32,197 nt of DNA. Source: Ignavibacteriota bacterium (GTDB lineage: Bacteria; Bacteroidota; Ignavibacteria; UBA10030). Position numbers and translations under genes: made by a program. The notes under the pieces are model-generated. The model saw nothing but the letters and a program-made list of their open reading frames with translations, was not told the DNA's origin and searched no databases. Position 1 is the stretch's first letter. Each line of letters begins with the position of its first letter. Shown here in pieces: positions 1-32,197 of this stretch. The stretch covers positions 1-32,197 of the forward strand of contig PLMS01000145.1 in assembly GCA_003142575.1 (NCBI GenBank). Direction: 5' to 3'.

Positions 1-206
1 AATCACGTCCCTACAAAAGCAAAAACAAAATATAGGCCTCCGGCTGAGTCGGACGCTACACAGGCGATGATAACATCGGACGTTGGCGAGTAAGTGATCC
101 GGTCGGGGACCGCCTGCCTGCCACAGGCAGGGATTGTACGAAGCATTTGTGAAATGCCAAACACTATCCAATCAAATTTTGCATCACGTGTCCGATATAA
201 TCGCAG
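1..206. other. gene-poor left edge with short open frames
   Basis: No complete gene is visible. Frame 1 is open from the edge to TAA at 91-93 (30 codons) and could be the tail of a gene outside the window, but I do not recognise it. Frame 3 is open from 48 to TGA at 150-152 and reads IGRWRVSDPVGDRLP in part, faintly like the GRW..xDP motif of RHS/YD-repeat proteins, with no start codon. Two perfect inverted repeats follow (113-131 and 143-157). This is either decayed coding DNA or an intergenic repeat element. Confidence 0.25.
113..131. repeat. perfect 8-bp inverted repeat (hairpin)
   Basis: CCTGCCTG, a 3-nt CCA spacer, then CAGGCAGG. The arms are perfectly complementary and much more GC-rich than the surroundings. 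It lies downstream of the tyrosine phenol-lyase stop, read on the minus strand, but no T-tract follows, so a classical terminator is not supported. A short dispersed palindromic element is an alternative. A weaker perfect hairpin (GCATTT/AAATGC) is at 143-157. I see no second complete copy in this window. Confidence 0.45.
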
Positions 207-1622
<1,416 letters not shown>

Positions 1623-1632
1623 TTATGCAGAG

Positions 1633-1661
1633 AAGTTAGCCGATTTTCGATTTATATTCAA
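1633..1661 (-). promoter_or_regulatory. putative promoter of tpl
   Basis: On the minus strand, TTGAAT (1661-1656), a 17-bp spacer, then TAACTT (1638-1633). The predicted transcript would start near 1626, about 34 nt before the tpl ATG. The -10 is a weak sigma70 match but fits the TAnnTT pattern shared by eight other units in this window. Confidence 0.4.
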
Positions 1662-1674
1662 GTTGTACGTTTTC

Positions 1675-1703
1675 TTGCATTTCTTTGCTTGTTCACCTAT
1701 CTT
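1675..1703 (+). promoter_or_regulatory. putative promoter of the deoxyribosyltransferase-like/LOG unit
   Basis: TTGCAT (1675-1680), 17 bp, TATCTT (1698-1703). The predicted start is near 1710, about 50 nt before the GTG at 1761. Its -35 is only 13 bp from the -35 of the divergent tpl promoter, so the two sit back to back. Confidence 0.45.
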
Positions 1704-1760
1704 CTGAACAAATATGACTGTGGACTTGACCCCACACAACAGCGTTTTTAAGGAGAGCTT

Positions 1761-2249
1761 GTGGCACATAAACGAATGCATGTATATCTTTCTGGAGGAA
1801 TGGAGTACGCTCTCAATGAGGGAAAAGACTGGCGTTTGGATATCGAGAATTGGATTCAGAAATCCTTGAAGCATAAAGTTTTTAATCCCAATGTAGCGAG
1901 TGATCAATATCTCCGTAAAGTGTTGCATAAGAACAATTTTAGAAGTCTTAAATCAACAAATATCGAAACATATATCAAGATTGTTCAGAAATTTGTTATC
2001 CAAGATTCAAAAGAAATTGCAACTCGATCTGATTATGTGATTTGTTATTGGGATATGAGTGCTCAGCGAGGAGCTGGGACCAAAGGTGAGCTTACGATTG
2101 CTAAGTATTTCATGAAACCCGTCTATTTAGTCACGCAGGTGCCGAAAGAAAAAATTCCTGGATGGGTTCTTGGATGTGTAACAGAATTTTTTAGTTCATT
2201 TGAAGATTTGAAAGAGTATTTAATACAGAATTATACTTCAACTCACTAA
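1761..2249 (+). CDS. nucleoside 2-deoxyribosyltransferase-like protein
   Basis: A 162-aa protein with the fold signature of the nucleoside deoxyribosyltransferase superfamily. It has an N-terminal strand with YLSGGM (residues 9-14), then D91 in RSDYVICYWDMS, then GTKGELTIA, where E110 sits at the position of the family's nucleophilic Glu, then the strand KPVYLV. Known members cleave or transfer the N-glycosidic bond of (deoxy)nucleosides; the substrate here cannot be read from sequence. The start is GTG at 1761, supported by AAGGAG (1750-1755) 5 nt upstream. The next in-frame ATG (1776) is too far from that site. It is followed 20 nt later by a LOG-family gene, so the pair is probably co-transcribed. 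It may be a hydrolase rather than a transferase. Confidence 0.65.
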   Translation: MAHKRMHVYLSGGMEYALNEGKDWRLDIENWIQKSLKHKVFNPNVASDQYLRKVLHKNNFRSLKSTNIETYIKIVQKFVIQDSKEIATRSDYVICYWDMSAQRGAGTKGELTIAKYFMKPVYLVTQVPKEKIPGWVLGCVTEFFSSFEDLKEYLIQNYTSTH

Positions 2250-2269
2250 GCTATGAAAGAAGGGATAGT

Positions 2270-3106
2270 GTGAAAAAAACGCCGCGACCAAAAGCATATC
2301 ATAATATTGATTTCCTCAATGGACCAAGCGCTCGTCCGATTCGCTTGCTGTCTGAACTTCTTGAACCGCAACAGCAACTTCGTCGAGAAGGAGTAAAAGA
2401 TACAATCGTTTTTTTTGGCTCTGCTCGATTTAAATCTAAATTGCAATGTAGTAAATTGTTAAAGGATCTGACTATAAAGCTAAAAAAATCAAGAAGAAAG
2501 CATGGAAACATTCAACAGTTGATAGAAGATGCAAGAGCTGATTATCGGATGTCCCAATACTATGAAGATGCTGTCCAACTTTCAAAAAAGCTTACTCAAT
2601 GGACACAGACTCTGCAACAACCATTTCGATTCGTTATTTGCTCAGGCGGTGGTCCAGGTATTATGGAAGCAGCGAACAAAGGAGCAGCTTTAGCGAAAGG
2701 AAGATCGATCGGGTTCAATGTGAGTCTTCCTTTTGAACAATTTGCCAATCCTTATATCACACCAGAGTTGAATTTTGAATTCCATTACTTCTTTATGCGA
2801 AAATTCTGGTTCGTGTATTTAGCCAAGGCATTTGTGATGTTTCCTGGTGGTTTTGGAACGATGGATGAGCTGATGGAGGTGTTAACACTTGTACAAACGA
2901 AAAAACTCAGAAAGAAAGTGACTATCCTTTTGTACGGCAAAGATTTTTGGAGTGAAGTATTGAATTTTGATGCTTTGATGAAGCATAGGGTTATTAGTCC
3001 TGAGGATCTTAAGATATTTCGAATTGTTGACACACCCGAAGAAGCGTTTACTCATCTCGTGAAGGAATTGCGTTCAAATTATCCATTAGAAACAGCTTCA
3101 TCTTGA
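2270..3106 (+). CDS. LOG-family protein (putative nucleotide 5'-monophosphate phosphoribohydrolase)
   Basis: A 278-aa Rossmann-fold protein of the LOG ('lysine decarboxylase-like') family. Motifs in order: FFGSAR (48-53), SGGGPGIMEAANKGA (125-139), FHYFFMRK with R177, and the family hallmark PGGFGTMDE (192-200), followed by LTLVQTKK. LOG enzymes release the base from nucleoside 5'-monophosphates; the old 'lysine decarboxylase' name is a misnomer. It is longer than the usual 180-240 aa because of an N-terminal extension and a basic/helical insertion (about 60-115) between the first two motifs. The start is GTG with AGAAGGG upstream; a GTG two bases earlier runs straight into a stop. It is downstream of, and probably in one transcript with, the deoxyribosyltransferase-like gene. 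No clear terminator follows. Confidence 0.8.
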   Translation: MKKTPRPKAYHNIDFLNGPSARPIRLLSELLEPQQQLRREGVKDTIVFFGSARFKSKLQCSKLLKDLTIKLKKSRRKHGNIQQLIEDARADYRMSQYYEDAVQLSKKLTQWTQTLQQPFRFVICSGGGPGIMEAANKGAALAKGRSIGFNVSLPFEQFANPYITPELNFEFHYFFMRKFWFVYLAKAFVMFPGGFGTMDELMEVLTLVQTKKLRKKVTILLYGKDFWSEVLNFDALMKHRVISPEDLKIFRIVDTPEEAFTHLVKELRSNYPLETASS

Positions 3107-3120
3107 TGTAATTACAAAAT

Positions 3121-3149
3121 TTGGATTTGCCAACGGCATTTCATATATT
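3121..3149 (+). promoter_or_regulatory. putative ssrA promoter
   Basis: TTGGAT (3121-3126), 17 bp, TATATT (3144-3149). Transcription would begin near 3156, giving a 5' leader of about 24 nt before the mature tmRNA end at 3180. This fits the known RNase P processing of pre-tmRNA. TATTCT at 3169-3174 is an alternative -10 but would leave no leader to process. Confidence 0.5.
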
Positions 3150-3179
3150 TACATAAGCTTCAGTTCGATATTCTTTGTT

Positions 3180-3547
3180 GGGGGTGATTTGGCTTCGACG
3201 GGGACGAGGAAGCTTAAGACTGCATGCCGTGGTCGCCGTGTCCACGATAAAAAGCGGCAAACACATAAGTGCAAATTACGATTACGCACTGGCTGCCTAA
3301 TAACATTAGGTAACCCGTTCACTCAGATTTGGCCCATCAAGTTTGGGATGAACGTCGCTTATATGGGATAGCTTATTCTTGTACTCGAGGAGAATAAGTA
3401 AATCCGTTGAAAAACGGATCACTTGAGTTGGCGTAAGGTAAATCCAGCCTGGCGGAGTTCCCTTGCGCGAGATTAAAAGACAGGATACGCATGTAGATGT
3501 TTTAGGAGTCTTCTCTTCGGACCGGGGTTCGACTCCCCGCACCTCCA
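3180..3547 (+). ncRNA. ssrA: transfer-messenger RNA (tmRNA), one-piece form
   Basis: The 5' end GGGGGTG pairs with CACCTCC near the 3' end (3540-3546, one G-U pair), leaving A3547 as discriminator. The genome continues with CAC, so the terminal CCA is probably added after transcription. The conserved TTTGGCTTCGACGGGG lies near the 5' end, and the T-arm GGGGTTCGACTCCCC near the 3' end. The tag frame begins with resume codon GCA at 3271, preceded by ATAAGT, and reads ANYDYALAA, then TAA at 3298-3300. Its ALAA end is the standard protease-recognition tail. tmRNA with SmpB (not in this window) rescues stalled ribosomes. It lies between the LOG gene and dapF, both on the same strand. Confidence 0.96.
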
Positions 3548-3617
3548 CACAACTGGAGCTGTATGATATAACATCCTGCCATAATAAATTATAAACAAAC
3601 TACAGTTAAATGAAAAC

Positions 3618-4439
3618 TTGAAGATCGAATTCGTAAAAATGTCCGGTGCGGGCAACGATTTTATTGTCATAGATAATCGATCGGCGATGATTATCGATGG
3701 AGCAGCTCTTGCAAGAAAAATATGCGATCGTCACTGGGGAGTAGGTGCGGATGGTCTATTGCTTCTTGAATCAAGTAATAAAGTTTCCTATCGAATGATG
3801 TACTACAACGCTGATGGAAGTTATGGTGGAATGTGCGGCAATGGAGGCAGGTGCATAGCAATGTTTGCTTTTCAGAAGAAGATTGCCGGTAAAGATCACA
3901 AGTTTGAAGCATTGGGTCATATTTATGCTGCATCAATTATGGCAGAAGATGTTTCGCTCGACATGCGAGATCCTGTTTCCATTAGTAAAATACGATATTT
4001 ATCAATCGGCAAGAAAAAGATAGCGTACCAATTCATAGATACTGGTTCACCGCATATTGTCATAAACATAGCCGAATTTAGCAAGAATGGCGACCTTGAT
4101 AGATTCGATGTGATGCATTGGGGAAAAATACTGCGTTGGCAAAAGAAATTTACTCCGGCAGGAACCAACGTAAACTTTATGAAAAAATTGGAATCTGGGG
4201 CAATCCAACTCAGAACATTCGAACGAGGTGTAGAAGCAGAGACTCTTGCATGTGGTACTGGTTCAATAGCCACTGCTATAATCGCAAGTAACAAATGGAA
4301 GTTAAGGCCACCCATCACAATCATTCCAACAAGCAAAATTCCTCTTATTGTAGAATTTGATTTGAACGACTCAAGCATTCAAAATGTAAAGTTGAGAGGT
4401 CCTGCAGTTGTAACATTTGATGGAAATCTGGATGTATAA
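3618..4439 (+). CDS. dapF: diaminopimelate epimerase
   Basis: Converts LL- to meso-diaminopimelate in lysine and peptidoglycan synthesis, in the cytoplasm. At 273 aa it has the usual length. Both catalytic cysteines are visible: C73 in GGMCGNGGRC and C212 in ETLACGTGS. The N-terminal KMSGAGNDF is the family signature. The start is TTG at 3618: the first beta strand (KIEFV) precedes the signature, the only later choice (ATG at 3639) would remove it, and the ATG at 3610 is in another frame and stops after three codons. The ribosome-binding site is weak. No other lysine gene is adjacent. It may be read through from ssrA, since I see no separate promoter of the local type. It converges on purL. 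Confidence 0.95.
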   Translation: MKIEFVKMSGAGNDFIVIDNRSAMIIDGAALARKICDRHWGVGADGLLLLESSNKVSYRMMYYNADGSYGGMCGNGGRCIAMFAFQKKIAGKDHKFEALGHIYAASIMAEDVSLDMRDPVSISKIRYLSIGKKKIAYQFIDTGSPHIVINIAEFSKNGDLDRFDVMHWGKILRWQKKFTPAGTNVNFMKKLESGAIQLRTFERGVEAETLACGTGSIATAIIASNKWKLRPPITIIPTSKIPLIVEFDLNDSSIQNVKLRGPAVVTFDGNLDV

Positions 4440-4573
4440 ACAACAAGTATGGAGATGGGACGATCAATGAAGTCGTATCAAGTATTGTCGGGAGAAAAGC
4501 TGCGGTAGAAGTCAAACTGGCGCCAAGTCAAATACGCTTCATGATACCGAAAGAACAAGTAAATGAGCTATAA
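4421..4573 (+). pseudogene. possible decayed tail of an ABC-transporter ATPase (TOBE-like)
   Basis: In the gap between dapF and purL, and overlapping the last 19 bases of dapF in another frame, a 50-codon stretch is open between TGA at 4418-4420 and TAA at 4571-4573, without any ATG, GTG or TTG start. Its translation is protein-like: SSIVGRKAAVEVKL, then QIRFMIPKEQVNEL. The alternating hydrophobic pattern with 'f-x-I-P-x-E' resembles the TOBE domain at the C-terminus of CysA/ModC/PotA-type ATPases. That resemblance is from memory and weak. It could be a chance open frame. Confidence 0.2.
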
Positions 4574-4611
4574 TGTATATTATGCAGAATAGCCTAATCC
4601 CCTTTTTGCTG

Positions 4612-6876
4612 TTATTCCTCTTCTATCGGCATTTTCAATTCGATTGATTTGTAATATGCATTGAGAACTTCCTCGACGGATAAATCGATAATCGTGCCTA
4701 TCTGTAGTTGCCGTTTCTTTGTAATGATTCCAATTTGTTTTGCATCGATAGAAAATCTTTTTGCCTCCATCAAGATGCTTGTTAACTTCTCCGGTTTACA
4801 TGAAACTATAACTCTTGACTGAGATTCTCCAAATAATAAGAAGTCATGCCGAATTTTCTCTAAACTGTTTATATCAATCTGACATCCTAACCCTCCTGAT
4901 CCACTCAGACTTTCTACCAGTGTTACTGCCAATCCACCATCTGAGACATCGTGCATAGATCTGACGAGCCCTTGGATAGCAAAAGTCTGACATATCTTGT
5001 GAAGACGCGCTTCGTATTCTAAATCTATGCTTGGAGCATCACCAAGAGTCTCGTTCTGTCTCATCGCAAGATATTCCGAGCCACCGACTTCACCCAGATT
5101 AATACCCAATTCGATGATTATATCACCTGGTGTTTTAAATTCTGAATTTACTGCTTTATCGACATCATCCAACAAACCCAGCATACCTATAACAGGCGTA
5201 GGAATAATAGCTCCACTTGGTCCTTCATTGTAAAAGCTGACGTTTCCTCCAGTAACAGGCGTCGAAAATGTAATACATGCTTCTTTCATGCCAGCAATTG
5301 CTTCGACAAATTGCCAATAGATCTCAGGATCATAAGGATTACCAAAATTCAAGCAATTTGTTATTGCGATTGGCTTAGCTCCGACGCATGCAACATTTCT
5401 CGCCGCCTCTGCCACTGCTATCTGCGTTCCACGCCTTGGGTTCAAATATACAAATCGTGCATTACAATCAGTCTTAAGTGCTAGAGCCTTATTTGTTCCT
5501 TTTAAACGAATTACAGCGGCGTCTGAATCTGATAGTCTAACACTATTCGATCGCACCATCGAATCATATTGCTCATATACCCATCGCTTACTGGCTATCG
5601 ATGGTCGCTTCAACAAGTCGATTAACGTCTTATTTAAATCTTTCAGAATTGGTAAGGAAGATGAATTAAATTTTCTGCATTTTTCCAGGTATGCTGGTAC
5701 TCGTGTTTCTCGAATATAAACTGGTGCACCTCCCCCAAGAACAAGCGGATCTGCTGGAAGATTTGCAACAACTTCATTATTCAATCTGATTGTTATGTCA
5801 GGTTTATTCTCGACTATACCTATTATCTCTGATTCTATATCCCACTTATGAAAGATGTTAGCGACTTCTTGCTCGTGTCCATTCTTGACTATAAAAAGCA
5901 TTCGCTCTTGTGATTCCGATAGCAAGATTTCATAAGGCGTCATTTCCTTTTCGCGTAGAGGAATTTTTTCCAGATCAATTGTCATCCCTGATTTTCCTCT
6001 TGCACTCATTTCCGATGTGGAACAAGTAATACCTGCAGCTCCCATATCTTGTACACCGATAATATATCCACTTTCTATTGCCTCTAAAGTAGATTCGAGT
6101 AATATTTTTCCGGCAAAAGGGTCGCCTACTTGGACGGATGACTTCTTTGCTTCAGATTGTTCAGAAATTTCCTCCGATGCAAAGGTGGCTCCGTGAATTC
6201 CATCACGACCAGTTTTTGAACCTACGATCATGACGATATTCCCCTGTCCTTTTGCAATCGCTTTGGCGACTTTCCCGTGCTCTACAATGCCGACAGCCAT
6301 AGCATTTAAGAGTGGATTATCTCTGTAAGAATCGTCAAAATATACTTCACCGGCTACAGTTGGAACACCAAAGCTGTTTCCGTAATCAGCTATTCCTTTT
6401 ACGACACGTCTAAACAGGTGTCTTACTTTCGGATTTGCAAGTTCACCAAATCTTAACGAGTTAAGTACAGCAATCGGTCGAGCACCCATTGAGAAAATAT
6501 CTCGTAGAATCCCTCCAACTCCTGTTGCAGCACCTTGATAAGGCTCAACAGCTGAAGGATGATTATGGCTTTCTATTTTGAAAGCAACTGCTAGACCATC
6601 TCCTATATCAACGAGTCCAGCATTCTCTTCGCCAGCTTCTACTAACAAATGTGGACCTTTACGCGGTAATGTTTTTAACTGGGCAATCGAATTCTTATAG
6701 CTGCAATGTTCACTCCACATAACACTAAAGATACCTAATTCGGTAAATGTCGGCACACGGCCTAATATTGCATTAATACGGTCATATTCTTTTTTTAAAA
6801 GTCCATGTTCAAGTGCAAGTTCTAATGTGACTTTGGGATCCTCACCTCTACTCGGTTGATTCTTCGCTCTTTTCAT
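4612..6876 (-). CDS. purL: phosphoribosylformylglycinamidine synthase subunit PurL
   Basis: ATP-dependent amidation of FGAR to FGAM, step 4 of purine synthesis. At 754 aa it is the small PurL form that works with separate PurS and PurQ, neither of which is in this window. Diagnostic motifs: [11 protein letters not shown] (about 53-63), then [20 protein letters not shown] and the glycine-rich GAATGVGGI that follow, [17 protein letters not shown], and [12 protein letters not shown] in the second half. The repeated AIRS-like halves are complete. It is the last gene of the yqeY-to-purL chain, 30 nt after the biotin carrier gene. The ribosome-binding site (AAGG) is distant from the ATG. It converges on dapF, with no T-rich terminator between the two. 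Confidence 0.97.
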
Positions 6877-6906
6877 GTTTCAATAATTACCTTTATAATA
6901 AAATAT

Positions 6907-7482
6907 TTAAATCTCAATAATTCTTAGTAATTCATCATTTCGTTCAACTGTTGCACCTGGTTGGACGAATACCGATTCAATTTTGCATTGCTGCAATGTC
7001 CTGATTTCGTTTTCCATCTTCATAGCTTCAAGCACAAGCAGCACGCCGCCCATTTGTACAATCATGCCCTGATGAGCTAATACTTTTGTTATTAATCCCG
7101 GCATCGGAGCACGGAGAGTGATTGATTTCGAAATATGGGGTTTCCTAAGCAGCCACGATTGCGCGACCAAGGATCGTTGATCATCAACAATCGCCTCCAT
7201 CAATGAACCATTAACATTGACTTGAAGTTTCGAAGATAATTTCGTCGATACCGTTACTGATTTACTCTCGTAGAAGTCTGAGATCGTTATTTCAAAACTG
7301 GAGTCAAACAAATTCAAGGCATACATGTCATCTTTGATCTTTCGAAAATTGATTGTGTATGCTACATCATTTACCGTTACGCTTTTTCCATCACCTACGC
7401 AAACTTTATAAATTTCATTACTTATATTGACTAAGTACTCTCCTCTATTTAGCGCAACCCACTTATTCGCCTCTTTTTCCAT
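6907..7482 (-). CDS. biotin/lipoyl-attachment protein (biotin carboxyl carrier subunit)
   Basis: A 191-aa protein ending in a typical biotinyl domain (about 120-191). It has APMPGLI for the first half of the barrel and EAMKMEN, with K155 as the predicted biotinylated lysine. The first ~110 residues are beta-rich and lack a Pro/Ala linker, unlike AccB of acetyl-CoA carboxylase and more like carriers of acyl-CoA carboxylases or decarboxylases (propionyl/methylmalonyl/oxaloacetate type). The enzyme is an inference: no carboxylase or carboxyltransferase gene is nearby. The ATG at 7482 has AGAAGGA 6-7 nt upstream. That site, and the first 34 bases of the gene, lie inside the preceding 58-aa gene, which suggests translational coupling. 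Confidence 0.85.
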   Translation of the reverse strand: MEKEANKWVALNRGEYLVNISNEIYKVCVGDGKSVTVNDVAYTINFRKIKDDMYALNLFDSSFEITISDFYESKSVTVSTKLSSKLQVNVNGSLMEAIVDDQRSLVAQSWLLRKPHISKSITLRAPMPGLITKVLAHQGMIVQMGGVLLVLEAMKMENEIRTLQQCKIESVFVQPGATVERNDELLRIIEI

Positions 7483-7625
7483 TCTGATTCCTTCTTGACA
7501 AAGTTTTGTTTAGGATGTCTGCGAGGTATTGTTCCATGTTGAACCAATGCAGCTATAATAGCAGCTGCCATACGTTCTTTCTTTAATTCGTCTTGTTCTT
7601 TGTGATGTTCATTTATCTTTGACAT
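7449..7625 (-). CDS. 58-aa small protein, possible ancillary subunit of a biotin-dependent carboxylase
   Basis: A short gene between mutS2 and the biotin carrier gene. The ATG at 7625 is 7 nt after the mutS2 stop, and the stop is at 7449-7451, inside the carrier gene. The protein starts MSKINEHHKEQDELKKE, continues with an Ala-rich helix MAAAIIAALVQHG, then a basic, Pro-containing stretch and an end with W49 and KKRRISGLR. The layout 'Ala-rich helix, linker, W, R..GL' resembles the tiny epsilon/delta subunits encoded beside the biotin carriers of acyl-CoA carboxylases and Na+-pumping decarboxylases. This is a family-pattern inference, not a match. Translation is supported by tight packing and the 34-bp overlap with the next gene. 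Its own ribosome-binding site is weak, so it may depend on coupling from mutS2. Confidence 0.6.
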   Translation of the reverse strand: MSKINEHHKEQDELKKERMAAAIIAALVQHGTIPRRHPKQNFVKKESEWKKRRISGLR

Positions 7626-7632
7626 ATTTTAC

Positions 7633-10002
7633 TCATTTGAATTCAACAACAGTTACGCCTACGCCCCCCTCATTCCATTCACCTAACCGGAAAGTCTTTA
7701 TATGCGGATACGTTTGCAAAAATTCTCCTATTCGTTTTCGCAATACGCCTGTGCCTTTGCCGTGAATGATATCGACACGGTGCAAGCCTGCCACATATGC
7801 ATTGTCGAGGAAAATCTGCGCTTGTGCAATTGCATCATCACCGAAGAGTCCTCGGAGATCAATTTCGTTTGTAGCTTCTGGAGAAGTGATGGCAGAAGCT
7901 GAAACCATGTGCTGCACGTGTTTTTTGTGTTCTTTATGCAAATCGGTTATTACAATTCGCAGGCGTGTACTACCACAGAGAACAATCGCATGTTTACCTT
8001 GAATCTCTATAACTTCTGCTCGTTCGTGCCCATCGCGAATTCGTACTATATCACCCTTATCAATTGGTTCATTGTGCTGAGGGACTGACTGTTCTTCCAC
8101 AGTGATCTTTTGCAACTCTTCGCCAAGCTGCTTAAGCACCTGACGAGAAGAGCGGACGATTTCTCGCTCTGCACCGCTTTCGCGTATTTCTTTTACTGAG
8201 CGTTCCACTTTTATGTGTGCCTGTTGGACGATTTCTTTTGCCTCTTCCACCGCCTTTTTTCGAATTGTCCCTAACTCGCGTTTTAATTGTGTCATCTTTT
8301 GCTCGTATGACAGTACCAGTGATTCCAATCGTTCTTTTTCCTTTGATGTTTCACGGAGTTGACGTTGGTATTCCTGCGATTGTCGTTCAAGTTCAAGGAG
8401 GAGCGATTCGAGCTTTGTCTTTTCATCACCCACCTGCATACGTGCTTGATCTAAAAGATTGTGCGAGATTCCCAATCGCTCGGCAAGTTCAAACGCATAG
8501 CTACTGCCCGGCACACCACTTCGAAAGTGATATGTTGGCCGTAACGATTCCTGATCAAATTCCATGGAAGCATTGCTCATACCGGGTGTTTCATGTGCAA
8601 ACGCTTTGAGCACACCGTGATGTGTTGTGGCAATAGTGATTGCCTTTCGAGCAGTAAGCTCCTGCAGCACTACAGCCGCTAATGCACTTCCCTCAGATGG
8701 ATCCGTTCCTGCGCCAATTTCATCAATGAGTACCAAAGAAGACTCATCTGCCTCCTCGAGGATGTGACGAAGAGAAATGAGATGAGAACTAAACGTGCTG
8801 AGATCGTTTTCTATTGATTGATCATCACCGATATCGGCAAAAACATTTTGAAAGGGGAATACTTCTGACTCAGGACCAGCGGGAATATGAATACCGGCTT
8901 GTGCGCATAATGTCAAGAGACCAACTGTTTTCATTGCTACAGTTTTTCCTCCGGCATTTGGACCGGTGATGACAAGTGTTTCCTCGTCTTTACCTAATTC
9001 AATAGTGAGTGGAACTACTTGTTCTCTTTTAAGATGTCGTAAAAGAATAGGATGTCGAGCATCATGTAATTTTATACTGGGTATGGATGTAAGGGACGGC
9101 GGATTGCCGATAATTTCAATCGAATATTTTGCGCGTGCGAAAATGACATCAAGTTCGGTGAGAGCAGCGAAACTCAATTCAAGAGGTTCACGTATTTCAC
9201 CAACTTGCTTTGTGAGATCAGTAAGTATCCGATAGATCTCATGCTGTTCACGGAGTTGGAGTTCTCGCAGTGTATTGTTGAACGCAAGTGATTCAGCCGG
9301 TTCGATAAACACCGTTCCACCGCTGGCAGATGTCGAATGAATAAATCCGGGTACCTTATGCTTATATTCAGCTTTAACAGGAATGACCAAACGACCATCG
9401 CGCGTAGTGATAATATCTTCTTGGAGAAATTCCTGCTCAGAGACTTGCCGAAGAATTGATTCCAATCGTCGTCTCAATGCATCGGTTGCCGAGATGATTG
9501 AACGTCGAATCTCCCGCAATTCCCGGCTTGCAGTATCTTTTACAAATCCATGTTCGTTTAGTGCTTCGTTAATATGGTGCTCAACAATTTTATCCGAGAA
9601 TAACTGTTCGTGATATATTCCGATGGCTGGATATAGTGCGGCACGTTTTGCAAGAAACGTTTTGAGTGCCCGTGAAACGCGGATCGTGAGCGCGATTTCC
9701 AGCAGTTCCGTCACCGTGAGAACCTGATTCTCGACAGTAGTCTTCTTCAATGCAGCAACAATGTTCTTAAATCCTTCCAATGGAATAGTCCCTTCAGCGA
9801 TGAGCAGTTCTTTTGCTTCAGAGACCTTTCGTAATTCCAATTCGATTGTATTGCGGATAGTTTGTGGCACAAGCCGGAGAGTATGCAGACGACCTGATTC
9901 AGAAACAGTAAGTTCGCTTATGCGTTCAACGACTGTATGATATTCCAACTTGCTTAACGCGGCAATAAAGCTTGGTGGAAGATTTAAAGACTTTTGTGAC
10001 AC
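7633..10002 (-). CDS. mutS2: endonuclease MutS2 (Smr-domain MutS paralogue)
   Basis: A 789-aa MutS2, of typical length. It has an N-terminal clamp/core region, a MutS ATPase domain with Walker A GPNAGGKT (347-354) and Walker B LVLIDE (423-428) followed by GAGTDPSEGSALA, a long Glu/Lys/Gln-rich coiled coil (about 515-625), and a C-terminal Smr nuclease domain (about 713-789) with DLRG and HGKGTGVLR (from 747). The mismatch-recognition domain of MutS is absent, as expected. Known roles of the family are suppression of homologous recombination and, in some bacteria, splitting of collided ribosomes. The start is GTG at 10002; an in-frame stop lies six codons upstream, so no longer form exists. 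The ribosome-binding site is poor. It lies 68 nt downstream of cvpA. Confidence 0.95.
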   Translation of the reverse strand: MSQKSLNLPPSFIAALSKLEYHTVVERISELTVSESGRLHTLRLVPQTIRNTIELELRKVSEAKELLIAEGTIPLEGFKNIVAALKKTTVENQVLTVTELLEIALTIRVSRALKTFLAKRAALYPAIGIYHEQLFSDKIVEHHINEALNEHGFVKDTASRELREIRRSIISATDALRRRLESILRQVSEQEFLQEDIITTRDGRLVIPVKAEYKHKVPGFIHSTSASGGTVFIEPAESLAFNNTLRELQLREQHEIYRILTDLTKQVGEIREPLELSFAALTELDVIFARAKYSIEIIGNPPSLTSIPSIKLHDARHPILLRHLKREQVVPLTIELGKDEETLVITGPNAGGKTVAMKTVGLLTLCAQAGIHIPAGPESEVFPFQNVFADIGDDQSIENDLSTFSSHLISLRHILEEADESSLVLIDEIGAGTDPSEGSALAAVVLQELTARKAITIATTHHGVLKAFAHETPGMSNASMEFDQESLRPTYHFRSGVPGSSYAFELAERLGISHNLLDQARMQVGDEKTKLESLLLELERQSQEYQRQLRETSKEKERLESLVLSYEQKMTQLKRELGTIRKKAVEEAKEIVQQAHIKVERSVKEIRESGAEREIVRSSRQVLKQLGEELQKITVEEQSVPQHNEPIDKGDIVRIRDGHERAEVIEIQGKHAIVLCGSTRLRIVITDLHKEHKKHVQHMVSASAITSPEATNEIDLRGLFGDDAIAQAQIFLDNAYVAGLHRVDIIHGKGTGVLRKRIGEFLQTYPHIKTFRLGEWNEGGVGVTVVEFK

Positions 10003-10070
10003 TATGGATTCTGCGTCCTATCGGTCTTCGCTATTTGCCCGGTATTTCAATCTATTTATTTTCCGTTCCG

Positions 10071-10628
10071 TTAATGTTCATTGGATCGAGGAAGAACCTT
10101 ATTTCCTTTAGCTTTATCAGTAGAACCGGACGAGCCCACACCTTTAAGTTTATTGATTACATCGGGACCAACAGTCGATGTCATGTCCAAAATCTGTGGA
10201 GCGATATTTACAACAGACTTATAAAATTCTGAATCATGTTTGTTTTGACGGTCAGGAAAATCAGCCATTGCAAAGATAAAAAGCATTGAGCTGACAAAAA
10301 GGACTCCTTCAATGAAACCCAGGATTATTCCACCAATCCTATCGGCAATTCCTCCGATTTTGTAACATTTAGTGAGGATTCTATAAAGAAATCCCTGTAT
10401 GATTAGTAAACCTAGAAAAATTATCAAGAAACCATCCATTGGCGCATCTTCATGACTTACTCCACCGCGGCCGACTATGAAATTTCCGACATCACGCATA
10501 TATATCTGCCCTAAGATGAGACCGGCAATAATTACAATAATCGCAACAAGTTTCCGTACGATACCGTCACGCACGCCAAACAAAATACACATTAGGATTG
10601 GAACAAAGATTAAAATATCGAGTAACAT
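10071..10628 (-). CDS. CvpA-family inner-membrane protein
   Basis: A 185-aa protein with four hydrophobic segments (about 2-22, 26-46, 65-85, 100-125) and a polar C-terminal tail. The N-terminal pattern with VRDGIVRKLVAI and the later GGIADRIGGIILGFIEGVLFV are typical of the CvpA/colicin V production family, whose members are integral membrane proteins of poorly defined role. In many Bacteroidota and Firmicutes genomes cvpA lies directly before mutS2, as here. Its ATG is 4 nt after the yqeY stop, so the two are almost certainly translated from one mRNA. Confidence 0.85.
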   Translation of the reverse strand: MLLDILIFVPILMCILFGVRDGIVRKLVAIIVIIAGLILGQIYMRDVGNFIVGRGGVSHEDAPMDGFLIIFLGLLIIQGFLYRILTKCYKIGGIADRIGGIILGFIEGVLFVSSMLFIFAMADFPDRQNKHDSEFYKSVVNIAPQILDMTSTVGPDVINKLKGVGSSGSTDKAKGNKVLPRSNEH

Positions 10629-10632
10629 AGGA

Positions 10633-11082
10633 TTATTCTCCTAATTGCTGTTTGACTACTTCCTGAATGACCTTCCCATCAATTTTACCTTTTAACTCTT
10701 TCACAGCTACAGGCATCACCTTGCTAAAATCCTTCGAAGATGTTGCACCAATATTTCCGATTATTTTCTTGACAATGACTTCAACCTCTTCCCTGCTCAT
10801 TTGTTTCGGAAGATAGGTATTGATAATACCAAGTTCACGTTTTTCCTGGTCCGCGAGATCATTCCTTCCGGCTTTCTCGTACATTTCAATTGCTTCTTTG
10901 CGCTTCTTTGCCGCAGCAAGAAGCGCAGTCATTTCTTCTTCGGGTGTAATGCTTGTACCGGTTCCTCGTTTTGAAAGTTCAATCAATTGTGCTCGGATTG
11001 AACGAATCGTGTTTAACTTAACACTATCGCCGGATTTCATAGCAGCTTTTAAGTCTTTATTGATTATTTCTGTAAGAGCCAT
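10633..11082 (-). CDS. GatB/YqeY domain-containing protein
   Basis: A 149-aa protein matching the YqeY family. It has an N-terminal helical half with DLKAAMKSGDSVKLNTIRSI and a C-terminal half with INTYLPKQMSREE, GKVMP-like SKVMPVAVKELKGKIDG and EVVKQQLGE. It is homologous to the tail domain of GatB, which contacts tRNA in the amidotransferase. A stand-alone function is not established. The ATG at 11082 has GAGGA 7 nt upstream. It is the first gene of the chain yqeY-cvpA-mutS2-58 aa-carrier-purL. Confidence 0.93.
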   Translation of the reverse strand: MALTEIINKDLKAAMKSGDSVKLNTIRSIRAQLIELSKRGTGTSITPEEEMTALLAAAKKRKEAIEMYEKAGRNDLADQEKRELGIINTYLPKQMSREEVEVIVKKIIGNIGATSSKDFSKVMPVAVKELKGKIDGKVIQEVVKQQLGE

Positions 11083-11385
11083 TGATGTTCCTCATCATTG
11101 ATCATTCATATGATAACCTGCTTCAAATCATATCTAAATTGAATACTCTTTATAGTAAAAGATAGTATACATAATGACCGTATAATAAAAATACAAAATA
11201 ATTGCCTTACCTGCTATCAATAGGGCAATTCAATTTTACCATATACACAATTCCTTTCATAAAGTCGTCTTAGCACTCCATCAGATATCATCTTTGTATA
11301 TGACATAGCAATAAGGCATAGACTGGCTAGCAAGTCTATGTTAAAAGTAAGATAGAGAGAAAGAATATGTGGAATTACACAAAGG
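11083..11385. other. AT-rich intergenic region upstream of yqeY
   Basis: About 300 bases without a credible gene. It should hold the promoter of the yqeY chain, but I see no clean match to the TTGnnn-17-TAnnTT pattern used elsewhere. Minus-strand candidates are a TTGTAT with a TATACT 21 bp away, and TTTACT-17-TAGATA. Inverted repeats: CATAGACT/AGTCTATG with an 8-nt loop (11317-11340), and AATTGCC/GGCAATT around 11200-11230. Confidence 0.5.
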
Positions 11386-11413
11386 ATGCCCGCTGTTCCC
11401 TAACAGCGGGCAT
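11386..11413 (-). terminator. perfect 12-bp hairpin, likely terminator
   Basis: ATGCCCGCTGTT, loop CCCT, AACAGCGGGCAT: a perfect GC-rich stem 10 nt past the stop of the 98-aa gene. On the minus strand it is followed by CCTTTGTG, a poor U-tract. On the plus strand TTTCTTTCC follows, but no plus-strand gene is upstream. It probably ends the Yip1-metallopeptidase-98-aa transcript. Confidence 0.7.
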
Positions 11414-11423
11414 TTCTTTCCTC

Positions 11424-11720
11424 TCATACTTCGATAAGCGTCGCATATCGAGCTTTGCCATCTTTCAAGAAGGTCTCAAGCCGATTCACCAACTCTTCAC
11501 CACTTTCAGTGGTTCCATCCTCAAGTGTTTCGTATTCTTCTACCGAATTACAGATAAATTCTTCAACGAAAAAGTTTTTTTTCCCTTTTTGTTCAAAGAT
11601 AGTGTAGTTCTTCTTTTGCTCACCAGCAAAATGGCTTTTCAGTTCCTTGGAAAGTGCAAGATACTCTTCACGATTCTCTGGTTTTATCTCGTATGATATC
11701 TGGAGAATGACTTTTGGCAT
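11424..11720 (-). CDS. 98-aa protein, possible dimeric alpha-beta barrel
   Basis: I do not recognise a named gene. The 98-aa product has the strand-helix rhythm of small ferredoxin-like barrels (ABM/NIPSNAP/Dabb type): strand PKVILQISYEIK, helix ENREEYLALSKELKSHF, strand NYTIFEQKG, strand NFFVEEFIC, helix SVEEYETLE, helix GEELVNRLETFL, strand ARYATLIEV. Members include monooxygenases and many proteins of unknown role, and no catalytic motif stands out. It is the last gene of a three-gene unit, 19 nt after the metallopeptidase gene and just before a strong hairpin. Codon use looks like its neighbours. Confidence 0.75.
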   Translation of the reverse strand: MPKVILQISYEIKPENREEYLALSKELKSHFAGEQKKNYTIFEQKGKKNFFVEEFICNSVEEYETLEDGTTESGEELVNRLETFLKDGKARYATLIEV

Positions 11721-11739
11721 AGGTTTCTTTCTTTATTTG

Positions 11740-12126
11740 TTAGTGTAATGATTTAAAATTTATCATGGCGCTTCGGATTTGCGCTTCATTCATTCCAAAG
11801 TAATGACCCAACTCATGAAGTAATACTTCACGGATTTGTTCAGATACTTCCTTATCATTTCGACATACAGATTCAATATTCTTTTGGTACAATGAAATTT
11901 TATCAGGAGTTGTCGGATTTACGCCGTACCATGTTCCTCGATGCGTCAAAGGCACGCCCTGATATAAACCCAATAATGATGTTTTGCTCGAATGCGTTTC
12001 TCTGGTGTCTTCTTCATTGGGATACTCTTCCACCACGATGTGGACATTATCAATTCTTTCACCAAAAACATCAGGTAAATCGTTAAACACTTCTTCTGCT
12101 ATCTCTTCAAACTTTTCGCGTGTCAT
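11740..12126 (-). CDS. zincin-like metallopeptidase family protein
   Basis: A 128-aa minimal zincin. The motif HELGHYFGMNE (104-114) is a full HExGHxxGxxE: H104 and H108 would bind zinc, E105 would be the general base, and E114 would be the third ligand. The N-terminal part (FEEIAEEVFNDLP, then an extended acidic stretch and GLYQGVPLTHRG) fits the small single-domain family often annotated as 'metallopeptidase family protein' (DUF1025 type). No signal peptide is visible, so it is cytoplasmic. Substrates of this family are unknown. It lies 23 nt after the Yip1-like gene and 19 nt before the 98-aa gene. Confidence 0.85.
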   Translation of the reverse strand: MTREKFEEIAEEVFNDLPDVFGERIDNVHIVVEEYPNEEDTRETHSSKTSLLGLYQGVPLTHRGTWYGVNPTTPDKISLYQKNIESVCRNDKEVSEQIREVLLHELGHYFGMNEAQIRSAMINFKSLH

Positions 12127-12149
12127 CGCATTTGGCTAAACCACTTCAT

Positions 12150-12857
12150 TTAGAATAAACTTAATGTATATTCCCCACAGAACAGTACGCCCCTTAAAAC
12201 AAGTCCATACAGAATTGCAACGATAAAAACCGACTTCCAGAGAGAAATTTGGTTCCCTACCCTGGTTCCAATGATCAATAGTATAAATGCCCAAAGTATC
12301 ATTACAGAATTCAATCCAATAAGTACGATGTAGGATACCGGTTTGATTGCTATTGGATGTGGGTTGAAGGTGAATAAGTACATTCCAAATGTCATTAACT
12401 CGATTGGTAACAAAAGTAGCAGAGATATAGTAAATGGTGTCAATGCATAACTTGTAATGCCCATGGAAGTGCGAAACGATGCTTTTCCACCTAGCAACTT
12501 AGACAACGTCCAGTGGAAAGAAGATACAATCGGACATAGTGCAATGCCTAATGGTATACCAATCAGCAACGCACAGAAAATGAGAAGCAGTATATTTTCA
12601 AATCGATCTCCTATTCTGAAATACCAAAATCCAGAAAATGCAACGTTTATCCCACATAATGCGTAAAGAAACAAGGCGTAATTTTTATGTTCTGCTATCA
12701 TTATTAACCGAAACGCTTCTCGTGGATTTTCGATGATTCTCCAAAGCGTATCAAACAAATCCAGATTGGGCACACGATTCTGCAGAAAACCCCCGCATTT
12801 CTTGCAGATCGTGGCATATTTATCATTTTCTGTTTGACAAACCGAACAAAGAATCAT
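12150..12857 (-). CDS. Yip1-domain membrane protein with N-terminal zinc ribbon
   Basis: A 235-aa protein. Residues 1-21 carry a CxxC...CxxC zinc ribbon (C4, C7, C18, C21). The rest has about five hydrophobic segments (roughly 60-80, 90-115, 130-155, 170-200, 210-232), including the LGGKASFRTSMGITSYALTP stretch typical of bacterial Yip1-domain proteins. The function of bacterial members is unknown; the ribbon suggests metal or partner binding on the cytoplasmic side. It is the first gene of a three-gene unit with the metallopeptidase, and a TTGCTT-type promoter lies 39 nt upstream. The pairing of a membrane protein with a zincin hints at a membrane-associated protease function, which is speculation. 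Confidence 0.75.
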   Translation of the reverse strand: MILCSVCQTENDKYATICKKCGGFLQNRVPNLDLFDTLWRIIENPREAFRLIMIAEHKNYALFLYALCGINVAFSGFWYFRIGDRFENILLLIFCALLIGIPLGIALCPIVSSFHWTLSKLLGGKASFRTSMGITSYALTPFTISLLLLLPIELMTFGMYLFTFNPHPIAIKPVSYIVLIGLNSVMILWAFILLIIGTRVGNQISLWKSVFIVAILYGLVLRGVLFCGEYTLSLF

Positions 12858-12895
12858 AGGATTCCATACTTATATTTTGCTTTTTATCTATATCG

Positions 12896-12924
12896 AAGTT
12901 AGGAAGATTGTGCCACGGAAGCAA
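12896..12924 (-). promoter_or_regulatory. putative promoter of the Yip1/metallopeptidase unit
   Basis: On the minus strand, TTGCTT (12924-12919), 17 bp, TAACTT (12901-12896). The predicted start is near 12889, about 32 nt before the ATG. It has the same -35 as the cdd, crotonase and rimP candidates, and the same -10 as tpl. Confidence 0.45.
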
Positions 12925-13179
12925 CGCTTTTTTAAAAAGGATCGGAAAAATTTTCTTCCATCAAGGAATGAGGTCAAATTTTATATTGAAATGTCTAAGC
13001 ACAAGCGCCTCTTCTATAATTCTGAGGTTTTTCAGATTTCCCTATTGTGAATTCCTTCTGCATAGAATAATTCGCAGATAATTGTTTGGCTGGAATATTC
13101 AAGGTGTTGTGAACTTGAGTGGTCCTACTAATTTAATCTTGAATGGCGCAATAATCGTCTTCTCTGAAAATCTTTTTCC
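12925..13179. other. intergenic stretch without recognisable gene
   Basis: With the promoter before it, this makes a 322-base gap. I find no convincing gene: the longest minus-strand open stretch (about 47 codons, near 13010-13150) has only a TTG start, no ribosome-binding site and no recognisable motif. A weak TCTGA/TCAGA pair just downstream of the peroxiredoxin-like gene could be part of a terminator but lacks a T-tract. Confidence 0.5.
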
Positions 13180-13641
13180 TCAGACCTTTACCGTAAGCTC
13201 CTGAAGAAGACGCATAACCGGTCCCCAAGATTTTTCAGTAAGGAGGTGATGATTCAGACGGCCTCGAATAAATCCATTTTTATCAATCACATATGTAATT
13301 TTCCGTAAACCAAGTCCATGCAGCCAAAATGCGTGGTAGTTTCTGCATACCTCCAAAGTCGGGTCGGAAGCGATTGGAAGAGTAAAGTTGTACAGCGCTA
13401 AAAGTTTCTGCAATTCATCAACATTCTTTGAACTGATCGTTACAACAATAGCGCCAAGTGTTTGTGCTTTTTGAAGATGTTGGAGAAAAACATAAGTGTC
13501 TTGTGTTTCAGTGTTTGAAAGACCATCCGGGAAGAAAGAAATTACTACATTACTCTTGCCATATAAATCTCGCAGCCGAAATATTTCTCCGGTATCGAGT
13601 CTGAGTTTAAAATCTGGCGCTTTTGATCCTATAGCTAACAT
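13180..13641 (-). CDS. peroxiredoxin-fold (AhpC/TSA, BCP-like) protein lacking the peroxidatic cysteine
   Basis: A 153-aa thioredoxin-fold protein with the BCP/peroxiredoxin layout: GSKAPDFKLRLDTGE (5-19), LRDLYGKSNVVISFFP, a C-terminal strand/turn with ITYVIDKNGFIRG, and HHLLTEKSW. In active BCP enzymes FFP is followed by a TPGCTxE-type motif. Here it reads FFPDGLSNTETQD, so Glu45 stands where the peroxidatic Cys should be. The only cysteine is C99 (LEVCRNYHAFWL). Peroxidase activity by the normal mechanism is therefore unlikely; a structural, regulatory or altered redox role is possible. The reading frame is intact and the length normal, so this looks like divergence, not decay. It follows apt by 32 nt. 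Confidence 0.8.
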   Translation of the reverse strand: MLAIGSKAPDFKLRLDTGEIFRLRDLYGKSNVVISFFPDGLSNTETQDTYVFLQHLQKAQTLGAIVVTISSKNVDELQKLLALYNFTLPIASDPTLEVCRNYHAFWLHGLGLRKITYVIDKNGFIRGRLNHHLLTEKSWGPVMRLLQELTVKV

Positions 13642-13673
13642 CTTGGTTTATAAGTAGGATGAATGATAATAAT

Positions 13674-14198
13674 CTACTCTCTGTCATATATGATCAACGA
13701 ATAAATATCTTGCTCTTGCATGTGTTTCCTCCCTTGAAGGAAGGAGAGTTCAATAAGAAAGGATACTCCGACAATCTTTGCTTGAAGTTTTTCAACAAGC
13801 TTGATAGCAGCACACATCGTCCCTCCGGTTGCCAATAAATCATCATGCAATAAAACACGCTCACCGGGACGGATGGCATCAACATGCATTTCAACGGAAT
13901 CAGTTCCGTATTCTAAATCGTATTGCTCTGTGATAACTTCAGCAGGAAGTTTTCCTTTCTTCCGCACCGGAACAAAACCTGCACCCAAATTTACTGCCAA
14001 TGCTGATCCGATGATAAAACCGCGAGATTCAATACAGACAACCTTGTCAATTTTTGAATTGCGATATTTTTCAGAGAAAAGATCTACAGCTTTTTTTAAT
14101 GCATCAGCATTTTTCAAAAGCGTTGTAATATCACGATAGACTATTCCCTTTTTCGGAAAGTCTGAGATGCTCCTAATCGAATCTGAAAGTTGATTCAT
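13674..14198 (-). CDS. apt: adenine phosphoribosyltransferase
   Basis: Salvages adenine with PRPP to AMP. At 174 aa it has the usual length. Visible are the N-terminal FPKKGIVYRDITTLLKN, ESRGFIIGSALA, the flexible loop with RKKGKLPAEVI and YDLEYGTDSVEMH, and the PRPP-binding motif VLLHDDLLATGGT (115-127), all characteristic of bacterial Apt. It lies 18 nt downstream of the crotonase gene and upstream of the peroxiredoxin-like gene, all in one direction. It adds to the purine-salvage functions here (PNP at 18671-19516). Confidence 0.96.
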   Translation of the reverse strand: MNQLSDSIRSISDFPKKGIVYRDITTLLKNADALKKAVDLFSEKYRNSKIDKVVCIESRGFIIGSALAVNLGAGFVPVRKKGKLPAEVITEQYDLEYGTDSVEMHVDAIRPGERVLLHDDLLATGGTMCAAIKLVEKLQAKIVGVSFLIELSFLQGRKHMQEQDIYSLIIYDRE

Positions 14199-14216
14199 GG
14201 TACTCCCAAAAATGAA

Positions 14217-14999
14217 TTACCAATTAATAGGCTTCGAATTGAGAAAAGCTTCAATACCTTTTTTGCAATCATCTGTCATCCGAGTCAATGCATTGAGATG
14301 GGAGGCATATTCCAGTGCATCACTCGTTGCCATTCCATGCACACGTGCAAGTAATTCTTTGATTAATCCCATGGAAGTACCGCTATTGTTGGTGATCAGG
14401 TCATTTGCAAGTTGTGTGCCGATTTTTTCCAATTCAATAGCTGGCACAGCTTGGCTGATCAATCCAAGTTCAAAAGCCTTTTCAGCATTTATGATATTGC
14501 CTTGAAGTGCAAGTTCGCGGGCGCGACCTTCACCAATACGACGAACTAAAAAGATCAACACAATTGCCGGGATAAAACCAATTTGCGCTTCTGTATATCC
14601 AAACTTTGCAGTCTCACGGGCTGCTAGTACGAAATCGCACACAGTTGCCAGTCCACACCCTCCTGCAAGAGCTGTTCCTTGAACAAGCGCAATGACCGGT
14701 TTTCTTAATGTGTAAATATGTTGAAATAACTTCATGAGGTTTGTGGAATCTTGCAAATTCTGGCTGAAGTCATATTTTGAAATGCGTTGAAGATGTGACG
14801 GGTCAACACCTGAACAGAAGGAATCGCCTTCTGCACGCAGTATGACCGCATGAACATGTGTGTCGCGTTGAGTCTGTACAAAAGCCTGTATCAGTTCTGA
14901 CACCATCTGATCGTCAAGCGCATTATTCTTCTCAGGCCAGTTGAGAGTGATACGAGCAACTCGCTTTTGGACAGAGTATGTAGTACGATAGAATTCCAA
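14217..14999 (-). CDS. enoyl-CoA hydratase/isomerase (crotonase) family protein
   Basis: A crotonase-fold enzyme of 260 aa. Signatures: VARITLNWPEKNNALDD, the oxyanion-hole region GDSFCSGVD, then VQGTALAGGCGLATVCDF, AKFGYTEAQIGFIP and LTG-like ALQGNIINAEKAFELGLI. Of the two catalytic Glu of classical hydratases, the first is Gly here (GGCGLA) and the second is kept (YTEAQIG). The substrate is thus open: branched-chain or aromatic acyl-CoA hydratase, or isomerase. The start is TTG at 14999, which has AAGGAG 4-5 nt upstream and a promoter-like element at 15022-15050. A longer frame to 15050 would put its first codons inside that promoter. It follows the Lrp gene and precedes apt. Confidence 0.85.
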   Translation of the reverse strand: MEFYRTTYSVQKRVARITLNWPEKNNALDDQMVSELIQAFVQTQRDTHVHAVILRAEGDSFCSGVDPSHLQRISKYDFSQNLQDSTNLMKLFQHIYTLRKPVIALVQGTALAGGCGLATVCDFVLAARETAKFGYTEAQIGFIPAIVLIFLVRRIGEGRARELALQGNIINAEKAFELGLISQAVPAIELEKIGTQLANDLITNNSGTSMGLIKELLARVHGMATSDALEYASHLNALTRMTDDCKKGIEAFLNSKPINW

Positions 15000-15021
15000 A
15001 TGTCTCCTTGAATGCGTTGTG

Positions 15022-15050
15022 AAAGTAGCAAGAAGCGGACAGAAAAGCAA
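15022..15050 (-). promoter_or_regulatory. putative promoter of crotonase-apt-peroxiredoxin unit
   Basis: On the minus strand, TTGCTT (15050-15045), 17 bp, TACTTT (15027-15022). The predicted start is near 15015, about 16 nt before the TTG start and just ahead of its AAGGAG site. It supports both the chosen start and transcription separate from lrp. Confidence 0.45.
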
Positions 15051-15109
15051 GGTTACAAATCACACGAATAGAACTTCCATGACTTCTCCTAAAGCAATCA
15101 TTGGGATGT

Positions 15110-15571
15110 CTATTTATGTGCTGCGATTTTTATATAGGTAGATTCTTTATGAGTCGAGAGTACAAGATTGGTCGTCGTTTTTTGCACTCCCTGCCAGGAT
15201 TGAATTTTTGCCAATAATATTTCCAATCCTTCTGTATTCTCCGTCCGTACTTTCAGCAAATGCGTACCGTCTCCAGTAATCGCGTGACATTCCTGAATAT
15301 CATCTGATTTGAGAATGTGCTCGAGAAAGCCCGGGAAATGTTTTGAAGAATCAATCGTCACAACAACAAATGCTGTGATATCTTTTCCAAGTCTTTTGTG
15401 ATCAAGACGTGTATAGTATCCCTGGATAATTCCTTCCTCTTCCAGTTTTCGTAATCGTTCACTTACGGCAGGAAGAGACAATCCAACTTTTTCTGCCAAT
15501 TCATTACGCTTCGTTCTGCCTTCCTGCTGCAGGATACTGAGCAATTCACAGTCTATTTTGTCGAGCATCAT
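15110..15571 (-). CDS. Lrp/AsnC-family transcriptional regulator
   Basis: A 153-aa regulator of normal length. The N-terminal winged helix-turn-helix reads LDKIDCELLSILQQEGRTKR, continues ELAEKVGLSLPAVSERLRKL and ends EEEGIIQGYYTRLD. The C-terminal RAM (effector/oligomerisation) domain spans about 67-145, with VVVTIDSS, ECHAITGDGTHLLKVRT and a final antiparallel strand. Members sense amino acids and often control their own gene and neighbours. Candidate targets here are the crotonase-apt unit and itself. tpl, an amino-acid-degrading gene, is 14 kb away and cannot be assigned. ATG 15571 has GAAGGG about 8 nt upstream. A small palindrome lies 20-33 nt upstream of the start. Confidence 0.93.
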   Translation of the reverse strand: MMLDKIDCELLSILQQEGRTKRNELAEKVGLSLPAVSERLRKLEEEGIIQGYYTRLDHKRLGKDITAFVVVTIDSSKHFPGFLEHILKSDDIQECHAITGDGTHLLKVRTENTEGLEILLAKIQSWQGVQKTTTNLVLSTHKESTYIKIAAHK

Positions 15572-15590
15572 GATTCACACCCTTCTTTCC

Positions 15591-15604
15591 TAAGGCATTC
15601 CTTA
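15591..15604. promoter_or_regulatory. small palindrome upstream of the Lrp gene, possible operator
   Basis: TAAGG-CATT-CCTTA, a perfect 5-bp dyad with a 4-bp centre, in the 5' leader of the regulator gene. Lrp/AsnC proteins commonly autoregulate through imperfect palindromes near their promoters. Nothing else identifies it as an operator. Confidence 0.25.
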
Positions 15605-15658
15605 ACTAAAACGATACTATATTATAATAACCATCAAAAATTGACTTAGATATATTAT

Positions 15659-15687
15659 AATTTACGCGAATAAGATGCAAGTGGCAA
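15659..15687 (-). promoter_or_regulatory. putative promoter of the Lrp-type gene
   Basis: On the minus strand, TTGCCA (15687-15682), 17 bp, TAAATT (15664-15659). The predicted start is near 15652, giving a leader of about 80 nt. An overlapping alternative is TTGCAT-15 bp-TATAAT (15680-15654). Confidence 0.4.
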
Positions 15688-15797
15688 TTCAAGAAACATA
15701 AAGATAGTGAGCGCTTTGGGGTTAGACGCGAAGAGACCCCACTTTCTGATCGGTGGGAATATTATAGGAAAAGATATGTTAAATTATGAGAATCAAT

Positions 15798-16466
15798 TTA
15801 TTGCTGAGTCCTTTTCTTTGTTGCTGTCCGAAGTGATGATATAGCTGCTTGTATGGAATCTGCCTTAAAAATCGATGTTCCGGCAACAAGAACATTGGCC
15901 CCTGCATCAATAACGTCTGCTGCTGTGTCTCGATCTATCCCTCCGTCTACCTCCAGAAGAATTTCTTTTTTTGAGAGGTTTATCATTTCTCGCATTTCTT
16001 GAATTTTTTGAAGAGTGCTTTGAATAAATTGCTGACCACCAAAACCCGGCTCAACGGTCATAATAAGAACAAGATCAATCTCTTCAATGATACTTTTAAG
16101 AGTATCGACCGGAGTTGCAGGATTGAGCACAACTCCAGCTTTGCTGCCGCTTTCTTTTATTGCTTGGATCGTTCGGTACAAGTGCAAACAAGATTCTTGA
16201 TGTACTGTGATAATATCTGCGCCTGCGGCACGAAAAGGAGCAATAAATTTGTCCGCATCCTCAATCATTAAATGTACATCCAGCGGGAGTTTTGTGTATT
16301 TCCGAACGGAACGAACCAGGGGTGGACCAAATGTGATGTTAGGAACAAAATGTCCATCCATCACGTCAAGATGAATCCAATCAGCCCCACCTTGTTCAGC
16401 CTCAGAAATTTGTTTTGCAAGATGACCAAAATCTGCAGCGAGTAATGAAGGTGCAATTCTTATCAT
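15798..16466 (-). CDS. rpe: ribulose-phosphate 3-epimerase
   Basis: Interconverts ribulose 5-phosphate and xylulose 5-phosphate (pentose phosphate pathway). A 222-aa TIM barrel of normal length. Motifs in order: IAPSLLAADFGHL (strand 1), WIHLDVMDGHFVPNITFGPP with metal-binding His and Asp, DVHLMIE, MTVEPGFGGQQFI, EVDGGID and NVLVAGTSIF at the phosphate site. It starts 13 nt after the PASTA gene's stop, in the same direction, so the two form an operon read from the PASTA promoter. Confidence 0.97.
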   Translation of the reverse strand: MIRIAPSLLAADFGHLAKQISEAEQGGADWIHLDVMDGHFVPNITFGPPLVRSVRKYTKLPLDVHLMIEDADKFIAPFRAAGADIITVHQESCLHLYRTIQAIKESGSKAGVVLNPATPVDTLKSIIEEIDLVLIMTVEPGFGGQQFIQSTLQKIQEMREMINLSKKEILLEVDGGIDRDTAADVIDAGANVLVAGTSIFKADSIQAAISSLRTATKKRTQQ

Positions 16467-16479
16467 TCGTTCAATTCTC

Positions 16480-17232
16480 TTATTTCGTTTTCATTTCTGT
16501 TTTCTGTGCAACAATAAGATCAATCACTGTTCCTAATTGCATGAGTACACCCGCATGAGGATACTGTTCAAGAATCGTGTTCGGAAGTAATTCCAGGTTT
16601 ATCTGGTAAGTTATTTTTCCGATTCGGAAACCTCTATCCGTGAGTACTTTTTCGGCTTCAGTGAGAGTTTTTGCTGAAACATCAGGCACTAAACGCATGT
16701 CTGTCGATCGGCCTTGACTGACTATTATGTCAATTTGACTTCCGCTTGTCACTTTTTTATTTGGCTGAATTTCTTGCCGGATTATTGTATTGGGGAATAT
16801 ATCTTCTGATGGTTCATAGGATATAGATCCAAGTTTAAGACCACATCGTTCGAGATTAAAAGCTGCTTCACGAGTGGATTTGCCCCTTAAATTCGGAACA
16901 TCAACGAGTTCTTCCCCACCGCTAATGGTTAAATAGATACCTCTTCCATATTTTACTTTTGATTCAGCATTGGGGTTTTGCACGATCACAGTGCCTATCT
17001 TATAACGTTTATCGGTTTTATATTCTGCTTCTTTGGGTTCAAGACCTATATCAAGAAGCTTTTTCTTCGCTTCTGCAATCGGTAGACCAACGACATCAGG
17101 TACTGTTGTTGTCTTTCCTCTCTGCACATAGGACGGCATAATGAAACTGTCTATGAGAACAACGAGAATAAATCCAATAACAACAATAATACCCAGAGGT
17201 CTTATTATTTTCTTAAGTTTCGTCGTTTTCAC
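16480..17232 (-). CDS. membrane-anchored protein with three PASTA domains
   Basis: A 250-aa protein with a short basic N-terminus, one membrane segment (about 11-31) and three PASTA repeats outside it (about 43-108, 109-176, 180-247). Each begins with a P-D/N-V/L signature (VPDVVGLPIAEAKKKL, VPNLRGKSTREAAFNL, VPDVSAKTLTEAEKVL). PASTA domains bind peptidoglycan fragments and normally form the extracellular part of Ser/Thr kinases or PBPs. Here there is no kinase or transpeptidase domain. The topology (cytoplasmic N-terminus, periplasmic PASTA) suggests cell-wall sensing or an accessory to another protein. The start appears to be GTG (17230-17232) without a clear ribosome-binding site, 18 nt from the predicted transcript start. 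Confidence 0.88.
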   Translation of the reverse strand: MKTTKLKKIIRPLGIIVVIGFILVVLIDSFIMPSYVQRGKTTTVPDVVGLPIAEAKKKLLDIGLEPKEAEYKTDKRYKIGTVIVQNPNAESKVKYGRGIYLTISGGEELVDVPNLRGKSTREAAFNLERCGLKLGSISYEPSEDIFPNTIIRQEIQPNKKVTSGSQIDIIVSQGRSTDMRLVPDVSAKTLTEAEKVLTDRGFRIGKITYQINLELLPNTILEQYPHAGVLMQLGTVIDLIVAQKTEMKTK

Positions 17233-17256
17233 ATATCTATCGGTATTATTATGTTA

Positions 17257-17285
17257 AATATAAAGATTAATGGACTAAATTACAA
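17257..17285 (-). promoter_or_regulatory. putative promoter of PASTA-rpe
   Basis: On the minus strand, TTGTAA (17285-17280), 17 bp, TATATT (17262-17257). The predicted start is near 17250, leaving a leader of only about 18 nt before the GTG start. Confidence 0.5.
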
Positions 17286-17571
17286 TAAACTTCCTCTTCT
17301 TGATTTTGTTCAGGTTTGCCAAATAGCATGCATTATGTAAAAATTGAATTTTGCCTCAATTGTCGGGAAAGTATCATTTCCTGTAGAAATTGATTCTGGA
17401 TGATACGAATCTCAACATTGCACATGTCGGTATTTAAAAAGCGATAAAAAGGATGGCATGCGGCAGAACTGAAAAGACATTTTTTTTGGTTGCAATTTCA
17501 ACATAGAATTATCTTCCTGTGTATTGTGGTTAAGCTTTTTAGAATAAGGCTTCTATGTCCATTATACAACA
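17286..17571. other. divergent intergenic region without gene
   Basis: With its two flanking promoters this forms a 413-base gap between the divergent PASTA-rpe and cdd units. The longest ATG frames are under 20 codons. There is a T8 run at about 17480 but no stem before it. I see no known RNA motif. Confidence 0.5.
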
Positions 17572-17600
17572 TTGCTTCTCAATCTAATCTTCTCTATATT
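17572..17600 (+). promoter_or_regulatory. putative promoter of cdd-tdk-PNP-bshC
   Basis: TTGCTT (17572-17577), 17 bp, TATATT (17595-17600). The predicted start is near 17607, about 39 nt before the cdd ATG. Both hexamers and the spacer length are identical to those of the rimP candidate at 31903-31931. Confidence 0.5.
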
Positions 17601-17645
17601 TTTCCACAATTCTAGACAAAAATATAGTCGTCTATTGATAATACA

Positions 17646-18053
17646 ATGAAAAAAGAATATCGAGAACTTGCAGAAGCGGCTCAAAAAGCAAAACTCAATG
17701 CATATGCCCCTTTTTCGAAGTTTGGTGTCGGCGCCGCTCTTCTTACTGCTGATGGTCAAATTTTCACAGGATGCAACATTGAAAACAGTTCGTATGGCTT
17801 AACTATTTGTGCTGAACGTGTAGCAATCTTTAAGGCAATTTCTCAAGGTGCTTCGAAATTCAAGGCAATTGCCCTTGTCTCAGATGATCCCGGTTTTACA
17901 CCCCCTTGTGGCGCCTGCCGACAAGTATTATCCGACCTTACTGGCAACATCGATTTCGTCATGATGAATGCAAAAAAGCGATTCAAAATTATCAAACTTA
18001 ACTCGCTTCTCCCCTTTGCTTTTACCGGAATTAACTTAAAGCAATCACCATAA
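17646..18053 (+). CDS. cdd: cytidine deaminase
   Basis: Deaminates cytidine and deoxycytidine to (deoxy)uridine with a catalytic zinc. A 135-aa homotetrameric-type enzyme. Motifs: [16 protein letters not shown] (19-34), [18 protein letters not shown], where C55 is the zinc ligand and E57 the proton shuttle, and PPCGACRQ with zinc ligands C88 and C91. It is the first gene of a plus-strand salvage unit with tdk (14-nt gap), PNP and bshC. Confidence 0.96.
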
Positions 18054-18067
18054 ACTGTTTTTCAAAA

Positions 18068-18643
18068 ATGGATACCTCAGCTCTACATAATGTCCCACGT
18101 AATACCGGTTGGATTGAAGTTGTTTGCGGCTGTATGTTTAGTGGAAAAACGGAAGAGCTCATTCGTCGGCTTCGACGGGCACAAATTGCCAAACAAAAGG
18201 TGGCAATCTTTAAGCCAAAAGTCGACACTCGATATAGTGCGGAACATATTACATCCCATAGCGAACAATCGCTCGTCGCCCAAGTCGTCGAAGATGCGAA
18301 TGAAATTCTGAGTCTCGTAAATGACGCTCAAGTCGTAGGGATTGACGAAGGACAATTCTTCAAACCAAACATTGTTGACGTGTGCAATCATTTAGCCAAT
18401 CAAGGAAAGCGAGTTATCGTTGCTGGTCTCGATCAAGATTATACTGGAAAACCCTTTGAACCAATGCCACAACTCCTTGCTATAGCAGAATATATAACTA
18501 AAACCTTAGCAATTTGCGTAGTATGTGGAAATCCCGCTGATCGAACACAACGTATGGTCAATCAACACGAAAGAGTTATCGTTGGTGCAAAAGATATCTA
18601 TGAAGCAAGGTGTCGACGTTGTCATAAACCTCTTCAGGAATGA
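18068..18643 (+). CDS. tdk: thymidine kinase (type II, TK1-like)
   Basis: Phosphorylates thymidine (and deoxyuridine) with ATP. At 191 aa it has the expected length. The P-loop is GCMFSGKT (21-28). DEGQF (93-97) holds the catalytic Glu94. The zinc-binding lasso uses C150 and C153 (CVVC) plus C182 and C185 (CRRC), all present. The lasso region lies just before and around the thymidine-binding part. It is downstream of cdd, so deoxycytidine could be routed via deoxyuridine to the kinase. Confidence 0.96.
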
Positions 18644-18670
18644 TTTATTGAGTACGAGCTATTGAATTCA

Positions 18671-19516
18671 ATGACTGAATCTGTTTTCTTAAAGAAAAAA
18701 GAAGTCCGTGAAGCAATAAATTTCATTCGGCAAGTTACAGATTTTCGACCTCGACTTGCATTGATTCTTGGGTCAGGTCTTGGTAATTTTGGCGACAGAA
18801 TCAACGCAATATCTACAGTCTCTTCCTCTGAAATCCCATATTATCCGGTTTCATCGGTTCAAGGTCATGCTGGAAAACTAATTTTTGGATATTTGCAAAC
18901 AGACACCTTTCACTCAATGCCTTTGCTTGTCTTTCAAGGTCGTGTTCATTTTTATGAAATTGGGTCTATTGAACGAGTTGTTTTTCCGATCGTCTTCTCC
19001 CATCAACTCGGCATTAAGAAACTTATTATTACAAATGCGGCGGGCGGTATTAACAGTTGTTTTCATGCGGGTGATCTTATGCTTATTCAGGACATCCTCA
19101 ATCTTGCGGGTATTCAGCTTCCCACAACACCAAACGATTCAGTCTTGCCGAACCAGAAATATTCAAATTATTTTGATACAGAAATGAAGCATAAAGTACT
19201 CCAATGTGCTTCGCAAATCAAAATACCGTTGCAGCAAGGTACATACTGCTGCCTCAGGGGACCTTCCTATGAAACGCCAGCAGAGATCCAAATGCTTAAA
19301 CGAATCGGTGTTGATGCTGTCGGTATGTCGACCGTTCCTGAAATATTTCTTGCACGCAGTTTAGGAATGAAAACCGTCGGTATTTCTCTCATTTCAAATT
19401 TAGCAGCTGGAATTTCTTCAGTAAAACTTTCTCATGCAGATGTAACGGAAACAGGGACCAAAGTAACTGGGCGTTTTTCTGAACTCATAGAGCAACTTGT
19501 TCTTTCTCTTAATTAA
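18671..19516 (+). CDS. punA: purine nucleoside phosphorylase (class I, trimeric type)
   Basis: Phosphorolysis of purine (deoxy)nucleosides to free base and (deoxy)ribose 1-phosphate. Motifs of the trimeric PNP family: LILGSGLGNFGD, VQGHAGKLIFG, LLVFQGRVHFYE (phosphate-binding Arg/His), ITNAAGGIN, and the base pocket RGPSYETPAEIQM followed by GVDAVGMSTVPE. I take the ATG at 18671 (281 aa). An in-frame TTG at 18662 would add three residues and has no better ribosome-binding site. The free adenine or hypoxanthine made can feed phosphoribosyltransferases such as Apt. Confidence 0.93.
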   Translation: MTESVFLKKKEVREAINFIRQVTDFRPRLALILGSGLGNFGDRINAISTVSSSEIPYYPVSSVQGHAGKLIFGYLQTDTFHSMPLLVFQGRVHFYEIGSIERVVFPIVFSHQLGIKKLIITNAAGGINSCFHAGDLMLIQDILNLAGIQLPTTPNDSVLPNQKYSNYFDTEMKHKVLQCASQIKIPLQQGTYCCLRGPSYETPAEIQMLKRIGVDAVGMSTVPEIFLARSLGMKTVGISLISNLAAGISSVKLSHADVTETGTKVTGRFSELIEQLVLSLN

Positions 19517-19549
19517 TATTACGTATATCATATATATACTTTTTCGAAC

Positions 19550-21199
19550 ATGCTTATGAACTATATCCCTTACAATGAACTTCAATCCGACGAAGCAGGC
19601 TTCTCTCGCCTGTTTGTTGACTATGTGAACAACTATTCCCGTGTTAAAGATTTCTTTGTCGGTGATTTTCGTGATGAAAAATATTGGCGTGCAAGTCTTG
19701 AAACAATCTCACATCGATCGATTGACCGCTCATCGCTTGTTCAGGTTCTTTTAAATCAGAACCGTGATTATCACTGCGGTGTCAAAACCTTAGCGAACAT
19801 CGACCTTCTTCTCAACGAGAACACGGTCGCAATCATTACCGGTCAACAGGTCGGCCTTTTCAGCGGACCGCTATATGCGCTTTACAAGACACTTACTGCG
19901 CTTAAGCTTGCTGAGCGTCTCTCTCAGCAATATCCCGATTATAACTTTGTTCCTGTTTTTTGGTTGGAAGGTGAAGACCATGATATTGAAGAAGTATCCT
20001 CTTTTGCACTTTTTAACTCTTCGAACGAACTTCTTCGCCTTCAATATCAATATGAAGATAAGACAGGCGGGAAAAATATCGGTGCGGTTGGTGAATTACA
20101 TTTTGATGATTCGATTGTGACATTATTCGACAGTCTCCGGCAATCACTGCTACCAACAGAATTTTCTCCAAAAGTAATCGAGTTATTCGAAACAGCATAT
20201 CAGAAAGGAATGACGTTTAGCCGAGCATTCATTCATCTTTTCAGCGTTTTGCTTGAAGATTCTGGACTGATTTTCTTCGATCCACATAATGTAGCAACAA
20301 AGAAAATCCTCACTCCAATATTTGAACAAGAATTAAAAAATGTTTCCCGCACATGTCAACTTGTCGTTGCTCAAAGTGAGCTTTTGGAACAACAATATCA
20401 TGCTCAAGTGAAACCTCGGTCCGTCAATCTTTTTATGTTTCATAATGGCGGAAGATATGCTTTAGAGCCTCATCCCGAAGGATTTTCTCTCAAAGGTACA
20501 CGGAAAACATTTTCAGTAGATGAGGTACTTGGCTTTTTGCACACTGATCCGAATTTGTTTAGTCCCAATGTGGTTCTGCGACCAATCTGCCAGGATTACC
20601 TTTTCCCAACATTAGCATATGTTGCAGGTCCCTCCGAAGTAGCCTATTTCGCTCAGTTTAAGTTGCTCTATGAACATTTTGACATTCCTGAGCCGATCAT
20701 CTACCCGCGAGCCAGCGCAACTATCGTAGAAGAGCGAATTCGGAAAGTGATCGATAAATTCAGTCTTCGCATTGAAGACTTCTTCGGCGACATCGATCTT
20801 CTGAAAGGGAGAGTGGCAAGCACAATCTCTGATTTCAAAGTGGAAGAATTGTTTTCGAATACGTTCGGGACTGTATCAGAAAGCTTGACAAGTTTGAAGG
20901 GTGGTTTAGAATCTATAGACCCAACGCTCGTTCCTGCAATGGAAAATACTCTTACTCGAATGCAAGCAGCTCTCAATACCCTAAAAGAAAAGACTATTGC
21001 TGCACAAAAACGACAACACGATATATCGCTTCGGCAATTAGACAGGGTATCAATAAATTTATTTCCTCATTCAAATTTACAGGAAAGGGAAATAAATCTC
21101 ATCTATTATTTGAATAAATATGGATTAGAATTTTTGCGTTGGCTTCGCGGTGAGCTTGTCATTGATAAGTTCATGCACCAAATCATTAATATAGAATAA
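19550..21199 (+). CDS. bshC: putative cysteine ligase BshC (bacillithiol biosynthesis)
   Basis: Adds cysteine to GlcN-malate, the last step of bacillithiol synthesis. At 549 aa it is typical of BshC. Diagnostic are ITGQQVGLFSGPLYALYKT (96-114), the VFWLEGEDHD motif (136-145), FFDPH, LRPICQDYLFPTLAYVAGP and the C-terminal coiled coil (about 440-500). BshA and BshB are not in the window. The ATG at 19550 is used; a second in-frame ATG is two codons later, and neither has a clear ribosome-binding site. It is the last gene of the nucleoside-salvage unit and converges on aroA. Presence of BshC implies bacillithiol as the low-molecular-weight thiol. Confidence 0.95.
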   Translation: MLMNYIPYNELQSDEAGFSRLFVDYVNNYSRVKDFFVGDFRDEKYWRASLETISHRSIDRSSLVQVLLNQNRDYHCGVKTLANIDLLLNENTVAIITGQQVGLFSGPLYALYKTLTALKLAERLSQQYPDYNFVPVFWLEGEDHDIEEVSSFALFNSSNELLRLQYQYEDKTGGKNIGAVGELHFDDSIVTLFDSLRQSLLPTEFSPKVIELFETAYQKGMTFSRAFIHLFSVLLEDSGLIFFDPHNVATKKILTPIFEQELKNVSRTCQLVVAQSELLEQQYHAQVKPRSVNLFMFHNGGRYALEPHPEGFSLKGTRKTFSVDEVLGFLHTDPNLFSPNVVLRPICQDYLFPTLAYVAGPSEVAYFAQFKLLYEHFDIPEPIIYPRASATIVEERIRKVIDKFSLRIEDFFGDIDLLKGRVASTISDFKVEELFSNTFGTVSESLTSLKGGLESIDPTLVPAMENTLTRMQAALNTLKEKTIAAQKRQHDISLRQLDRVSINLFPHSNLQEREINLIYYLNKYGLEFLRWLRGELVIDKFMHQIINIE

Positions 21200-21224
21200 A
21201 AACAGCGAACTATGCAGCTCGCTG
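21195..21224 (-). terminator. intrinsic terminator after aroA
   Basis: On the minus strand, CAGCGA, a 10-nt loop, TCGCTG, then TTTTTATT, 33 nt past the aroA stop. The U-tract faces the minus-strand operon, so this ends the long rimP-to-aroA transcript. On the plus strand no T-run follows, so bshC is not clearly terminated by it. Confidence 0.75.
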
Positions 21225-21256
21225 CTTACTCCACCTTCGATTCTTTGTCTGAATAT

Positions 21257-22540
21257 CTACATTTTTGCAGATGCCAATAATTCTTTCCAAAATCCTGGGA
21301 AAGAAATATCAACACATTCCGTATCCTGGATTGTAACATTATGAATCCGAATGCCAGCAATACCGAATGCCATTGCAATTCGATGGTCACCATAACTAGG
21401 AAGTATGTTGCCTGAATATTTCTTCCTGCCTTCAAATGCAAAGCCGTCTTCGTACTCTTCTACTTCACACCCAAGGAGGCGTAAATTATTGACTATTGCT
21501 GATATTCTATCTGTCTCTTTCATACGCAATTCTCGTGCATCGTGAATTCGAAAACTTCCTTCAGCAAAAAGAGCAGTCACGGAAAGAATCGGGATCTCAT
21601 CGATGAGATCGACTACTTCTGCACCGTGAAGTTCAAGATTACTTTTCAACTCTGAATATTGAACAAGAAGATCACCAATAGGCTCGCCTTCAATTATTCT
21701 TTCATTATCGATCTGAATGTTGCCACCCATTGTTCTCAATATATCCAAAATGCGTCTACGAGTTGGATTGAGTCCAATATTTTGAAGCCTGAGATTTGAT
21801 CCAGGTACAATTAATCCCGCAGAAAGTAAAAATGCAGCTGCCGAGATATCTCCAGGAATAAAGAATCGCTTTCCTTCTATTTTCACATCAGGATGTACTC
21901 CAACTACAAAAGAACCATTCTCGTTCTTTGTCTGAAGGCCAAGCATACGCTCTGTATGATCTCTTGTCTGCGTTTTCTCAATAATAGACGTTGTATCATC
22001 GGCATAAAGACCGGCAAAAAGGAGAGAAGATTTCACTTGTGCACTCGGCATGGGAAGAGCATAACGAATTGCATGAAGTCGATCAACTGGCTCGACTTTT
22101 ATCGGAGCTGTATTTATATCGGTTCCATGAATGTGCGCACCCATAAGTCGGAGAGGGTCCAAAATCCTTTTCATTGGTCGTTGAGAAAGCGATGAATCAC
22201 CTACGATGACAGAAGAGAAACGTTGCCCTGCGAGAATTCCAGAAAGTAAACGTATCGTGGTTCCGGAATTTCCTGCATCCAAAGGTGCAGATGACATTTG
22301 CAAACCATGTCGACCATTTCCATAGATAATTATTTGCTTGCCAAGGTCTTCTATTTTTAGGCCAAGCTGCCTGATGCACGATAACGTGCTCATGGGATCG
22401 GCCGCGCGTGAACAAAAACTTATTTCTGAAACACCATCAGCAATAGCTCCGATCATAAGAGCACGATGAGAAATGGATTTATCGCCAGGAACATGCCGTG
22501 TTCCTTGAAGATGAGTGATTTGTGGTATGGAAAGATTCAT
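21257..22540 (-). CDS. aroA: 3-phosphoshikimate 1-carboxyvinyltransferase (EPSP synthase)
   Basis: Sixth step of the shikimate pathway (shikimate 3-phosphate + PEP to EPSP). 427 aa. Motifs: PGDKSISHRALM, DAGNSGTTIRLLSG (PEP site), DSSLSQRPM, SAQVKSSLLFAGLYAD, DLIDEIPIL with the catalytic Asp, RMKETDRI and YGDHRIAMAF. The start is taken at ATG 22540. A GTG 15 bases upstream is in frame, but the GAGGA ribosome-binding site overlaps it and is spaced correctly for the ATG. It lies 69 nt downstream of pnp and is the last gene before the operon terminator. Confidence 0.95.
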   Translation of the reverse strand: MNLSIPQITHLQGTRHVPGDKSISHRALMIGAIADGVSEISFCSRAADPMSTLSCIRQLGLKIEDLGKQIIIYGNGRHGLQMSSAPLDAGNSGTTIRLLSGILAGQRFSSVIVGDSSLSQRPMKRILDPLRLMGAHIHGTDINTAPIKVEPVDRLHAIRYALPMPSAQVKSSLLFAGLYADDTTSIIEKTQTRDHTERMLGLQTKNENGSFVVGVHPDVKIEGKRFFIPGDISAAAFLLSAGLIVPGSNLRLQNIGLNPTRRRILDILRTMGGNIQIDNERIIEGEPIGDLLVQYSELKSNLELHGAEVVDLIDEIPILSVTALFAEGSFRIHDARELRMKETDRISAIVNNLRLLGCEVEEYEDGFAFEGRKKYSGNILPSYGDHRIAMAFGIAGIRIHNVTIQDTECVDISFPGFWKELLASAKM

Positions 22541-22609
22541 AATAATAATCCTCACACCGCGCTTCTGTTTTTCGTGATGTAAGGATATGTGTTCAAAGAA
22601 GTGTAAGAA

Positions 22610-24787
22610 TTAATGATGTGGACGAGAATGCCTATCGTCTCTGCCTCCACGGCTATCTGTTTTCTTACGTTCACGCGAACGTTTCATTTCTTCATGAGCA
22701 TTTTCTCCACCAGGCAACAATGCCTTGTGACTCAAACTCATCTTTCCATCTGCATCAATATGCATGAGCTTGACTTCAATCACATCTCCGACTTTGATAA
22801 AGTTCTCAACTTTTTCGACACGCTGCACATCGAGTTGAGAAACGTGGACTAAACCTTCTTTGCCAGGAAGAATTTCTACAAATGCGCCGAAATCTGTAAT
22901 TTTTTTGACTGTTGCCTTGTATACTTTATCTACTTCGGGTAATTCAGCAAGACCACGAATATAGAGCATTGCTTTATCTGCAGATTCCTTTTCAACCGCT
23001 GCAACTGTCACTGTCCCATCATCTTCAACATTGATCTCTGCACCGCTGTCCTTGACGAGTTGACGAATATTCTTGCCGCCTGGTCCAATGAGTGCGCCAA
23101 TCATATCAACAGGAATTTTAATGGTTTGAAGGCGTGGAGCATATTGAGATAACTCTGCTCGTGCAGCGGGAAGAGTTTTTGCCATAATATCAAGAATATG
23201 CAATCGTCCATCTCTCGCTTGTGCTAATGCATTTTCCAAAATCTGTAATGAAATCCCTTTAATCTTGATATCCATTTGAAATGCTGTGATTCCCTTACTC
23301 GTTCCCGCAACCTTGAAATCCATATCACCCAGATGATCTTCATTTCCAAGAATATCGCTCAAGATTGCTACCTGATTTAATTCTTTTACCAATCCCATCG
23401 CAATACCCGCAACTGGACGAGGCATCGGAACGCCGGCATCAAACAGTGCAAGCGTACCTGCGCATACAGTCGCCATCGATGAAGAACCGTTCGATTCAAG
23501 AATATCAGAGACAATCCGAACGGTATAAGGGAAGTCCGCTTCTGCAGGGATCAGTCGTTTCAATGAGCGTTCAGCAAGATTACCATGACCGATCTCACGT
23601 CTACCGGTTGAACCTACACGTCCAACTTCTCCAACACTAAACGGCGGAAAATTGTAATGCAACATGAAGCGTTTTGTTGTTTCTGGTAAAAGACCTTCGA
23701 GGACTTGTTCGTCCATCTTCGTACCGAGTGTCGCCGATGTAAGACTTTGTGTTTCGCCGCGAGTAAAAAGCGCCGAGCCGTGTGTGCGCGGCAAGATGCC
23801 TACTTCGCAAGTAATCGGTCGAATATCTGTTAAACCACGTCCATCAAGGCGTTTGCCATCATTGAGGATGGTTGAGCGCATTGCATCGCGTTCAATATCA
23901 TGGACCAATTCATCGATGATGGGTTCTTTTTCCGGATATTTCTCTGCTAAAGAAGCCTTTACCTCGTCGTATACTTTGTGATTTGCTTCCGATCGTTCTT
24001 CTTTCGTCATAACCGTGCGGCTCAATTGTCTCAGCTTTTTTTCCGCAAGAATCTTCACACTTTCGCTCAGACCAGCCGGAATCTCAGATGAAACAATGTC
24101 TCGCTTTGGCTTATTAATCTCTTTTGCAAGGTCAATCTGAATATTGCACAGATTTTTGATTGCTTCATGTCCCACGCGTAACGCTTCAAGTAAGTCTGCT
24201 TCAGAAGACTCAGCAGATTCACCTTCAACCATAACGATGGAGTCAATCGTTCCGGCAACGGTAATATCCAAATCACTCTTTTCTAAATCTTTGAATGTTG
24301 GATTCAGAGTATATTTTCCGTTAACACGTCCTACGCGTACTTCCGCAATAGGACCGTCAAACGGAATATCCGACACCATCAACGCAGCGGAGGCAGCGCA
24401 GGCTCCGAGCACATCTCCATCATGTTCCATATCGGAAGAATAGACGGTCACAAGAACCTGAGTCTCATTCATATATCCCTTTGGGAACATCGGACGTATA
24501 GGTCGATCAATCAAACGGGAAGAAACTACTTCTTTTTCAGTTGGACGGCCTTCGCGTTTAAAAAAACCACCAGGTATTTTTCCAGCAGCAGCTGTCTTTT
24601 CTCTGTACTCAACTTGTAGCGGAAAGAAATCTTGACCTTCTTTCGCTTCATAATCGCTCACCACTGTCGCCAGGACCATTGTATCTCCATAGCGAACCAT
24701 AACAGCGCCGTGTGCCTGTTTAGCAAACCTGCCTGTTTCGAGTGATAATACTTTTCCGTTGAGTTCTATTTCCTTCGTGACCATCAT
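22610..24787 (-). CDS. pnp: polyribonucleotide nucleotidyltransferase (PNPase)
   Basis: Phosphorolytic 3'-5' exoribonuclease of the RNA degradosome. About 725 aa: two RNase PH domains, the second with the catalytic SDILGNEDHLGDMDFK stretch, then a KH domain (IGALIGPGGKNIRQL) and an S1 domain (KKITDFGAFVEILPGKEGL). The tail is rich in Arg, Asp and His (about the last 25 residues) and probably disordered. I start at ATG 24787, which has AGG five bases upstream. The frame can be extended to an ATG at 24802 that lacks a spaced ribosome-binding site. It is downstream of rpsO, the classical order. Confidence 0.96.
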   Translation of the reverse strand: MMVTKEIELNGKVLSLETGRFAKQAHGAVMVRYGDTMVLATVVSDYEAKEGQDFFPLQVEYREKTAAAGKIPGGFFKREGRPTEKEVVSSRLIDRPIRPMFPKGYMNETQVLVTVYSSDMEHDGDVLGACAASAALMVSDIPFDGPIAEVRVGRVNGKYTLNPTFKDLEKSDLDITVAGTIDSIVMVEGESAESSEADLLEALRVGHEAIKNLCNIQIDLAKEINKPKRDIVSSEIPAGLSESVKILAEKKLRQLSRTVMTKEERSEANHKVYDEVKASLAEKYPEKEPIIDELVHDIERDAMRSTILNDGKRLDGRGLTDIRPITCEVGILPRTHGSALFTRGETQSLTSATLGTKMDEQVLEGLLPETTKRFMLHYNFPPFSVGEVGRVGSTGRREIGHGNLAERSLKRLIPAEADFPYTVRIVSDILESNGSSSMATVCAGTLALFDAGVPMPRPVAGIAMGLVKELNQVAILSDILGNEDHLGDMDFKVAGTSKGITAFQMDIKIKGISLQILENALAQARDGRLHILDIMAKTLPAARAELSQYAPRLQTIKIPVDMIGALIGPGGKNIRQLVKDSGAEINVEDDGTVTVAAVEKESADKAMLYIRGLAELPEVDKVYKATVKKITDFGAFVEILPGKEGLVHVSQLDVQRVEKVENFIKVGDVIEVKLMHIDADGKMSLSHKALLPGGENAHEEMKRSRERKKTDSRGGRDDRHSRPHH

Positions 24788-24852
24788 AATTACCTGCTTC
24801 ATTCTTTTAAAAATATGCGTACAAAAATTGCTACCGTGTATGGTACAGTCAT

Positions 24853-25122
24853 TTACTTTCGTATTTCAAGTTCTTGAATAATCTTGCGATATCGGCCAAT
24901 ATCTTTCTTCGTCAAATAATCCAGTAGCCGCCGTCTCTTGCCGACCATCTTCAATAATCCCAATCGCGCATGATGATCTTTTTTAAATGCATCAAAATGT
25001 GGAGTAAGGCTATTGATGGTTGCCGTGAGTATGGCAATTTGTACTTCCGGCGTTCCCGTATCGGAAGGATTCTTGCCGTATTTATGGATGAGTTCCTTTT
25101 TTTGTTCTGATGTAAGTGGCAT
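24853..25122 (-). CDS. rpsO: 30S ribosomal protein S15
   Basis: 89 aa, the standard length. Contains [39 protein letters not shown] and the final [14 protein letters not shown], all family signatures. S15 binds the central domain of 16S rRNA early in 30S assembly. A strong AAGGAG site precedes the ATG. It lies between ribF (37 nt) and pnp. Confidence 0.98.
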
Positions 25123-25159
25123 TGTATCTCCTTATAAATATGATTGTCCAAAAAACATT

Positions 25160-26107
25160 TTATGCTAAACTTTGATACTTATATTGCAATTCTCGACTTA
25201 ACTCTTCGTCACGATGCATCTGTTGAATAAGTTTATCTACGGAGTCAAACTTCCATTCATCCCTCAATCGTTGTAAAAAATCGATCCGAAGATCGAATCC
25301 ATAAATATTCTGGCTGAAATCAAAAATATTTACTTCAAGAATACACTTTCCATCCTTATAAAACGTCGGGCGCACACCAATGCTTGCCATTCCAAAGTAT
25401 CTGCTTTCACCAATTCGAATCTGCACAAAGTAAATGCCGTTTTTGGGCAAGACTTTTTTGTGTGAAGCGAGTTCCACGTTTGCAGTAGGATAACCAAGAG
25501 ATCGTCCTCTCCGATCGCCTGGAACGACTTTTCCCAACAACGCATAGGGCCGGCCTAAAAACCCGGCACCTACTTCTACAGATCCATTCAGCAATTCATT
25601 TCGGATCATAGAGCTATTCACCGGAATACCGTTATGCCTAAACTGTTCAATAGGTACAACCTCAAATGCATATTCTTTCCCAAGTTGTACAAGTGCTTCA
25701 ATATTTCCTTCGCGATTTCTTCCCCAGTGGTGATCATATCCTTCAACGATAACGCTGATGCCTATACCGCCAATAAGATATTTCACATAAAAATCACGAA
25801 AGCTTTGCTGCGAAAACGCTTTGTTAAATTCAATCACAACAAGCCAATCTGCCCCTAATTGCTCACATAACTCTTGTCGCTCCTGCAATGTTGTGAGGAG
25901 TTTCATATCCATGCTTGCCGTATTCAGCACTTCACGCGGATGCGGTTCGAAAGTCACAACGACACTTCGACCATTATGTCTCTTTGCAAGCTCTACAGCT
26001 TTCCCGATTATTTTTTGATGGGCAAGATGCACTCCATCAAATGTTCCGACTGTCACAATAGAATTTTTATCAAACGGAATATCTTCAATGGATCGAGCAA
26101 GCTTCAT
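25160..26107 (-). CDS. ribF: bifunctional riboflavin kinase/FAD synthetase
   Basis: Makes FMN and then FAD. 315 aa. The N-terminal nucleotidyltransferase domain has VTVGTFDGVHLAHQKII and VTFEPHP, then GYDHHWGRNREGN and NSSMIRNEL. The C-terminal kinase domain has GDRRGRSLGYPTANVEL and LRIDFLQRLRDEWKF. The start is placed at ATG 26107 (MKLARSIEDIPF), with GAGAGA upstream. A longer frame to 26149 would add 14 residues inside truB without a ribosome-binding site. With this start it overlaps truB by 23 nt. Its position between truB and rpsO is common in many phyla. Confidence 0.95.
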   Translation of the reverse strand: MKLARSIEDIPFDKNSIVTVGTFDGVHLAHQKIIGKAVELAKRHNGRSVVVTFEPHPREVLNTASMDMKLLTTLQERQELCEQLGADWLVVIEFNKAFSQQSFRDFYVKYLIGGIGISVIVEGYDHHWGRNREGNIEALVQLGKEYAFEVVPIEQFRHNGIPVNSSMIRNELLNGSVEVGAGFLGRPYALLGKVVPGDRRGRSLGYPTANVELASHKKVLPKNGIYFVQIRIGESRYFGMASIGVRPTFYKDGKCILEVNIFDFSQNIYGFDLRIDFLQRLRDEWKFDSVDKLIQQMHRDEELSRELQYKYQSLA

Positions 26108-26819
26108 GTTCTCTCTGCTCTTGCTTGAAGTGAGTATTTCGCCATTCAATTAATTGTTCAATCGTTCTTGCTTTTGCAACAGTGTATTCACCAATACGGG
26201 TCCGCCTCAAGGCAGTGAGTGCTGCACCGCAGCCTAAACGAATGCCCATTTCGTCAACCAAAGACCGAATATACGTACCTTTTGAACACACAATACAAAA
26301 ATCTACATAAGGAGCATGAACTTTGAGAATTTCAAACTTTAGAACATCTATCTCGCGCTCTGTTCGCTCCACTGTCTTTCCAGAACGGGCATATTGATAT
26401 AACGGTTTTCCCCCATATTTTACTGCCGAATACATCGGCGGCATTTGTAATTGTTTGCCAAAAAAACTTTTCGCTACATCTTCAATTTGTTGTTCGGTGA
26501 CCGAGGAAGAATCCTTTAATTCGGTCACCTCTGTTTCCATATCGAAACTTGGTGTTCTCACACCCATCTCACATGAACCGGTATATTCTTTTTCTAATCT
26601 TACAAACTGTTCGATACTTTTCGTTTTTTTTCCTGTGCAAACAATCATCAATCCTGTCGCCTGAGGATCAAGAGTTCCTGCATGTCCAACTTTTCGCACA
26701 TCGAAGAGTGCACGTACTTTCTTGACGACATCAAAGGATGTCCAATCCAAAGATTTATCGATGAAAAGGACTGCGCCCTCGCCTGAATAATCATAACTCT
26801 GTACATACGATTCGCTCAT
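26085..26819 (-). CDS. truB: tRNA pseudouridine(55) synthase
   Basis: Makes Psi55 in the T-loop of tRNAs. 244 aa: IDKSLDWTSFDVVKKVR, then KVGHAGTLDPQATGLMIV with catalytic Asp51, EYTGSCEMGVRTPSFDME, QMPPMYSAVKYGGKPLYQYA and CSKGTYIRSLVDEMG. The C-terminus is short, without a PUA domain, as in the shorter TruB type. The ATG overlaps the rbfA stop by 4 nt (ATGA), indicating translational coupling. Confidence 0.96.
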   Translation of the reverse strand: MSESYVQSYDYSGEGAVLFIDKSLDWTSFDVVKKVRALFDVRKVGHAGTLDPQATGLMIVCTGKKTKSIEQFVRLEKEYTGSCEMGVRTPSFDMETEVTELKDSSSVTEQQIEDVAKSFFGKQLQMPPMYSAVKYGGKPLYQYARSGKTVERTEREIDVLKFEILKVHAPYVDFCIVCSKGTYIRSLVDEMGIRLGCGAALTALRRTRIGEYTVAKARTIEQLIEWRNTHFKQEQREHEACSIH

Positions 26820-27196
26820 GCCTCTGCAGAATTGCTCTGTTCTTCTTTTTTCGAATCTTGCTCATGGATTTTACGAAATATATTTTCGAGGTTCATTGCC
26901 TTTTCTACTGTTTCATCTAAATAAAATATAATCTCCGGCGTGTAGCGTAATCGCACGGAGTGACCAAGCATTGAACGTAAGGAAGGTTTATGAGCTTCCA
27001 GCATGGCAAAACTTTTCTTTTTCCGTTCAGCATCGCCGTACACACTAATATACACTTTTGCAACTTTGAGATCGGGACTCATGATGACGTCTGTCACGGT
27101 TAAAAATCCATACTCCGACATGCTAAAATTGCGTTGAAACAACACACTCAGCTCTTCCTTAATGAGCGACCCAACTTTCTGAGTTCGAACTGACAT
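26816..27196 (-). CDS. rbfA: 30S ribosome-binding factor A
   Basis: 126 aa. A KH-like 16S maturation factor with N-terminal RTQKVGSLIKEELSVLFQR, LTVTDVIMSPDLKVAKVYIS and LRYTPEIIFYLDETVEKAM, followed by an acidic/polar tail. It acts in late 30S assembly. AAAGGA precedes the ATG. It begins 10 nt after infB and overlaps truB by 4 nt. Confidence 0.95.
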   Translation of the reverse strand: MSVRTQKVGSLIKEELSVLFQRNFSMSEYGFLTVTDVIMSPDLKVAKVYISVYGDAERKKKSFAMLEAHKPSLRSMLGHSVRLRYTPEIIFYLDETVEKAMNLENIFRKIHEQDSKKEEQSNSAEA

Positions 27197-27206
27197 GGTT
27201 TATCCT

Positions 27207-29894
27207 TTAGTCCAATTTACGTTTTGTCTCAACAGTCTTATATGCTTCAATAACATCGCCATTCTTGATATCGTTGTAATTTTCAAGACCTATACCACAT
27301 TCGAATCCTTGCTCTACCTCTCGCACATCTTCTTTAAACCGTTTGAGGGATGCTATCGTTCCATCAAATACTTCGATACCGTCACGCACCAGTCGTACAT
27401 GATTATTGCGCATGATTTTACCATCGCGGACATGGCAACCAGCTATTGTTCCAATTCTTGATATCTTGAATACATCCCGAACATCCACGGTTGCAGTAAC
27501 CTCTTCTGTTATTGTCGGAGCCAACATGCCTTCAAGTGCACTCTTTACTTCGTTGATTGCATCATAGATGATACTATAAATTCGGATGTCAACATCTTCT
27601 TTCTGTGCCAATTGCCGTGCTTTAAGATTGGGACGGACATGGAATCCAATAATCACCGCACTCGAAGCCATTGCGAGCAAGACGTCCGATTCTGAAATAC
27701 CGCCAACACCTTTGTAAATAACCTGCACTTTGACTTCATTTGTCGAAAGTTTCATCAATGAATCTGACAGAGCTTCCGCAGAACCATCTACATCCGCTTT
27801 GACGATCACCGGCAGATCGCGTACTTTGCCATCTTTGATATGTTGCGAAATATCATCAAGTGTAACACGTCGGCTTTGGCGGAAATCTTGTTCTCGTTTC
27901 AATTGCTGCCGAGTGAGACTGATTTCTCGCGCCTGACGCTCGTCTTCAATACCGATCAAATCATCACCAGCCTGTGGAATACCATCAAATCCAATGACTT
28001 GAACCGGCTGTGAAGGTTTTGCAGCTTCCACTCGTTGGCCGCGTTCATTAAACATTGCACGAACGCGTCCACTCCAAACACCGCAGACGAACGAATCACC
28101 AATGCGTAAGGTTCCTTTTTGCACGAGAATGGTTGCGATAATTCCTTTTCCTTTGTCTAATTCCGCTTCGACGAGAGTTCCACGTGCTTCCCGATTTGGA
28201 TTTGCTCGAAAATTAAGCATCTCTGCTTCAAGCAGGATTTTTTCGAGAAGTAGATGTACATTCGTTCCCATCTTTGCAGAAATTTCTACTGCTTGATGTT
28301 TCCCACCATACTCTTCTACCAGCAATCCGCGTTCAGCTAATTGCTGCTTAATGCGCTCAGGATTGGAATCCGGTTTGTCAATTTTATTAATGGCGACAAC
28401 GATCGGTACATTTGCTGCTTGTGCATGGCTGATGGCTTCTACTGTCTGAGGCATCACACTGTCATCCGCTGCAACCACAAGCACGACGATGTCTGTCATC
28501 TGCGCACCTCTTGCTCGCATTGCTGTGAATGCCTCGTGACCTGGGGTATCAAGAAATGTGATTTGTTTTCCATCGCCGACAGTGACTTCGTAGGCACCGA
28601 TGTGCTGAGTGATTCCGCCTGATTCACCGGCAACGACATTTGTATTTCGAATGTTATCGAGCAAAGAGGTCTTTCCATGATCGACATGACCCATAATAGT
28701 GACAACCGGCGGGCGCGGGAGAAGCGACTCTTCATCATCTTCGATATCTGACAGCGCCTCCGATGTGAATTCCTCTTCAAAATCAACTAAGAATCCAAAT
28801 TCATCCGAAACGAGAGTAATGGTGTCTTTATCTAAGCGCTGGTTGATAGAAACCATAATTCCAAGACCCATCACTTTTTGTATCACCTCGGCAACAGAGA
28901 CTCGCATCAGATTAGCGAGTTCACCAACGGTGACAAATTCTGTTGCCTTAATCCGCATCCGATCATGTTCAAGTTGATCAAGCTTTTTCTGCTCTTCTTC
29001 TTCTCTCTTTTCCTTTTTCTTTTTTCGAATAGCAGCGCGTGCAATTGCCAACTCGTCTCCGGAATCAGCAAGAGTCTCACGGATAGCTTTGGCAACTTCA
29101 TCTTCATTCACTTCAGCCCGACGAACGCGTTTGCGTTTTCGTGTTTTTGATTCTTCTTCATCTTCCGTTTTCGCCGGTGAAGTTTTCGTTCTCTTGACTT
29201 CTTCTCGTACTTTTTTCTTTTTCTTTTTCCTTTTCTTTTCTTCTTCTACGTCTGGTTTTTGAACACTTTTTGCAGGTGTTAAATCAATTTTGCCTTTGAT
29301 TGTTAGTCCGCGTTGCGGGCGGGCAAGAGCAGCCTCCAATGGAGATTGCATCGCTCGTTTCTTTGGAGGTAATTGTTTTTCCTTACTAACCTGCTCCTCT
29401 ACCGATTTCTCAGGTTTCTCATGCTTTTCTTTTTCAAGAACAATCAATTCAGGTTGAGCTTGCACTCCCGCTGTTTCCTGAAGAACGAATTCGTCAGTTT
29501 GTCCTTTTTCTTTTTTATCTTCGTGTGACCGTGGAATCTCTTCAGCCGATTTTGCTTCTATTTTCTCTATCGAAGGTTTTGCTTCATCGATTATGGGTAG
29601 ATGCTCTTCATCTTTCGCAGGAGATTTAGCTTCTACTTTCTCTGCTTTTTCTGGAGATTCTTTTTTTCGAGTCGATCGGAATTCTTGCAGTTTGCGTTGA
29701 TGTCGATCTGCTACTTCCTTGTCTTTCTTAAAATGCCCCATAATGACCGGCATCATCTCGTCAGTCACGATAGACATATGGGACTTTATATCAAAATCCT
29801 TCTTTTTTAGAAAGTCAATGATCGTCTCGCTTGATAGATTCAACTCTTTTGCGAGATTAAAGACCTTAATTTTTTTAGATCCTTGTTCGGACAT
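27207..29894 (-). CDS. infB: translation initiation factor IF-2
   Basis: 895 aa. An N-terminal IF2_N motif (about 8-55; VFNLAKELNLSSETIIDFLK) is followed by a long, low-complexity linker of Lys, Glu and Pro (about 60-310, with a run of basic residues near 220-230). A second IF2_N-like segment lies about 320-365, and the G domain starts near 395: G1 GHVDHGKT (402-409), G3 DTPGH (449-453), G4 NKID (503-506). Domains II-IV complete the chain, including the fMet-tRNA-binding C-terminus. It recruits initiator tRNA to the 30S. The linker length and composition vary widely in this family, and nothing is missing. It lies 38 nt after nusA. Confidence 0.98.
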   Translation of the reverse strand: MSEQGSKKIKVFNLAKELNLSSETIIDFLKKKDFDIKSHMSIVTDEMMPVIMGHFKKDKEVADRHQRKLQEFRSTRKKESPEKAEKVEAKSPAKDEEHLPIIDEAKPSIEKIEAKSAEEIPRSHEDKKEKGQTDEFVLQETAGVQAQPELIVLEKEKHEKPEKSVEEQVSKEKQLPPKKRAMQSPLEAALARPQRGLTIKGKIDLTPAKSVQKPDVEEEKKRKKKKKKVREEVKRTKTSPAKTEDEEESKTRKRKRVRRAEVNEDEVAKAIRETLADSGDELAIARAAIRKKKKEKREEEEQKKLDQLEHDRMRIKATEFVTVGELANLMRVSVAEVIQKVMGLGIMVSINQRLDKDTITLVSDEFGFLVDFEEEFTSEALSDIEDDEESLLPRPPVVTIMGHVDHGKTSLLDNIRNTNVVAGESGGITQHIGAYEVTVGDGKQITFLDTPGHEAFTAMRARGAQMTDIVVLVVAADDSVMPQTVEAISHAQAANVPIVVAINKIDKPDSNPERIKQQLAERGLLVEEYGGKHQAVEISAKMGTNVHLLLEKILLEAEMLNFRANPNREARGTLVEAELDKGKGIIATILVQKGTLRIGDSFVCGVWSGRVRAMFNERGQRVEAAKPSQPVQVIGFDGIPQAGDDLIGIEDERQAREISLTRQQLKREQDFRQSRRVTLDDISQHIKDGKVRDLPVIVKADVDGSAEALSDSLMKLSTNEVKVQVIYKGVGGISESDVLLAMASSAVIIGFHVRPNLKARQLAQKEDVDIRIYSIIYDAINEVKSALEGMLAPTITEEVTATVDVRDVFKISRIGTIAGCHVRDGKIMRNNHVRLVRDGIEVFDGTIASLKRFKEDVREVEQGFECGIGLENYNDIKNGDVIEAYKTVETKRKLD

Positions 29895-29932
29895 TCTTAT
29901 CTTCTTTCATTGTCCACGAGATATGATCGTCG

Positions 29933-31354
29933 TTACTCACCTTCTGTCTTAACTTCTTCTGCCTTCTCAGGCAGCACTTCTTCTGTTTTCTCAGCAGGTG
30001 TTTCTTCGACCGTCTTCAACTTTGAAGAGACTTCATTGGTATCTGTGTTTTCCGATTTCCCAGATCCTTCAAGCTCAGCTAACAATTCATCCACTTCTTC
30101 TTCGCTTTCTACTTCCGCTTCTTCAAAACCCTTCTTTAACATAGCAAGAATCTCTTCCACTTTATTCGGCTCAATACCAAGCGTATTGACGAGTTCTTCT
30201 TTTGAAGTCTTAAGAATATCACGCACTGATTTAAAATTCTCATCGAAGAACTTATGAAAGAGGACATCTCCAAGTTCTTCACGAAATTCCGAAAGATCCA
30301 TGTCATACTCTTCCTCTTCACCGCCCTCTTTCTGAACAATTAACTCAAATCCGGTTAACTTGGAAGCCAAACGAACATTCTGCCCACCCTTCCCGATTGC
30401 GAGCGACACTTGATCATTCGCCACAAGAATGGTTGCCTTCTTATTTTGCAGATCCATTTGAATTTCTTTAAGCTTTGCCGGCGATAGTGCACGCTGGATG
30501 AAGACCAGAGGGTCCTCGGTAAAATTAATGACGTCGATATTCTCATTGTTCAATTCGCGGACAATGGCATGGATACGTACGCCTTTCATTCCGACACATG
30601 CACCCACAGCATCGATTCGTTCATCGTGTGAAAGCACTGCTACTTTTGCCCGATCTCCCGGTTCACGTGCAATCCGTTTGATTTCAATGATACCGTCATA
30701 TACTTCAGGAATTTCAATTTCAAACAAGCGCATGAGGAATCCTGGATCTGTTCGCGAAATGATGACCGTCGGATTCCCTGCTCCTTTGCGAACTTCCTTT
30801 ACGATAGCGCGGATCGTGTCGCCTTTTTTGTAGCGCTCTTTGTAAATTTGTTCAGTTCTGGGAAGAAGCAATTCGTTCTTATTATGCATCACAAGAATTT
30901 CGCCTTTTCCTTTTCGGATCTGATAAATCTCACCAACGACGATCTCGCCTATTGAATTGGTATATTCGTTGAAGATTGCATCGCGTTCAATTTCTTTAAT
31001 TCGTTGATTTAAGTTCTGTTTCGCACTTATCACAAGACGTCTGCCAAAATCTATAAGCGGAACGATTTCAACAAACTCTTCGCCGGCGGTTAAATCGTCT
31101 CCGGATTTCTTGCGGGCTTCTGCAACAGATATCTGTGTAGAAGGATCTTCCACTACATCAACGACTTCTTTTTCGATATAAATTTCAATATCACCTTTAT
31201 CCATATTGACCACAACATCATGTTTCGTGTTGGGTCCATATTTTTTCTTTACCATCATACCAAAAATATCTTCTACAATGCCGATAAGAATATCTTTGTC
31301 GATCCCTTTTTCTCGGACCATTTGAGCGAATGATTCAACAATCTCGTGATTCAT
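29933..31354 (-). CDS. nusA: transcription termination/antitermination factor NusA
   Basis: 473 aa. An RNA-polymerase-binding N-terminal domain (about 1-130), then S1 (about 133-200; VGEIYQIRKGKGEILVMH), then KH1 with VGACVGMKGVRIHAIVREL and KH2 with SLAIGKGGQNVRLASKL. After KH2 comes an acidic region, one helix-hairpin-helix-like unit (VRDILKTSKEELVNTLGI), then a Glu/Lys/Thr-rich tail of about 70 residues with EE(V/T)P-type repeats. GGAGG sits 5 nt before the ATG. It is the second gene of the operon. NusA modulates pausing and intrinsic termination, which matters for the hairpin just upstream of rimP. Confidence 0.97.
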   Translation of the reverse strand: MNHEIVESFAQMVREKGIDKDILIGIVEDIFGMMVKKKYGPNTKHDVVVNMDKGDIEIYIEKEVVDVVEDPSTQISVAEARKKSGDDLTAGEEFVEIVPLIDFGRRLVISAKQNLNQRIKEIERDAIFNEYTNSIGEIVVGEIYQIRKGKGEILVMHNKNELLLPRTEQIYKERYKKGDTIRAIVKEVRKGAGNPTVIISRTDPGFLMRLFEIEIPEVYDGIIEIKRIAREPGDRAKVAVLSHDERIDAVGACVGMKGVRIHAIVRELNNENIDVINFTEDPLVFIQRALSPAKLKEIQMDLQNKKATILVANDQVSLAIGKGGQNVRLASKLTGFELIVQKEGGEEEEYDMDLSEFREELGDVLFHKFFDENFKSVRDILKTSKEELVNTLGIEPNKVEEILAMLKKGFEEAEVESEEEVDELLAELEGSGKSENTDTNEVSSKLKTVEETPAEKTEEVLPEKAEEVKTEGE

Positions 31355-31389
31355 CTTGCCTCCAAGCTACAGAGCTTTCATCCCGTCAG

Positions 31390-31842
31390 TTACCAGGGAA
31401 GCTCCTCTATTGATTCAATAATCTCATTGAATGGAATTGTACAGATTTCGTTTTTGCCGGTGACAAATGTCAGAAGTTCGTTTTCTACTCCGGCAAGTTT
31501 TGCAAGAATCTCTCCAACTCCATCATCTTTTTTAAAACGTACTCGAAATTGCCGCCCGACATTTTTTCGATATTGCCTCAGCAATTTGAGCGGTTTTTTT
31601 AATCCAGGTGAAGATACTTCCAAAATATATGAATTCGAAACAACATCCTGAAGTTCGAGAGCAGCACTCAATTGGCGACTCAATTCCGAACATTGCCCTA
31701 TGGTGATGCCTGTATCGGTATCGATGTACAGCTGCACAACCTTTCGTTGTTCACTGGGCACAATTTGAAAATCGACGATGAAAGCACCAATCGGATGAAG
31801 GAAGGGTGCCGCCAATTCTTCGATTTTGTGCCGTAAATCCAT
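31390..31842 (-). CDS. rimP: ribosome maturation factor RimP
   Basis: 150 aa. The N-terminal domain has KIEELAAPFLHPIGAFIVDF and DTDTGITIGQCSELSRQLSA. The C-terminal SH3-like part carries SYILEVSSPGLKKPLK, then RRNVG-like YRKNVGRQFRVRFK. It is needed for 30S maturation. The ATG at 31842 is chosen; the in-frame TTG directly before it adds one residue and is unlikely. The AAGA/GGAA ribosome-binding region begins immediately after the U-tract of a terminator hairpin (31857-31886). It is the first gene of rimP-nusA-infB. Confidence 0.94.
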   Translation of the reverse strand: MDLRHKIEELAAPFLHPIGAFIVDFQIVPSEQRKVVQLYIDTDTGITIGQCSELSRQLSAALELQDVVSNSYILEVSSPGLKKPLKLLRQYRKNVGRQFRVRFKKDDGVGEILAKLAGVENELLTFVTGKNEICTIPFNEIIESIEELPW

Positions 31843-31856
31843 CAATTCTTGATTCC

Positions 31857-31886
31857 AAAAAAAATAGCCCGTTTACATCGGGCTAT
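31857..31886 (-). terminator. intrinsic terminator between LOG gene and rimP
   Basis: On the minus strand, ATAGCCCG, a 7-nt loop, CGGGCTAT, then a run of eight T. It is a near-ideal terminator. It lies 84 nt past the LOG stop and only 15 nt before the rimP ATG, inside the leader of any transcript begun at the candidate promoter 31903-31931. It can end the LOG transcript, attenuate rimP expression, or both. Confidence 0.85.
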
Positions 31887-31902
31887 CAACATCTACTAAT
31901 AC

Positions 31903-31931
31903 AATATACATAATGCCTTCTGAAGAAGCAA
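31903..31931 (-). promoter_or_regulatory. putative promoter of the rimP-aroA operon
   Basis: On the minus strand, TTGCTT (31931-31926), 17 bp, TATATT (31908-31903), identical in both hexamers and spacing to the cdd candidate. The predicted start near 31896 puts the terminator hairpin within the first 40 nt of the leader. A perfect dyad, GCAAGA/TCTTGC, overlaps the -35 side (31928-31947). Confidence 0.4.
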
Positions 31932-31969
31932 GAAAATTTCCTCTTGCGAGATAGTATCGATAAAATATT

Positions 31970-32197
31970 CTAAAAATTCGTTCTCATCACATGTTTCTTG
32001 TAAAAATCTGCGATGATTGTAGCTGCTTCAACCGGGTCATCCGTAACGTGAAAGAGATCTAGGTCGTCCGGAGAAATCATTTTCTCGTTCATAAGAACCG
32101 TTTTGATCCAATCAACAAGTCCCTTCCAGTAATCCGTGCCCATAAGCACGATGGGAAACGGGTCTGTTTTCCTTGTCTGTACAAGAGTAATTGCTTA
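31970..32197 (-). CDS. LOG-family protein, C-terminal part, cut by the window edge
   Basis: The 3' end of a second LOG-family gene: AITLVQTRKTDPFPIVLMG, then TDYWKGLVDWIKTVLM, then MISPDDLDLFHVTDDPVEAA, and a short tail ending RTNF. It is similar to the end of the LOG protein at 2270-3106 (LTLVQTKK, VISPEDLKIFRIVDTPEEAF). The PGGxGTxxE motif would lie just outside the window. The last three bases of the window read TAA in this frame, at the codon where the family usually has Glu (E-A-x-TLVQT). The clear reading frame is thus 31970-32194. The TAA may be an edge or assembly error, or a real truncation. It is followed by a strong terminator. Confidence 0.75.

Follow-up and report, generated by a model that had tools for sequence, protein, structure and literature searches.

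Small non-catalytic subunits strongly change the activity of biotin-dependent carboxylases. The window analysed here, a stretch of 32,197 nucleotides from an Ignavibacteriota genome (G000), poses three questions about a single small gene: what is the 58-codon open reading frame, here called ORF58, that lies between mutS2 and the gene for a biotin carrier, where does it come from, and what might it do for the carrier? We address these points in turn, using the following features.

A 58-codon gene between mutS2 and a biotin carrier gene

7449-7625, minus strand: ORF58, 58 codons from ATG to TAA; proposed BT helix-hook subunit corresponding to a free C-terminal tail of a biotin carboxylase (BC)
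7536-7583, minus strand: Ala-rich helix, residues 15-30 (KKERMAAAIIAALVQH); proposed central helix of the BT barrel
7452-7481, minus strand: proposed hook, residues 49-58 (WKKRRISGLR)
7449-7482, minus strand: overlap of ORF58 with the carrier ORF, 34 nt; the carrier ORF starts at 7482
7488-7493, minus strand: AAGGAA within ORF58, possible ribosome-binding site of the carrier ORF, read from the sequence
6907-7482, minus strand: carrier ORF of 191 aa (BT barrel and biotin carrier), second cistron after ORF58, with a Biotin_lipoyl match
7018-7020, minus strand: codon of Lys155, the biotinylation lysine in LEAMKMEN, an invariant column (K155) in alignment A1
7633-10002, minus strand: mutS2, the upstream neighbour (TIGR01069, 820 bits, cut-off 400)
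4612-6876, minus strand: purL, the downstream neighbour, named from reading its translation

The first-pass annotation, made from the sequence alone, placed the start of the small gene 7 nt past the mutS2 stop, gave it a 34-bp overlap with the next gene, and put the ribosome-binding site of the carrier inside it, without naming a strand. Both junctions hold: the ATG occupies 7623-7625 and is separated by 7 nt (7626-7632) from the mutS2 stop at 7633-7635, while the carrier ORF, starting at 7482, overlaps ORF58 by 34 bp. The candidate binding site agrees as well, with AAGGAA standing 5 nt 5' of the carrier ATG. Translated on the plus strand, the region 7449-7625 meets three stops. ORF58 has no Pfam and no NCBIfam match at E up to 10, and no membrane segment is visible on reading its sequence. 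A scan of 6700-10700 for promoters and terminators gave counts close to those of shuffled sequence (7 promoter-like elements versus 8.9 in shuffles, and 2 terminator-like elements versus 3.0).

The alpha subunit of PCC is built in the order BC - BT - carrier. In the ORF downstream of ORF58, residues 122-188 match Biotin_lipoyl with 51.1 bits and the LEAMKMEN motif is intact, and for the N-terminal half, positions 80-248 of a profile from the joined alignment (A3) align to residues 556-728 of human PCC alpha (7ybu). From this alignment and the domain order of PCC alpha, we conclude that the carrier ORF comprises the BT barrel plus the carrier.

ORF58 derives from the tail of a biotin carboxylase

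A search of 61 genomes yielded the carrier in 44, and we read 30 of the loci. At 28 of these the ORF upstream of the carrier is a BC frame, ending in the pattern ..AAA..AxL....WKxxR..xR; the two others, this genome and its congener G002, have ORF58 at the same position. A profile of the 28 BC tails, none of them from a congener, gives 32.5 bits for ORF58 and 34.1 for its copy in G002; among 20,000 shuffles of ORF58 the highest score is 13.5, and ORF58 ranks first among the 747 stop-to-stop frames of the window. The significant alignment spans residues 15-58, of which residues 15-30 match the conserved A-rich part of the BC tails; whether the first dozen residues also derive from the BC is uncertain. 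W49 is the sole invariant column in a 22-row alignment of tails, an invariance that is not independent in loci with the 34-nt overlap because W49 there partly overlaps the carrier start codon.

Gene order points the same way. It is mutS2 - BC - carrier - purL in G012 and mutS2 - ORF58 - carrier - purL in G002, and in six further genomes (G003, G004, G005, G006, G009 and G013) mutS2 adjoins purL with neither BC nor carrier between them. The BC starts just 3' of the mutS2 stop in 16 of 30 mutS2 loci, and an overlap of 34 nt between BC stop and carrier start, the same as that of ORF58, occurs in 10 of 27 relatives (starts were picked by rule, and the 28th locus was misassigned). The gene order of the relatives, the BC behind mutS2 and the shared overlap together indicate that the carrier junction of ORF58 is ancestral and its mutS2 junction new. 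With its 58 aa, ORF58 comprises the tail only, and the catalytic domains of the BC are absent. That ORF58 originated as the detached C-terminal tail of a PCC-type BC is thus strongly supported. The mutS2-then-BC neighbourhood is in itself widespread in the order (loci L083-L112) and has no obvious functional reason.

ORF58 has been kept by selection since its detachment

Because G000 and G002 share both junctions, which implies one deletion before the two split, the differences between their copies arose in the free-standing state. Frame conservation in relatives had been proposed beforehand as the check on this gene. In the one congener that has the gene the frame is kept, and outside the overlap, in codons 1-47, third positions account for 13 of the 14 differences (P = 6e-6, binomial versus 1/3); in codons 14-47 this is true of all eight, one of which changes the amino acid (P = 1.5e-4 versus 1/3). 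Of the five amino-acid changes in this non-overlapping part, four fall in the first 13 codons, so the N-terminus is much less constrained than the helix. By the Nei-Gojobori method, dN/dS between the two genomes is 0.12 for ORF58, compared with 0.105 for mutS2, 0.17 for the carrier, 0.08 for purL, 0.06 for PccB and 0.07 for AccC. All five alternative frames of the region contain stops; four of them differ at 13 or 14 amino acids, and one, on the reverse strand, at 5, equal to ORF58. ORF58 has therefore been under purifying selection since detachment, at a dN/dS like that of its neighbours. Together with the homology to BC tails, the third-position differences establish the 58-aa gene suspected in the first-pass annotation as genuine.

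These data bear on two explanations in which the peptide does not matter. According to one, the PCC locus is being lost in the genus and ORF58 is a decaying leftover that has stayed open by chance. Three congeners (G003, G004 and G005) have indeed lost the BC of this type, the carrier and PccB altogether, and just 58 codons of the BC survive here. In neutral simulations, however, amino-acid changes stayed this few, and the frame free of stops, in only 0.15-0.29% of runs for codons 1-47 or 2-47 and in 0.02-0.07% for codons 14-47, and not only ORF58 but also the carrier and PccB are conserved, which makes chance survival improbable. According to the other, ORF58 is a translational relay that lets ribosomes leaving mutS2 cross to the carrier start, whatever peptide they make on the way. 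The 7-nt gap, the 34-nt overlap and the internal AAGGAA are what such a relay would look like, but coupling needs an open frame and not change confined to third positions, and the RNA of the region shows no unusual fold (z = 0.35). We regard a relay as the sole role of ORF58 as unlikely, while translational coupling may hold in addition to a role of the peptide.

Which parts of the enzyme remain

Each of the six congeners has one gene with a Biotin_carb_C match, which in this genome and G002 adjoins an AccB-like carrier, and the AccC sequences read end in FDTKFIESFVF.., without a tail. The only BC found in this genome is accordingly the tail-less AccC of fatty-acid synthesis, and it is possible that a second BC lies in a gap, both assemblies being drafts (98.86% and 97% complete). 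Among 19 non-congeneric genomes of the family that have the carrier, 18 have two BCs, the exception being G023, which is 72% complete.

G000, G001 and G002 retain the carboxyltransferase PccB, which G003-G005 lack; the neighbours of PccB in G000, when listed, gave no lead. G001, also a congener, keeps PccB and is not informative on ORF58, as its assembly ends inside mutS2. In the family as a whole PccB is present in 25 of 32 genomes, counted by reading the matches (fragments at contig ends in G012, G020 and G029 were accepted, and a fragment of 47 positions in G028 was left out). The carrier accompanies it in 21 of these 25 and occurs in none of the seven genomes without PccB (P = 9.8e-5, with kinship ignored). 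In the four genomes with PccB and no carrier (G001, G007, G015 and G018) the locus is cut or missing. As a separate observation, G013 and G028 have a carboxyltransferase of a second type (about 480-490 bits) with one BC and no carrier of the ORF58-locus type, that is, a carboxyltransferase without an obvious dedicated BC.

A model for ORF58 as a helix-hook subunit supplied in trans

We propose, as the probable explanation of the locus as a whole, that ORF58 is a free BT helix-hook subunit, left behind by deletion of a BC, which docks the biotin carrier on PccB while AccC is shared. In this model, the genes stood in the order mutS2 - BC - BT/biotin carrier - purL in an ancestor common to this genome and one congener, until a deletion took the catalytic body of the BC and left its last ~45-58 residues as an ORF whose ATG came to lie 7 nt after the mutS2 stop. 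The peptide, which is under selection as a separate protein, would be translated and would most likely supply the central helix of the BT domain and the Trp-bearing hook in trans to the beta-barrel encoded by the next ORF. Judging from the gene order, the predicted helix and what has been published on BT anatomy, it would thereby dock the biotin carrier on the carboxyltransferase PccB, and gene content suggests that the carrier biotin is most likely carboxylated by AccC, shared between two enzymes. ORF58 would then look like a small subunit seen shortly after its formation.

The structural part of the model builds on what two papers describe. The BT domain of GCC consists of a long helix enclosed by an eight-stranded barrel, with a hook joining helix to barrel, and the Trp of the hook is buried in the beta subunit and mostly conserved in GCC and MCC (PMC4673880); the hook of LtPCC makes contact with the N-CT domain as well (PMC10148081). 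We base the proposed hook of ORF58 on the tail alignment and on its likeness to this Trp-bearing hook of GCC and MCC. In the split enzymes of the family, an Ala-rich helix, a spacer and a W make up the BC tail, which fills exactly the helix-hook stretch, and the barrel starts in the next ORF, so that helix and barrel would meet in trans already in the relatives; in this genome the BC itself has gone too.

A single-sequence AlphaFold2 model of ORF58 alone has helices at residues 2-30 and 40-55 (mean pLDDT 78), which supports the predicted helix and not a hook strand, residues 40-55 being modelled as a second helix. BT sequences are poorly conserved. Searched against PDB sequences, the tail profile found no structure at E < 0.1 (11 matches, the best at E 0.17, which we take as chance), and against 10 single-chain alpha subunits it gave no significant match and did not detect the BT helix. 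Given these two negative searches, equating the tail helix with the BT helix rests on position and not on a significant match.

A single chain of helix, hook and barrel could also be restored by a -1 frameshift in the overlap, fusing ORF58 to the carrier, which does lie in the -1 frame with TGG AAA AAG at the right place. Relatives that share the overlap do not, however, conserve the Lys-Lys codons and have WKQQR, WKDSR, WKASR or WLNLR instead, and the carrier has an ATG and an AAGGAA of its own, leaving a frameshift very improbable.

Pursuing the model of a helix-hook subunit acting in trans further, it is tempting to see here a natural fission, in which the BT helix and hook of a BC became a free assembly subunit, the dedicated BC was dropped, and AccC came to serve both acetyl-CoA and propionyl-CoA carboxylase; this wider scenario we offer tentatively, as a possibility falling somewhat short of even.

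Relation to known carboxylases and decarboxylases

The closest relatives of ORF58 are the BC tails of the split acyl-CoA carboxylases of the same family, which it resembles in sequence, in its slot before the carrier and, in the relatives noted above, in the overlap. It differs from them in that their tail ends a BC of ~500 aa, whereas ORF58 stands alone as a protein, and this genome yielded no BC that bears the tail. The BT domain in the alpha subunits of PCC, MCC and GCC likewise lies between BC and barrel and has an Ala-rich helix followed by a Trp-bearing segment (PMC4673880), but there all parts form one chain and ORF58 is a separate peptide.

The first-pass annotation had likened ORF58 to ancillary subunits of biotin-dependent (de)carboxylases, naming AccE/PccX and OadG/MmdD. 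The general part of this suggestion stands, in that ORF58 appears to be of the ancillary-subunit type of an acyl-CoA carboxylase and is tied to the carrier; membership of either named family is not supported. The AccE/PccE epsilon subunits of actinobacterial acyl-CoA carboxylases (PF13822) are small and non-catalytic, as proposed for ORF58, but their genes adjoin the beta-subunit gene and ORF58 stands before the carrier. PF13822 does not match ORF58, and matches two of 22 aligned tails weakly (best E 0.0033). A proposal of 2011, drawn from secondary structure alone, saw AccE/epsilon as a substitute helix for alpha subunits that lack a BT domain and called for functional confirmation (PMC3199775). 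In T. fusca the 8.7-kDa epsilon binds the carboxyltransferase rather than the BC-carrier subunit, and Vmax/Km rises about 5- to 20-fold with it (PMC7835884). By analogy, AccE is the nearest functional parallel, and ORF58 may work similarly.

OadG/MmdD, the small subunits of Na+-pumping decarboxylases (PF04277), in some cases end in an Ala-rich helix with a conserved Trp and precede the carrier gene, like ORF58, but ORF58 is without a visible membrane helix and the genus has no OAD_beta (0/6 genomes). Profile comparison by hhalign with C-termini of the OadG/MmdD type gave a probability of 43% over 17 helix columns only. ORF58 may thus work like AccE or like OadG/MmdD, and we place it in neither family. 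In four Bacteroidales-like loci (L164, L165, L179 and L205), the small ORFs or frames that precede the carrier share the C-terminal pattern (I)AAAI..AL....SPW.SKI. Of 11 such sequences in an alignment, six have a PF04277 match at E up to 10, the best at 5.3e-5, a hint that OadG/MmdD ends and BC tails might be one element.

In another genome, locus L153 (3243-5363) has a carboxyltransferase of 524 aa, then an 86-aa frame with an Ala-rich helix and a Trp at its end, and after it a carrier frame; no BC is present among its ORFs of at least 140 aa downstream to 10354. Read from sequence, this locus is a putative natural parallel to PccB + ORF58 + carrier. It also invites another interpretation, namely that PccB, ORF58 and carrier work without a BC, as a methylmalonyl-CoA decarboxylase or transcarboxylase. 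The list of parts would match, the same kinds of parts occurring in L153 and in decarboxylase operons with OadG/MmdD-like small subunits. Yet neither PYC_OADA nor OAD_beta has a match in any of the six congeners, with controls positive in 8/14 and 3/14, respectively, and ORF58 lacks a recognizable membrane segment; we see only a slight chance that the enzyme works in this way.

A further arrangement was seen in a Bathyarchaeota contig, L203 (1746-5486), with a PccB-like frame, a frame like a pyruvate-type carboxyltransferase, and a carrier, all named from reading the sequence. The carboxyltransferase-like frame itself ends in helix plus Trp (..AAISAAVAIY..SPW..), so at this locus the tail seems to be carried by a different enzyme.

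The free-standing tail is known from two genomes

We surveyed 98 genomes of the order with a tail profile including ORF58 at a cut-off of E <= 1e-3. Of the 34 matches, 32 lie in frames 197-622 aa long; the other two, in frames of only 59 and 67 aa, are those of this genome and G002. The 197-aa frame, in G050, was considered as a stand-alone tail and ruled out, its BC being broken by runs of N. Twelve weaker matches (E 0.0018-0.041, 98 genomes) include four in short frames, in G022, G043, G068 and G077 (E 0.016-0.041), which are at chance level, about five being expected at E <= 0.05 in 98 genomes; the short frame in G068 has no carrier motif nearby. The stand-alone tail is known from these two closely related genomes only, and we found no description of a free BC tail of this kind in open-licence PMC papers.

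Significance

ORF58 is a constrained gene of 58 aa that lies outside Pfam and NCBIfam and whose size makes it easily overlooked by annotation. The case predicts a shared BC. Moreover, since one family holds the intact ancestor, the deletion product and full losses, the helix-replacement proposal (PMC3199775) becomes directly testable by complementation with fused and split forms. If the fission scenario is correct, ORF58 would be a snapshot of how small subunits like epsilon and OadG/MmdD can arise, and such subunits would in essence be BT helix-hooks supplied in trans.
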